Source: Candidatus Saccharimonadota bacterium
GTDB lineage: Bacteria; Patescibacteriota; Saccharimonadia; Saccharimonadales; Saccharimonadaceae
Length of the DNA stretch: 55,649 nucleotides
NCBI GenBank assembly: GCA_017510705.1
Contig: JAFWMO010000006.1
Location: 1-55,649 of the forward strand
Direction: 5' to 3'
The position numbers and the translations under genes are program-made. A model generated the notes under the pieces. The model saw only the letters and a program-made list of their open reading frames with translations, ran no database searches and was not told the DNA's origin. Shown one piece after another: positions 1 to 55,649 of this stretch (position 1 is the first letter of the stretch; each line of letters opens with the position of its first letter).

Positions 1-142
1 GGTAGTAAGCGTTGGAACTATCGTACACAGTACTAGACCAGAAGTACCCGTCGTTGCCTGGGCCGTACAAAGCATCCGAGTACACGACGCCCGCCCGGTT
101 GAAGTATAAAGGAGCAACAAATAGTCCTTGGTCTCTGCCTTG
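1..142 (-). repeat. Expressed copy of the type 1 variable cassette
   Basis: This is the in-frame 3' part of the FISUMP gene. It begins at the same CAAGGCAGAGACCAAGG boundary as four orphan type 1 cassettes. Upstream of the boundary there is no similarity to them. Compared with the orphans, differences concentrate at codons ending in C or T (for example GTC, TAC, TAC, GGC, AAC, GAC at successive variable sites). The shared codons are nearly unchanged. The 3' end of this copy lies outside the window. Confidence 0.85.
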
Positions 143-1624
143 GTCTCCGGTTGATGTGTAATTGTGATTGTAGATGTAGTTGAGGCGGGAGAACTCAGAA
201 GTGGAGCCTGGGGTGGCACCAGACGCGCTCGAGATAGTCGGCAACCTCCAACCCTTCGGACAAATGGAGTTCTTTGGGTTATTGTTGATGTTGCCAGAAG
301 TATTAGACGTGAGATTAGAAGAGTTAGACGAAGCAATCGCCGCCGTCCAGTTGTAGTAGTTGCCCACTGCACCATGAGTACCATTTATCACATATGGAGT
401 CTGCGAGAAGTTTGCGCACCCCGTACCAGATAGATAGTTACAGGTAGAAGAATTATGATAGGCACCATTGGTATACCATAGCCCCACATCAAAGGACTGT
501 GGCGTAGTCTGCGTCTCATTCCACCCGCTAAAATCGCCGTTAGATGAATTTATCGTAGACTGCCCTGGAATCCAAACAATGCTGCTATTACTACACGTGC
601 CATCATCCGTGCTATAGCCATAATAGTATGCTCCAGTATAGCCATCTGGATTATCAGCACACTCATTAAGATCCGTGTTTTGATTGGTGAGTGCCACATA
701 GCCAGTGTCATTAGGGCGCTTGAGGTCTAGATCTAGGTTTTGCGTCATCCAGCAGTGGCCATCTTCTAGCTTGGTCACCCAGTAGAGCTTGTTGTCGCGG
801 GTATCTACCAGTTGCACTTGTGAAGCCTCGCCGATAATCGTAGCCGAGGCACAGATATTGGCCGTCATGCCTTGCATAGTGTAATAAGTCTTGTCGCCTA
901 TCGTCCTAGTTGGTGCACTAGCATTCTCTAAGGCCTTCTTTAGCGAAATCAAGCTAGTAGAAGAATATGGGTGTACCAAAGCATAGCGCACCTTGCCAGT
1001 GTAAGTGCCTGGTGCTTGTGTACCAGATACATATACGCCATAAGTCGCCGTAAGTTGCGAACCGATAGATGTAACCTGCCCCGTGCTAGGATCTTCCGCA
1101 TAAGCCTGCGATCCGCCTTCCGTATCATCACGATATGCCACCATTGTGTATTGGTCTGGCACGGTGTGGAACGAAGTGTACCCGCTAGTAATTTGCGGCG
1201 TATATTGTCCAGTAATCGCCGCTAGCTTAAACGCCCACGCCGAAGTCGCACCGCTAAAAGTAGTACCGGTATTGAAATTATTAGAGCTATCTGCATTGTG
1301 ATGCATATAGGTATCGCCCTCTTCATCATCACCTGCGCCTACTGCATAAATCGCAAAACCATTTTCATCATTACAGTATGCTGTAAGGGTGGTATTACCG
1401 ATATTTTCATCCTTCTGACCGTTGATCAACTCTACTGCATAAGTACCGTTGCCGCTACCAGTAAGAGTACAAGAAGTCTGCACATTGATCTGCACCTGAT
1501 CCACTGCGGAATTATCCGCCGCCACATTTGGTATTACGAGCGCCGAGCCAGCAAAAACTGTCGCAAGGACCAACGAACCCACTAAGAGTTCTCCGCCAGA
1601 CAATCTCATCTTTTTGCTTTTCAT
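1..1624 (-). CDS. FISUMP-family secreted surface protein with hypervariable C-terminal tail (partial, runs off left edge)
   Basis: The frame is open from the start to the window edge (541 codons, no stop seen). A GGAGG stretch at 1629-1633 lies 4 nt before the ATG at 1624; a second ATG directly upstream at 1627 is too close. Residues about 1-37 form a signal peptide (basic start, hydrophobic core, Ala-Ala end). Residues about 40-230 look like a beta-rich adhesin-type region. A FISUMP (Fibrobacter succinogenes major paralogous, C-type-lectin-like) domain follows, with its early Trp-Met-Thr-Gln-Asn-Leu motif and Cys-Pro-Lys-Gly-Trp-Arg-Leu-Pro near residue 454. The last 47 or so codons (positions 1-142) are a variable tail matching orphan cassettes at 25-30 kb. 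Inferred role: exported ligand-binding protein, perhaps for host contact. The family assignment is by motif only. Confidence 0.88.
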   Translation of the reverse strand, partial: MKSKKMRLSGGELLVGSLVLATVFAGSALVIPNVAADNSAVDQVQINVQTSCTLTGSGNGTYAVELINGQKDENIGNTTLTAYCNDENGFAIYAVGAGDDEEGDTYMHHNADSSNNFNTGTTFSGATSAWAFKLAAITGQYTPQITSGYTSFHTVPDQYTMVAYRDDTEGGSQAYAEDPSTGQVTSIGSQLTATYGVYVSGTQAPGTYTGKVRYALVHPYSSTSLISLKKALENASAPTRTIGDKTYYTMQGMTANICASATIIGEASQVQLVDTRDNKLYWVTKLEDGHCWMTQNLDLDLKRPNDTGYVALTNQNTDLNECADNPDGYTGAYYYGYSTDDGTCSNSSIVWIPGQSTINSSNGDFSGWNETQTTPQSFDVGLWYTNGAYHNSSTCNYLSGTGCANFSQTPYVINGTHGAVGNYYNWTAAIASSNSSNLTSNTSGNINNNPKNSICPKGWRLPTISSASGATPGSTSEFSRLNYIYNHNYTSTGDQGRDQGLFVAPLYFNRAGVVYSDALYGPGNDGYFWSSTVYDSSNAYY

Positions 1625-1721
1625 CATACCTCCGCTCTGAAAGCCAACCTAATGTGATTATGTTTTATATATATAATATATCACACATTTATTAAAAACA
1701 AGCATTTTTTCTAAAGTTTTT

Positions 1722-2471
1722 TTACATTTTTTCTATCAGCTTTCCCCAGGTTTCTAGATGCAAATCCCCTGGGCGAGCATTTTCGTCTATATTTAGTTCC
1801 CTAAAAATCTGTTTTATTTCTAATTCTGGCCTTAATGCCGCCAAATTGTGCACCAGTTTTTTTCTTGGCGCAATAAATCCTAGGCGAATAATCTTAAAAG
1901 CTTCGTCGTCTAGTATTGGCAAATGTGGCCTCAAAATTATCACTTGACTATCCACCTTTGGTGGTGGCGTAAATTCATCCCTCGGCACCATCACAGAAAG
2001 CTCTGCATCCGCCCGGTTTTTTACCATTAGAGACAACATTGTTTCTTTGGTATCTACAATTCTCTCTGCTACTTCTTTTTGGATGAGGAGCACCGCCTTT
2101 TCTGGCAAATTTTTCGCCTTCAAAATCTTCTCAATAATCGGGCTAGTGATATAATATGGGATATTTCCAGCCACTACATACGGTGTCTCTATATTATCCA
2201 AATCATATTTTAGAAAATCCGCATTCACTACTTCTAAATTTTTACCCGGAAAAGATTTTGGCAAATTTTCGGCAAGACGCGCGTCAAATTCCACCGCAGT
2301 CACCTTGTCAAAACGCTTGAGAAGACTAGATGTCAGCGTGCCAAGCCCCGGCCCAATTTCTACACATACTTTGGCACTCGTATCTTCTCTTACCGCATCA
2401 GCGATTTCGTCTAGTACGACTCGATTTTTAAGCCAGTGCTGGCCTAAAGATTTATCATTTTTAGCGACCAT
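1722..2471 (-). CDS. rsmA: 16S rRNA dimethyladenosine transferase RsmA/KsgA
   Basis: A 249-residue SAM-dependent methyltransferase that dimethylates the two adjacent adenines near the 3' end of 16S rRNA. I see the N-terminal Gly-Gln-His-Trp-Leu motif, the SAM-binding Glu-Ile-Gly-Pro-Gly-Leu-Gly loop, the catalytic Asn-Ile-Pro-Tyr-Tyr motif and the C-terminal Pro-Pro-Pro-Lys-Val-Asp-Ser motif. The frame is open further upstream, but that part overlaps the preceding gene in another frame. The start chosen at 2471 gives the expected N-terminus. The upstream G5 gene ends at 2461, so the 11-nt overlap suggests translational coupling. The family is essentially universal and the length is normal. 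Confidence 0.95.
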   Translation of the reverse strand: MVAKNDKSLGQHWLKNRVVLDEIADAVREDTSAKVCVEIGPGLGTLTSSLLKRFDKVTAVEFDARLAENLPKSFPGKNLEVVNADFLKYDLDNIETPYVVAGNIPYYITSPIIEKILKAKNLPEKAVLLIQKEVAERIVDTKETMLSLMVKNRADAELSVMVPRDEFTPPPKVDSQVIILRPHLPILDDEAFKIIRLGFIAPRKKLVHNLAALRPELEIKQIFRELNIDENARPGDLHLETWGKLIEKM

Positions 2472-3525
2472 TATGGTTGGTCCAATCTGTCGCAATATCA
2501 AACTGTTCTGGGTTGGAAGTCGCAAACGAACCCGTATCGTACACTTTGCCGGCGCCAAGGCTAGTCTCTACCACCGAACATCTTGGGTAACGACTAAGAT
2601 TTGCCGCCACCATCACATAGCCATCCTGATCCACCTTTACGCCATCCGCACGCACCGAATAGCTAGTGCCACAAAATCCTATCACAATCCCCATATCTAG
2701 ATCATAGAATGTCTCTTGGCGCTCCACCACCGTACCACCTGGCTTGGTTACAGTATAACGATTGCGCCCCATCCCAGCCGTAAGTGGATGCCGTTCAATC
2801 TGGCTTGCACCCACCGCCACAATCCGCTCTACCGGCTCTCGCACAATCTGCTCAGATACTTTCTCGCGACTTACCTCTTTGTTATCTATATAATATATAT
2901 TATATACGGTGGTTTTTAGCCCCACCTCACCCAGTTGCCTTACCTCACGTGTGCCAGGCGCCAAATTGTAATCCTTGATAGTACGCTCGGAAAACGGAAT
3001 TTCCTCCTCCTCGGTAACAGTACGCCCGCCATTCCGCGTAACCTCATACACGCTCACCGCTCCCGCTTCTAGAAAATTACGATTTAGGGCTATATTGATT
3101 TCGTCCCCATCATAGATAGTAAGCCCAGCTTCTTTTGCGATAATTTTCTTGTCATAGCTGGCGGTCATAATATATTTCTCTATGTTGCTATCTTTTACCA
3201 GCGCCGGCCGCGCCCGATAAATATTTACAAAAAAGTCACTGTCTATCTTGGTATCCAGGCTTGGCTCCACTATATCGGTAGAACTAATCTTATAGCCCGC
3301 CCGGTTTAGAGCTTCACCCACTGTCTCGGCACTAGTTTTTACCGTCAGCTTCTCACCGTTGTCATAAAAAGTCACAAAATGATCCGCACTTTCTGCATAT
3401 ACACCGTCTTCGCTCTCTGCAAAAGTGTTTTTGTTCCACATAGAAATAAAGACGCCAAAAACCAGCGTCACCGAAATAATCAAAAACATAGTTAAGACTT
3501 GGTCTATCTTTCTAGAAAGTCTCAT
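2461..3525 (-). CDS. Exported G5-domain / 3D-like cell-wall protein (YabE/Rpf-like architecture)
   Basis: A 354-residue protein with an N-terminal hydrophobic segment at about residues 10-30 (signal anchor). Two ubiquitin-like DUF348-type repeats follow (about 45-150), then a G5-type domain rich in Thr-Val and Glu-Arg pairs (about 155-260). The C-terminal region (about 275-350) resembles a 3D/double-psi barrel as in YabE and resuscitation-promoting factors. This architecture usually belongs to peptidoglycan-binding or peptidoglycan-cleaving proteins, so a wall-remodelling role is inferred. The start has no Shine-Dalgarno; TATAAT lies 7 nt before the ATG, so the mRNA is probably leaderless. 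It overlaps rsmA and forms an operon with it. Confidence 0.8.
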   Translation of the reverse strand: MRLSRKIDQVLTMFLIISVTLVFGVFISMWNKNTFAESEDGVYAESADHFVTFYDNGEKLTVKTSAETVGEALNRAGYKISSTDIVEPSLDTKIDSDFFVNIYRARPALVKDSNIEKYIMTASYDKKIIAKEAGLTIYDGDEINIALNRNFLEAGAVSVYEVTRNGGRTVTEEEEIPFSERTIKDYNLAPGTREVRQLGEVGLKTTVYNIYYIDNKEVSREKVSEQIVREPVERIVAVGASQIERHPLTAGMGRNRYTVTKPGGTVVERQETFYDLDMGIVIGFCGTSYSVRADGVKVDQDGYVMVAANLSRYPRCSVVETSLGAGKVYDTGSFATSNPEQFDIATDWTNHNGR

Positions 3526-3591
3526 AACACATATTATACCACATTTTTACCCTTTTTAGCATAAAAAGTAAGACACACAAGCATTGCGCAT

Positions 3592-3641
3592 AAAAAAGCG
3601 AGGGCTTGGCCCATCTGCATTTACCGCAGCAGGTCGCCCTC
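3592..3641 (-). terminator. Rho-independent terminator with long compound stem
   Basis: On the minus strand, GAGGGC and GCCCTC close a stem around an inner CTGC/GCAG pair, followed by six T. It lies directly downstream of the CdiA-like gene. The 30-nt internal loop region is larger than a simple terminator needs, so part of it may be structured for another purpose. Confidence 0.6.
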
Positions 3642-3662
3642 ATTAATACAATTATACATCTA

Positions 3663-4076
3663 TTATTTTCTAATGTCAAGCAAGCGGTTATCTTTCGTTA
3701 TAAGCAACAGACGTTTTATATTTCTAGAACTCGCGAAGCGTTTCTTGGCCTCTTTTTCCGAAATATCGACAGATAGTCTTATTCTCCTAAGATCAAGCAC
3801 TAGTCTATCAGCTTGCTTCCCAGCTTTATGAAACTGCCTAGCAATAGTAGAGCTACCAGAGCCATTAGGCGATTTTGCTTCCCATATAGCACCCTTTATT
3901 AAAAAATCCGGATTGCTAGTTTTTGGAGTATTTGAAGGTTTTATTATTTCAATATCAAAACCATAACTGGCAAGAAAATAAATGGTGTCATATTCGTGCG
4001 CCTCCAAATGTGCACCACAAGTATTTACGCGGCCTATTCTTGCATTAGAAACCTTTTTTAACTCTATTTCTTTCAC
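3663..4076 (-). CDS. Stand-alone CdiA C-terminal-toxin-like nuclease
   Basis: A 137-residue protein resembling the tRNase toxin domain found at CdiA C-termini (PD-(D/E)xK-like fold). I see an N-terminal His-Leu-Glu helix, then Asn-Pro-Asp-Phe, then Trp-Glu-Ala-Lys-Ser as the D...ExK core, then a Lys-Gln helix and a basic C-terminus. A homologue lies at 54191-54577. There is no secretion signal and no adjacent immunity gene. The start is a GTG at 4076, 7 nt after a TAAGAT -10 box with TGGACA 17 nt further up, so it is probably leaderless. The frame is also open back to an ATG at 4133, but that lies inside the upstream small RNA terminator. The role (RNA or DNA cleavage) is inferred from the fold only. 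Confidence 0.62.
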   Translation of the reverse strand: MKEIELKKVSNARIGRVNTCGAHLEAHEYDTIYFLASYGFDIEIIKPSNTPKTSNPDFLIKGAIWEAKSPNGSGSSTIARQFHKAGKQADRLVLDLRRIRLSVDISEKEAKKRFASSRNIKRLLLITKDNRLLDIRK

Positions 4077-4123
4077 GCTCCGTATCTTACCACAGAGTAT
4101 CCGAAATGTCCACCCCCCACCAC

Positions 4124-4259
4124 AAAAAACCACAGTCTAAACTGTGGATTTTTTATTCATTTCTAGGTGAATTAAGAGTATTAACCAAAACAACTCTACA
4201 CTCTCCACCCTTTCTCCCAATCGGCTCCGGCTTCTCTCAACGTTGATCAGTCTGAACCT
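4124..4259 (-). ncRNA. Candidate small RNA with its own promoter and terminator
   Basis: A strong minus-strand promoter (TTGACA at 4288-4293, 16-nt spacer, TAAAAT at 4266-4271) predicts a start near 4259. About 110 nt later comes a perfect terminator: a 7-bp CCACAGT stem, a 4-nt loop, then six T. No start codon with a useful frame is present. The body is purine-rich, contains the palindrome TCAACGTTGA and has a further hairpin near 4171-4191. I do not recognise it as 6S, SRP, tmRNA or a T-box. Confidence 0.55.
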
Positions 4260-4362
4260 AACTCTATTTTAGCATAGGCAGAATGTGTGTCAACATTGAT
4301 TTTCATTATTTTTATGTTTTAATATTTTCCAGTCATAACAGAGGTAAACCGAACAAAACTAT

Positions 4363-4394
4363 TTGACAAAAACAACAGAAAAATATGTTATAAT
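4363..4394 (+). promoter_or_regulatory. Promoter of the redox/methyltransferase operon
   Basis: TTGACA at 4363-4368 and TATAAT at 4389-4394 are separated by 20 nt. The ATG follows after exactly 6 nt, so the predicted transcript starts at or beside the start codon. Confidence 0.6.
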
Positions 4395-4400
4395 GCTTAT

Positions 4401-5024
4401 ATGAATTGGAGGAAATGGCTAGATGAATTTGTTTTGGCGGGCAAAGGTATTTTGCTAACCACGCGTGAAAAGCGCTTTTGGTATGGTTTCGTACCGGCTT
4501 TCCTCTTTTTTGGTCTTCTTATGAACTTACTTTCTGGTGGCTTCTCCAAATTTGAACTAATGGGTGCTCTCGGATTTCCGGATAATCTTCATGTTATTTG
4601 GGATAATTTTCTCGGCATTTTTGGTTTTAATCACCCATTTTTAGATTGGTTACCAATTTTTGCAATTTCTATGCTCCAGGGCGTCCTAATTGGCCTCATC
4701 GTTTTCCTCTGGAGCAAAAAACGCGTAGATGCAAAAAACGGCACCAAAAACTCCGAAAATCTTGAAAAAGCCGGTATTATCACCGGGCTAATCGCCCTCG
4801 GTGCCGGCTGCCCTACTTGTGGCACCACACTCCTTACTCCACTCCTTGGTGCAATTTTTTCCACTGGTGGCCTCGCTGTCACCGGCACTATTTCCACTAT
4901 CATTACCTGGCTCGCTATTTTTATTGCGATTTTATCATTAAAACGTCTCGGCGTAGAAACTTATGCTACAATAGTAAATGAGAATTTTATGAAGAAAAAG
5001 GAGGAGCGTGAAAAAAGCGCTTAG
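4401..5024 (+). CDS. Polytopic membrane protein with a CPTCG motif (putative DsbA partner)
   Basis: A 207-residue membrane protein with about four to five transmembrane segments: residues about 27-48, 75-100, 125-160 (carrying the motif) and 160-185. Ala-Gly-Cys-Pro-Thr-Cys-Gly-Thr-Thr sits at a membrane edge in a Gly-rich helix. It is followed by a DsbA-like gene that overlaps it by 17 nt, so I infer a redox partnership, possibly reoxidising or reducing DsbA as DsbB, VKOR or CcdA do. It is not recognisably any of those. It is leaderless by position of the -10 box. Confidence 0.6.
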   Translation: MNWRKWLDEFVLAGKGILLTTREKRFWYGFVPAFLFFGLLMNLLSGGFSKFELMGALGFPDNLHVIWDNFLGIFGFNHPFLDWLPIFAISMLQGVLIGLIVFLWSKKRVDAKNGTKNSENLEKAGIITGLIALGAGCPTCGTTLLTPLLGAIFSTGGLAVTGTISTIITWLAIFIAILSLKRLGVETYATIVNENFMKKKEEREKSA

Positions 5025-5697
5025 GATTATTGGCGTTGTTGCGGTAGCCGTCGCACTACTTGCCACTATTATTATCAGTATGACCAAAAAAACTCCCAAC
5101 ACCGACATTGTCTGGGATGAAGCTATGACTATGGGTAATCTAAACGCCAAAAATTACTATATTATGTATAGTGACCTCGCCTGTCCATATTGTATTTATT
5201 TTGAAAACCCTATCGTAGAGCACGAAGAAGATTTCAAAAGATATATTAAAGAAAAAGATATTTTGGTAGAAATTCGCCTTTCGGATTTTCTCTATGAATA
5301 CGGCCAACACCAATCTCCAGCCTCTCGCGAAGGTGCCATTGCTGCTTATTGTGCCAAAGATGAAGGCAGATTTTGGGACTATTACAATCTAGCCGTCCAT
5401 ACTATCTGGCAAGATTTCTTTAGGGGCGGTGGCGCCGGTTTTGACGGCCTTGACAACACCGGCAAGCCATTTTGGATTAACCTTGGTAAATCTATTGGGC
5501 TTAGCAACAGCTTTGAAAAATGCGTAAATAACGATACTCCACTTGCTACCATTATAGAGCGCGCCGAAAAAACCACCAAGCTCGTAGATGGTATGCCATA
5601 TTTCAAATTTAATAATTATACTTTTTCTGGCTTCAACCCAAACGGCGATTACGAAGACGTCCTCGAACACATGGAAGCTGGTCTCAAATATCGTTAA
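5008..5697 (+). CDS. Membrane-anchored DsbA-like thiol-disulfide oxidoreductase
   Basis: A 229-residue thioredoxin-fold protein. Residues 5-27 are a hydrophobic signal anchor and residues about 58-61 are Cys-Pro-Tyr-Cys, the DsbA-type active site. A helical insertion follows, then the cis-proline motif Gly-Met-Pro-Tyr-Phe near residue 196. It should catalyse disulfide formation in exported proteins; several surface proteins here are Cys-containing. The start is a GTG at 5008 preceded by AAGGAGGA, inside the end of the CPTCG gene. It is the second gene of a three-gene operon. Confidence 0.85.
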   Translation: MKKALRIIGVVAVAVALLATIIISMTKKTPNTDIVWDEAMTMGNLNAKNYYIMYSDLACPYCIYFENPIVEHEEDFKRYIKEKDILVEIRLSDFLYEYGQHQSPASREGAIAAYCAKDEGRFWDYYNLAVHTIWQDFFRGGGAGFDGLDNTGKPFWINLGKSIGLSNSFEKCVNNDTPLATIIERAEKTTKLVDGMPYFKFNNYTFSGFNPNGDYEDVLEHMEAGLKYR

Positions 5698-5700
5698 ATT

Positions 5701-6255
5701 ATGCGAAACCCCACTCTTTCCCAACATTTTCTTAGAAACCCGCGTCTTGCATTAATTTTGATCGGCCATTCTAATCTAAAGAAACGCGATACTGTGCTAG
5801 AAATTGGCGCCGGTTCTGGCGTAATTACTAGCGCACTCTCTCACCGCGTCGCCAAAGTTATCGCCGTGGAACCAGACCACGCTACCGCCAAAAAACTCCG
5901 CGAAAATTTGCACGCCCATAGCATTGAAAACGTCGAAATTATCGAAGACGATTTTCTAAATATCAAACTTCCCTCTGGTCCATACAAAGTGTTTTCTAAT
6001 CCACCTTTTCATCTTAGTTCCGCCATTGTTCACAAACTAATTGAAGCAGAAAACCCACCAGAGGCTTTTTACCTGATTTTACAAAAACAATTCGCTCTGA
6101 AACTTCTAAATACAGACCGCCATTACACCTCGCAGCTTGGGCTAAAATTAATCCAAAAATACCAAACCAAAATTCGTTTACCTTTGAAGCCTACCGATTT
6201 TACCCCACCACCAGCCGTCCCCACTGTCCTCTTTGAAGCCAAAAAGATTAATTAA
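5701..6255 (+). CDS. Short Erm-type rRNA adenine N6-methyltransferase
   Basis: A 184-residue protein of the KsgA/Erm superfamily. It has the N-terminal Ser-Gln-His-Phe-Leu motif, the SAM loop Glu-Ile-Gly-Ala-Gly-Ser-Gly and a catalytic Asn-Pro-Pro-Phe motif (not the Asn-Ile-Pro-Tyr of rsmA at 1722-2471). The Pro-Pro-Pro motif lies close to the C-terminus. The usual C-terminal helical domain (typical Erm length about 245-260) is almost absent, as in mycobacterial Erm(37). Known Erm proteins methylate 23S rRNA A2058 and give macrolide-lincosamide resistance, so that role is inferred. It begins 3 nt after the DsbA-like stop with no Shine-Dalgarno and probably depends on coupling. It overlaps hisS tail to tail by 8 nt. 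Confidence 0.78.
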   Translation: MRNPTLSQHFLRNPRLALILIGHSNLKKRDTVLEIGAGSGVITSALSHRVAKVIAVEPDHATAKKLRENLHAHSIENVEIIEDDFLNIKLPSGPYKVFSNPPFHLSSAIVHKLIEAENPPEAFYLILQKQFALKLLNTDRHYTSQLGLKLIQKYQTKIRLPLKPTDFTPPPAVPTVLFEAKKIN

Positions 6256-7519
6256 GTATCTTTTCTTTTAATTCACCAGTCTTTACTTCGTCTTCACCGA
6301 TGATAATCGCGACTTTAGCAAGTTTTGCGGCATAGTTTAACTTGTCGCCCAATTTTTTGCCACTTAGCACCACCGTGGTAGCTTTGCCTTTTTCTCTTTG
6401 CTCTTTTGCCACCTTAAAGGCATATTCTATCTCGTTTTCCGATATTGGCACCACCGCCACCTCTAGCGGCCTTTCTACTTGACTTTTTAGCAAATTATTT
6501 TCATTTAGAACATAAAATAGCCTAGTAAGTCCAATTGAGCTGCCCACTCCAGGGAAAACTTGCTCCGTAAAATGCCCAGTCAGATTGTCGTAACGCCCGC
6601 CGCCACCTATGGACCCCACTTGCTGGTATTCTGGCAAAGCATACTCAAACACCGTACCCGTATAATAATCTAGCCCGCGCACAATTTTCATGTCGGCTTT
6701 TACATTTTCTTTGTAACCGTCTGCCTCTAGAAGCCCTAGCACGATATCTAATTCTTTCACGCCATCATTAAATACTTGGTCGCCCACGCCTAGGTTCCTT
6801 AATTTATCCACCACATATTCACGCGCACCATAGATATCCATAAATGCGAGAATCAAAGCCTTTTTCTCATTGCTAAGACCAATCTCGGTAAATGCCGCCT
6901 CGGTTTCTTCGGCTGGCACTTTTTCGGAATGATCTATAATACTATAAATATCTTTAGACTTATCTTCCACCCCTAATTCGCTGATTAATCCACTCAAAAT
7001 TTTGCGGTTAGAAATCCTTGCTACAACTGGGGTATCCAAGCCAAAATTAAGTAGCGCATCTAATGAAGTCTCAATCACATCCGCATCATAATAAATCGGC
7101 AGGCTATTCCTACCAATCACATCCGCATCGCACTGATAAAACTCACGGTATCTACCTTTTTGTGCTCTCTCACCACGAAAATTCCGCCCAATTTGTGACA
7201 CCTTAAACGGAAACGCCAAATCGTTCTCGTGCTCCACTACGTAACGCGCCAAAGGCACTGTGTGATCAAACCTTAGCGCTTGATCTGCGCCATCTTTAGC
7301 CTCAGCAGTTTTTACCACTTTGTAAATTTGTTTTTCGGTATCACCGCCAGCTTTTGCCAGCAAAATCTCCTCTCGCTCAATTATTGGCGTTTCAATATTC
7401 AAGAATCCATGACAATGATAAACTTCACCTATAATATTTTTGAGGCTATTAAAAGTTGCTTGTTTCTCTGGCAAAAGTTCTTGCATGCCAGAAATTGGTG
7501 AAGTATTGATCTTTTTCAT
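6248..7519 (-). CDS. hisS: Histidyl-tRNA synthetase
   Basis: A 423-residue class II synthetase that charges tRNA-His. Motif 2 is visible around Phe-Arg-Gly-Glu-Arg. The histidine-specific motifs Gly-Leu-Asp-Tyr-Tyr-Thr-Gly-Thr and Gly-Gly-Gly-Gly-Arg-Tyr-Asp are present, and a C-terminal anticodon-binding domain fills the last 90 residues. The length is normal. The start at 7519 has TATAAT exactly 6 nt upstream and no Shine-Dalgarno, so it is likely leaderless. Confidence 0.95.
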   Translation of the reverse strand: MKKINTSPISGMQELLPEKQATFNSLKNIIGEVYHCHGFLNIETPIIEREEILLAKAGGDTEKQIYKVVKTAEAKDGADQALRFDHTVPLARYVVEHENDLAFPFKVSQIGRNFRGERAQKGRYREFYQCDADVIGRNSLPIYYDADVIETSLDALLNFGLDTPVVARISNRKILSGLISELGVEDKSKDIYSIIDHSEKVPAEETEAAFTEIGLSNEKKALILAFMDIYGAREYVVDKLRNLGVGDQVFNDGVKELDIVLGLLEADGYKENVKADMKIVRGLDYYTGTVFEYALPEYQQVGSIGGGGRYDNLTGHFTEQVFPGVGSSIGLTRLFYVLNENNLLKSQVERPLEVAVVPISENEIEYAFKVAKEQREKGKATTVVLSGKKLGDKLNYAAKLAKVAIIIGEDEVKTGELKEKILN

Positions 7520-7604
7520 AAATTTATTATATCACAGATAAACGAGCCGGATTTAATTCTTGAAAAAAATATGATTTTGCGTTATAATAAATATCGTAGT
7601 AAAT

Positions 7605-7681
7605 GGGCTGGTAGCTCAGCTGGTTAGAGCACGGGCCTTTTAAGCCCGGTGTCGAGGGTTCGAGCCCCTCCCAGCTCACCA
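7605..7681 (+). tRNA. tRNA-Lys(UUU), CCA encoded
   Basis: A complete cloverleaf folds: 7-bp acceptor with one G-U pair, D-arm with Gly18-Gly19, anticodon loop CTTTTAA, T-loop TTCGAGC, discriminator A and an encoded CCA. A TATAAT box lies about 25 nt upstream. tRNA-Val follows 20 nt later. Confidence 0.96.
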
Positions 7682-7701
7682 TTTCTACGAACTATAGATA
7701 C

Positions 7702-7778
7702 GGGCGGTTAGCTCAGCTGGCTAGAGCGCGTCTTTGACGTAGACGAGGTCACAGGTTCAACTCCTGTATCGCCCACCA
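7702..7778 (+). tRNA. tRNA-Val(GAC), CCA encoded
   Basis: A complete cloverleaf with anticodon loop TTGACGT (anticodon GAC), T-loop TTCAACT, discriminator A and an encoded CCA. A terminator at 7783-7802 follows directly. It is probably co-transcribed with tRNA-Lys. Confidence 0.96.
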
Positions 7779-7782
7779 TCAA

Positions 7783-7802
7783 AGTCCCTTCGGGATTTTT
7801 TT
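7783..7802 (+). terminator. Terminator of the tRNA-Lys/tRNA-Val unit
   Basis: A short TCCC-TTC-GGGA hairpin followed by seven T directly after tRNA-Val. The same CACCATCAAA plus hairpin string recurs on the minus strand near 10377-10404 beside a tRNA-end remnant. Confidence 0.75.
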
Positions 7803-7806
7803 GTTG

Positions 7807-9534
7807 TTAATATTTGTAAATTGCAACTTCGTTGTTTTCAAAAATAGGTTTTTTGTCTTTTAATAAGCTAGTATATGGTGCGTATGATTCTGGGTCAAGT
7901 TTGAAGATGCCAATATAGTTTACTTTGTTTTCTTTCATGTTGTTTTCTAGTCCAGTCGCATCATAGTTCCAAGCCCCACAATAATCGCATTTGTTTGTCT
8001 CGATTACTTGTAATCCATAAAACCAATATGCTCTGTCGTATCTTCTAAGGTTAGTAGCCCAAACGATTTTTTCACCTTTGTTTACAATCTCGTCGCTAGC
8101 AAAACGATAGCCCTCCATAGTTTGCTCACCGATAGTCTCATGAAGCCTTACCCAGCTAAAATTAAATCTGTAAATATCTACCAGCGGGCCGCCGCGATTA
8201 AAGAATGCGCTCGCTATTAAAGCCGATACTACCACGCCATAAGCTATGACAGTTTTTGGAATCCGTTGCAAAAGTTGCACTGTGCCGTCTGCAGACATAA
8301 TAAATGTCACTAGCCATGCCACATGATACATTTTTGAACAATAATATGGCGAAATCATCCCAAATTCTCTGGCGATCACTGAAAGCATAAAGAATATCAT
8401 CCAAGAAATAAAGAAGAAGGTAGTGACAAAAGATTTCTTTTTGCGAATGTTTTGTATTAATGCATAAATCGCCATTGGCAAGAATAGAATTGCGTTTTTA
8501 ATATAATACGCATAGTGTGCACCATTGGTACGGATTTGATCTTCTACATCCATTTGTTCCGTTAAAAGAAAATCAAAATAATAAAACTTTATTACAAGAA
8601 TTAGTGGCAGAGCAAAGATAGCAGTCTCAACTAATAGAATTTTCTTAAATTTAAATTTATTTTTGCGGCCATAACAAAACACTATCGCTGCTATAATTAG
8701 CCAGACCAAAGGAGCGAATAATACGTAGCACATTGCATTGCAAAAAGCGCACATGCTCATGAGTGGCATAAACTTTTTTAGCCCAATTATTCCGTCCCAT
8801 AGCGATTTGCACAAAATAATTGTAAAACAAATTAAAGTAACGGCCACGCCCAAATATCCAAAACCATAAATTGTGTTATTAAGGCTATATCCTAGCAAAT
8901 AAAATATCGCAATTACGGCACAGATTAAGTTGTGTGTGTTTTTCTTTGCCCACTGCGAAGCGAGCGTATAAAACATCAGCCCGCTAAATGCTAGCATGCA
9001 AATTTCAATTATTATGTATAGTTTGTAGTTTAAAAATGATGAATCGGTAAAAATACTCATTCCATTTATGGCAAGAGCGTTGTTTATTTCATTGAAAAAC
9101 ATACTGGAATGATTGCCGTTTATAAGTGCGTCTTGCGTCATAAAGAAATGTACGGCTGGGTCGGCATTGTTGTATGCAAGATGCAAATCTGGGCCAAACA
9201 ATTTAATCCCAACTGCAAAAGCTACGCCAGCTATCAACAAGGATGCTACTAAATCTATCCAACGAAATTCGTATTTTTGGAATTGTTTTTTCTTTAATGC
9301 AATGATTATTAGTGCAACGCCAATTATGCCTAGTACGCTCGAAGCAAACATTGGCGCCATGCCGACTCCAAATAAATACAAAATAGTCATGAGGACTACA
9401 TTAAAGATCATTGTTAGCATAATTTGAAAAATCAAGTATCTGACAATATTTAATTTTTGATCTGTTTTTTTGAAAATTGTAAGGCCGACGAAGAAAACTA
9501 AATAAGACAATATAAAAACAAGCTTCGTTATCAT
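7807..9534 (-). CDS. Large polytopic membrane protein (possible GT-C-type)
   Basis: A 575-residue protein with about 12-14 hydrophobic segments over residues 1-480 and a soluble C-terminal part of about 90 residues containing Cys-Asp-Tyr-Cys. The shape resembles GT-C glycosyltransferases or O-antigen-ligase-like enzymes. I see no diagnostic motif, so the function is open. Orientation is convergent with the tRNA unit. The ATG at 9534 has TATAAT exactly 6 nt upstream, so it is likely leaderless. Confidence 0.7.
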   Translation of the reverse strand: MITKLVFILSYLVFFVGLTIFKKTDQKLNIVRYLIFQIMLTMIFNVVLMTILYLFGVGMAPMFASSVLGIIGVALIIIALKKKQFQKYEFRWIDLVASLLIAGVAFAVGIKLFGPDLHLAYNNADPAVHFFMTQDALINGNHSSMFFNEINNALAINGMSIFTDSSFLNYKLYIIIEICMLAFSGLMFYTLASQWAKKNTHNLICAVIAIFYLLGYSLNNTIYGFGYLGVAVTLICFTIILCKSLWDGIIGLKKFMPLMSMCAFCNAMCYVLFAPLVWLIIAAIVFCYGRKNKFKFKKILLVETAIFALPLILVIKFYYFDFLLTEQMDVEDQIRTNGAHYAYYIKNAILFLPMAIYALIQNIRKKKSFVTTFFFISWMIFFMLSVIAREFGMISPYYCSKMYHVAWLVTFIMSADGTVQLLQRIPKTVIAYGVVVSALIASAFFNRGGPLVDIYRFNFSWVRLHETIGEQTMEGYRFASDEIVNKGEKIVWATNLRRYDRAYWFYGLQVIETNKCDYCGAWNYDATGLENNMKENKVNYIGIFKLDPESYAPYTSLLKDKKPIFENNEVAIYKY

Positions 9535-9573
9535 GTTTTCATTATAGCATAAAAAATAGCCCCGAAAGGCATG

Positions 9574-9603
9574 TGGTGGGGGCGAATTGTTCAGGCTTTA
9601 ACA
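9574..9603. repeat. Direct repeat copy 1, tRNA-3'-end-like (in front of the HD gene)
   Basis: Begins TGGTGGGGGCGAATTG and matches 10398-10427 at 27 of 30 positions. On the minus strand it ends in CACCA like a tRNA 3' end and is followed by a weak hairpin and six T. No full tRNA folds around it. The two copies bracket the HD gene. Confidence 0.6.
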
Positions 9604-9673
9604 CTGTATAGAGAAGAGGCAAAAGTAAGAGCGTCTCGTGTTATAATAGATATATAAAATAGGAGAAATAAGG

Positions 9674-10315
9674 TTGAAAAACATAGTGGATGAAACTTTG
9701 GAGTATGTGAAAGAGTTTTTTAAGAATGATTTCAGTGGGCATGATTATTATCATACTTTAAGGGTGTATAATTTATCGAAACATATTGCGAGATTTGAAG
9801 AGTGTAATACACAATTAGTTTATTTGAGTGCATTATTACATGATGTAGATGATTATAAGTTAGTAGGACGTGAAGAGGAGCCATTCCATAACGCAAAGTC
9901 TTTCCTAGAACGTCATGGTGTTTCTGACGAAGAAATAGAACAAGTTTGTCATATCATTTCTCAAGTGTCGTTCAAGGGAAAAGATACCATCACTCCAGAT
10001 ACGATAGAAGGGAAAATTGTACAAGACGCAGACAGACTGGATGCGATTGGAGCAATTGGAATAGGTAGAACATTCGCTTATGGTGGGAATCATAATGTGC
10101 CGATGCATATTCCCGACATGAAGTACAAAGAGAACATGTCTGCCGACGAGTATTATAAACATACAGGTACGACAATAACTCATTTTTATGAGAAACTCTT
10201 AAAACTTAAAGATTTAATGAATACTGGAACTGCTAGAAACATGGCGGAGCATAGACATAGGTTCATGAAAGAATTTTTGAAAGAGTTTTATGACGAATGG
10301 GATGGGGTAGCATAG
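9674..10315 (+). CDS. HD-domain phosphohydrolase (YedJ/YpgQ-like)
   Basis: A 213-residue HD hydrolase. Metal ligands are visible as His-Asp-Tyr-Tyr-His-Thr near residue 23, Leu-His-Asp-Val-Asp-Asp near 56 and Gln-Asp-Ala-Asp-Arg-Leu-Asp near 119, the pattern of the small YedJ/YpgQ family (nucleotide or pyrophosphate hydrolysis; substrate not predictable). The start is a TTG at 9674, 8 nt after AGGAG; TATAAT lies further up. Codon use is more AT-rich than in neighbouring housekeeping genes. Direct repeats flank it and a tRNA-Phe-like remnant follows, which suggests acquisition as a unit. Confidence 0.82.
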   Translation: MKNIVDETLEYVKEFFKNDFSGHDYYHTLRVYNLSKHIARFEECNTQLVYLSALLHDVDDYKLVGREEEPFHNAKSFLERHGVSDEEIEQVCHIISQVSFKGKDTITPDTIEGKIVQDADRLDAIGAIGIGRTFAYGGNHNVPMHIPDMKYKENMSADEYYKHTGTTITHFYEKLLKLKDLMNTGTARNMAEHRHRFMKEFLKEFYDEWDGVA

Positions 10316-10339
10316 ATTTTAGGATATTAACATATAATC

Positions 10340-10370
10340 TGGTGGCGCCGTTTACGAAGTTCCGGTGACA
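10340..10370 (-). pseudogene. Decayed tRNA-Phe 3' end
   Basis: TGGTGGCGCCG matches exactly the last 11 nt (reverse orientation) of the intact tRNA-Phe at 11429-11504. TGACA recurs at the position of the variable loop, but the T-arm is degenerate. It lies between the HD gene and the next accessory gene. Confidence 0.55.
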
Positions 10371-10376
10371 ACAAAA

Positions 10377-10395
10377 AAAATCCCGAAGGGATTTT
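10377..10395. terminator. Bidirectional hairpin after the HD gene
   Basis: AAAATCCC-GAA-GGGATTTT with an A run on one side and a T run on the other. It can end the HD transcript or one from the right. Confidence 0.6.
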
Positions 10396-10397
10396 GA

Positions 10398-10427
10398 TGG
10401 TGGGGGCGAATTGGGCAGGCATTAACA
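10398..10427. repeat. Direct repeat copy 2, tRNA-3'-end-like
   Basis: The second copy of the 30-bp repeat first seen at 9574-9603 (3 mismatches). It lies about 75 nt upstream of the next accessory gene, at a similar distance to that of copy 1 from the HD gene. Confidence 0.6.
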
Positions 10428-10501
10428 ATCTATAAGGAAGATGCTCGGGAAAAGTTAAATCATGCTATAATAAAAATATAAGCATTATAGAAAGGAGTTT
10501 A

Positions 10502-11209
10502 ATGGAACAAAATACTGAGACTGGCGCGCCAATAGTACCAGTTATAGAGAATAAGCATAAAAGCGGAAATGGCTTTAAAATCGCTACTGCGATTGCGTGT
10601 ATCGTGGCAGCTTGTGGTATTGGGTTTGGTGTTTACGGTATGATACAAAGCTCACAAAAGGACAGCCAAATTTCTGATTTGAAGATTCAAATCAAAGAAG
10701 ATGACGGCACAATTACTACTATTGAAACTCCTGAAATTGAAACCACAACAAATAATGGAACAACCGTAACTATTACCGATACAGCCAAGGTTAGCGGCGG
10801 TCCTTATATTGAAAACGGATACTTTTATGTGCCTAAATGGGGTGTAAAGTACAAATTATCGGATGATTTAACTAATTATGGGTATGCAGTTGATCAGGAA
10901 AATCAAGGCGATAGTTATGGTAATTATGTTGTTGGTTTGACGGCTATTTCTAAGAACGATTATGTCGAACAGCCGCAAGCTGCTTACTATAATGATATCT
11001 TTTCCTGTTCCGTTGTCACCATAAGGGCCATGGAAGATTCTAAGAAGAGTTGGCAAGGTAATACCACTCCGGATGTTCAATTCAATGGATTTGATTTTGT
11101 AATTCACGATACTTGGCGCACTCAGAATTGCACCAGTGAATATATGGTACCTACCGATGCCGTAGCAGAGCAACTAAAGACTATCCTTTTGAATCCAGAA
11201 AAGATTTAG
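10502..11209 (+). CDS. Single-pass membrane-anchored hypothetical protein
   Basis: A 235-residue protein. Residues about 25-47 are a transmembrane segment (Ala-Cys-Gly-Ile-Gly-Phe) and the rest is an exported Thr/Asn-rich domain with three Cys (residues about 167, 213). The N-in/C-out topology is predicted from the short charged start. AAAGGAG lies 5 nt before the ATG and TATAAT about 30 nt upstream. No family is recognised. Similar one-pass, acidic exported proteins occur at 17840-18400, 20797-21543 and 36179-36685. Confidence 0.75.
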   Translation: MEQNTETGAPIVPVIENKHKSGNGFKIATAIACIVAACGIGFGVYGMIQSSQKDSQISDLKIQIKEDDGTITTIETPEIETTTNNGTTVTITDTAKVSGGPYIENGYFYVPKWGVKYKLSDDLTNYGYAVDQENQGDSYGNYVVGLTAISKNDYVEQPQAAYYNDIFSCSVVTIRAMEDSKKSWQGNTTPDVQFNGFDFVIHDTWRTQNCTSEYMVPTDAVAEQLKTILLNPEKI

Positions 11210-11224
11210 TTAAAAAACTAGGGA

Positions 11225-11256
11225 AGTACCGTAGGTTTGACCTACGGTACTTTTTT
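11225..11256 (+). terminator. Strong terminator of the 10502-11209 gene
   Basis: A perfect 13-bp stem (AAGTACCGTAGGT with its complement) with a TTG loop and a run of T. Confidence 0.9.
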
Positions 11257-11397
11257 ATGTGACCAAATTGTTTAGGGTATTAACAGACATTTTAACAGGG
11301 ACAAAATGCATGTTTTTTGCAGTTTTCTGTCGTAAAAATGCACAATTTTTACGCCCTATTGTTGGCAAGGTACTTAACAGGAATTTACTACTAAAAA

Positions 11398-11417
11398 AAT
11401 CGGCGAAAATGCCGAGT
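11398..11417 (-). terminator. Terminator of tRNA-Phe
   Basis: On the minus strand a CGGC/GCCG stem with an ATTTTC loop is followed by seven T, 12 nt after tRNA-Phe. The preceding stretch 11257-11397 holds an inverted repeat (CGTAAAAAT/ATTTTTACG) and no supported gene. Confidence 0.7.
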
Positions 11418-11428
11418 TATATAAAGTT

Positions 11429-11504
11429 TGGTGGCGCCGACTGGACTTGAACCAGTGACACAAGGCTCTTCAGGCCTCTGCTCTACCAACTGAGCTACAG
11501 CGCC
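11429..11504 (-). tRNA. tRNA-Phe(GAA), CCA encoded
   Basis: A complete cloverleaf on the minus strand: 7-bp acceptor, D-loop with Gly-Gly, anticodon loop CTGAAGA (GAA), T-loop TTCAAGT, discriminator A and an encoded CCA. Confidence 0.96.
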
Positions 11505-11528
11505 AACACCACGATTATACCAAAAAAT

Positions 11529-12302
11529 CTACTTCTTGTCTACTTTTTGCTTCTTTAAATACACCAGATAATATATCCCGCCCACTAGTAGTGCGCCACC
11601 AATAATATTACCAATCGTCACCGGCAAAAGATTGTTTAGCAAAAATCCTTCCGCCGTAAGCGCGCCGCCGTAGGTGTCATTAACCAAGTTTTCAAAAATC
11701 CCTGCCGGCACATAAAACATATTTGCCACCGAGTGTTCAAACCCACAGAGTACAAATACCATAATCGGAAAAAACACTGCAATTATTTTTCCACTCACCG
11801 TTTCCGCACCAAACGCCATCCACACCGCAATACAAACTAGAAAATTACAAAGCACACCCCGAAGCATAGCTTCAAAAAATCCCATACTCACTTTTGCCGT
11901 AGCCGTAGCTACTACTGTATCCGCAATATTATCAAATGCGCCGGAAAGCACCACAACCCCAGCTACCGCCACCGCGCCAATTAAATTACCAAGGAATACG
12001 AATGCCCAGTTTTTTAAAAGCGCCAAAAAACCAATTTTTCTATCAAGCAGTGCCATACTCATAAGATTATTGCCGGTAAATAACTCACTCCCAGCTACCA
12101 CCACCATTGCAAGCCCCGCCGGAAAAATACAAGCACCAGCGATTTTGCCGCCATAGACATTTCCAAAAGTCGCCGCCACACCAGCTAACGCAATAAACGC
12201 ACCCGCCATTATCCCGAGTAACAACATTTTATAAATTGGAAGCCTTGCCTTCCCTTCGCCCACTTTCACAGCCACCCCAGCAATTTCATCTGGTTTTTTC
12301 AT
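11529..12302 (-). CDS. Formate/nitrite transporter family channel
   Basis: A 257-residue FNT-family (FocA/NirC-like) pentameric channel protein. Six hydrophobic segments are readable. Typical motifs include Gly-Ala-Phe-Ile-Ala-Leu-Ala in the first helix, a Gly-Asn-Leu-Ile-Gly-Ala pore segment and Leu-Cys-Asn-Phe-Leu-Val-Cys in the broken central helix. Likely role: export or uptake of small monocarboxylates such as formate or lactate in a fermenting cell; the exact substrate is not predictable. The gene is divergent from murI, and AGGAGGTAT precedes the start. Confidence 0.9.
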   Translation of the reverse strand: MKKPDEIAGVAVKVGEGKARLPIYKMLLLGIMAGAFIALAGVAATFGNVYGGKIAGACIFPAGLAMVVVAGSELFTGNNLMSMALLDRKIGFLALLKNWAFVFLGNLIGAVAVAGVVVLSGAFDNIADTVVATATAKVSMGFFEAMLRGVLCNFLVCIAVWMAFGAETVSGKIIAVFFPIMVFVLCGFEHSVANMFYVPAGIFENLVNDTYGGALTAEGFLLNNLLPVTIGNIIGGALLVGGIYYLVYLKKQKVDKK

Positions 12303-12337
12303 ATACCTCCTATATAATATATAGTATACTATATATT

Positions 12338-12979
12338 ATGAAAATTGGCGTATTTGATTCCGGGATTGGCGGCACTACAGTACTTACCGCAATTAGAAAT
12401 ATTCTTCCAAACGAAGAGTATCAGTATATTGCCGACTCCAAAAATTGCCCATACGGCGAAAAGCCAGAAGAAGAGCTAAAACAAATTGTTTCAAAAAACA
12501 CTGAAGAATTAAAAAACTGGGGAGCCGAAATAATCGTAATTGCTTGTAATACCGCCACCACCAAATGCATTGGCTTCCTTCGCGAAAAATATCCGGAGCT
12601 AAAATTTGTTGGCACCGAACCGGCCATTAAATTAGCTACCGAAACTAACGCTAAAAATATTCTCGTGATGGCTACGCCTGGCACTATTGCGTCAGAACGC
12701 ACCAAGTCCCTTGCTAAAGAAAACATACGCGAAGGCCAAAACATCACGCTGCTTGCCTGCCCTGGCCTCGCCGACACGATTGAGCAAAAACTAGATATTA
12801 GAAAAAAACTATCCGAGCTATTTGAAGATCTCAAAAACAAAAACTACCAGCCAGACGTCATCGTCCTTGGCTGCACCCACTATTCTTTAATCAAACCAGA
12901 AATTCAAAGCTTCTTTCCGAATGCCAAATTAATAGACGGAAACGAAGGCGTCGCTAGACGCGTAAAAGAATTAATATAA
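12338..12979 (+). CDS. murI: Glutamate racemase
   Basis: A 213-residue enzyme making D-glutamate for peptidoglycan. The Phe-Asp-Ser-Gly-Ile-Gly-Gly N-terminus is present. The two catalytic cysteines sit in Ala-Cys-Asn-Thr-Ala-Thr (about residue 69) and Gly-Cys-Thr-His-Tyr (about 176). The length is slightly below the usual 250-270. The frame is open far upstream, but the ATG at 12338 gives the family start. The AT-rich gap shared with the divergent channel gene holds both promoters. Confidence 0.94.
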   Translation: MKIGVFDSGIGGTTVLTAIRNILPNEEYQYIADSKNCPYGEKPEEELKQIVSKNTEELKNWGAEIIVIACNTATTKCIGFLREKYPELKFVGTEPAIKLATETNAKNILVMATPGTIASERTKSLAKENIREGQNITLLACPGLADTIEQKLDIRKKLSELFEDLKNKNYQPDVIVLGCTHYSLIKPEIQSFFPNAKLIDGNEGVARRVKELI

Positions 12980-13008
12980 AAAATCTCCCGCAAGAAACGG
13001 GAGATTTT
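12980..13008. terminator. Bidirectional terminator between murI and the DUF4282 gene
   Basis: AAAATCTCCCG and CGGGAGATTTT form an 11-bp stem with a 7-nt loop between convergent genes. Confidence 0.85.
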
Positions 13009-13025
13009 AACTCTAGCTAAAATTA

Positions 13026-13427
13026 TTATTTCTCAGAGTTCTTCCACATCTTTACGAATACCATTGCAAACTCGTATGCAAGACGAATTACAATTGGGCC
13101 AAGAAGTAGCTCAAAGAAGAAGCTTTGGAAATCTGCATAAACTGCAGAAGCTACAGCGGTAAAGATGATGTATACGGTAGAACCGATATAAAACATCTTG
13201 AGCAAAGATTCAATATACATATCTTTGAAAGATAGAAAATCTTTTACTTTGCCCCAGAAACCTTTTACGGCACCTTTTTTGTTTACAAACAAGAAGAATA
13301 GCAAAATAGCTGCTACTACTGATAGCACACTACCCACAATTAGCCAGTTTGTTACGAAATTTGCTCTACCATCAGCAACAGAAATCAAGCTGTTAGCGCT
13401 GCTAACTAATGATTGAAAATCGTACAT
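13026..13427 (-). CDS. Small membrane protein, DUF4282-like
   Basis: A 133-residue protein with three hydrophobic segments (about residues 28-47, 73-97, 103-125). The ending, Leu-Leu-Leu-Gly-Pro followed by Arg-Leu-Ala-Tyr-Glu, resembles DUF4282 membrane proteins, whose function is unknown. AAAGGAG lies 7 nt before the ATG. It is divergent from rarA. Confidence 0.72.
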   Translation of the reverse strand: MYDFQSLVSSANSLISVADGRANFVTNWLIVGSVLSVVAAILLFFLFVNKKGAVKGFWGKVKDFLSFKDMYIESLLKMFYIGSTVYIIFTAVASAVYADFQSFFFELLLGPIVIRLAYEFAMVFVKMWKNSEK

Positions 13428-13510
13428 TTTTATAACTCCTTTATTATTATTGCCTTAATTTTACCATAAATAATTAAATTTTGTAAAGATTTTTATTATA
13501 ATATATTTAT

Positions 13511-14713
13511 ATGAATAGAGTTCCACTAGCAGAGAGAATGCGCCCTACCAAACTTTCTGAAGTCCTAGGCCAAGAAGACATTATTGGCGAAGGTAAAATT
13601 TTGACCGAAATCGTGAAAAACGGCGAGCCAGTCAATTTGATCTTTTGGGGCCCGCCTGGCACCGGCAAGACCACTCTTGCTCGTATTTTGGCCCGCGAAT
13701 TCAAAGCAGACTTTGTAGAAATTTCTGCCGTCACCGCTGGCAAAAAAGATATTGAAGAAGTCGTCTCTCGCGCCAAACTAAATTGGAATCTAAAAACTCG
13801 CACAATTCTTTTTGTGGATGAAATTCACCGCTTCAACAAAGCCCAACAAGATGCATTTCTCCCACACGTAGAATCTGGCCTTATTACTTTAATCGGCGCC
13901 ACCACCGAAAATCCATCTTTTGAAGTCATTTCCCCGCTCCTCTCCCGCTCCCGCGTCGTAGTCGTAAACCCTCTCTCAAAAGACGCAATCGTCAAAGTAA
14001 TCAAACGTGCCATCAAAGCAGAAAATGCTGGAAAACGCGTTACCAAAAAAGCCATTGATTATCTAGCGGAACTATCCGGCGGAGACGCGCGTTCAGCCCT
14101 TGGTGATTTAGAACTTGCTTTATCACTTTCCGATAAAATTGACGAAAGCATCATCATAGAAGCTGCTGGCAAAAAAATGCCAGGCTACGACAAAAAAGGC
14201 GATAATCACTACGACACGATTTCTGCATTCATCAAATCAATGCGTGGCAGCGATACCGACGCCGCCCTATATTATCTTGCTCGCATGGTCCAAGCCGGCG
14301 AAGATCCAAAATTTATCGCCCGCCGCATGGTAATCTTTGCATCCGAGGATATCGGCCTTGCCGGAAATGGCGCACTCTCACTCGCCACCGCTTGTTTCCA
14401 AGCTGTAGAGCGCGTCGGTATGCCAGAATCCGGACTAATTCTCGCGCACACTTGTATTGCTTTATCTAAATCCAAGAAAAATCGCGACTCCGCCGATGCT
14501 TGGTACAAGGCTCTAGATCTCGCCAAAAAATCCATGAACGAGCCAGTCCCTACCTGGCTCCGCAACGCCCCAACCAAACTCATGAAAGACCTCGGCTACG
14601 GCAAAGGTCAACAGTGGACTTCCGGCTTCCATCTAGACAAAAACTACCTCCCAGATTCCATCAAAAACGAAAAGATTTTTACTCCTCATCCAGAAATGCC
14701 CCACTCTGCCTAG
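13511..14713 (+). CDS. rarA: Replication-associated recombination protein RarA (MgsA)
   Basis: A 400-residue AAA+ ATPase of the clamp-loader group that acts at stalled replication forks. Walker A is Gly-Pro-Pro-Gly-Thr-Gly-Lys-Thr-Thr near residue 47 and Walker B is Phe-Val-Asp-Glu-Ile-His near 99. The sensor region contains Gly-Ala-Thr-Thr-Glu-Asn-Pro, and the C-terminal tetramerisation domain contains Ser-Ala-Asp-Ala-Trp-Tyr. Length is normal. TATAAT lies 8 nt before the ATG and there is no Shine-Dalgarno. It overlaps the convergent ABC gene by 35 nt. Confidence 0.94.
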
Positions 14714-16454
14714 ACCAAAGTTTGGCATATTCACCATTTTTAGCAAGAAGTTCTTTGTGCGAACCTTGTTCTACAATTTTCCCATCGCGCAAAACCACAA
14801 TTCTATCAAGCCCCGCAATCGTAGAAAGCCTATGTGCCACCACAATAGACGTCCTCCCTTCCATCAAATTCGCAAGCGCTTCTTGTATTGCCGCTTCAGA
14901 CTCAGAATCCAGCGCCGAAGTCGCCTCATCCAAGACCAAAATTGGCGCATCCTTTATAATAGCACGCGCAATTGCAATCCTCTGCCTCTGCCCGCCAGAA
15001 AGTTTTACGCCACGTTCACCCACTAGCGTATCATAGCCATTCGGAAGATTCGCAATAAATTCATCCGCGCTGGCAAGCCTTGCTGCTTCATGCACTTCTT
15101 CATCCGTAGCCCCCGGCCTTCCATACGAAATATTTTCAAAAATTGAACGGTGAAACAGTGACGATTCTTGCGGCACATACGCAATTGCATCGCGCAAACT
15201 ATTTTGTGTTACATCATGAATATTTTGTCCATCAATATATATTGCACCACTTTTCACATCCGCAAATCTCAAAAGAAGTTTAGTTAGCGTAGTTTTTCCA
15301 GAACCGCTCACACCCACTAGCCCCACACGTTCACCAGGCTTAATTAGCAAAGAAAAATCCTCAAAAATCGTCTCTTTTGCGTTTTCATGCCTAAACGAAA
15401 TATTATCAAAATTCACTTCTGCGTCAGCTATAATTAATTTCTTTGCGCCAGGCTCATCCACCACATCATCCGGCGTATCCAAAATTTCCGTCATTTCTTT
15501 TGCATCACCAAAAATCCGATTCATAGTTTTAAAAATAGAGTGTATATTCCACAAATCACCAGTTAGCATAGAAGTATAATTCACAATCAAAATCAAAGTA
15601 GCCAAAGAAAACGAAAACCAACTTCTGCCAAACATCATAAGAACGATAATCAAAGCATTCATCAAAAGAAAAATTGTATCAAAACAATAATTTCTTTTTG
15701 TATCAGCTTTCAAAATATCATAAGATGCATTGTAAACTTCCTTCTGCCACTTCGCAAATCTTTTGTGTTCAAAATTTTCCCTCGCATAACTTTTTACCGA
15801 AACAATATTCGTAATCGCATCAGAAAGTTGCCCGGTGCGTTTATTGGACATTGAAGCCTCACGCTCGTTTAGTGGGCCTATTTTCTTGGACCACCAAGTT
15901 GCAATCACAATAAACACTATCATAAAAATCAAAATACAAACCGCATAAAGTGGCGCACGCGGAAACATAATTAGCATCACAACAATTACATCAATCACTA
16001 CTGGCGCCACATTCCAAACCATTTGATCCATAAAATTCTCATACGAGCTAATAAACTTATTTACCTGCGACACAAGTGAACCAGAAAATTTATTCGTATG
16101 AAATTGCATCGACTGTGCTTCAATCGTATCAAAACATTGTAAACCTAGATCATACATTGTACCAATCTCCATTTTCCAGTGGCACCAAAGTCTAATCGGC
16201 CCCACAATATGTTCTCTCAATATCTCCACGCCCAAAAACAGCAAACCCAATGGCAAAATTGCATCAATCATTTCTTCATTAGAAAGACTTTGCGACATAA
16301 TATCCAACATATAGGCCAAAATAAGTGGACTAAAAATACGAAGCACCACACTCACAGGAGTCAACAAAAAGTTGCCAATAGTGTATAGCTTGTATTTCTT
16401 ATTGGCTTTCCAATAATAATATAGCGTTCTCCTATATGTTCTCTTCTTATTCAT
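14679..16454 (-). CDS. ABC exporter, fused membrane and ATPase domains
   Basis: A 591-residue type IV (MsbA/LmrA-like) half-transporter that works as a dimer. Six transmembrane helices span residues about 25-330. The ATPase domain has Walker A Gly-Val-Ser-Gly-Ser-Gly-Lys-Thr-Thr (about 392), the signature Leu-Ser-Gly-Gly-Gln-Arg-Gln-Arg (about 495) and Walker B Ile-Leu-Val-Leu-Asp-Glu-Ala. The substrate (lipid, peptide or drug) cannot be told. It is divergent from glyS across only 14 bp. Confidence 0.92.
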   Translation of the reverse strand: MNKKRTYRRTLYYYWKANKKYKLYTIGNFLLTPVSVVLRIFSPLILAYMLDIMSQSLSNEEMIDAILPLGLLFLGVEILREHIVGPIRLWCHWKMEIGTMYDLGLQCFDTIEAQSMQFHTNKFSGSLVSQVNKFISSYENFMDQMVWNVAPVVIDVIVVMLIMFPRAPLYAVCILIFMIVFIVIATWWSKKIGPLNEREASMSNKRTGQLSDAITNIVSVKSYARENFEHKRFAKWQKEVYNASYDILKADTKRNYCFDTIFLLMNALIIVLMMFGRSWFSFSLATLILIVNYTSMLTGDLWNIHSIFKTMNRIFGDAKEMTEILDTPDDVVDEPGAKKLIIADAEVNFDNISFRHENAKETIFEDFSLLIKPGERVGLVGVSGSGKTTLTKLLLRFADVKSGAIYIDGQNIHDVTQNSLRDAIAYVPQESSLFHRSIFENISYGRPGATDEEVHEAARLASADEFIANLPNGYDTLVGERGVKLSGGQRQRIAIARAIIKDAPILVLDEATSALDSESEAAIQEALANLMEGRTSIVVAHRLSTIAGLDRIVVLRDGKIVEQGSHKELLAKNGEYAKLWSRQSGAFLDEE

Positions 16455-16468
16455 GATATAATTATAGC
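16455..16468. promoter_or_regulatory. Overlapping divergent leaderless promoters
   Basis: TATAATTATA at 16457-16466 contains one -10 box for each strand, overlapping by two bases. Each is followed by exactly 6 nt and then the ATG of glyS (plus, 16469) or of the ABC exporter (minus, 16454). The -35 regions must lie inside the opposite gene. Confidence 0.72.
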
Positions 16469-17803
16469 ATGGAAGAAATAATTAGCTTATGCAAACGCCG
16501 TGGTTTTATATTCCCTGGCTCTGATATTTACGGTGGCTTCGCCGGCACTTGGGATTTTGGCCCACTTGGCGTTACTTTAAAGAAAAAAATAATGGACGAA
16601 TGGTGGAACTATTTTGTTGAAAACCGTGATGACATTTATGGTGTTGATGCGGCTATTCTCATGAACCCTAGGACTTGGGTTGCTTCTGGCCACACCGCCA
16701 CTTTCGCAGATCCTCTCGTAGAATGCAAAGAATGCAAATCCCGCTTTCGTGCCGACAAAATCGCCGACGGTATTTCCGAGTCTGTTACCACCGAAGAATT
16801 CCTAGCCACCCACACCAAATGCCCAGTTTGCGGCAAAGAAAACTGGGGCCCGATCCGCAAGTTTAATATGATGTTTACCACCCACGTTGGCGCCGTTCTT
16901 CCAGACGACGACGCAGAGCTTGCCGAAAAAAATATCGCCTATTTACGTCCAGAAACCGCCCAAGGTATTTTCACAAATTACAAAAATATCGTCGATACGA
17001 TTTACCCAAATATCCCATTCGGTATCGCCCAGCAAGGCAAAGCCTTCCGCAATGAAATCAGCCCACGCGACTTTATTCTTCGCGATCGCGAATGTTCGCA
17101 AATGGAAATTGAATATTTCGTGCATCCAGACACTTGGGAATCCGAATTTGAAAAAATCTACAAAGAATGTGACGATTTTCTAGAAATTCGCATGGGTCTA
17201 AAGCCAAACGATATCAACCATCTAGAAGTAGCCCCAGAAGATCGCGCTCATTATTCTAAACGCACTGTAGATTTTATGTTCAAATACCCAAATGGCGAAG
17301 AAGAGCTCATGGGCCTTGCCTATCGCACCGACTTCGATCTTCAAAATATCGCGCGCGAGTCTGGCAAATCCATGGAATACCGCGACAAGATCACAAACGA
17401 AGTCTTCGTGCCGCATGTGATTGAGCCATCTATCGGTGTAGAACGTCTTGTGCTCGCAGTTTTATCCACCGCCTACACGGAAGACGAAATCAATGGCGAA
17501 AAGCGCGTGGTATTAAAACTTCCAGAAAACCTTGCACCATTTAGATTCTGCGTTTCCCCACTTCTAAAGAATAAACCAGAACTAGTAGCCAAAGCCAAAG
17601 AAGTTTACGATTTGCTTCGCAAAAAATACACCAACGTTACTTGGGACGATTCTGGTAATATCGGCAAACGCTATCGCAAGCAAGACGAAATCGGCACACC
17701 AAAATGTGTTGTAATTGACTTTGATACATTAGAAGACGGCACTGTCACCGTCCGCGATCGCGACACCACCACACAGACCCGCGTCAAGATTTCAGATTTA
17801 TAA
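16469..17803 (+). CDS. glyS: Glycyl-tRNA synthetase, dimeric alpha2 type
   Basis: A 444-residue class II synthetase charging tRNA-Gly. Motifs seen: N-terminal Phe-Ile-Phe-Pro-Gly-Ser, a Cys-x2-Cys...Cys-x2-Cys insertion at about residues 88-125, Arg-Pro-Glu-Thr-Ala-Gln-Gly-Ile-Phe, motif 2 Phe-Arg-Asn-Glu-Ile-Ser-Pro-Arg and motif 3 Pro-Ser-Ile-Gly-Val-Glu-Arg, then an anticodon-binding C-terminus. It belongs to the eukaryote/archaea-like alpha2 form and not the alpha2beta2 form. It must recognise the unusual tRNA-Gly at 45427-45503. Confidence 0.95.
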   Translation: MEEIISLCKRRGFIFPGSDIYGGFAGTWDFGPLGVTLKKKIMDEWWNYFVENRDDIYGVDAAILMNPRTWVASGHTATFADPLVECKECKSRFRADKIADGISESVTTEEFLATHTKCPVCGKENWGPIRKFNMMFTTHVGAVLPDDDAELAEKNIAYLRPETAQGIFTNYKNIVDTIYPNIPFGIAQQGKAFRNEISPRDFILRDRECSQMEIEYFVHPDTWESEFEKIYKECDDFLEIRMGLKPNDINHLEVAPEDRAHYSKRTVDFMFKYPNGEEELMGLAYRTDFDLQNIARESGKSMEYRDKITNEVFVPHVIEPSIGVERLVLAVLSTAYTEDEINGEKRVVLKLPENLAPFRFCVSPLLKNKPELVAKAKEVYDLLRKKYTNVTWDDSGNIGKRYRKQDEIGTPKCVVIDFDTLEDGTVTVRDRDTTTQTRVKISDL

Positions 17804-17839
17804 AACTTTTTATGCTAAAATTAAACAAAGGAGGTAAAA

Positions 17840-18400
17840 ATGCCAAAAAAATCTAAAAACAAGAAAAGTTTAATTGTTGGAATTACAGCCAGCGTCATAG
17901 CCATTGCTATTATCGCTGCACTTATTATAGTTTTTGCAGTCACCAGGAAACCAATCCTAAACGACAACTATTTTGTCTCGGACGGCAGCAAATATGTACT
18001 TACCGTTGATTTTCTTGCTAACCTAGACGAAGGCGAAGAAGTAGATGAGCTTGCACCAATCAAATCTCACGCCGTCTATACTTATTCTGGCGACACCATT
18101 ACTGGCCTCAAGACTTACTACGAATACAAAGATGCCGAAACCGCCAAATCAGTCTATAATGCGGTCAAAGCTTCCGAAGAAGAATCTCCTGCCGAAAAAA
18201 TTGAATTAGACGGCAAATATATCATCATGACCATGCCAGCCTCAGACTACGAAAACGCTACTGCCACTCAAATTAAAGAAGAAATTGATTGGTATAATAG
18301 CTACACCGACGACGAGGACGACAATAGCGAAGATATTGAAGATCCAGCCGCCGAAGAAATCCTTGAAGAAACCACTAATGTAGAAAACGGCGATTTCTAA
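17840..18400 (+). CDS. Single-pass membrane-anchored acidic protein, unknown
   Basis: A 186-residue protein. A Lys-rich start (residues 1-10) and a transmembrane helix at about 11-35 are followed by an exported domain and a very acidic C-terminal tail (residues about 150-180, rich in Asp/Glu). GGAGGTAAAA precedes the ATG. A terminator follows. No family is recognised; a surface or periplasm-like role is inferred from topology. Confidence 0.75.
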   Translation: MPKKSKNKKSLIVGITASVIAIAIIAALIIVFAVTRKPILNDNYFVSDGSKYVLTVDFLANLDEGEEVDELAPIKSHAVYTYSGDTITGLKTYYEYKDAETAKSVYNAVKASEEESPAEKIELDGKYIIMTMPASDYENATATQIKEEIDWYNSYTDDEDDNSEDIEDPAAEEILEETTNVENGDF

Positions 18401-18410
18401 TAGCCAAACA

Positions 18411-18438
18411 AAAACCGCTCTTTACGAGCGGCTTTTTG
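18411..18438. terminator. Terminator between convergent genes
   Basis: AACCGCTC-TTTAC-GAGCGGCT with T runs on the plus side; it ends the 17840-18400 transcript before the convergent ppa gene. Confidence 0.85.
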
Positions 18439-18451
18439 TTTTTTGTTTTAA

Positions 18452-19060
18452 TTAGCTACGCATGTCTTTGATCGCAGCCTTGGCAGAATCAGCAAAGCTC
18501 TTCATACCTTTCTTTACCGCGAGCTCTGGATGTGCTTCTTCATAACGCTTGATGGATGCAGCAATCACTTCTTTTGCCTCTTTCAAACCCTCAAATGCCT
18601 TTACTTCCGTAGTACCAGGCTTCTTCAAATCTTTGTAGTGATTAAAATGAAATTCAATTTGTTTCAAAGTTTGTTTTGGCAAATCTTCTAGCTTTTCATA
18701 GCAATCACCATTATTGCGATCGTCTGCTGGTACACAAATAATTTTGTCATCTACTTCGCCACCATCCACAAACTTCATTACGCCAAGAATTTTTGCCTTC
18801 ATCCAAATACCAGTAGTGAGTGGCTGATCAGTAATCATCAGAACATCAAGTTCGTCACCATCTTCATCAATCGTCTGTGGGATAAAGCCATAATTACATG
18901 GTTTCGCAAAAGCAATTGGCTCTACACGATCCAGCATAAAACAAGCATGCTCACGATCCCATTCAATTTTATGATTAGAACCAGTAGGTATTTCAATCAC
19001 TACATTTAGCTCACCATTTTCGTAATCCCCCGGTGTCAAAACTTTATTAAAGTCTGCCAT
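18452..19060 (-). CDS. ppa: Inorganic pyrophosphatase, family I
   Basis: A 202-residue soluble pyrophosphatase that drives polymerisation reactions by hydrolysing PPi. The metal-binding signature Asp-Gly-Asp-Glu-Leu-Asp-Val-Leu is at about residue 68. The early Glu-Ile-Pro-x-Gly-Ser and Lys-x-Glu-x-Asp motifs are present. AAAAGGAGAAAAT precedes the start. It is 25-35 residues longer than E. coli PPase owing to a Lys/Ala-rich C-terminal extension. Confidence 0.94.
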   Translation of the reverse strand: MADFNKVLTPGDYENGELNVVIEIPTGSNHKIEWDREHACFMLDRVEPIAFAKPCNYGFIPQTIDEDGDELDVLMITDQPLTTGIWMKAKILGVMKFVDGGEVDDKIICVPADDRNNGDCYEKLEDLPKQTLKQIEFHFNHYKDLKKPGTTEVKAFEGLKEAKEVIAASIKRYEEAHPELAVKKGMKSFADSAKAAIKDMRS

Positions 19061-19089
19061 TATTTTCTCCTTTTACGGAATATATTATA

Positions 19090-19758
19090 TCATAGACTTT
19101 TGGCAATTTTGTATATTTTAGGTAGCAGTACGCCAATATCTTTTACTTTTGCTACCACTCCAAGATCGCTCGCAATCAAAAGTCGCATCATTTTTATTTC
19201 ATTTGCAGTAATTTCTCCACTTGCCCTCTCCACCAAAGATTTTTCCATCACGCTCCACTCATATTTTTTGTCTGGCAAAAGTTTATTCCCATCCGCATCA
19301 TAATAAAGGTTGATTTCTTCTCCGCTTGCTCGTGCCACATTCATCAAAAACCAAACATCCGCTAGCACCCCATCCACCCCAGCATTTAAGTTTTTTAACA
19401 CTTGATCTACAATTTCAAAATGTTCCGGATTATCCGAACTATCCGCTAAGACATTGATCTTTTTAAGCACTGCCGCAGCAAGTTCCATTCTTTCTAAGTC
19501 TACAAGTAAATTACTATAAAAAGTTTTCATTTTGGCGCCAGTCACTAATCCAAATTCGCCTTTACCATAATGGACATTCAGTTCTGTAAGTGAAAACATT
19601 TCTATTCCACCGGCAAGTTTTGATTTTTCTTTTCTCACGCCTCTCGCCATCACAGTTTTTTTGCCAGTTGGTGTAATAATATTCAAAATTCTATCCGCCT
19701 CACCATAATTCGTGCGTTTCAGTACATATGCCAAAGTTTTTTCATCCTTACCCTGCAT
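19090..19758 (-). CDS. recO: DNA repair protein RecO
   Basis: A 222-residue recombination mediator that anneals single strands and helps RecF/RecR load RecA. The N-terminal OB-fold shows Tyr-Val-Leu-Lys-Arg-Thr-Asn-Tyr-Gly-Glu-Ala-Asp-Arg-Ile, characteristic of RecO, and a helical C-terminal domain follows. It overlaps the receiver gene by 11 nt and belongs to the same minus-strand operon. Confidence 0.88.
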   Translation of the reverse strand: MQGKDEKTLAYVLKRTNYGEADRILNIITPTGKKTVMARGVRKEKSKLAGGIEMFSLTELNVHYGKGEFGLVTGAKMKTFYSNLLVDLERMELAAAVLKKINVLADSSDNPEHFEIVDQVLKNLNAGVDGVLADVWFLMNVARASGEEINLYYDADGNKLLPDKKYEWSVMEKSLVERASGEITANEIKMMRLLIASDLGVVAKVKDIGVLLPKIYKIAKSL

Positions 19759-20092
19759 ATTTATCTACATATCTCCTAATTTCTTGTGGCGTCATATCGT
19801 CTTTGTTCAAAACTCCTACCACGCCATATACGCTCAAATCCTTCCCGCCAAAATCAAGTGATGAAACTATCACTATTGGAATTTTTGCAGTATCAGAATA
19901 TGAAATCAATTCATTAAGAAATGTAAAACCATCCGGCCCTGTCAACAAAATATCCAAAAAAATCATTTCCGGAAGCTCATCATCCAGCGCTTTCATTGCC
20001 TCTATCGCATCGCCAAAAATTCGTGTTTTTTTATTAGTCGCTTTGCTAATGCACTCAGCCATTATTTCATCATCATCAATCACAAAAATCAT
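19748..20092 (-). CDS. Receiver-only response regulator
   Basis: A 114-residue REC domain with no output domain. The acidic cluster Asp-Asp-Asp-Glu (residues 6-9), the phosphorylation Asp in Phe-Leu-Asp-Ile-Leu-Leu (about 47), a Ser pair near 79 and Lys near 98 are visible. It begins at the stop of the kinase gene. It must act by protein contact or as a phosphate sink. Confidence 0.85.
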   Translation of the reverse strand: MIFVIDDDEIMAECISKATNKKTRIFGDAIEAMKALDDELPEMIFLDILLTGPDGFTFLNELISYSDTAKIPIVIVSSLDFGGKDLSVYGVVGVLNKDDMTPQEIRRYVDKYAG

Positions 20093-20779
20093 CTAAACTC
20101 CAAACAAACTTGCCTGTTTGCTCACCGGCAACTCCACATAAAAACTCGTTCCGTCGCGATGTCGCACCGCGCCTACTTCGGCGTGCATATAACGTGAAAA
20201 CTTTGACGCAATATAAAGCCCCAGTCCAGAAGAACCTGGACGCATAGCAATCGACGTTGGCTTTTTTATCCATCCACGTTTCATTTCTTTCCAAATATCT
20301 ATCGGAAGCGCCGGCCCAAAATCACGAATGTCAATTCTTACTTTACCTTTGTCGTCTTTTACCGTGAGCACCGACTTTGTCTCCATATCAGAATAATGTA
20401 TTGCGTTCAAAAGAAAATTATAAATCACGCTCCTAAGTAGTTCTCTATTTGCCACCACCAAACGCGAACGATTAGTATATTTTATTTCCAGGTTTTTGCG
20501 TGAAGCACTAAAAAGATTTTGGAGCTCTCTCGTTACATCGTCGCAAACAGCTCTCACCGCTACCGGCTCCATTTCAAATAGGCCGTCGTCTAATCTTTTT
20601 AATTTTGTAAGGTCATTCACTTGCTTAATTGCGCGCTCGGATACATTTATCATTTGCGTACGAATTCGTTCATTTGGCTGATTCATATCATCAAAAGACA
20701 GTGCAAGCTGCCTTAGTACAGCCAGCGGCGCTTTTAGCTCATGCGCAGCCACCAAAATTCCATCAACCTCCACATCCAT
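20093..20779 (-). CDS. Soluble histidine kinase without a sensor domain
   Basis: A 229-residue kinase holding only the dimerisation/His domain (His in Ala-His-Glu-Leu-Lys-Ala-Pro, residue about 13) and the HATPase domain (N-box Asn-Phe-Leu-Leu-Asn-Ala, G-box Ser-Gly-Leu-Gly-Leu-Tyr-Ile). There is no transmembrane segment or PAS domain. The ATG at 20779 was chosen because TATAAT lies exactly 6 nt before it. Its partner is the adjacent receiver-only protein; the signal input is unknown. Confidence 0.85.
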   Translation of the reverse strand: MDVEVDGILVAAHELKAPLAVLRQLALSFDDMNQPNERIRTQMINVSERAIKQVNDLTKLKRLDDGLFEMEPVAVRAVCDDVTRELQNLFSASRKNLEIKYTNRSRLVVANRELLRSVIYNFLLNAIHYSDMETKSVLTVKDDKGKVRIDIRDFGPALPIDIWKEMKRGWIKKPTSIAMRPGSSGLGLYIASKFSRYMHAEVGAVRHRDGTSFYVELPVSKQASLFGV

Positions 20780-20796
20780 ACCCCCATTATAACACA

Positions 20797-21543
20797 CTAA
20801 GCGTTGAACTTCACCGTCTCTAGAAGCCTGTCAAAATCTGCCTTGAATACTTCAGAATCAGTCTGCAAAATCACTGCTTTATCGCGAATTTTAAAAACTA
20901 CAATGTAGCCACGCAAATCCGTATCTGGAATTTTGCCAGTGTATTTATTTGCCGTAATACCATCCGCAAAAGTAATTGATTCCATTGTGAGATCCGCGTC
21001 GCGCGCCTCCATCTTCCTCTGATACTCTGCCGTCACCTTTTCAAAATCATCCGTCCGGATAGTCACACGAAGTGCCATAATTGTATTATCGGACACTTCA
21101 TTTACTTGTACCGGATTCAAATATGCCCTAAAATCTCCGCCTTTTGCCGCATCAGACGCTACATATACGCTCCAGGTTTTTGGATATTGGAATGTGAGTT
21201 CACCATAATCCGCTGGACCAGAAAAAGTCTGGTATGGATATTTTTCGCGTTCCAAAAATTCTGCCTCATCCTGTAAAGCTTGTTCATCTTTAGCCTCTGC
21301 TACTGCAATCGCAATCTGCCCATTTACGTCTGTACTTGCTTCGTTATATTGAAGCATCATCCACACAAAAAGCCCAATAAACGTCACCGTGGTAAGAGCC
21401 AGTGCTACTATCACGATAATTTTTATCACGTCACCCATATCTTTTTTTGCGGCCGGTTGCGGTGCATTAAGATTTGGCGTGCCAGACTGTGGCGCCATTT
21501 GCGGAGCCGTCATTGGCTGTACTGGAGGCATCTGATTATCCAT
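20797..21543 (-). CDS. Membrane-anchored exported protein, unknown
   Basis: A 248-residue protein: a Pro/Gln/Met-rich cytosolic start (1-35), one transmembrane helix (about 40-66), a short acidic helix and an exported domain of about 140 residues that resembles PsbP/MOG1-like folds by its pattern (Thr-Phe-Gln-Tyr-Pro-Lys-Thr-Trp). Function unknown. It lies upstream of the kinase pair with an 18-nt gap, so it may feed a signal to it, but this is a guess. Confidence 0.72.
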   Translation of the reverse strand: MDNQMPPVQPMTAPQMAPQSGTPNLNAPQPAAKKDMGDVIKIIVIVALALTTVTFIGLFVWMMLQYNEASTDVNGQIAIAVAEAKDEQALQDEAEFLEREKYPYQTFSGPADYGELTFQYPKTWSVYVASDAAKGGDFRAYLNPVQVNEVSDNTIMALRVTIRTDDFEKVTAEYQRKMEARDADLTMESITFADGITANKYTGKIPDTDLRGYIVVFKIRDKAVILQTDSEVFKADFDRLLETVKFNA

Positions 21544-21558
21544 AAGCTCATTATACCA

Positions 21559-21756
21559 CTATTTTGTAAAATCTTGCGCCAAAACTTCAATTTCGTTTTT
21601 TAGCTCATCCAAATCTTTGTCAATTTCATTCGCCATTTTTACCACATCTTTATATTTTGCGGTCGCTTCTTCTAGTTTAAAATCATCCGAATAAAACCAT
21701 TCTATTTTTTCGTCCAAATCTTCAATTTTTTGATTTAAAGTTTTATTTTCGCTCAT
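21559..21756 (-). CDS. xseB: Exodeoxyribonuclease VII small subunit
   Basis: A 65-residue helical protein with the family pattern of two helices (Glu-Asp-Leu-Asp-Glu-Lys-Ile-Glu-Trp-Phe, then a Tyr-Lys-Asp helix). It overlaps the end of xseA by 14 nt in a second frame. It caps and regulates the XseA nuclease. Confidence 0.85.
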   Translation of the reverse strand: MSENKTLNQKIEDLDEKIEWFYSDDFKLEEATAKYKDVVKMANEIDKDLDELKNEIEVLAQDFTK

Positions 21757-22834
21757 ATATCTCCTTTACTTCAGCATTTATTTCTTTATCATATGTCGTA
21801 ATCTTTACAATACTCCCAGGCGATACTTTACCAGACAAAATCGCATAGCCTTGTTTTAATACCTTCTCTGGGTTCAAAACTTCTATCAATTTTATCTTTT
21901 GGCGAATATCATTGTGAATTTTTTCTAAACTCATTTTAATTTCACGAAATATAGAGTTTATTTTATCTAAAATTTCATCCCTTTTCGCATCTATTCTAGA
22001 AATTACCATTGTGCCAGCACGCGTCACAGATAATTTTACACCCGTACGCATTGAATTTTTGTCTGGAGTCAAAATTTCCGCTGCATTAGATGGCGTAGAA
22101 GCCCTCACATCCGCCGCAAGATCCGCCAAGCTTTCATCTACTTCGTGCCCAATTCCCGTAATCACTGGTATTTTACTTGCCGCAATCGCTCGCACTAACT
22201 CTTCATCATTAAAGCAAGACAGATCGTCCGCACTCCCGCCGCCACGAATTATCGCAATTGCCTGTACTTCGCTATGTTCGTTAAAATACTTTATTGCCCG
22301 GATGATTTGGTCTGGCGCATCTATACCCTGCACTTGCGTGTGCGCCACCTGCACTTTTATTCCGCCCCATCTTGCGTTTAAAATTTTAATAAAATCTGCA
22401 TACCCAGCAGCTTGCGTAGAAGAAATTACGCCAAGTCGCGAAATATCACTTGGCAAAATTCGTTTTTTGTCAAAATCAAACAAACCTTCGTCGGTCAATT
22501 TCTTTTTCAAAAGTTCAAAAGCCTTTTTGATGCTCCCCTCACCCACCGGTTTTACAGCATTTACCGTAAACGAAAACTTCCCCCACTTGGTAAGTTTTGG
22601 CGTACCTCGCACCACAACTTTCATCCCATCTTCTAGCGGCGCTCTTAGCTGATAAAAAGACATAAAACAAGGCACACTAGTTTCCTCATCTTTGATATCA
22701 AAAAACACCCATTTGCCTTGATTTACTTTAAAACTCGCTACCTCACCAGAAATCAAAATAGATGAATAGGCATAGTCTAGTGTCTGGTTTACAGCAAAAG
22801 CAAAATCCGTCGGCGTAAAAATGTTATTTTCCAT
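21743..22834 (-). CDS. xseA: Exodeoxyribonuclease VII large subunit
   Basis: A 363-residue nuclease acting on single-stranded DNA. An N-terminal OB-fold (Ser-Gly-Glu-Val-Ala-Ser-Phe) is followed by the catalytic domain with Ile-Ile-Arg-Gly-Gly-Gly-Ser-Ala-Asp-Asp-Leu (about residue 195) and Gly-Ile-Gly-His-Glu-Val-Asp (about 230). A shortened coiled-coil region comes last (E. coli XseA is 456 residues). It overlaps the upstream membrane gene by 11 nt. Confidence 0.94.
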   Translation of the reverse strand: MENNIFTPTDFAFAVNQTLDYAYSSILISGEVASFKVNQGKWVFFDIKDEETSVPCFMSFYQLRAPLEDGMKVVVRGTPKLTKWGKFSFTVNAVKPVGEGSIKKAFELLKKKLTDEGLFDFDKKRILPSDISRLGVISSTQAAGYADFIKILNARWGGIKVQVAHTQVQGIDAPDQIIRAIKYFNEHSEVQAIAIIRGGGSADDLSCFNDEELVRAIAASKIPVITGIGHEVDESLADLAADVRASTPSNAAEILTPDKNSMRTGVKLSVTRAGTMVISRIDAKRDEILDKINSIFREIKMSLEKIHNDIRQKIKLIEVLNPEKVLKQGYAILSGKVSPGSIVKITTYDKEINAEVKEIYERK

Positions 22835-23864
22835 TTTTGCCTCGTATTACTTTGTAATACGGCCCGGTACCTGTCACGATCGTAAATAGCAAAGTAAACA
22901 CGCGCGTCATCACGGTCACGATTGTAGCAGTCGGAAAATCCACGCCAAGTGCAATCATTACACCTGCCATCCCTAGCTCATACAATCCGTATGGCACAAT
23001 CCCATCAAATACCGAGCCAATTGCCTCGCCCACTAGAATAAACGGCAAAAGCTCTGGCCGGCCTAGCGAAATTGCCACAATCCAATACGTTGCAATCTCA
23101 AAAAAGCTATATATAAGCCCCCACATTGTTGGCGCTACCAAAGCCTTTTTGTCTTTTTTCACAATCAGTACACACTCGTAAATGTCTAGGAAATAATCGT
23201 CAATTTTTTGCGGATTTAAAATCTTCTTCTTTTTACCAAATGTCAAAAATCTTACCAAATTATTTACTAGCGCTGAAATTGTCTTGCCAAAGAAATTAAT
23301 ACGTTTTTTGCTACTAGCAACAAACACAATTAGCGCCAGCATCATAAACACACCAAAATTCATCAGAAGCGACACCCAAATAATCCAAGTGGCCTCCGCC
23401 GGGATCAACCCTAGCACTGCCAAAATTATAATCGCCACTAGCGCCTGGAAATAATTCACTACCGTAGTTACAGCATAACGGAAAATATAAAGAAATGATG
23501 CTTGCCCAGCCGTAATTCCGTATGGATGAAGCCTGTAAGTAAGATAAGCCAACCCGCCCAAACCACCAGCCGGCACCGCATGATTTACGAAATTAAGCTC
23601 TGTAGAAATTAAAAACTTATCTTTTTTGCTAAAAACTTTTGCGTACTTTTTGGAAAGATACGAAAAAAATATCTGCCCACAAGCATAGTACATAAATAAT
23701 TGCTCTGGCACAAGTAATAGCAACACAAATAAATTCGCTTCTTGTAGATGATACCAAGTATCTACAATATCTGGCCAATTTTGCCATACGACATACCCCA
23801 CCAAAAAAACAGTTGCAACCGACAAAATAGTCCGAAAAGAAATCACGAATTTTTTCTTCGCCAT
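22824..23864 (-). CDS. Lysylphosphatidylglycerol-synthase-type transmembrane protein (UPF0104-like)
   Basis: A 346-residue membrane protein with about eight hydrophobic helices. The family-typical Pro-Ala-Gly-Gly-Leu-Gly-Gly segment (about residue 103) and the C-terminal Pro-Tyr-Gly-Leu-Tyr-Glu-Leu-Gly segment are visible. Such proteins flip lipids or modify the membrane; the soluble aminoacyl-transfer domain of MprF is absent. TATAAT lies 6 nt before the ATG. It is divergent from the Trm11-like gene. Confidence 0.82.
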   Translation of the reverse strand: MAKKKFVISFRTILSVATVFLVGYVVWQNWPDIVDTWYHLQEANLFVLLLLVPEQLFMYYACGQIFFSYLSKKYAKVFSKKDKFLISTELNFVNHAVPAGGLGGLAYLTYRLHPYGITAGQASFLYIFRYAVTTVVNYFQALVAIIILAVLGLIPAEATWIIWVSLLMNFGVFMMLALIVFVASSKKRINFFGKTISALVNNLVRFLTFGKKKKILNPQKIDDYFLDIYECVLIVKKDKKALVAPTMWGLIYSFFEIATYWIVAISLGRPELLPFILVGEAIGSVFDGIVPYGLYELGMAGVMIALGVDFPTATIVTVMTRVFTLLFTIVTGTGPYYKVIRGKNGK

Positions 23865-23900
23865 ACAGATATTATATCATAATTATGCTATAATCATTAT

Positions 23901-25016
23901 ATGAAATATCTTGCCATTCTTGGCCGTCAACCAGAAATTTCTATCGCCGAACTTGAGGCGACTAATTTCTGTACGGATATTGATAGACTAGGTGGCACTC
24001 AAAAACTCGCCGTAAAATTAGAGCAAAAACCTTTGGAGTTTTTGCAATCCTTACCAGATGGCAAAATTACTCTTGGCGTCAGCGATTATAGCAAAAACGC
24101 CTCTCCTCGTGCGGCAAAAACCGAGGCGCTTAAATTAAAGCAGATTTTAGTCCGCCATAGCCGTTCTGTACGCGTAGTAGAGAGCAAAACCGCCGCATTA
24201 TCCACTGCTACTTCCCTTCACAATGGCCTATCTGGCAAAAATCCTCGCAAAATTGAGCTAATCAACACTGACGACGGCTGGTATCGCACAATTGGAGTGC
24301 AAGATATTGATGCTTACACTAGGCGCGACCAAGCCCGCCCAGCCCGTGATGCCAAAGTTGGCATGCTCCCACCCAAACTCGCTCAAATCCTTATTAACCT
24401 TTGCGGTCCACTCCCGGCAGGCTCTCGTATTTTAGACCCATTCTGTGGCACCGGCGTCATCCTCCAGGAGGCACTCCTCATGGGCTACACTGCCTATGGC
24501 ACCGACCTTAGCGAACGTATGATAGAATATACGAGAAGAAACCTAAAATGGTTTTCCGACGAACATCGCGACCAACGGGGAGCTGGCGCAGCGAGCCCCG
24601 TAACGACGGGCGCGAGCGTCGCGCGTTCGGAAGAAAACCATTTTACGGTTTCCACTGGTGACGCTACCAAGTATCAATGGGATCAGCCGATTGATGCTGT
24701 AGCCTGCGAAGGGTATCTCGGCGCCCCTATGTCGCAAATCCCTACAGAAATAAAACTTAAAGAGCAAAAACAAGAATGCTCCTCTATTATTTTGGGATTT
24801 CTCAAGAATTTATTGCCGCAAATCAAGAAAAACACCCCAGTTATTATTGCCGCCCCTGCTTGGCTCAGAGAGAATGGCCAGTATGAACGCCTCAATATTA
24901 TTGACGAAATTGAAAATATGGGGTATAATGTTAAAGATATATCGCGCGAGGGTCTTCTTTATCATCGAGACGATCAAATCGTAGCGAGAGATATAATAAT
25001 ATTAAGGAAGAAATAA
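23901..25016 (+). CDS. Trm11-like RNA guanine-N2 methyltransferase with in-frame palindromic insert
   Basis: A 371-residue THUMP-Rossmann-type methyltransferase, likely acting on tRNA. The SAM loop Asp-Pro-Phe-Cys-Gly-Thr-Gly-Val near residue 181 is clear. The usual Asp-Pro-Pro-Tyr catalytic motif appears as Cys-Glu-Gly-Tyr-Leu-Gly (about residue 271), a variant I believe occurs in this subfamily. Residues about 215-248 are encoded by a GC-rich inverted repeat (see 24545-24644). The start is leaderless: TATAAT exactly 6 nt before the ATG. rpmA begins one base after its stop. Confidence 0.82.
   Translation: MKYLAILGRQPEISIAELEATNFCTDIDRLGGTQKLAVKLEQKPLEFLQSLPDGKITLGVSDYSKNASPRAAKTEALKLKQILVRHSRSVRVVESKTAALSTATSLHNGLSGKNPRKIELINTDDGWYRTIGVQDIDAYTRRDQARPARDAKVGMLPPKLAQILINLCGPLPAGSRILDPFCGTGVILQEALLMGYTAYGTDLSERMIEYTRRNLKWFSDEHRDQRGAGAASPVTTGASVARSEENHFTVSTGDATKYQWDQPIDAVACEGYLGAPMSQIPTEIKLKEQKQECSSIILGFLKNLLPQIKKNTPVIIAAPAWLRENGQYERLNIIDEIENMGYNVKDISREGLLYHRDDQIVARDIIILRKK
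24545..24644. repeat. 100-bp GC-rich palindromic element inside a coding region
   Basis: The ends AAAATGGTTTTC (24545-24556) and GAAAACCATTTT (24633-24644) are perfect inverted repeats. Inside, CGACGAA pairs imperfectly with a TTCGG stretch, CGGGG pairs with CCCCG and GCGCGA pairs with TCGCGC. The element is much richer in GC than the flanks, is in frame and adds about 33 residues between two methyltransferase motifs. Confidence 0.8.
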
Positions 25017-25289
25017 ATGTCACACGTAAAAGCTGGCGGTACCGCCAAAAACGTCCATAACAATGCTGGCCAGCGCCTTGGCGTTAAACGCTTCGGTGGC
25101 CAAAAGGTCAAAAACGGCGAAGTCCTAGTCCGCCAAACTGGCGCCACTAAAATTGCCGGTCCTGGCACCTATATGTCTCGTAACTTTACGATTCACGCTG
25201 CCAAGGACGGTGTAGTCACCTTCGTAAAGACCAAGAAAACTCACTTCTCTGGCAAGTCTTTGCCACGCATCCGCGTAGAAGTCCGCTAA
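25017..25289 (+). CDS. rpmA: 50S ribosomal protein bL27
   Basis: A 90-residue protein with the highly conserved bL27 start (Lys-Ala-Gly-Gly) and core (Gln-Arg-Leu-Gly-Val-Lys-Arg-Phe-Gly-Gly). The flexible N-terminus reaches the peptidyl-transferase centre. There is no N-terminal extension like the cleaved one of Firmicutes. AAGGAAG precedes the ATG. Its usual partner rplU is not in this window. Confidence 0.96.
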   Translation: MSHVKAGGTAKNVHNNAGQRLGVKRFGGQKVKNGEVLVRQTGATKIAGPGTYMSRNFTIHAAKDGVVTFVKTKKTHFSGKSLPRIRVEVR

Positions 25290-25296
25290 ATCAGCA

Positions 25297-25320
25297 AATA
25301 ACCCTTCGGGGTTATTTTTT
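25297..25320 (+). terminator. Terminator of rpmA
   Basis: AATAACCC-TTCG-GGGTTATT followed by T. The first orphan cassette begins 5 nt after it. Confidence 0.88.
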
Positions 25321-25324
25321 ATCC

Positions 25325-25545
25325 CAAGGCAGAGACCAAGGACTATTTATTGCTCCTTTATACTTCAACCGGGCGGGCAACGTGAACTCGGATACTTTGA
25401 GCAACCCAGGCATCAATGGTTACTTCTGGTCTAGTACTGTGGGCAGTAGTTCCAGCGCTTACCTCCTGCTCTTCAGCAGCACAGGTGTCTATCCTGCCAA
25501 CTACGACGGCAGTAGGCACAGCAGTCGGGCCGTCCGTTGCATGGT
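25325..25545 (+). repeat. Orphan FISUMP tail cassette A (type 1)
   Basis: Encodes about 73 codons of a FISUMP C-terminus (Phe-Trp-Ser-Ser-Thr-Val core) homologous to the tail of the 1-1624 gene. It begins at CAAGGCAGAGACCAAGG and ends near the conserved Val-Arg-Cys. There is no start codon, Shine-Dalgarno or promoter; rpmA's terminator is directly upstream. Variable codons read AAC, AAC, AGC, AAC, ATC, AAT, TAC, GGC, AGC, CTC, CTC: all end in C or T. Confidence 0.85.
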
Positions 25546-25556
25546 CCTGGCAGTTC

Positions 25557-25780
25557 TATCCCAATACCGAAGATAAAGGTTTTGTCTATAGCTCACTATT
25601 CTTCGTCCGCGGAGGCCGCATCTACAGTCGCACTTTGTACTACGCAGGTTACAATGGCGGCTATTGTTCTAGCACCGTGCAGTCCGGTACCCTCGCCCGT
25701 AGCTTGGATTTCGGTAGTGGTGGTTCCAATCCGCAGAATAGCAACAACCGGAGCTACGGTTTTTCTCTCCGCTGCCTGGC
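25557..25780 (+). repeat. Orphan FISUMP tail cassette B (type 2)
   Basis: About 75 codons, starting at the shared type 2 boundary CTATCCCAATACCGAAG and ending at the conserved Leu-Arg-Cys. The fixed framework is Val-Arg-Gly-Gly and Ser-Ser-Thr-Val-Gln-Ser, with variable NNY codons between. The framework Trp is Cys here (TGT for TGG). It follows cassette A by 11 nt in another frame. It is in frame with C and D, giving a long open frame (25416-26267) that has no plausible start. Confidence 0.83.
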
Positions 25781-25784
25781 CCTC

Positions 25785-26010
25785 TACCCTGCCACCGGAG
25801 ATAAGGGTTTTACTGCTAGGCCCCTATTCTTTGTGCGTGGAGGAAGGGTGGGTGGCAGCATTTCGCTAGTTTATGCAGGCTACGGTGGTCGTTATTGGTC
25901 TAGCGTCATTAAGTCCAGCATGGATATTTATAATTTAGGAATTAATGGCATAGAGATTTATCTGGAAGATACACATGAAAAGTATCGTGGTTTTTCTCTC
26001 CGCTGCGTAA
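25785..26010 (+). repeat. Orphan FISUMP tail cassette C (type 3, diverged)
   Basis: The same fold and framework (Phe-Val-Arg-Gly-Gly, Tyr-Trp-Ser-Ser, Phe-Ser-Leu-Arg-Cys), but with a different boundary sequence (Tyr-Pro-Ala-Thr-Gly-Asp-Lys-Gly) and many framework changes in its second half. Many variable codons here do not end in C or T, so it looks older or belongs to another family. It is in frame with B and D. Confidence 0.72.
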
Positions 26011-26021
26011 CCTATATTATA

Positions 26022-26240
26022 TATACCGAAGATAAAGGTTTTGTCTATAGCCCACTATTCTTCGTCCGCGGAGGCCGCATCCTCTATCGCACTTTGGACT
26101 ACGCAGGTTACGGTGGCGGCTATTGGTCTAGCACCGTGCAGTCCGATACCGTCGCCCGTCTCTTGAATTTCTCTAGTGGTGGTTCCAATACGCAGTATAA
26201 CTACAACCGGTACCTCGGATTTTTTCTCCGCTGCGTAGCC
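26022..26240 (+). repeat. Orphan FISUMP tail cassette D (type 2)
   Basis: A type 2 cassette nearly identical to B in framework codons but different at most variable codons (for example CTC, TAT, GAC, GGT, GTC, CTC, AAT, TCT). Its 5' boundary is shortened by a TA-rich stretch. The conserved Ser of the last motif is Phe here. Confidence 0.83.
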
Positions 26241-26253
26241 AGCAATAGATTTT

Positions 26254-26469
26254 GCCACCGGAGATAATGGTTTTACTGCTAGGCCCCTATTCTTTGTGCG
26301 TGGAGGAGATTTTTAAATAATGCTTTGTTTTACGCAGGCTACGACGGGCATTATTAGCCTAACGCTGTCCAGTCTGCCATCGATGCCAGGTTTCTGTATT
26401 CCATCAGTCTTGGCACTGAAGCGCAAGGCAACATCGGTCGATTCTATGGTTTCTCTCTCCGCTGGCTAG
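26254..26469 (+). pseudogene. Broken FISUMP tail cassette E (type 3)
   Basis: Shares the Thr-Gly-Asp boundary and Arg-Pro-Leu-Phe-Phe-Val-Arg-Gly-Gly start with cassette C. A frameshift and stops follow near 26310-26320 and again at the Tyr-Trp-Ser position. The 3' end (Phe-Ser-Leu-Arg-Trp) is intact in another frame. Confidence 0.75.
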
Positions 26470-26479
26470 TTCATATACC

Positions 26480-26699
26480 CAAGGCAGAGACCAAGGACTA
26501 TTTATTGCTCCTTTATACTTCAACCGGGCGGGCAACGTGAGCTCGGATGCTTTGGATAACCCAGGCCGCAGCGGGAGCTTCTGGTCTAGTACTGTGGGCA
26601 GTAGCTCCAGCGCTTACTTCCTGTACTTCAGCAGCACCTACGTCTATCCTGCCAACTACAATTTCAATAGGTACTACGGAAGGTCCGTCCGCTGGCTAG
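26480..26699 (+). repeat. Orphan FISUMP tail cassette F (type 1)
   Basis: A type 1 cassette starting at CAAGGCAGAGACCAAGG, 10 nt after cassette E. The framework is identical to A and to the expressed gene. Variable codons read AAC, AGC, GAT, AAC, CGC, AGC, AGC, GGC, AGC, TTC, TAC. The final Cys is Trp (TGG). No start signals. Confidence 0.85.
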
Positions 26700-26749
26700 A
26701 TCCAGCTTGGATCAGTAGATGTTAAGATGGAAGAAAGCCTAAGACAATT

Positions 26750-26975
26750 GGCTACGCAGCGGAGAGAAAATCCGTTGTGCCGGTTGTTGCTATACTGCGT
26801 AGAGAAACTACCACTACCGAAATACAAGTCACGGGCGCTGGTATCGGACTGCACGGTACTAGACCAATAGTAGCCACCGTAACCTGCGTAGTTCAAAGTG
26901 CTACCGTTGATGCGGCCTCCGCGGACGAAGAATAGTGGGCTATAGACAAAACCTTTATCTTCGGTATTGGGATAG
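26750..26975 (-). repeat. Orphan FISUMP tail cassette G (type 2, inverted)
   Basis: A type 2 cassette on the minus strand, back to back with type 1 cassette H. The 16-nt spacer between them (starting GCTGTTTT) matches the spacer of the J/K pair. The framework is conserved, and variable codons such as AAC, GGT, AGC, AAC, GGT, TAC, AGC and GAC all end in C or T. Confidence 0.84.
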
Positions 26976-26991
26976 GCTGTTTTATGTACAC

Positions 26992-27209
26992 CAAGGCAGA
27001 GACCAAGGACTATTTGTTGCTCCTTTATACTTCAACCGGGCGGGCCACGTGCGCTCGGATGCTTTGTACTACCCAGGCAACTACGGGTACTTCTGTTCTA
27101 GTACTGTGTCCAGTAGCTCCGACGCCTACTGCCTACTCTTCAGCAGCACGTACGTCTATCCTGCCTACAACAGCATTAGGCACAACGGAAGGTCCGTCCG
27201 CTGGCTAAC
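26992..27209 (+). repeat. Orphan FISUMP tail cassette H (type 1)
   Basis: A type 1 cassette divergent from G. Variable codons read CAC, CGC, TAC, TAC, AAC, TAC, TAC, TCC, GAC, TGC, CTC. The framework Trp is Cys (TGT) and the final Cys is Trp. It ends 9 nt before the last base of the convergent tyrS gene, so it was placed directly against a gene 3' end. Confidence 0.85.
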
Positions 27210-27217
27210 CCGAACAG

Positions 27218-28453
27218 CTACTTCACCACCGCAAATTTATTTTTACCTTTTTTAATAATCGCAACCTGCGAAATTTCAGTTTCTTCTGTTGCCTTTACGC
27301 CGTTAATAGAAATTGCTCCACCAGCAATAAATTCGCGCGCCTTTTTCTTGGAATCTGCAAGGCCGGTCTCCACCAAAATATCTACTAGCTGTTCGCCGCG
27401 CTTTGCCACTGGCAGATAATGTGCAAATTCGCTTATCTCATCTTCCGAAAAACTTGTAAAATCAGTAGTTTTATCAAAAAGCATATTAGTAAGATTTTCT
27501 ATTGCTTCCGTTTCTTTAGCTCCATGCACTACGAGCGTTACGCCGTGTGCCAAGGCTTTTTGTGCCAACCGTTGCTCTGGCGCCTCAAAATGTTTCTTCA
27601 AAATTTCTTCAATCTCTTCTGGCTCGTACAAAGTATAGATTTTTAGCAAATATTCTACTGCTGTATCTGGTTGGTTCAGCCAAAATTGATAAAAATCAAA
27701 TAGCGAAGTATAATTCCCACTGCCATTATCATTTGCGGCCAACCAAATTGCATTCCCCTCAGACTTGCCAAACTTACGGCCAGTCACTGGGTCTATCACG
27801 AGCGGCGTAGACCATACGTCAGCAGTCGCGTCTTCTAATCTTTTTATTAAATGTATACCAGAGGTACAGTTACCATATTGGTCTGCTCCACAAAGTTGCA
27901 ATTTTATACCATATTCACGGTAAAGATGCAAAAAATCATAACCTTGAATTAATGTATAAGAAAATTCCGCATAACTGATGCCGGAGCCGCCTTCGCCAAT
28001 ACGTTTTTGCACAAATTGCCGATCTAAAAGTTGCGTCATTGAAAACGCTTTGCCAACTTCACGCAAAAAATCAAGATAATTTATCTTTGAAAACCAATCC
28101 AAATTATCCACCATCACGACGTCTTTGGCGCTAACAATTTTTTCAATCTGCTCTTTGATACATTTTTTATTGTGGTTTACTTCGTCTAAAGTCTTTAGAT
28201 CACGCTCGCCATTTTCTTTTGGATCACCAATCTGGCCAGTCGCTCCACCAACCAATAAATATGGCTGATAACCATGGCGCACAAAACAAGCGCACATCAT
28301 AAGCGCAGCAAGATTACCAATCGTAAGAGAATCTGCGCTTGGATCCGCCCCAAAATAAAACTTTTTGGACTCACGATTGTCTAACTCTTCTGGATTTTTT
28401 ATTGTAGTCTCGGCTGTAAAGCCACGGTAAATTAATTCCTCTGATAATTTCAT
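27218..28453 (-). CDS. tyrS: Tyrosyl-tRNA synthetase
   Basis: A 411-residue class I synthetase. The HIGH-type motif reads Thr-Ile-Gly-Asn-Leu after Ala-Asp-Pro-Ser-Ala-Asp-Ser (about residue 40). The KMSKS-type motif reads Lys-Phe-Gly-Lys-Ser (about 230). A C-terminal S4 RNA-binding domain (about 345-411) ends the protein. TAATAT lies 6 nt before the start. It sits between cassette H and rnhA, with cassettes on both flanks of the tyrS-rnhA pair. Confidence 0.95.
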   Translation of the reverse strand: MKLSEELIYRGFTAETTIKNPEELDNRESKKFYFGADPSADSLTIGNLAALMMCACFVRHGYQPYLLVGGATGQIGDPKENGERDLKTLDEVNHNKKCIKEQIEKIVSAKDVVMVDNLDWFSKINYLDFLREVGKAFSMTQLLDRQFVQKRIGEGGSGISYAEFSYTLIQGYDFLHLYREYGIKLQLCGADQYGNCTSGIHLIKRLEDATADVWSTPLVIDPVTGRKFGKSEGNAIWLAANDNGSGNYTSLFDFYQFWLNQPDTAVEYLLKIYTLYEPEEIEEILKKHFEAPEQRLAQKALAHGVTLVVHGAKETEAIENLTNMLFDKTTDFTSFSEDEISEFAHYLPVAKRGEQLVDILVETGLADSKKKAREFIAGGAISINGVKATEETEISQVAIIKKGKNKFAVVK

Positions 28454-28465
28454 AACTTTATATTA

Positions 28466-28903
28466 TCACATTTCTGGCAACTTTTCACCCTTGCGCGCAC
28501 GATTTGCCCACTCGTCTGCCAACTCATTTAATTCTGTGCCCATGTGTCCACGTACCCACACCAAATCCACGTCATTATCGCAATACAATTTATATAGTTC
28601 TTTTACAATATCAAGATTTTTAATCTCACCTTTTGATTTCGTCCAATTGCGTCTTTCCCAGCTTGGCGCCCATTTTGTAAGTACATTAATCCAAAATTCC
28701 GAATCCGAATGAATTTCGCAACTTTCTCCGCCTGCATATTTTATAGCTGCAATTAATGCCTTGCCTTCCATACGAATATTGGTAGTATTTTTGTCACAGC
28801 CCAACGCTACTGGCCTTCCACCTTCGAGAGTTTCTTCTATCACCGCAAAACCACCCGGGCCAGGATTTGGCTCTGCACTTCCATCTGTCCATAGAATTTT
28901 CAT
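28466..28903 (-). CDS. rnhA: Ribonuclease H
   Basis: A 145-residue RNase HI that removes RNA from RNA-DNA hybrids. The catalytic carboxylates are visible: Asp in Trp-Thr-Asp-Gly-Ser, Glu in Met-Glu-Gly-Lys-Ala, Asp in His-Ser-Asp-Ser-Glu and a late Glu/Asp near Leu-Ala-Asp-Glu. The stop is TGA. TATAAT lies exactly 6 nt before the ATG. RNase HI would be relevant to any RNA-primed retro-copying nearby, but it is an ordinary housekeeping gene. Confidence 0.93.
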   Translation of the reverse strand: MKILWTDGSAEPNPGPGGFAVIEETLEGGRPVALGCDKNTTNIRMEGKALIAAIKYAGGESCEIHSDSEFWINVLTKWAPSWERRNWTKSKGEIKNLDIVKELYKLYCDNDVDLVWVRGHMGTELNELADEWANRARKGEKLPEM

Positions 28904-28936
28904 ATATCCATTATAGCATAAGATATTGCACGATAA

Positions 28937-29161
28937 GCTAGGCAGCGGAGAGAAAATCCGTAGTACCGGTTGAGGTTAAGCTGCGTATTGGAACCACCAC
29001 TATCGAAACCCAAGTAACGGGCGTCGGTATCGGACTGCACAGTGCTAGACCAATAGCGGCCATTGTAACCTGCGCCGTACAAAGTGCGACTGCCGATGAG
29101 GCCTCCGCGGACGAAGAATAGTGGGCTATAGACAAAACCTTTATCTTCGGTATTGGGATAG
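28937..29161 (-). repeat. Orphan FISUMP tail cassette I (type 2, inverted)
   Basis: A complete type 2 cassette on the minus strand, ending just upstream of the rnhA promoter. It starts at the CTATCCCAATACCGAAG boundary. Variable codons include CTC, GGC, AGT, CGC, TAC, GGC, AAT, CGC, GAC, TAC, GGT, GAT, CTT and CTC. No start signal precedes it. Confidence 0.85.
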
Positions 29162-29171
29162 TATTGCCATA

Positions 29172-29266
29172 TATAATATATATGTTAAAATAAAATCATA
29201 AGAGCGCACTCTAGGTGCACGCTCATGGGTTGTTTAAATCTAGTCGCTTCTAGCGGCTAGATTTTC
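29172..29266 (+). ncRNA. Possible short structured RNA
   Basis: TATAAT at 29172-29177 is followed by two hairpins. The first is GAGCG...CGCTC (29202-29224). The second is AAATCTAG...CTAGATTT with an inner CGCT/AGCG stem (29236-29264) followed by T-rich sequence. That would give an RNA of about 85 nt. The second hairpin can equally terminate a minus-strand transcript from the small ORF at 29327-29482. Weak evidence. Confidence 0.35.
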
Positions 29267-29326
29267 TTCGGCTTCTTCTCGCAAATGAGAATGTTATGTT
29301 GATACAGACTTTCCATATAGAAAACT

Positions 29327-29482
29327 TTATCGCCATAATGCTCTTCTCCTTTCCAAGCTTCTAATCATGCCTAGAATAGATTGTTTTAATGAAGCTCCAC
29401 ACCCGCACGAACCACACATATCATGCTGTGAATACCAAACCTCACTAAACCCCAAAGCTCCAACCCGCTGATAATCTAGCAT
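29327..29482 (-). CDS. 51-residue Cys-rich small protein (putative)
   Basis: An ATG at 29482 opens 51 codons ending in TAA. The middle reads Met-Cys-Gly-Ser-Cys-Gly-Cys-Gly-Ala, a CxxCxC metal- or cluster-binding pattern, and the end is Arg-rich. A TATATA-like box precedes the ATG by a few bases. A second short frame (ATG on the minus strand at 29337, 28 codons) overlaps its end behind AAAGGAGAAG. No family recognised. The rest of 29267-29633 shows only AT-rich degenerate repeats (ATAACC..AGCATTAT twice). Confidence 0.45.
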   Translation of the reverse strand: MLDYQRVGALGFSEVWYSQHDMCGSCGCGASLKQSILGMIRSLERRRALWR

Positions 29483-29633
29483 AATGTATATACAATTACA
29501 ACCCCTGATTATTCTAAAAGTATGCGTAAGACTTATAACAGAGAAATAATGCTCTGGTTATTTTCTATAGTGCTATGCTTATATTTTATAATGCTACGGT
29601 TATTATAGGCAATAATAATGCTACTTGTTTATA

Positions 29634-29852
29634 GGCTAGGCAGCGGACGGTCCTTCCAATGTACCTATTGTAGCTGTCGGCAGGATTGACGTTTGCGCTA
29701 CTGAAGCTCAGGTAGTAAGCGTAGGAGCTATTGTACACAGTACTAGACCAGAAGTTCCCGTTGTAGCCTGGGTAATTCAAAGCATCCGAGACCACGATGC
29801 CCGCCCGGTTGAAGTATAAAGGAGCAACAAATAGTCCTTGGTCTCTGCCTTG
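29634..29852 (-). repeat. Orphan FISUMP tail cassette J (type 1, inverted)
   Basis: A type 1 cassette on the minus strand, back to back with type 2 cassette K across a 15-nt spacer. Variable codons read ATC, GTC, AAT, TAC, TAC, AAC, AAC, TAC, AAT, TAC, TAC, AGC. It carries the same 5' boundary as the expressed gene. Confidence 0.85.
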
Positions 29853-29867
29853 AGATACAAAACAGCC

Positions 29868-30091
29868 TATCCCAATACCGAAGATAAAGGTTTTGTCTAT
29901 AGCCCACTATTCTTCGTCCGCGGAGGCGCCATCAGCGGCCACACCTTGAGTAATGCAGGTTACCTTGGCCGCTATTGGTCTAGTACTGTGCATTCCGATA
30001 CCTACGCCCGTTACTTGGGTTTCGATAGTGGTGGTTCTTATACGCAGGGTAGCAACGGCCGGGTCTATGGATTTTCTCTCCGCTGGCTAGC
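29868..30091 (+). repeat. Orphan FISUMP tail cassette K (type 2)
   Basis: A type 2 cassette divergent from J. Framework is intact, final Cys is Trp. Variable codons include GCC, AGC, GGC, CAC, AGT, AAT, CTT, CGC, TAC, TAC, GGT, GAT, TAT, GGT, AGC, AAC, GGC and GTC. Its 3' end abuts the stop codon of the convergent uvrD gene (30095), repeating the cassette-at-gene-end pattern of cassette H and tyrS. Confidence 0.85.
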
Positions 30092-30094
30092 GCA

Positions 30095-32047
30095 CTACCA
30101 CCCATACACCGGCAAATCGTCTGGAAAATCGTCATCGGTAAAACCATCTCCATCTTGATCTTTATAGCTAGACGACCCAGCCGAGCCATACGGATTATAT
30201 CCAAGCTCCGTAAGGAACCTGGATGGCATATTATAACTCCTACTGCCAAAAGAATACCTAGACGCCGCATACGTAAGAAATAGTCTCTTCATGGCCCGTG
30301 TCATCCCCACATACGCGAGCCTTCTTTCCTCTTCCAAATCCGCCTGCGTGTCTATCCGGCCACTCGGAAAAAGCCCTTCTTCCATCCCCACAATAAATAC
30401 CACCGGAAATTCCAATCCCTTAGCCGCATGTAGCGTCATTAACGTCACCGCATTTTTTGCAGACTTCTCATCCGCGCTAGACATTAGTGCCGCATCTGCC
30501 AAAAATTCATCAAGGCTGGTATAATTCTCTGCATTTCCCACCATCACCTCTAGGTTTTTCATTCTATCTTCTGCGCTTGGCGTTCCATCATCTGTAAGTG
30601 TTCTAAAATCAAAATACGAAATCACCTTTTTTATGACATCACCAGGATTATCTTCCTTTTTTACACTTTTTAGAAAATCAATTAGTTTAGAAAGTCCTGC
30701 CTTAGATTTTGTGGTTGTCAAAACTTCCACAAAATCCGGGTTTATCAAAGGATTTTCATCTTTTATTACATCTATCGCGTCCAGCAATTTTTTCACAGAT
30801 ACTTCGCCCACACCACTCAAAACATTCTTTGCTACCCTTTCAAAACTCACTTTATCACGACCATTCATCACAAGATGCAAAATCGCTAGCACATCCTTTA
30901 CTTCCTTACGATCATAAAATCTTACACCACCCACAATCTTATACGGAATGTGCATATCAATAAACGCTTTTTCAAAAGTATACGACTGCGCATTTGTGCG
31001 ATAAAGCACCGCAAAATCACTATAATCATCATATTCGCGCTTCATATTTATAATCTTCATTGCCACAAAATTTGCTTCAGCAGTTTCATCATTAAGCGAT
31101 TCTATATCTACCGGCTCACCATCTTCTGCTTCCGTAAACAAAGTTTTACTTGTCCTGGTCTCATTTTTGTTTATCACTTTTTGCGAAGCCGTCAAAATAT
31201 TACCAGTAGAACGATAATTCTGTTCCAACTTTATTACCTTCGCCCCCGGAAAATCCCGTTCAAAATTAAGAATATTCGTAAAATCTGCCCCACGCCAAGA
31301 ATAAATTGATTGCCAATCATCACCCACCACACAAATATTTCGTTTCTCATTTACAAGCAACTTCACTAGTTGATATTGAATTGTGTTCGTATCTTGATAC
31401 TCATCAATTAAAATATGTTCAAATTTGTGTCGCCATTTTTCACGTACCTCTGGGTTATTCGTGAATAATTCCAAAGTTTTAAGTAGCAAATCATCAAAAT
31501 CTAGTGCCCCAGCTTTTTGTTTCTCCTTCTCATACCCCGCAAAAACTTTTGCAATTTGTTGCTGGTTTGGATAAAACGCATTTGCTGCATATTCCTCTGG
31601 GCCGCTCCCCTGGTTCTTTTCACTAGAAATAATAGATTGTATAGATTTTGGCTTCAAATTTTTGTTATCAGTCAGGCTAAGGCTTTTCATTACTCTGCGA
31701 ATCAAAGACACTTGGTCATCTGCATCATAAATCACAAAATCTTTCGTAAGCCCTGCCGCTTCCGCCTCAATCCTCAAGATTTTAACACAAACTCCATGAA
31801 ACGTACCCATATAAGGAAGATTTATGTTTTGGCCAATAATCTTCTTTAGGCGTTCTTTCATTTCATTCGCGGCTTTATTTGTAAAGGTTACCGCCAAAAT
31901 ACTAGATGGCACCACGCCGTGAATCAATAAATTCGCAATTCTATGCGTCAAAGTTTTAGTCTTGCCGCTTCCCGCTCCCGCCAAAATCAACAGCGGTCCT
32001 TCAAGCGTATCTACAGCTTCTTGTTGCGCAGGATTCAATTTGTCCAT
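30095..32047 (-). CDS. ATP-dependent DNA helicase PcrA/UvrD
   Basis: A 650-residue superfamily 1A helicase for repair and replication restart. Walker A is Ala-Gly-Ala-Gly-Ser-Gly-Lys-Thr (about residue 23) and motif II is Ile-Asp-Glu-Tyr-Gln-Asp-Thr (about 220). Other motifs are Gln-Asn-Tyr-Arg-Ser-Thr, Leu-His-Ala-Ala-Lys-Gly-Leu-Glu-Phe and Tyr-Val-Gly-Met-Thr-Arg-Ala. It lacks much of the long C-terminal extension of PcrA (about 720 residues). TATAAT lies 6 nt before the ATG, 8 nt after the MurA gene's opposite boundary. Confidence 0.93.
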   Translation of the reverse strand: MDKLNPAQQEAVDTLEGPLLILAGAGSGKTKTLTHRIANLLIHGVVPSSILAVTFTNKAANEMKERLKKIIGQNINLPYMGTFHGVCVKILRIEAEAAGLTKDFVIYDADDQVSLIRRVMKSLSLTDNKNLKPKSIQSIISSEKNQGSGPEEYAANAFYPNQQQIAKVFAGYEKEKQKAGALDFDDLLLKTLELFTNNPEVREKWRHKFEHILIDEYQDTNTIQYQLVKLLVNEKRNICVVGDDWQSIYSWRGADFTNILNFERDFPGAKVIKLEQNYRSTGNILTASQKVINKNETRTSKTLFTEAEDGEPVDIESLNDETAEANFVAMKIINMKREYDDYSDFAVLYRTNAQSYTFEKAFIDMHIPYKIVGGVRFYDRKEVKDVLAILHLVMNGRDKVSFERVAKNVLSGVGEVSVKKLLDAIDVIKDENPLINPDFVEVLTTTKSKAGLSKLIDFLKSVKKEDNPGDVIKKVISYFDFRTLTDDGTPSAEDRMKNLEVMVGNAENYTSLDEFLADAALMSSADEKSAKNAVTLMTLHAAKGLEFPVVFIVGMEEGLFPSGRIDTQADLEEERRLAYVGMTRAMKRLFLTYAASRYSFGSRSYNMPSRFLTELGYNPYGSAGSSSYKDQDGDGFTDDDFPDDLPVYGW

Positions 32048-32054
32048 TAGACTA

Positions 32055-33605
32055 TTATATACCAGTTAGTGGCACAATGTCAGCCCCTAAATGCCTGAGC
32101 CTCGCCGCAAAATCTTGATATCCACGATTAATCGGATAAACATTGCGTAGTATCGAGGTACCAGATGCTGCAAGCATGCCTATCAATACTACTACTGCTG
32201 GGCGAAGCGCTTGTGGCGCTACCAATTCCGCCGACCGCCAATTTGTCGGGCCCTCAATATATACACGGTGCGCGTCCAAAAGCTCTACTTTTACGTTCAA
32301 ATTAGCAAGCTCCGTAATATACACCGCACGATTTTCAAAAACCCAGTCGTGAATCAAAGTTCTACCCTCCGCTACGGCTGCAATTACCGAGAAAAATGGC
32401 AAATTATCAATATTGAGCCCTGGGAACGGCATTGGGTGGATTTTATCTACCGGTGCCACCAAATCAGATTTCTTTATAATTAAATCTACTAGCCTAGTTC
32501 TACCATTAGCCGAAAAATATTCTTCAGACTTTTCAAAATTCATATTCATACTTCTAAGGACCTCAAGCTCAACCTCCAAAAATTCAATTGGTGCACGCAT
32601 AATTTTAATTTTTGAATGCGTCACTAACGCTGCCGCAATAAACGACATCGCTTCTATTGGATCTTCAGACAAATTGTATTCCACATCCTCATCAATTTTT
32701 GGTCTTCCCCAAATCCTTAGTGTAGTAGTACCAATCCCATCAATCTTCACGCCAAGTTTTTCCAGGAAAAAACAAACATCCTGCACCATATAATTTGGTG
32801 ACGCGCCCACAATTGTAGTTTTGCCCGGAAAAAGTGCCGCTGCCATCAAAACATTTTCTGTCACCGTATCGCCACGTTCAGTCAGTACGATATACCTATC
32901 TTTTTTGTCATTTAAAATATCTTCGTCCACTTCAACTTCATAAAAACCGCTATTTTTAGTGGCATCTACCTTAAGACCAAAAGAAGAGAGTGCATTTAGG
33001 TGTGGCTCAATCGTCCTCACACCCAGCGAGCATCCACCAGCATAAGGCAATTCAAATTTACCGGCGCGATGAAGAAGAGGCCCTAAAAACATAATAATAG
33101 AACGAGTTTTTCTGGCCGCTTCAATATCCATTTCGTCTAATTTTAATTCACGTGGTGATATAATCTCTAGGTCACGGTGACGATTCTGCCAATGACATTT
33201 TACGCCAATAGACTCCAAAACTTCGATAATACGAAACACTTCTTCGATACGTGCCACACGGTGAAGCACCGTCCTGCCAGTATTTAGAAGCGCCGCACAG
33301 AGCAAGCCCACAGCAGCATTTTTGGACGTATTCACAGTAATTTCGCCAGCAAGCTCCTTGCCGCCACGAATCCTAAAACTCTGCGATGCAGAATCATTTA
33401 TAGAGAGAATTTGATTCCCAAGAGCCTCAGAAAGCTTCTTAATCATCTCAAGCGATACATTCTGGCGTCCCTTTTCTATACGGTGAATTGCAGATTGGCT
33501 AGAGCCTACGGCACGCGCCAAATCCTCTTGCGTCCAACTTTTTTCAAGACGCATTTGTTCAATTGTTTCGCCAATTACTTCCTGATATGTCTTTGCTTTT
33601 TTCAT
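32055..33605 (-). CDS. murA: HTH-MurA fusion (UDP-GlcNAc enolpyruvyl transferase with XRE domain)
   Basis: A 516-residue protein. Residues about 8-65 are an XRE-type helix-turn-helix (Trp-Thr-Gln-Glu-Asp-Leu-Ala-Arg-Ala-Val-Gly-Ser-Ser-Gln). Residues about 75-516 are MurA, the first step of peptidoglycan precursor synthesis. The Ser-Lys-Asn-Ala substrate motif and the loop Cys in Gly-Gly-Cys-Ser-Leu-Gly (fosfomycin target position) are present. Ordinary MurA is about 420 residues with no HTH. The fusion may let the enzyme bind DNA or sense precursor supply. TATAAT lies 6 nt before the ATG. Confidence 0.9.
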   Translation of the reverse strand: MKKAKTYQEVIGETIEQMRLEKSWTQEDLARAVGSSQSAIHRIEKGRQNVSLEMIKKLSEALGNQILSINDSASQSFRIRGGKELAGEITVNTSKNAAVGLLCAALLNTGRTVLHRVARIEEVFRIIEVLESIGVKCHWQNRHRDLEIISPRELKLDEMDIEAARKTRSIIMFLGPLLHRAGKFELPYAGGCSLGVRTIEPHLNALSSFGLKVDATKNSGFYEVEVDEDILNDKKDRYIVLTERGDTVTENVLMAAALFPGKTTIVGASPNYMVQDVCFFLEKLGVKIDGIGTTTLRIWGRPKIDEDVEYNLSEDPIEAMSFIAAALVTHSKIKIMRAPIEFLEVELEVLRSMNMNFEKSEEYFSANGRTRLVDLIIKKSDLVAPVDKIHPMPFPGLNIDNLPFFSVIAAVAEGRTLIHDWVFENRAVYITELANLNVKVELLDAHRVYIEGPTNWRSAELVAPQALRPAVVVLIGMLAASGTSILRNVYPINRGYQDFAARLRHLGADIVPLTGI

Positions 33606-33642
33606 AGCAAAATTATATCACTAGATGCATAAAATGTAAATA

Positions 33643-34692
33643 CTACTGCTCTACACATTCAAGGCCTGGCAAAGTTTTACCAGAAAGAAATTCCAGCGCC
33701 GCTCCACCGCCAGTAGACACCAAAGAATACTTTAGTTCTGGCTTTTCTGCCATCAGATTTTCTACAAATCCAGTCGTATCACCACCACAAATCACAGAAA
33801 CAATATCATGTTTTTTGCCAATCTCTTCTGCAATAATCGTAGAAGCAGTCGCATAGGCCGGATCTTCTACCTTGCCAAGCACACCATTCCAGATAATCGT
33901 CTTTGCATTCGCCACATATCCAGCAATTTCACCAGTTGCAACCGGTCCAATATCAAGTTTGGCCCCACTTTCATCTTCGTCAAAATCTTCTGCTACATAT
34001 ACTTTTTCGCTTGCTGGGTATCCATCCGCTGCGATCTTTCCTCCCACCGCAATTTTATCCGCCGCGCCAGAAAAAGCATCAATAAGCGGTTTCTTGTCAT
34101 CTACTTTCGAGCCGCCAAGTATAAGAAGCAGTGGTTTTGCTGGATTTTTCATCACCTTTTCAAGATTAGTGATTTCCTTTTCTAGTAGTAGCCCTGCATA
34201 AACCGGCAAAAACTCAGCAATTGCACTAGTTGATGCATGCGCCCTATGAATTACAGCAAAACCATCCTGCACAAAAATTTCCGCTCCAGTAGAATCCACA
34301 ATCTCACGGATAAATTCGCTGGAATTTTTTTCTTCTCCTGCAAAAAATCGCAAGTTTTGAAGAAGCAAAATCCCACCTTTTGGCATCTTGCTCACCGCTT
34401 CTTCCACATCCGGACCAGACACGTCATCCACAAACGCAACATTTGAAATCATTTTAGAAAGTGCCTTTGCTGCTGGCTCAAGCGACAAAGTTTTGTCTTT
34501 TCCTTCTGGCCTACCAAGATGCGAAATCACGATAATCTTCTTTGCACCATTTTCTCGCAAATACTCAAGCGTTGGCAAACTCGCTCTAATCCTAAGGTCA
34601 TCCGTAATCTTGCCGTCTTCTATCGGCACATTAAAATCAGTTCTTACCAGCACCACCTTCCCTTTTACATTGACGTCACGAATCGTTTTCAT
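33643..34692 (-). CDS. pgk: Phosphoglycerate kinase, compact form
   Basis: A 349-residue glycolytic kinase, about 40-50 residues shorter than usual. N-terminal Arg-Thr-Asp-Phe-Asn-Val-Pro, Ser-His-Leu-Gly-Arg-Pro, the Leu-Leu-Gly-Gly-Ser-Lys-Val hinge and the C-terminal Gly-Gly-Asp-Thr nucleotide motif are all present. The missing part lies between about residues 215 and 250, where helices and strands of the nucleotide domain normally sit. It is followed upstream by pyk, giving a two-gene ATP-producing glycolytic pair. Confidence 0.93.
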   Translation of the reverse strand: MKTIRDVNVKGKVVLVRTDFNVPIEDGKITDDLRIRASLPTLEYLRENGAKKIIVISHLGRPEGKDKTLSLEPAAKALSKMISNVAFVDDVSGPDVEEAVSKMPKGGILLLQNLRFFAGEEKNSSEFIREIVDSTGAEIFVQDGFAVIHRAHASTSAIAEFLPVYAGLLLEKEITNLEKVMKNPAKPLLLILGGSKVDDKKPLIDAFSGAADKIAVGGKIAADGYPASEKVYVAEDFDEDESGAKLDIGPVATGEIAGYVANAKTIIWNGVLGKVEDPAYATASTIIAEEIGKKHDIVSVICGGDTTGFVENLMAEKPELKYSLVSTGGGAALEFLSGKTLPGLECVEQ

Positions 34693-34700
34693 CTTGCTCC

Positions 34701-36134
34701 TTATATATATCTTATCTGAATAGTATCAGTGCCCATCTTGTCTTTATCGCCAGAAACAATTACTGCGAGTAAATCTTTTTCACCATCCTTTAATTGCAAG
34801 TAACCAGATTTTTTTAATTCTGCTCCTAAGTCAAACCCAAACGTCGCCGAATATGGTCTCACAAATGCCGAGTTTGCATAAGTAAGAGCCAGCTGATTTG
34901 CCACACGAGCATTCGCCGTTACAGAAATAATTGGTACATTCGGACGTTGCGCAGCCATTGTGACAGCCGTCGTGCCAGAAGCAGTTTGGCAGATAATCAC
35001 ATCCGCATCAATCCGCTCTGCGAGCCGTGCGGCCGTATCCGAAATCGCATCATAAACTTCGTATTTACCAGTAGGAAGTTCAGAAATATGTGCCACACGC
35101 GAATGATTTTGTGTATACAAAATCACTTTCTTCATTTCTTTTACCGCTTCCAAAGGATATTTGCCATTGGCAGTCTCGTCCGAAAGCATCACTACATCAG
35201 CGCCCTGGATTACCGCACTGGCTACATCCGAAACTTCAGCCCTAGATGGCTCCGGTGATTCCACCATAGACCCCATCATCTGCGTTGCCACGATGCAAAG
35301 TTTGGAACTTTTACGGCAAAGCGCAATTAATTTGCGTTGTACAATTGGCACCACTTCCGCTCCAGCTTCTACCGCCATATCGCCACGAGCCACCATTATA
35401 CCATCCGCCGCCTTTACAATCGCTTCCAAGTTTTCATCAGACGAAATCGCTTTTTTGGTTTCAATTTTTGCAATTACTTTTGCCGTAGAACCATAAGAAA
35501 GCAGAAGTTGCTTTAGTTTTTCAATATCACTTGCGGTTTGTACAAACGAAAGTGCCACATAATCGTAATCTTGGCCCGCGCCATATTCAATATCTTCCAA
35601 ATCTTTTGGTGTCAAAATATCGCCGCCAAAATCCGTTTCTGGCAAATTCAGGCCTTTTTTAGACATAATAAAGCCGTCGTTTTTAATTTCAACCCTAATC
35701 GCCGTGTCGGAAACGATTTCAACAACCTCACTTTTGATCTTGCCATCAAACATTGAAATCGGCTCACCAACTTTCACTTTTTCAGCTAAATTATACTGCA
35801 CTGGTACAGTCTTGCCACCATCATGTTCAAAATCTTCTTTTGCCTCCAAAATCAGTTCATCACCAGCCACCACATCCAAATGGTTATCTTTAAGCGTGCC
35901 CAAACGAATTTTTGGCCCTTGCAAATCTTGAAGTATTGCCACGCTACGACCTTTTTTAGCTGCCGCATCACGAATCCATTTAATTTGTTCATCACGTTCT
36001 TCATTGGTGCCATGCGAACAGTTTAGCCTACAGCCATTTACTCCAGCCATTATAATTTCTTCAACCTTATCTGCACCAAACACAGACGGGCCAATTGTTG
36101 CTAAAATTTTTGTGCGTTTAAAAAGTTTGCTCAT
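34701..36134 (-). CDS. pyk: Pyruvate kinase
   Basis: A 477-residue enzyme for the last ATP-yielding step of glycolysis. Lys-Ile-Leu-Ala-Thr-Ile-Gly-Pro at the start, Arg-Leu-Asn-Cys-Ser-His-Gly (usually Phe-Ser-His-Gly), Leu-Gln-Asp-Leu-Gln-Gly-Pro-Lys-Ile-Arg, Met-Val-Ala-Arg-Gly-Asp and Leu-Ser-Asp-Glu-Thr-Ala are all visible. A C-terminal domain is present. TAATAT lies 6 nt before the ATG, and pgk follows with an 8-nt gap. Confidence 0.96.
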   Translation of the reverse strand: MSKLFKRTKILATIGPSVFGADKVEEIIMAGVNGCRLNCSHGTNEERDEQIKWIRDAAAKKGRSVAILQDLQGPKIRLGTLKDNHLDVVAGDELILEAKEDFEHDGGKTVPVQYNLAEKVKVGEPISMFDGKIKSEVVEIVSDTAIRVEIKNDGFIMSKKGLNLPETDFGGDILTPKDLEDIEYGAGQDYDYVALSFVQTASDIEKLKQLLLSYGSTAKVIAKIETKKAISSDENLEAIVKAADGIMVARGDMAVEAGAEVVPIVQRKLIALCRKSSKLCIVATQMMGSMVESPEPSRAEVSDVASAVIQGADVVMLSDETANGKYPLEAVKEMKKVILYTQNHSRVAHISELPTGKYEVYDAISDTAARLAERIDADVIICQTASGTTAVTMAAQRPNVPIISVTANARVANQLALTYANSAFVRPYSATFGFDLGAELKKSGYLQLKDGEKDLLAVIVSGDKDKMGTDTIQIRYI

Positions 36135-36178
36135 ATAAATATATTACCATAAGATTGTTTTTATGGTAATATAGAGTT

Positions 36179-36685
36179 ATGGCAAAGCCCAAAAATAAAA
36201 ACGTAAATAGCAAAAATATCCACAAAAAACGAACCGGTTCTAGCACTGTCCGTCATTCTCGACTTAAAAAACCAGATTTTTCCCGCACCGCCAGAAAAAT
36301 TATTATCGTTGTAATTATTATTACTATGCTTGCAGTTATTTTATTTTTGCTTTTCAAATCTTTTTCTACACCAGAACATATCATCAAAGCAAAAATTGAA
36401 ACCGCCGCTACTGACTATTACGAAAATTTCTTTTATACCGACATCACCAAATATGGTACCACCGAAAAATCCCTCGCCGAAATTATGGATCGCTACAAAG
36501 ACAAAGGTTTCTCTACAGTCTCTTTACGACAATTATTATTATATGATAGTAAAAAATATGCAGACGCCAGAGATGTCGTCACTAGCTATTGTGACGAAAA
36601 CAAATCCTACGTAAAATTTTATCCCGAACCACCATACGAGCAAAAAAATTATCGCATTGAATATCACTATTCTTGCGATTTCTAA
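36179..36685 (+). CDS. Single-pass membrane protein with basic N-terminus, unknown
   Basis: A 168-residue protein: a very basic cytosolic start (Lys/Arg/Asn-rich, 1-45), one transmembrane helix (about 46-66) and an exported domain with two Cys that could form a disulfide (about residues 138, 166). TAATAT plus 6 nt precede the ATG. It is the plus-strand partner of a narrow divergent promoter with pyk. A tRNA-Glu 3'-end remnant follows its stop. Confidence 0.74.
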   Translation: MAKPKNKNVNSKNIHKKRTGSSTVRHSRLKKPDFSRTARKIIIVVIIITMLAVILFLLFKSFSTPEHIIKAKIETAATDYYENFFYTDITKYGTTEKSLAEIMDRYKDKGFSTVSLRQLLLYDSKKYADARDVVTSYCDENKSYVKFYPEPPYEQKNYRIEYHYSCDF

Positions 36686-36689
36686 AAAA

Positions 36690-36709
36690 TGGTGATCGAC
36701 GCGGGAATT
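36690..36709 (-). pseudogene. Partial duplicate of the tRNA-Glu 3' end
   Basis: Twenty bases beginning TGGTGATC match 15 of 20 positions of the adjacent 3' end of tRNA-Glu (36710-36729), directly head to tail. It looks like a recombination scar at a tRNA 3' end. Confidence 0.6.
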
Positions 36710-36784
36710 TGGTGATCTCGGCGGGAGTCGAACCCGCATTGTCGGGATGAAAACCCGATGTACTAACCGCTATACTACGAGACC
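36710..36784 (-). tRNA. tRNA-Glu(UUC), CCA encoded
   Basis: A complete cloverleaf on the minus strand with anticodon loop TTTTCAT (TTC), T-loop TTCGACT, discriminator A and an encoded CCA. Confidence 0.96.
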
Positions 36785-36834
36785 ATATAGCTATTATAGC
36801 AACTTTTTAGCAAAAATCAAGATCAACCTTTCGG

Positions 36835-38751
36835 CTAAAAATTAATTCTACGATATGCATTCACTTTTCGAATAATGCAACCAAACACTACGGCAAATAT
36901 AGCAATCATAGAAACACCAATCAAATACCCACCATAAGAACCATTATTATCTGTACCAGGAGCACCACCAGTATCTGGTACAATTATATCTCCTTTATCG
37001 CCAGAATCAGGCTCTGGAGCTGGATCAACATGAGCCTCTTCAACTGTAAATGTGCTATTTATAATAGTATCTCCAACAAATACCGCAGTTATAGTATGTT
37101 CACCGATAGCAAGCGTATCTATATAGTTATAATTGATGGACAGAACTGTGCCGCCAGCAGTTACGGTATAGTGTTCACTTGATACATCAACACCATCAAT
37201 CTGAAGCTTAATAAAGCTTTCAACATTATAATCAATTCTGATAATTAGGTTTGTCTCGTCATCTTTTATATGAGTCTGGCCTTGCACCCAAGTAATGTCA
37301 CCAGTCCCTTCTGGAGTCGGCTCTGGTTCTGGCGGGGTTATTACTTCTTGCCATACAGCATAGAGAATCTTACTGCCAGAAAGTGTTACACGTTGCCCTG
37401 GATAATAGCTTGCGACGGTAGCGGCATTATTTTCACTCCAACCCAAGAAGCGGTAATCTGCCCTGCTTGGTGTTCTATTTGGAATAGTAACCGTACATGA
37501 ACTACCAGCAGTTGAACACTGCTGCGAGCCAACACTGCCAGTTCCACCATTAGTATCAAAAGATAGAGTAAAAGTTGTTTCAAAAGAAACATTAGTATGA
37601 TCATAGTTAATTGTCGTACAGTTATTGTAATTATCACAAATTGACACATCAGAACCAGAAATAGAACCAGAATTAACAGTCCTAGATATAGTATACCCAT
37701 CATCCGACAAAACCCAATTACTGCTCTTTGGTTTTAGCTGGACATCATTACTGGTTACTTTCACAGTAGTAGACGACTTGCCATCCACATAGCTAATACT
37801 CGGCTGTGGCAAAGCTTGTTCGATATGGCTTTGGTTAAAACTGGTAAATTTAGAAACATTACCTCTATTCGAACCGTTAGAAAATCCAAGATACGCTTTA
37901 TTATTACGAAAAGAAATCGATTCTATCTCACCGAGGTTCAGTGCATCAATATAGTACACTGCCACTAGTGAGCCAAATCCTCTGTCAGGAGTCCCATCTG
38001 TTTTAAGTTTTGCCTTATAAACATTTATATATGCCACTTCACCGCCAGTGCTACCATCATAATTATCAAACATACTATATATATACCCATTATGAAAATC
38101 TGCGCCCTGGTCAATATTATCATTCCCGTCATGTTGACCTATCTGTTCTGGAATTGCATCAACTTCACTTAATCTATTAAAACTGCTATCATAAAACCAA
38201 AACTGATGTATTGAGTCTTTACTAACACGCATAATGTAATTGTCATTGAACTCATCATAGGCAATAGCAGATGCTCCTCGAGGAAGGTTTATGACCGATT
38301 CCTGTGCTAAAGTAGAGCTATTTAATACAGCCGCATCATGACTTCCATTTGGACCAATCACCAAAATTTTATCAGTTTTAGTGTTGTAAGTCATATCATT
38401 GCCGTGCTCATAACTTCTAGAAAATGGTATACCAGATATCGGCGTAGTAAAACTTGCGCCAGTATATCCACTAAGATTCCCGAAAGTATAATTGTCATCT
38501 TGAAATTCATCTGGGATAGTATAAAAAACCAAGCCATCACCTGTAGTTGTAAAACCTTCTAACTGATTGCATAAATAGCTCCCACAGTTTTCAGCATTAA
38601 AAGTGATTAATCCCCTAGATGCATAAGTAGTTATATCAATCGGGTCAGGCATAGCTGAACCTTTAGCGTTCACGTTAAACAGAAAAACTACCGCAGCCAC
38701 TAGCACTAACGGCAAAATCAATAAAGCAGGCGAGATTCTTTTGTTTTTCAT
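36835..38751 (-). CDS. Large exported surface protein with InlB-type repeat and VPDTG-like anchor
   Basis: A 638-residue protein with an N-terminal signal segment (residues about 8-28) and a region of about 330 residues with Asp/Gly-rich propeller-like repeats. An InlB/Listeria-Bacteroides-type repeat follows (Phe-Asp-Thr-Asn-Gly-Gly ... Tyr-Ala-Val-Trp, about 400-475), then an Ig-like domain (about 485-575). The end has Val-Pro-Asp-Thr-Gly, a Gly/Asn linker, a hydrophobic helix and a basic tail. This is a sortase-like or membrane-anchored cell-surface organisation, probably an adhesin. No Shine-Dalgarno is present; an operator-like palindrome lies about 27 bp upstream. Confidence 0.82.
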   Translation of the reverse strand: MKNKRISPALLILPLVLVAAVVFLFNVNAKGSAMPDPIDITTYASRGLITFNAENCGSYLCNQLEGFTTTGDGLVFYTIPDEFQDDNYTFGNLSGYTGASFTTPISGIPFSRSYEHGNDMTYNTKTDKILVIGPNGSHDAAVLNSSTLAQESVINLPRGASAIAYDEFNDNYIMRVSKDSIHQFWFYDSSFNRLSEVDAIPEQIGQHDGNDNIDQGADFHNGYIYSMFDNYDGSTGGEVAYINVYKAKLKTDGTPDRGFGSLVAVYYIDALNLGEIESISFRNNKAYLGFSNGSNRGNVSKFTSFNQSHIEQALPQPSISYVDGKSSTTVKVTSNDVQLKPKSSNWVLSDDGYTISRTVNSGSISGSDVSICDNYNNCTTINYDHTNVSFETTFTLSFDTNGGTGSVGSQQCSTAGSSCTVTIPNRTPSRADYRFLGWSENNAATVASYYPGQRVTLSGSKILYAVWQEVITPPEPEPTPEGTGDITWVQGQTHIKDDETNLIIRIDYNVESFIKLQIDGVDVSSEHYTVTAGGTVLSINYNYIDTLAIGEHTITAVFVGDTIINSTFTVEEAHVDPAPEPDSGDKGDIIVPDTGGAPGTDNNGSYGGYLIGVSMIAIFAVVFGCIIRKVNAYRRINF

Positions 38752-38777
38752 TTTTGTGTTTGACCTTTTATAGTTTT

Positions 38778-38796
38778 AGTGTAAACCGTTTACGCT
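38778..38796. promoter_or_regulatory. Operator-like palindrome upstream of the surface protein
   Basis: AGTGTAAACCGTTTACGCT is a 19-bp palindrome with a single arm mismatch, overlapping the likely -35 region. TATAAA at 38767-38772 lies between it and the ATG. LacI/GalR-type regulators bind such GTAAAC-GTTTAC sites, but no regulator gene is adjacent. Confidence 0.5.
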
Positions 38797-38809
38797 AAAA
38801 AGTCAAGCA

Positions 38810-41740
<2,931 letters not shown>

Positions 41741-41760
<20 letters not shown>

Positions 41761-42619
41761 TTTCCAGCCTTTCGATACGTTTCTCAATCGGTGGATGCGT
41801 ACTAAACAAATCGCTAAAAAAACCCTTGCGTAGTGGATTATTAATATACATTGCTGCAGTTGCCGAATTTTGGCATTTCATTGGCTGCGAATGTGTCTGC
41901 AATTTTTTTAGTGCAGAAATCATCCCCTCCGGATAACGCGTAATATTTACCGCTGAAGCATCTGCCAAATATTCACGTTGTCTAGACACCGCCATCTGCG
42001 CAATTGCCGCGCAAATCGGCGAAAGTATCGCCGCCACTATAATCAACACGTACCCTACTGGGCTACCTTCGTCATCACGTCGCCTACTGCCATAAAACAC
42101 CATCCTAAATGCAATATCAGAAATAAGCCCCATCATACATACCAGCCCAAACACAATCATAGACACTCTAATGTCGTAATTTTTTACGTGCGACATTTCA
42201 TGCGCCATCACCGCCGTCAATTCCTTATCATCCATAATGTCAATCAACCCCGTCGTAGCGGCCACGATTGAATGTTTTGGATCGCGCCCCGTCGCAAAAG
42301 CATTTGGCGCTGGATCATCTACAATATAAACCTTTGGCATAGGCAATCCCGTTGTAATACTAAGATTTTCTACAATATTATAAAACCTTGGATTATCCTT
42401 TTTCTGAATTTCCTTTGCACCGGTCATTGTCGTAGCAATAGATGCCGCCATAAAATATTGGAACACAGCATAACCTATTGCTACGATAGTAACCCATACA
42501 GCAATCCATGGATCTTTATAAACCCAGGCAAAAAGCCCAGCCAGCGCCGCAATCATCAAAACAAATACCATCATGATAATTACAGTCTTACGCTTGTTCT
42601 GGGCTATTTGCTTGTACAT
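41741..42619 (-). CDS. htpX: HtpX-like M48 zinc metalloprotease
   Basis: A 292-residue membrane protease for quality control of membrane proteins. Two N-terminal helices precede the zinc motif His-Glu-Met-Ser-His (about residue 141). Further helices and the third-ligand Glu follow near Arg-Glu-Tyr-Leu-Ala-Asp, with the family ending Ser-Thr-His-Pro-Pro-Ile-Glu-Lys-Arg-Ile. The start at 42619 lies 1 nt after the lemA stop. The lemA-htpX pairing is common in bacteria. Confidence 0.92.
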
Positions 42620-42620
42620 T

Positions 42621-43193
42621 TTACTTATCAAATTTTACGTCCGGAGCTTTTTCAACACGATCATATTCCTTGTCGTCTACATTATAAAACTCACGTTTCT
42701 TAAAGCTATGGAACAAAACATTATATGGGAAAATACTAATTTTAGTATTAAGATCTTTCACACCAGCGTTATAAAAACGACGAGATGCTTGAACTTTGTC
42801 TTCTGTATCGGTAAGCTCAGAACTTAGCTGTTGGAAGTTTTTATCAGCCTTGAGTTCTGGATATGATTCAGAAACAGCCATAATACGAGAAAGCGCACCA
42901 AGCATAGAACGATCCGCTTCTGCCGTACTTGCAACACTTCTTGCACCCATCATCTTAGCACGAGCATCAGAAACTTGTTTGATAGCCTCAGATTCATGTT
43001 TTGCATAGCCTTTAACAGTTTCTACTAAGTTTGGAATAAGATCTGCACGACGTTTAAGCTGCACAGTAATATCAGACCATGCTTCGTCTACGCGTGTATT
43101 AAGTTTTACTAATGAATTATACATACCTGCAATAATAATGGCAATCAACAGAATGACACCCACTATTATCAGGATAATCGCCCATACTGGCAT
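42621..43193 (-). CDS. lemA: LemA family protein
   Basis: A 190-residue protein: one N-terminal transmembrane helix (about 5-25) followed by the LemA helical bundle (Tyr-Asn-x-Leu-Val, Arg-Val-Asp-Glu-Ala-Trp-Ser-Asp-Ile, Arg-Arg-Phe-Tyr-Asn). Function is not well defined; pairing with htpX suggests envelope quality control. AAGGAGAAATAAA precedes the ATG. Confidence 0.92.
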   Translation of the reverse strand: MPVWAIILIIVGVILLIAIIIAGMYNSLVKLNTRVDEAWSDITVQLKRRADLIPNLVETVKGYAKHESEAIKQVSDARAKMMGARSVASTAEADRSMLGALSRIMAVSESYPELKADKNFQQLSSELTDTEDKVQASRRFYNAGVKDLNTKISIFPYNVLFHSFKKREFYNVDDKEYDRVEKAPDVKFDK

Positions 43194-43240
43194 TTTATTT
43201 CTCCTTATGTTATATAACCATTATAGCATATGTGACCAAA

Positions 43241-43339
43241 TGGTGCCATACCATCGTAGGAGCCGAACGAAAAGAAAGCTTGCTTTCTTTTCTGAGGCGA
43301 CGCCCGATGGAAGGCGCCTCCATTTTTTTTGCAAAAAAA
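43241..43339. repeat. tRNA-like remnant and hairpins downstream of tRNA-Cys
   Basis: TGGTGCC at 43241-43247 followed by a GAGCCGAAC stretch reads on the minus strand like a tRNA T-arm and 3' end, without a full cloverleaf. A terminator-like AAGAAAG/CTTTCTT hairpin follows. Next to the tRNA, CTCCATTTTTTT and AAAAAAATGGAG form an inverted repeat whose right arm is the tRNA-Cys 3' end itself. Confidence 0.5.
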
Positions 43340-43413
43340 TGGAGGTGCCTACCGGAATTGAACCGGTGTACGCGGTTTTGCAGACCGCTGCGTAACCACT
43401 CCGCCAAAGCACC
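43340..43413 (-). tRNA. tRNA-Cys(GCA), CCA encoded
   Basis: A complete cloverleaf on the minus strand, anticodon loop CTGCAAA (GCA), T-loop TTCAATT, the discriminator U typical of tRNA-Cys and an encoded CCA. Confidence 0.95.
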
Positions 43414-43439
43414 ATGTCTCTATTTATTATAACACATAA

Positions 43440-44363
43440 TTAAAACTGCAAAAGCACAATACCTACCACCACCAAAACCGTAGCCACTAGATGCACTATC
43501 ACAGTTTTGCGATTAAGCTTCTCGCGACCAAACTTCGGCCAAATCAACGTAAGCAAAATCCCCATAAAGAAAATCACTACTGGCGTGACAGAATCTGATG
43601 CCGCCGAAGCAATCGCCACCGCTGGTGCCAAAATTAGCCCTGCACGATAAGTAATTTCCTTAAATACCCCAATCGTCCCGTTTATCGCAAGTGGCACCAA
43701 AACCTTTTTGCGACTAGTCTCAGCCACATATTTAAATCTTTTGCGCAATTTTGGTTGAGAATAAACAATAATAAGGTTTGCTACACCTTTGCCAAGAAAC
43801 ACCATAGCAATTTTTGGAATGATACTTAACGCGCCGGCATCCGTTTTTGCAAAAATCAAATTAGCGATCACCGCAATTGTTACGTAAATAATAGAATAAA
43901 ACACCGCCCGCATCCGAATTTTACGACTACGTTTTCTAGTAGTAGCTACAATCAAAATCGGCGCCAAAAGAATTACCGCAATCGCAATCAGCTGAAGCAA
44001 CGAAAAAGTCTCGCCTAAAAACATCCATCCCAAAGCTAGGTATAGCACTGGCGCAAGCTGAATAAAAATCCCAAGATCCGTCGAATCGTCTAATTCTAGC
44101 GCCCGAAAATATGGGATTCCTGCCAAACCGTGCATCAACCCTGCAACAAACAATATAAAAAGCGGCAAAAAAGGCGTAGCGACATATTCTTGCCAGAAAA
44201 AACAAACAATCGGAATTGTTACAACAATCCAACCCCACCCATAAAATAACTTTTGCGAAACTGCACCCTTGCCCTTAAAATAATAATCCGAAACGTAATT
44301 ATCCGTAAAAATATTAATACAATATAAAATAGTTGAAATTGAAACCAAAACTAGCCAATTCAC
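43440..44363 (-). CDS. EamA-like drug/metabolite transporter
   Basis: A 307-residue membrane protein with about ten hydrophobic helices in two related halves, as in the DMT superfamily. The substrate is unknown. The start is a GTG at 44363 overlapping the TGA stop of the exchanger gene (GTGA), so the two are translationally coupled. Confidence 0.82.
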   Translation of the reverse strand: MNWLVLVSISTILYCINIFTDNYVSDYYFKGKGAVSQKLFYGWGWIVVTIPIVCFFWQEYVATPFLPLFILFVAGLMHGLAGIPYFRALELDDSTDLGIFIQLAPVLYLALGWMFLGETFSLLQLIAIAVILLAPILIVATTRKRSRKIRMRAVFYSIIYVTIAVIANLIFAKTDAGALSIIPKIAMVFLGKGVANLIIVYSQPKLRKRFKYVAETSRKKVLVPLAINGTIGVFKEITYRAGLILAPAVAIASAASDSVTPVVIFFMGILLTLIWPKFGREKLNRKTVIVHLVATVLVVVGIVLLQF

Positions 44364-45334
44364 AAAAACGCCTCGTAAATAATAAAACCATAATATACCA
44401 AGAATACCAATAGCATTAATGCCCCCTCGCGTCGCGTAACTTTACTATCACGCCTAGTCATAATAAACAAAAGTAGCGCCGACAATATCAACATCACGAT
44501 ATCTATCATCTGAAAACTGCTTGGCGTAATTGTGCCAAAAATCGCCACCGGTAGCCCCATCACAATACATATATTAAATATGTTTGAACCAATAATATTT
44601 CCCACAATAAGGTCTGTTTCTTTTTTGCGCGCAGCAACAATCGTAGTTACAAGCTCTGGCAAAGATGTGCCAAGCGCGATAATTGTAAGTGCAATAATAC
44701 GATCAGACACACCCAAGCTCTGAGCAATCGTAGTCGCATTATTCACTACAAGTTGCGACCCACCGACTAGCCCCACCAACCCTACCATGGTCATCAAAAT
44801 CGCCACACCCATTTTGTACTTTGGCTTCTCTTTTTTCTTGGAAGCAGTTTCGCGATTTCGTATCGCCATTGCAACCAAATAATAAAGGAAAATCGCAAAC
44901 AACAACAAACAAATAATAGCATCGCCTCTAGTAATAGAATTTGTAATTGCTTGGTTCAAGGATGTGTCCAAAAACAAAACTACCAGCGCCGTAGAAATCA
45001 AAAGCAAAATTGGTATTTCCTTTTTTACGGTTTCTCTGCTAACCTTTATCGGGCAGATCAAAGCACCTACGCCAATCAAAAGCAACACGTTGATGATGTT
45101 GCTGCCAATCACATTTCCAAGCAACATATCCGTAGAACCACTCGCAAGCGACGAAATCGACACTGCAAGTTCTGGTGCACTTGTACCAAATGCTACGATG
45201 GTTAATCCGATTAAAGTCTTGGATACTCTAAAATGGGTTGCAATAGATGAGGCACCGTCCACCATCCAGTCTGCGCCCTTAATGAGTATTACAAAGCCTA
45301 CTATTAATAATATGATTGGGAGAATTAAATCCAT
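44360..45334 (-). CDS. Sodium/calcium exchanger family protein (CaxA/YrbG-like)
   Basis: A 324-residue antiporter with two inverted halves, each carrying a Gly-Thr-Ser-x-Pro-Glu-Leu motif (about residues 50 and 208) and a Gly-Asn-x-Ile-Gly-Ser-Asn motif. This is the alpha-repeat signature of cation/Ca2+ exchangers. It is operon-linked to the EamA-like gene. Confidence 0.93.
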   Translation of the reverse strand: MDLILPIILLIVGFVILIKGADWMVDGASSIATHFRVSKTLIGLTIVAFGTSAPELAVSISSLASGSTDMLLGNVIGSNIINVLLLIGVGALICPIKVSRETVKKEIPILLLISTALVVLFLDTSLNQAITNSITRGDAIICLLLFAIFLYYLVAMAIRNRETASKKKEKPKYKMGVAILMTMVGLVGLVGGSQLVVNNATTIAQSLGVSDRIIALTIIALGTSLPELVTTIVAARKKETDLIVGNIIGSNIFNICIVMGLPVAIFGTITPSSFQMIDIVMLILSALLLFIMTRRDSKVTRREGALMLLVFLVYYGFIIYEAFL

Positions 45335-45426
45335 AATTTTATGTTTTTATTTTTAATTATTATGTTTATATTATATTAAATATTTGCAAAATTGCAAGAT
45401 GTGCGATATAATAGACTCATTAATGT

Positions 45427-45503
45427 GCGAATGTAGCTCAGTTGTTTAGAGCGCTTCCTTGCCAAGGAAGAGGTCGAGAGTTAGAGTCTCTTCATTCGCA
45501 CCA
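45427..45503 (+). tRNA. tRNA-Gly(GCC) with an exchanged elbow pair, CCA encoded
   Basis: Acceptor, D-, anticodon (loop TTGCCAA) and T-stems all pair and CCA is encoded. The D-loop reads AGTTGTTTA, so position 19 is T and not G. The T-loop reads TTAGAGT, so position 56 is A and not C. The universal G19-C56 pair is thus replaced by U19-A56. The other five tRNAs in the window are normal at both sites. Confidence 0.92.
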
Positions 45504-45599
45504 TTTTTTTGTTCCAGAATTCTTCATCTAGCTGGAACTCTCGGGCTGCGCCAACGAGAGTTAGAGGCGCTTCTTGGCACCATTTTTTTTGTTCCAGAA
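45475..45599 (+). repeat. Tandem duplication of the tRNA-Gly 3' half with hairpins
   Basis: The tRNA-Gly T-arm, acceptor end, T-run and GTTCCAGAA (45475-45519) recur at 45555-45599 with about five differences, keeping the odd TTAGAG loop. Between them GTTCCAG pairs with CTGGAAC, and AACTCTCG pairs with CGAGAGTT around a GC-rich loop. The second copy is not a tRNA. Confidence 0.75.
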
Positions 45600-45601
45600 A
45601 A

Positions 45602-46636
45602 CTAAATTATTTTCCTATAAATACAACATTCATTCGTAATATCTCGGACCTTTTCAAATTTCAAATCTTCAAGCACCCTAAACTCAAGCGGACTCACCGC
45701 AAAACAACAAAGTTCCTGGATATAATATCGATTCTTTCGCATAGTACGAATGTACCTTTTGATTGCATTTTCAATTTTATAAATTGTGTCAGAATTAAAA
45801 TAGTCATCATTTAAAACAATTGCATTCAAATTTAAATAAGCTTTACGATTTTTGGTAAATTCCGCAATATCTTCTTTTGCAAAATCATCATAAAGGTCAT
45901 AAGAATTTAACATTTTTTCATAAACATCTTCTTTTAAATTCAAAAAATTCACATAGCCAATCACCTTATTTTCATCTTTTACCAAAATATAAGAATATTT
46001 ATGATCTTTTGTTAGCTCTTTTATTGTTTCCTCGTCCCATCTATATTCCCCATCCAAAGCCTTTCTATCCAACTTATCAATTTCATGCACAGTGCTCATT
46101 GAGATTCTAAGCGATTTCACAGTATAAATATTTGAACGGTGCAAATATTTATTGTAACCTCTCACCAAAATAGAAACATTAGAAACCACTATAAACATAT
46201 CTGAAACGGCATTAGCAAAATCGAAGAAGCACAAATCATAAACCACCCAAAGCGCATAAGAAACAATCCCGCCCACCACCATCGTGCGCTTGCTTTTTAG
46301 CATCACATAACCATCAACTACGCTGCCAAGCACCGCCAGTAAAGAAACCGCATCAAAACCTATAAAACAAAGAATCGCAAGGTATATCGGCAACGTAAAA
46401 TAAAAAATATATTTATCTTTATCGGTCTTATAATATCCAATAGATTTAATTAACTCAAAAATACTAATCCACAACCCGGCCGTCGCACCAACACAATAAT
46501 AATTAATGATATAAAGCACAGACGATATAATCTGCAAAAAGATAACTTTGTTCTCGCGTTTCGCATGATAGCTAATGAGGAGCATAATCCATGCCGCTAC
46601 CGCGCAAACCTGACCTACATAATAAATCGGTAGCAT
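45602..46636 (-). CDS. YgjV-like membrane domain fused to a GNAT-like domain
   Basis: A 344-residue protein. Residues about 1-165 hold six hydrophobic helices resembling the YgjV (Imp-YgjV) family. Residues about 170-344 are soluble with a GNAT acetyltransferase pattern (Val-Ile-Gly-Tyr-Val-Asn-Phe in the central strand, Leu-Asn-Ala-Ile-Val-Leu). It could be a membrane-tethered acetyltransferase; the acceptor is unknown. TATAAT lies exactly 6 nt before the ATG. Confidence 0.75.
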   Translation of the reverse strand: MLPIYYVGQVCAVAAWIMLLISYHAKRENKVIFLQIISSVLYIINYYCVGATAGLWISIFELIKSIGYYKTDKDKYIFYFTLPIYLAILCFIGFDAVSLLAVLGSVVDGYVMLKSKRTMVVGGIVSYALWVVYDLCFFDFANAVSDMFIVVSNVSILVRGYNKYLHRSNIYTVKSLRISMSTVHEIDKLDRKALDGEYRWDEETIKELTKDHKYSYILVKDENKVIGYVNFLNLKEDVYEKMLNSYDLYDDFAKEDIAEFTKNRKAYLNLNAIVLNDDYFNSDTIYKIENAIKRYIRTMRKNRYYIQELCCFAVSPLEFRVLEDLKFEKVRDITNECCIYRKII

Positions 46637-46688
46637 AACAGTATTATAGCATAGCCAAATAGATTATGTTTGTGCTTTTTGTACACTG

Positions 46689-46807
46689 ACTCTAGGACCT
46701 ACGGTGCAAGAGCTAGAAGCGCTTCTACAAACCACACCAAGAAGCTCCAGTCGGAGTTTCTTGTGTTTTGAGAGAAAATATATTATAATATGGATAGTTT
46801 TAGGAAG
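46689..46807 (+). repeat. 119-bp leader repeat, copy 1
   Basis: Identical, as far as I can read, to 47599-47717. It contains the palindrome TAGAAGCGCTTCTA, a hairpin AAGAAGCTCC-AGTC-GGAGTTTCTT and a promoter (TTGTGT, 17 nt, TATAAT at 46783-46788). It precedes the first of two paralogous genes. Confidence 0.92.
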
Positions 46808-46838
46808 CACATTACAAAAAAAAGGGGGGGTGATATAT

Positions 46839-47492
46839 TTGGAGCAATTTTGCATAGCAAGTATTTCTGAAAAAGCAACCGAATTAACAAATAAGATCGA
46901 AAACTACCAAACAATATTGAACGAGGCCGATGCGACCCGAGAAAAACTTTTTAAAGTAAAATCAGTCTATAATGATTTATATAGGCAGTTTTGTCGTGAT
47001 TTACCAATCGAAGCGCTAAAGCTGTCAGAAAAGATTAAGACTGATCAAGCCAACAAAAATGAACTGGCAAATGTGTTTTGCCGTCAAAAAACATTCCCCA
47101 ATGGCATTGATTACGCCAACGGCAAACCCAGCTCTTATCGATACAGTAATGCCTTTACAGCATACGGGAAAGAGAGAGAGCATGGATTTTTCGAGGGTGA
47201 CGAGGTTTATTATATCAATTGTAACGATAGTGCAGCAATTATTAATTATGAGCAACAAAACTACACACTGAAACACAGAATACTAATTAAAGTCAACGAC
47301 AAAACTCACGAACTTACGCCCGATATCTTCGCAATTGCATTCACGTTCTTTTACTATAAATACGACGCAAACATAATATCAGCAGTAGAAGAAACAAAAA
47401 ATTTTTTTGAAGAATACAGAGAAATCGGAACGCGACAACCTCAAGAGGACTTATCCAAGATCTTATTCAAAAACTATATTTTGCCATCCTAA
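46839..47492 (+). CDS. Hypothetical protein, first of a tandem pair
   Basis: A 217-residue protein with no recognised family. An N-terminal coiled-coil helix (about 1-55) leads to a Tyr-Asn-Asp-Leu-Tyr segment and a globular part with Ile-Leu-Ile-Lys-Val-Asn-Asp-Lys, then Phe-Thr-Phe-Phe-Tyr and a final Leu-Phe-Lys-Asn-Tyr. These segments recur in the next gene. There is no signal peptide. The frame is open upstream; TTG at 46839 was chosen because a run of seven G (46824-46830) sits 8 nt before it. It has the same leader and the same terminator type as its paralogue. Confidence 0.7.
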   Translation: MEQFCIASISEKATELTNKIENYQTILNEADATREKLFKVKSVYNDLYRQFCRDLPIEALKLSEKIKTDQANKNELANVFCRQKTFPNGIDYANGKPSSYRYSNAFTAYGKEREHGFFEGDEVYYINCNDSAAIINYEQQNYTLKHRILIKVNDKTHELTPDIFAIAFTFFYYKYDANIISAVEETKNFFEEYREIGTRQPQEDLSKILFKNYILPS

Positions 47493-47497
47493 AACAA

Positions 47498-47525
47498 AAA
47501 CCGGCTCTTCGGAGCCGGCTTTTTA
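47498..47525 (+). terminator. Terminator of the first paralogue
   Basis: CCGGCTC-TTC-GGAGCCGG followed by five T; the same hairpin ends the second paralogue at 48454-48481. Confidence 0.88.
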
Positions 47526-47599
47526 TTTAACTTTTAATAGTGGCTTCTTTACTTTGGATAGCTTAGCAGCCTTCTCAATCAATGCTTTAATTTTCATAA
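47525..47599 (-). pseudogene. 3'-terminal fragment of a GT8 glycosyltransferase gene
   Basis: Encodes the last 23 residues (Lys-Ile-Lys-Ala-Leu-Ile-Glu...Lys-Val-Lys, stop) of the glycosyltransferase at 48479-49453. The residues are identical, but many codons differ at synonymous positions. The rest of the gene is absent; leader copy 2 starts here. Confidence 0.75.
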
Positions 47600-47717
47600 C
47601 TCTAGGACCTACGGTGCAAGAGCTAGAAGCGCTTCTACAAACCACACCAAGAAGCTCCAGTCGGAGTTTCTTGTGTTTTGAGAGAAAATATATTATAATA
47701 TGGATAGTTTTAGGAAG
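47599..47717 (+). repeat. 119-bp leader repeat, copy 2
   Basis: Identical to 46689-46807 at an offset of 910 bp, including the palindrome, the hairpin and the promoter (TATAAT at 47693-47698). It precedes the second paralogue; similarity stops sharply before each start codon. Confidence 0.92.
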
Positions 47718-47749
47718 TAGTATTAAAAATTCAGAAAGAAGGTGATTAA

Positions 47750-48448
47750 ATGCCTACTAAGGAAAAGGGAACGCGAGTGATGAACAGATTGAAAAAAGCT
47801 GAAAACGAACTCAAAGAAGCCAAAAAGAAACTTAAAGAAACTAAAAAAGAACTTACGAAGTGTGAAACAGAAGTTGAAATAAGAGAAGAAAAAGTTGCAC
47901 AAGTACTCGCAGAATACAATTCATTGTATAAAGACTTCGCTTCGAAACTAGACAACGATACCTATGAGCTAATGAAAGAGTGGCATGATGGTCAAACTGC
48001 ACCAAAAGCCATACTCCGTAAGAAGCAACAAATTACCGTTCTTCATAAAAGCGAGAATCCTATTTACAGTTGGAATAACGAATATGAAATCTACTGCTAT
48101 TACCAAGCATTTAACATCGTTCAACAGGAACCATCAAATTTCTGCAAAAATTATCACACGAAACCATCCATCATTACTGCAAGCGATCCAAACCTAGAAA
48201 TCATGGAAAAAGCTCTAGTAAATGACAATGTGTTGATTAAAGTAGATGATCGATTTGAATCCTACAACATAGCCGACATAATTCCACTAATCTTCACGTT
48301 CTTTTATCGTGGCAATAGAAACTATGATGAAGCAATCAATAGCACAAAAGAGACACTTGAAAAAGAACTCATAATCGATAATTTAGAACGCTTAGAATAC
48401 AACACTATGCAATTACTCTTCAAAAAGTTCCTACTAGCCAATTCCTAA
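47750..48448 (+). CDS. Hypothetical protein, second of a tandem pair
   Basis: A 232-residue protein with a strongly charged Lys/Glu coiled coil (about 10-65), a Tyr-Asn-Ser-Leu-Tyr segment and a globular part. It shares Val-Leu-Ile-Lys-Val-Asp-Asp, Ile-Phe-Thr-Phe-Phe-Tyr and the final Leu-Phe-Lys-Lys-Phe with the first paralogue; elsewhere identity is low. Function unknown. AAGAAGGTGATTAA precedes the ATG. The pair has diverged although the leaders are identical. Confidence 0.76.
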   Translation: MPTKEKGTRVMNRLKKAENELKEAKKKLKETKKELTKCETEVEIREEKVAQVLAEYNSLYKDFASKLDNDTYELMKEWHDGQTAPKAILRKKQQITVLHKSENPIYSWNNEYEIYCYYQAFNIVQQEPSNFCKNYHTKPSIITASDPNLEIMEKALVNDNVLIKVDDRFESYNIADIIPLIFTFFYRGNRNYDEAINSTKETLEKELIIDNLERLEYNTMQLLFKKFLLANS

Positions 48449-48453
48449 AACAA

Positions 48454-48481
48454 AAACCGGCTCTTCGGAGCCGGCTTTTTA
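48454..48481. terminator. Terminator of the second paralogue
   Basis: Same stem as at 47498-47525. It also overlaps the end of the convergent glycosyltransferase gene. Confidence 0.88.
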
Positions 48482-49453
48482 TTTAACTTTTAACAACGGC
48501 TTTTTAACTTTAGACAATTTTGCAGCCTTCTCAATCAAGGCCTTAATTTTTGATGCAGCCTGGGCCTCATCGTCGGCAGTATATTTTTCTTTGCCGCGCA
48601 TCAGGTCGCCATAAAACCCTGTTCCCTTCGCAGCATTCCAAAATTCTTCACCACAATTTACATCTTCGTGAAACCATGGTTTTTTAGACAAATTAAAATG
48701 TAACAGCTTTGCACCTTTTGGATCTTCACCTTCCGGTTGGCAGTTCCACTCCTTGCCCAGATGCATAATTTTACCTTTCAAAATTACGTTGAGATAATCT
48801 TGATCTGGCGCCACGAGATCTGCATCTTCTTTAATTAAGTCAGTCATCTTTGTAATATAGTGAAGTCCGCGAAGTTTCTTTAAATCCATCAAAAGCACAC
48901 CAGAATTAATATATTCTTTATGTGGCACATCTAGCGCTTTTTCTACATACTCTACAAACTCTGGCACCATCGCAACTTTTGGATCCACGCGACCCGCAAT
49001 CGCATTTTCACCAAGGTCTATGTCGTACAGTTCACCAATATCACCCATCAAAATCGTATCACTATCAACATAGATTCCCTTGTCGTAGCGCATAAAAATT
49101 CTAGGAATAAACGCACGATAATAATATACTACATTAGCAAAGAAATCACCAGACCCACTACGCTTCGCACAGTACCGCACAATAATTTGCATGTACAGAT
49201 TATATTTCATCTTATGAAATTCAATCGAACAGTTATGGGTCACCATATTGCGAAGACGCAAACGATTTCTAATACTCAATTTATCATACATGATAATAAT
49301 ACGATAATATCGATTTGGATTTGCGTGCTTCATTACAGAATTGATCGAAGCGGCTGCATATTTTGCATAATCATTTGTAATCGTGTAAAAAACCGGCACC
49401 ACCTTGGTTTCTTTTACTTTTAATATATTTATACCCGTATTAAATATACTCAT
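48479..49453 (-). CDS. Glycosyltransferase family 8 protein
   Basis: A 324-residue GT8 (LgtC/glycogenin-like) enzyme using a nucleotide sugar to extend a surface glycan. The metal-binding Asp-x-Asp appears as Tyr-Val-Asp-Ser-Asp-Thr (about residue 126), followed by Asn-Ser-Gly-Val-Leu-Leu-Met and Asp-Gln-Asp-Tyr-Leu-Asn. A His at His-Phe-Asn matches the third metal ligand. The start overlaps the acyltransferase stop by 4 nt; the next genes form an envelope-glycan operon. The Lys-rich last 25 residues also occur as a fragment at 47525-47599. Confidence 0.9.
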   Translation of the reverse strand: MSIFNTGINILKVKETKVVPVFYTITNDYAKYAAASINSVMKHANPNRYYRIIIMYDKLSIRNRLRLRNMVTHNCSIEFHKMKYNLYMQIIVRYCAKRSGSGDFFANVVYYYRAFIPRIFMRYDKGIYVDSDTILMGDIGELYDIDLGENAIAGRVDPKVAMVPEFVEYVEKALDVPHKEYINSGVLLMDLKKLRGLHYITKMTDLIKEDADLVAPDQDYLNVILKGKIMHLGKEWNCQPEGEDPKGAKLLHFNLSKKPWFHEDVNCGEEFWNAAKGTGFYGDLMRGKEKYTADDEAQAASKIKALIEKAAKLSKVKKPLLKVK

Positions 49454-50286
49454 TTCTTTTTGTCTTTCTTGATATATTCAAAATAATTATACGTATTCTT
49501 CTTACTATATTTTATCATACTATCATAGGCCTCTTTTGCTAGCTTTGCACGATTTTCTTCATCAGATAATTTTGCGTCTGGCCAAAATGGACCATCAATA
49601 TAAACATCCATGCGTGGCAAATCGCCATGTTTTTTATCTTTGCGTTTGTGATAAGTAGTAGTCATCGTAAAAATCGGCACATTGTTGCGAACAGCATATT
49701 TAAAAGACTTGTCCCCGGCTGGAAATTTCTTGATCCCGGTATAATACGGCCAAAGATGTGCTTCTGGATAAATCACAACTACGCGTTTTTGCGAAAGCCT
49801 TTTATCCACCGCATCATTAAATGCCTTTTTCTCTTCTGAGGTCTTACCAAGTGGCAAACCACCAATAAGTGGAAGCATCTTACCAATTTTAGGAATTTTC
49901 AAATTAACCGGACTAATCACGGTGTATATTTTGCGGTCTGCAGCGAGAGCCGGCCCAAACACATCATGGAAAGGATTGGTATGATTGCAATAAAGCACAT
50001 AACCTTTCCCTTTTGCCGCCTTTAACTTTTCTCGGCCGTGAAACTTCGCTTGCCAATATCTACGTTCATACCACTGCCCGAATACGTAAAACCCAGAGAA
50101 CACAATCGATGCCCACATTCTTTTGAATGGATTCTTAAAAATAAACTCATATCCTTCTGGTAACCCTACTTCTATTTTCTTTTCTTGCTCGTCCGTCTTA
50201 ATCGGATCGTCTTCTTCGGATTCATAATAGAATACACGCTCTTCTTTTGGTATGTCTTTCTGGAATAGTTCGGCCTTCGCCATCAC
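49450..50286 (-). CDS. 1-acyl-glycerol-3-phosphate acyltransferase-like protein
   Basis: A 278-residue PlsC-like acyltransferase. The block-I motif reads Asn-His-Thr-Asn-Pro-Phe-His-Asp, where the His-to-Asp spacing is one longer than the canonical HX4D. Block III reads Tyr-Pro-Glu-Ala-His. There is a hydrophobic segment near residue 65. It overlaps both neighbours by 4 nt, so lipid acylation and glycosyl transfer are produced together, which suggests glycolipid synthesis. Confidence 0.8.
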   Translation of the reverse strand: MMAKAELFQKDIPKEERVFYYESEEDDPIKTDEQEKKIEVGLPEGYEFIFKNPFKRMWASIVFSGFYVFGQWYERRYWQAKFHGREKLKAAKGKGYVLYCNHTNPFHDVFGPALAADRKIYTVISPVNLKIPKIGKMLPLIGGLPLGKTSEEKKAFNDAVDKRLSQKRVVVIYPEAHLWPYYTGIKKFPAGDKSFKYAVRNNVPIFTMTTTYHKRKDKKHGDLPRMDVYIDGPFWPDAKLSDEENRAKLAKEAYDSMIKYSKKNTYNYFEYIKKDKKK

Positions 50287-51164
50287 AAATTCTCCTTAAG
50301 CTTACTGTACTCTTCTAGTATATCATCATACTCCGTAATTTTCAAAACCGAATGTACCCGCTCAATATCAAAAGGCTTTACTTTTTGCACTTTGAAATAT
50401 GGAAAGAACTTAAAATTATTCGAAAAATGATGTAAAACCGTATCGTTTCGTGGGCGCTCATCTTGCTCGTTATATTTTCTTGGCATCAGCTTTCTTTTGT
50501 TAATACACTTATTTAGCGCCGCCTGATCTGCCAGCATCATGCGCTTTTCTGCACATAGCGCTGCCGCACGCTCAAACATTTTCGTTTTAATACATTCTGG
50601 CATATTAAACAAAAGTACACCAGAATTCATATAATCTTGTTTTAGAAAACTAAAATCTTTTTTGTCACGCACATCTACCACAGCCGTATCATTTTTGCGT
50701 TTAAGAAGACCGTGATATTTATACCAACGTCGCCCATAAATATCTAGCACGCCCGCCGCCTCGATGCCGTCTAAATCAGTATTATAAAATTCACTTAGAT
50801 CACCACGACAAACCACATCGTAATCTAGATAAAGTACGCGGTCTAACTTTGCAATCTCTGGCACCTTATCTATGTATAGCCGAAGCATTGAACATGGCGT
50901 AAAATACGAACCCATGTTCTTTTTTGGTAGGTTCTCCACGAAAACTTTTGTTGCATCTATTAATTTTACAAAGCTTTTTGGGTTGGTATTTTTTACAAGG
51001 CCGTCTAGAAACTGTGCGGACTTTTCCGTAAACGCCACAGTATCCTTGTAATTAATTGTAATAATATAAAAATGTATTTCCCCGTGGTTGTGTTTTAAGA
51101 TCGACAAAATCGACACCAGCGCCCCACGCGCAATCCCCTTGTCCCCACAGTACAAAATATTCAT
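50283..51164 (-). CDS. Glycosyltransferase family 8 protein
   Basis: A 293-residue second GT8 enzyme. Tyr-Leu-Asp-Tyr-Asp-Val (about residue 103) is the Asp-x-Asp motif, then Asn-Ser-Gly-Val-Leu-Leu-Phe, Asp-Gln-Ala-Ala-Leu-Asn and His-His-Phe-Ser. Only about half the motifs match the other GT8 exactly, so it is a distant paralogue. TATAAT lies exactly 6 nt before the ATG, making it the first gene of the GT8-PlsC-GT8 operon. Confidence 0.9.
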   Translation of the reverse strand: MNILYCGDKGIARGALVSILSILKHNHGEIHFYIITINYKDTVAFTEKSAQFLDGLVKNTNPKSFVKLIDATKVFVENLPKKNMGSYFTPCSMLRLYIDKVPEIAKLDRVLYLDYDVVCRGDLSEFYNTDLDGIEAAGVLDIYGRRWYKYHGLLKRKNDTAVVDVRDKKDFSFLKQDYMNSGVLLFNMPECIKTKMFERAAALCAEKRMMLADQAALNKCINKRKLMPRKYNEQDERPRNDTVLHHFSNNFKFFPYFKVQKVKPFDIERVHSVLKITEYDDILEEYSKLKENL

Positions 51165-51171
51165 GTATATA

Positions 51172-52347
51172 TTATATAATAAAACTCGTTATTTTATCTT
51201 TTAGTGTAACTCTTTTCTCTTTGTCGCCTGCAACTATAGTTATTTCCTGCGGCTCGCCAGAAAGATTTGCAATTACAATTTTGTGCCCATCTTTTTCTTT
51301 TCTAGCAATCACCACGAAATCTTTTGAACTATACTCACATCTCACCACTTCACTGCCAACCGGGAAAACTTTTGCAAATTCCTTTAGCGCATCGTAAATC
51401 GGCGTCACGATAAAATCATCGCCTTTTTCGTTTAATATAATCGGCGCTTTCAAATTGTTATCGCAATATGTCGGCCCACCATAAAAATCTAGCAACATGT
51501 TCCAATCGATAAACGCTCTCGCACCATTATTGATATCCAAAAACAATTCTTTCAAATAATAATTCGCATCCTTTTGCCACACTTCCTCATCATATGGCGA
51601 AAACCCGCAAGACATTTCACTACTCACTAACATTTTATCCGGATACTTTTGTTTCGCCTTCCACATTTCATCCGCAAATGTTCCATCATACCAATGGAAA
51701 CAAAGCCCAGCTACTTTTTTGTTATCACGAATTAACTCATCTGCTACACGCGATAAATGTTTTTTGTTGTGATCCCACATCAAAATCTGTACATTATCTA
51801 TACTGGCCAAATATTTATACGCCAGCTTTCTTTGCGCACGATACGAATAAATGCAAGATTCCCAAATCTGGCTTGCAAATGGTTCGTTTTGCGGCGTGAT
51901 ATATTTTATATTTACACCCTCGTCTGCATACGCATCCAACCATTCATTAATATAGTTCGCATATTTTTTGTAACACCAAGGTTTTAAATGCTTTCCGATT
52001 TTAAAACATTTTGGCGGCGACCACGGGCTGGCCATTAACTCCAAATCTTTCTTTTTAAGAATTTGCTTCAATAAAGGCAAAACATATTTTTTGTCGTGCT
52101 CTATCGAAAAATCTTTTAGATCCGTTCGCTCGCAATATTCAAACGGCTCCAAACAAAAATCATTACTGCCAATACTAATTCTCCCCCACCCGTAATCTAG
52201 CCCATTTTTGCCATAGTATAAATCTAATAGTTTTTTCTGTTTTTCGGAATCTAGTTTCGCAAAATTATAAGCCGTTGCTTCCGTAATCGCCCCACCTAGC
52301 CCCTGCCAAACCCCCAAACTCTTGTCAGTAATTATAATTCTATTCAT
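51172..52347 (-). CDS. Glycoside hydrolase family 30-like enzyme, no signal peptide
   Basis: A 391-residue (beta/alpha)8 hydrolase resembling GH30 (glucosylceramidase/beta-glucosidase type). The acid/base Glu is in Thr-Pro-Gln-Asn-Glu-Pro (about residue 153), the nucleophile Glu in Ser-Ser-Glu-Met-Ser (about 246), and a C-terminal beta-sandwich follows. It has no signal peptide, so it should act in the cytosol, unlike most GH30 proteins. TATAAT precedes the ATG by 7 nt. It lies directly upstream of the GT8 operon. Confidence 0.82.
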   Translation of the reverse strand: MNRIIITDKSLGVWQGLGGAITEATAYNFAKLDSEKQKKLLDLYYGKNGLDYGWGRISIGSNDFCLEPFEYCERTDLKDFSIEHDKKYVLPLLKQILKKKDLELMASPWSPPKCFKIGKHLKPWCYKKYANYINEWLDAYADEGVNIKYITPQNEPFASQIWESCIYSYRAQRKLAYKYLASIDNVQILMWDHNKKHLSRVADELIRDNKKVAGLCFHWYDGTFADEMWKAKQKYPDKMLVSSEMSCGFSPYDEEVWQKDANYYLKELFLDINNGARAFIDWNMLLDFYGGPTYCDNNLKAPIILNEKGDDFIVTPIYDALKEFAKVFPVGSEVVRCEYSSKDFVVIARKEKDGHKIVIANLSGEPQEITIVAGDKEKRVTLKDKITSFII

Positions 52348-52479
52348 TAATAAAATTATAACGCTAAAAAACTATTTCTTCCTTTGTTTCTCGTGATCGA
52401 AATCAGAGCATTTTTAAATATAAACATTTTTACCTTTCACTTATATAAAGATATATTAAAATCTGAAGCTGAAATAAAC

Positions 52480-53406
52480 CTAAAACGAAAGCACGAATTT
52501 TGTAAATTTTTCATCGCTTTCGCAGGCAATGTTCCAATTGTTCTTTTCGGAAATTGCTTTCGCAATCGCAAGCCCAAGTCCAGAGCCTTCGCGAGTTTTG
52601 TCCGTTTGATAAAATCTATCAAACACTTTTGTTCTGTCTTCTTTAGAAATCTTTGCGCCATCATTCATTACTTCTATACCATTTGGCTTCAATACTACTG
52701 CAATTTTCTTGTCGCCATATTTAGTTGCATTATCCATCAAAATATCTAGAACCTGTAAGAAATCTTGTTTTGCGATTAGTTGTTCAGTTTTATCTGCTTC
52801 GCATTTTAAACTAATCTTTCCTTCAAATTTTGGCGAAAACATTTCCACGTGCTCATTTAACAGCTCTTTTAGATCTACTTTTTCTGGCAACATTTTGTCT
52901 TCGCTACCCGCGTCCATTTTGGCAAGCTGCAAAAGATCTAGTACTAACTTATTTGCATACGTAATTTCTGTTTCTATATTATTCACCCATTTTTCGTTTT
53001 CTTTATCTACATCCAAAGCTTCCATATTTGCTTGTATTACAGCCAGCGGAGTTTTTAGCTCATGCGACGCATTCGCAATAAACATTTTCTGTTTTTCAAA
53101 AGAATCTTTTACTGGCTCTACCATTTTCCTAGAAGCATAATATGTAATGAGGAACACGAGTATTTCAATTACCGCGCCTACGCAAATCAAAATTCCCAGC
53201 AAAAACGAGTTGCCATCATTACGGTCTTTCTTCACGAAATCACGAATCTCTACTTCGCTAAACCCTTCCGGCATACCCGGAAACGGTCTTGGGTCTGGAC
53301 GAGCCGTAGACGAAACCCCCATAATCGTACCGCCAGCAATCAGAAGTACCACCGTGGTAATCGTCATCGTGATAATTATTATTCTATGGCGTAGTTTCGA
53401 AAACAT
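52480..53406 (-). CDS. Membrane sensor histidine kinase
   Basis: A 308-residue kinase: transmembrane helices at about 9-30 and 68-90 enclose a short Pro-rich external loop of about 35 residues. Then come the His box Ser-His-Glu-Leu-Lys-Thr-Pro (about 118), N-box Asp-Asn-Ala-Thr-Lys-Tyr and G-box Gly-Ser-Gly-Leu-Gly-Leu-Ala-Ile. The loop is too short for a ligand-binding domain. It forms an operon with the regulator upstream. The gap before GH30 (52348-52479) shows nothing but AT-rich sequence. Confidence 0.92.
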   Translation of the reverse strand: MFSKLRHRIIIITMTITTVVLLIAGGTIMGVSSTARPDPRPFPGMPEGFSEVEIRDFVKKDRNDGNSFLLGILICVGAVIEILVFLITYYASRKMVEPVKDSFEKQKMFIANASHELKTPLAVIQANMEALDVDKENEKWVNNIETEITYANKLVLDLLQLAKMDAGSEDKMLPEKVDLKELLNEHVEMFSPKFEGKISLKCEADKTEQLIAKQDFLQVLDILMDNATKYGDKKIAVVLKPNGIEVMNDGAKISKEDRTKVFDRFYQTDKTREGSGLGLAIAKAISEKNNWNIACESDEKFTKFVLSF

Positions 53407-53407
53407 A

Positions 53408-54067
53408 TTATTTATCCGTCAATTTATAGCCCAACCCACGCACCGTTTTGATTTGACACGCACTGCCAAGCTTCTTTAACATTTTACGAATCCTGGAGAC
53501 ATAAGTTTCAATATAATTATCATCGCCCATGCTATCTTCGCCCCAAATTTTCGCAAGCAAATGTTCCTTAGAAATTAGCTTCTCAGGATTTTGAATTAAT
53601 ACCGTCAAAATCTCAGATTCTTTTATGGTCATTTGTTCATCATTTAATGTCATTTGAGTTTCATCAAACACAAGATCGCCATATTTTATCTTTGTAAGAT
53701 CTACGCCTTTTGGTCTGCGAAGAAGCGCCTTAATTCGGGCCACTAGCTCCGCCGTCTTAAATGGCTTTGCAAGATAATCGTCAGCACCACGGTCTAGGTG
53801 CTCTATTTTAGATTCCACTTCGCATAGAGCCGACAGCATTATCACTGGCGTCTGCACATTTTTCTCTCGCATACGTTTCAAAATATCCGTACCTGAAAAT
53901 TTCGGGAGCATAATATCAAGTACTACACAATCATAAATCGGCTTTACCGCCTGCTCCAAACCAATCTCACCATCCTCAGCCAAATCCACAGCAAAACCCG
54001 CCTTTTCAAGATTGTGCTTCACCGCATCAGCCAAGAATTTTTCATCTTCCACATATAATATTCGCAT
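53408..54067 (-). CDS. OmpR-family response regulator
   Basis: A 219-residue transcription factor. The receiver domain has Glu-Asp-Glu (residues 7-9), the phospho-Asp in Val-Val-Leu-Asp-Ile-Met-Leu-Pro (about 51) and Lys-Pro-Phe near 101. The C-terminal winged helix ends with the family pattern Tyr-Val-Ser-Arg-Ile-Arg-Lys ... Val-Arg-Gly-Leu-Gly-Tyr. The start at 54067 was chosen because AGGAGA lies 4 nt upstream; the frame is open to 54130. The kinase starts 1 nt after its stop. Confidence 0.94.
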   Translation of the reverse strand: MRILYVEDEKFLADAVKHNLEKAGFAVDLAEDGEIGLEQAVKPIYDCVVLDIMLPKFSGTDILKRMREKNVQTPVIMLSALCEVESKIEHLDRGADDYLAKPFKTAELVARIKALLRRPKGVDLTKIKYGDLVFDETQMTLNDEQMTIKESEILTVLIQNPEKLISKEHLLAKIWGEDSMGDDNYIETYVSRIRKMLKKLGSACQIKTVRGLGYKLTDK

Positions 54068-54190
54068 AGTTTCTCCTATTATTATGATACCATCATATCC
54101 CCCCAAAATAAAACGAAACTGAAAAAACAAACTTTGCTAAAATTTATTCTTATGTTTTGTAATTTTTACAACACATGCTACAATGCAAGA

Positions 54191-54577
54191 ATGAAATCAA
54201 AAGGAGAGGTAATTATTCCAGCTGGATGTAAGCCGTGGCCACACGAATTACGCGTAGCCAGCATTTTAGCCGCCGCAGGCCACCACGTAGAATTCGTGCC
54301 AGAAGCAAACCTACATACTGCAGATATTGCACTAAACGGAATTAAATACGAAATAAAATCTCCAAAGTCATCCTTATCAAACTCTCTAGAACATATATTA
54401 AAGAAAGCTTTAAAACAATCGCCAAACATAATAATTGATACATCTCGTATGAAATACGTAAGAGATAACAGTACACGCAATTTTTTAATTACCCAAGCCA
54501 AATCCAGAAAACAAATTAAGAGTCTATTGATGATTTCAAAACAAAACCAAATAATTGACATCAAATCACTTATTTGA
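54191..54577 (+). CDS. Stand-alone CdiA C-terminal-toxin-like nuclease, second copy
   Basis: A 128-residue homologue of the protein at 3663-4076. It has His-Glu-Leu-Arg-Val-Ala in the first helix, the Asp of Thr-Ala-Asp-Ile, then Tyr-Glu-Ile-Lys-Ser-Pro (ExK), an Ala-Leu-Lys-Gln helix, Ile-Ile-Ile-Asp and a basic end. The start at 54191 has TACAAT exactly 6 nt upstream and TTGTAA 16 nt before that, so it is leaderless; upstream codons to 54134 are probably not translated. No immunity gene is adjacent. Confidence 0.65.
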   Translation: MKSKGEVIIPAGCKPWPHELRVASILAAAGHHVEFVPEANLHTADIALNGIKYEIKSPKSSLSNSLEHILKKALKQSPNIIIDTSRMKYVRDNSTRNFLITQAKSRKQIKSLLMISKQNQIIDIKSLI

Positions 54578-54619
54578 TAAAATAAGCATAACGAAGCATT
54601 CGCACGGCGCCGAAGGTAC

Positions 54620-55649
54620 CTACCGCGAAAGCTTCATTTTTTTGATATAGGCTCTTTGCGTTTCTATGAATTTTTCTTTATCAAATAATAATTTTCGTAT
54701 TTCCGACAAAAACTCCTCATATTCATCGTCCTTAAAGAAAAACTTCGCGTAGCCGTTTTCTCCAAATTTAAGTTTAAGATGTTCGTAAGCTCTATCGAAT
54801 AATTCATCGTCGCTATATTCTGGATATAATCGCTTACCATAAAAATAACTTCGCTCAAGACAAGACTCGACACTATTATTCCTGTCTGCTGTTGATACGA
54901 TTTTCCCGTAAATACTGCGTGGTTCATGGTCCGAAGAAGCCCGATGGTCCTCGATAGCCTCTCGTATCGTTTTTAACTCATCTTTAGAAAAATAATCGTT
55001 CAACTTTTTATCTTTTTGCATGATTTCTGCCGATATTATTTCGTGTCTTTTTGGATCAATATGATGTCCAATGTCGTGATATGCGGCGACAACATACACA
55101 ATGTCATAATTAATATCTGGAATGCCTTTAGCAAATTTAAAACTCCTATCGATAACGTATTTTATATGGCCTAAACTGTGCGCTGGTTCATTTTTTTCGT
55201 ATTCTGGGAAAACCATAGTTTCTATATGTTTCTTTAACTCATTATTAATTTTAAACACATTAAAATCTGCTACGATTTGCCTGAATGGCTCGATTAAATC
55301 GTTCGGAGAATCATAAAAGATTACTTTTGTTGCAAGATTCGATATTGTAGTTGATATATCGCTACCAGTTTTAGCAATTATAAAAATTGGTTTGCCAATG
55401 GCATAACAGTACCCGGCGTTAATACCGAGCCCAACGCCTTTCTCGCTAAATTCGATTATATTGCAATCACATTGCTGCATGGCAGGAAAAGCATAATCTA
55501 CCATTAAGGTTTTACCTTTTGGAATTTCTGCCTTTCCCCATTTTTCTACATCGCGAGCCATAACCGTAATAGTAATACCGGCTTTGTTCAAAGCCTTTTC
55601 GATCGACTCAACTTTAGCTCTATCTTCGTCTCCATCGTGAAACTTCAAC
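54620..55649 (-). CDS. Nucleoside 2-deoxyribosyltransferase-like domain fused to an HD domain (partial, runs off right edge)
   Basis: 343 codons are visible, N-terminus cut by the window edge. The first 125 residues resemble nucleoside 2-deoxyribosyltransferase folds (Cys-Asp-Cys-Asn-Ile-Ile-Glu-Phe-Ser, Gly-Leu-Gly-Ile-Asn-Ala-Gly-Tyr, Gly-Lys-Pro-Ile). Residues about 155-290 are an HD hydrolase (Ala-His-Ser-Leu-Gly-His, Tyr-His-Asp-Ile-Gly-His-His, Thr-Ala-Asp-Arg). The pairing suggests nucleotide salvage or processing of a nucleotide signal; not proven. The gap 54578-54619 holds GGCGCC and GGTACC palindromes only. Confidence 0.78.
   Translation of the reverse strand, partial: LKFHDGDEDRAKVESIEKALNKAGITITVMARDVEKWGKAEIPKGKTLMVDYAFPAMQQCDCNIIEFSEKGVGLGINAGYCYAIGKPIFIIAKTGSDISTTISNLATKVIFYDSPNDLIEPFRQIVADFNVFKINNELKKHIETMVFPEYEKNEPAHSLGHIKYVIDRSFKFAKGIPDINYDIVYVVAAYHDIGHHIDPKRHEIISAEIMQKDKKLNDYFSKDELKTIREAIEDHRASSDHEPRSIYGKIVSTADRNNSVESCLERSYFYGKRLYPEYSDDELFDRAYEHLKLKFGENGYAKFFFKDDEYEEFLSEIRKLLFDKEKFIETQRAYIKKMKLSR

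Follow-up and report, generated by a model that had tools for sequence, protein, structure and literature searches.

Scattered FISUMP tail cassettes in a Saccharibacteria genome: a putative silent archive of variants made by diversity-generating retroelements

The window analysed here, a 55,649-nt stretch of DNA from a Candidatus Saccharimonadota bacterium, contains 11 sharply bounded FISUMP tail cassettes, part of a genome-wide set of approximately 50 that are 5′-truncated copies of the target genes of diversity-generating retroelements (DGRs). We consider it probable, at roughly 60%, that these cassettes form a silent archive of DGR-made variants that is recombined through shared arms and likely serves as a library for an expressed gene. 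A fuller two-tier system, in which the cell keeps tens of retroelement-written tails in store and recombination brings them back, as they were or in new combinations, into expressed surface proteins, is put forward as a real but more tentative possibility. The window is contig C13 of a draft genome (G000; 657,694 bp in 19 contigs, 91% complete) in which many contig ends fall inside cassettes, with overlaps of 64-141 nt between them.

Repeat finding and BLAST resolved the window cassettes, each approximately 225 nt long and all without a gene start, into four of type 1, five of type 2 and two of type 3. The gap of approximately 1.9 kb between rpmA and tyrS holds cassettes A to H. Cassette A (type 1; 25323..25546, positive strand) begins directly after the terminator-like hairpin and T tract of rpmA (25296..25321, positive strand) and is followed on the same strand by B (type 2; 25556..25781), C (type 3; 25786..26012), D (type 2; 26020..26240), E (type 3; 26247..26472) and F (type 1; 26478..26703). 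Cassette G (type 2; 26750..26984, negative strand) is head-to-head with H (type 1; 26989..27207, positive strand), whose end is approximately 10 nt short of the stop codon of tyrS. The second gap, approximately 1.2 kb between rnhA and uvrD, holds cassette I (type 2; 28937..29161, negative strand) just upstream of rnhA, and J (type 1; 29636..29855, negative strand) head-to-head with K (type 2; 29857..30091, positive strand), which adjoins the 3′ end of uvrD. Within type 3, C combines a conserved arm with a divergent core and E is degenerate, with a small deletion and a stop codon; no matching template repeat (TR) was found for this type in this assembly, and the 3′ part of its full-length parent gene is located at C2:1-400. 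An earlier note had described ten orphan cassettes here, detached from any gene start and scattered between housekeeping genes. Its boundaries, setting and assignment of A, F, H and J to type 1 and of B, D, G, I and K to type 2 were all recovered, while the number rises to 11 with C and E as a third type.

In syntenic relatives the rpmA-tyrS gap is 33-70 nt and the rnhA-uvrD gap about 20-45 nt; both loci are thus empty sites there, and the cassettes were added in this genome. Whole-genome searches placed the full set on contigs C2, C4, C5, C8 to C11, C13 and C16, in both orientations, as single copies and clusters, some of them at contig ends.

Two complete DGRs were identified in the genome, each comprising an accessory-type gene, a DGR-type reverse transcriptase (RT), an adenine-rich TR and, beside the RT, a full-length FISUMP target with a variable repeat (VR) at its 3′ end. 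The RT genes (RT1 on C5, RT2 on C16; 385 and 404 aa) encode proteins with 62% mutual identity that score above the PF00078 cut-off and contain the motifs IGNLTSQ and YVDDF; a Pfam RT search of the genome gave one of them and the second was recovered by ORF reading and protein search. The best PDB match by phmmer is 8ub7 (E 2.8e-25), which we take to be the Bordetella DGR enzyme. Upstream of each RT is an ORF of 268-279 aa; neither ORF has a Pfam match, and the one compared with NCBIfam had none there either. Downstream of each RT is an inverted, AAC-rich TR (TR1, C5:2320-2492; TR2, C16:8088-8277). The target of DGR1 is encoded at the left end of the window (2..1627, negative strand; 542 aa to the contig end), and its VR continues off the window into C5, where the accessory-type gene, RT1 and TR1 then follow; base 1 of the window and base 1 of C5 share a 65-nt overlap with 0 mismatches that joins this gene to DGR1. 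A C6 gene, joined to C16 by a 141-nt contig-end overlap with 1 mismatch, is the target of DGR2. At the C-terminus of both targets is a FISUMP region whose TIGR02145 match is below the curated cut-off; a structural model of the C-terminal part of the target had a mean pLDDT of 42 and was not used. TR adenines account for 17/21 and 16/21 of the TR/VR mismatches at these two loci and for, e.g., 23/24, 23/23 and 20/20 in relatives, and the same organisation is found in other Saccharibacteria, with the TR usually inverted beyond the RT. The earlier note, which had read the cassettes as DGR variable repeats from the window alone, proposed looking elsewhere in the genome for a DGR-type RT and for type 1 and type 2 templates in which the variable positions are adenines; both RTs and both TRs, on C5 and C16, are located just outside the window.

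Compared with the matching TR, the cassettes differ at 38% of template adenines and at 5-9% of other bases (type 1: 373/993 adenine cells, other bases 4.5-8.6%; type 2: 504/1320 adenine cells, other bases 5.7-9.1%), a signature that is far beyond chance. Most variable codons correspond to AAY in the template, and in each type 25 codons occur in at least four states. This adenine specificity is replicated in a second genome, G134, which has its own TR at C2:66873 and 49 other tails, with 35 recent tails differing at 42% of adenines and 5-8.5% of other bases. The retroelement reading of the cassettes is thus supported.

Preceding the part homologous to the TR, the cassettes have about 45-60 nt of sequence that is found in the target gene and not beside the TR; they are therefore copies of the target and not of the TR. 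At the other end, nearly all stop 0-8 nt past a conserved CCGCTG, without the 3′ flank common to the TR and the true VR, and a TR-like flank persists in just three orphans of this genome, C10:36423, C8:38911 and, partially, C5:11274. Homing in Bordetella phage needs a hairpin region downstream of the VR (PMC3240598), to which this flank appears by its position to correspond; the VR1 flank folds into a hairpin and the VR2 flank hardly does, both with modest z-scores.

The upstream arms are more conserved than the cores, with non-A divergence of 0.4% in arms versus 3.0% in cores for type 1, 0.8% versus 2.6% for type 2, and 1.4% versus 23% and 0.9% versus 24% among seven divergent cassettes. Among third-type cassettes the arms are near-identical and the cores unrelated, and C9:483 consists of a third-type arm with a TR2-type core; cores have evidently been exchanged between arms. 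Segments are also shared within cores. Cassette D and C4:11399 have 14 consecutive variable codons in common, the last 14 of 25, and mostly differ at the earlier ones, C11:45730 and C16:1 agree at 13 codons, and C5:11507 and C9:26148 at 11, compared with largest runs of 10 (type 2) and 8 (type 1) in 1000 shuffles. The first eight variable codons are common to C4:12530 and C9:25476, a run equal to the type 1 shuffle maximum. A pair in G134 has 26 codons in common, where the largest run in 500 shuffles is 13. No block common to the expressed VRs and any orphan exceeds the shuffled maximum. We infer that homologous recombination is the agent both of this shuffling and of the likeness of the arms.

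Short-frame tail arrays with their own arms were identified in five hand-picked genomes of the genus, G134, G161, G178, G197 and G248, the last four of which were chosen for high tail counts or short frames, such that prevalence is not estimable from them; in G187-G189 the FISUMP genes are mostly full-length instead. Arms and cores of recent G134 cassettes diverge by 5.3% and 6.8%, a difference that is not significant (p 0.1). In G178, a second family has one exact 25-nt arm before differing cores of non-adenine type, 14 times in the loci read. The type 2/type 3 arm has no exact match in 173 other genomes of the genus, and because this search was empty there are no orthologous cassettes to compare; IMG/VR scans likewise gave no match to the type 1 and type 2 arms.

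Of the alternatives to an archive, the one that survives best, though unlikely, is that these cassettes are junk, consisting of ectopically duplicated target gene ends that are neutral and decaying. The missing gene starts, the intergenic location and the stops and indels in some copies (cassette E and C10:83759) would all suit it, as would the near-neutral private changes of most recent sets, for which synonymous to nonsynonymous counts of 6:12 (type 2), 25:42 (G134) and 10:20 (G161) are not significantly different from neutral; recent type 1 cassettes, at 10:8, have a mild synonymous excess (p 0.02). However, divergent cores are strongly synonymous (10:2 in type 1, 14:5 in type 2 and 33:23 in G134; p 2e-4 to 1e-6) and therefore diverged while used as protein, and cores at 18-40% non-A divergence that combine this bias with near-identical arms are difficult to reconcile with decay. 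The greater conservation of arms than of cores and the segments shared between cassettes also argue against junk, as does copy number, with approximately 50 cassettes within 658 kb of genome and, in G178, 106 tail matches, mostly short frames among the matches listed.

Only marginally less probable is the main mechanistic rival, that the orphans are extra acceptors rewritten in place by TR cDNA, with homology to the TR sufficing. The TR adenine pattern of orphan cores and the three own-genome orphans with all or part of the 3′ flank are compatible with this, and C4:12530 and C9:25476 share the 5′ half only, as a truncated cDNA could leave, however in D and C4:11399 it is the 3′ half that is shared, which is not the half expected from such a product. 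Retrohoming in E. coli is reported to depend on replication direction (PMC12875486), such that homology at a replication fork might suffice, whereas the flank matching the required hairpin region of Bordetella (PMC3240598) is missing in nearly all orphans. Rewriting would also reset cores and not arms, the opposite of what is observed in this genome. Relatives provide evidence on both sides. The shared 3′ flank is kept by four G134 copies, three with 0/136 non-A differences and one, C8:54838, with 15/136, compared with 1-21 in other recent copies, and in G248 the count is 0 only for one flank-keeping copy and for a full-length target truncated at a contig end, and at least 3 for the others; in these two genomes a full non-A match to the TR is thus confined to copies whose 3′ flank is either intact or truncated by a contig end. 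G161 breaks this simple split, as its flank-keeping copy has 2/145 non-A differences while the flank-less orphan C41:7482, a recent copy, equals the TR at all non-A sites (0/145, with 26/56 A differences). The earlier note had left a silent archive and multiple acceptors side by side; because nearly all orphans are without the 3′ flank and arms are more conserved than cores, the archive is the better fit and the acceptor half of that suggestion is not preferred.

That the cassettes constitute an independent mobile element, for instance an integron-like array of gene cassettes, is improbable. Both orientations are used, head-to-head and tail-to-head junctions recur, and the sites are empty in relatives, however cassette ends differ slightly between copies, two orphans (C16:1 and C5:11727) have longer 5′ parts, no target-site duplication was seen in a by-eye reading of the two window loci, and the type 2/type 3 arm is absent from the 173 other genus genomes. 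An assembly or binning artefact, which the draft state of the genome and the overlapping contig ends within cassettes might suggest, is the least credible explanation, as the 11 window cassettes are inside a 55-kb contig flanked by genes in conserved order and similar arrays are found in five other genomes.

In the archive reading, the two DGRs, whose machinery is present, use adenine-specific mutagenic reverse transcription to alter the FISUMP tails of two expressed proteins of surface type. The resulting tails have been copied into intergenic sites, each bringing 45-60 nt of the target sequence upstream of it and mostly lacking the 3′ flank. Once archived, the cassettes, which their sequences suggest are silent, would drift and exchange segments while homologous recombination keeps their arms alike. 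Their most likely use would be as a library of donors, with recombination through the arms returning an old or mosaic variant to the expressed gene. This would amount to a division of labour in which writing falls to the DGR, storage and shuffling to the archive, and recall to recombination.

The components of this arrangement have known counterparts. As in DGRs of the Bordetella BPP-1 type and those of the Patescibacteria clade (PMC8144416), there is an RT, a putative accessory gene, an adenine-rich TR and an A-specific VR at the C-terminal end of the target, however most VR copies here are start-less and scattered, and the TR is usually inverted beyond the RT. The DGR of Treponema denticola also has one TR for several VRs, some in 'suspicious' truncated genes (PMC4891356), but with two to seven targets in place of tens of start-less tails with shared arms. 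As in msp2- and vls-type systems, start-less copies have conserved arms around a variable core, with segmental mosaics among the copies. An archive would liken the cassettes to the functional pseudogenes of Anaplasma msp2/p44 (PMC4534519), although the cores here are retroelement-written and conversion into an expression site is a proposal. The Borrelia vlsE system similarly has silent cassettes, conserved ends and segmental mosaics (PMC4534519), but in a single contiguous plasmid array with no retroelement described, whereas the present ones occur in either orientation at dispersed chromosomal sites. A literature search on DGRs with silent cassettes or gene conversion, and on Saccharibacteria with FISUMP, found no precedent within a coverage outside which most subscription journals fall; such a pairing of two established routes to diversity would be new.

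DGRs are usually described as memoryless, with each homing event overwriting the previous variant. An archive, if true, would endow them with memory and allow variants to be reused in combination, as a repertoire both written and stored within a 0.7-Mb genome, and raises the question of why an ultra-small genome spends approximately 50 cassettes of approximately 225 nt on stored variants. In one published pipeline, the VR of a secondary target is counted only alongside a plausible gene (PMC8144416), and DGR surveys with such a requirement would miss these cassettes.

The mutation spectrum of the cassettes partly follows that of Bordetella in vivo. Across four cassette sets, AAY codons are changed at the first A in 65% and at the second in 43% of cases, compared with 13% for other adenines. 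At the first A of AAC the preference is as in Bordetella, T first and then G, whereas at the second A, G is dominant here and C there.

The template repeat (TR) is inverted relative to the variable repeat of the target gene in most of the Saccharibacteria diversity-generating retroelement (DGR) loci read (L134-L137, L141, L142, L145-L148, L002 and L071), and lies in direct orientation in L140 and L144. The TR of the relative G134 (C2:66873, L171) and the only reverse transcriptase detected in that genome (C8:106507, L143) are located on separate contigs, and the enzyme would therefore act in trans. Within the own genome, the end of C16, the contig carrying RT2 and TR2 (L002:10848-10988), and the overlapping end of C6, which carries the type 2 target gene (L072:1-141), differ by one base; the mismatch lies within the variable repeat of the expressed type 2 target and is possibly a population variant.

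Matches to the FISUMP tail, the C-terminal region of the target proteins, number 37-44 per genome in the relatives G187, G188 and G189 (loci L134-L136), and most are held in full-length open frames. They make up a large surface-type gene family in genomes of about 0.8 Mb. The second cassette family of G178 combines a conserved arm with widely different cores of a non-adenine type (L193-L200, L230 and L231); judged by sequence, its members appear to be silent cassettes whose cores do not look DGR-made.

A GC-rich stretch (24539-24650) was also observed within the window gene at 23901-25016. The two 26-nt arms of an inverted repeat, 81% complementary and separated by 60 nt, bound this stretch, which resembles a small hairpin insertion inside the coding frame.
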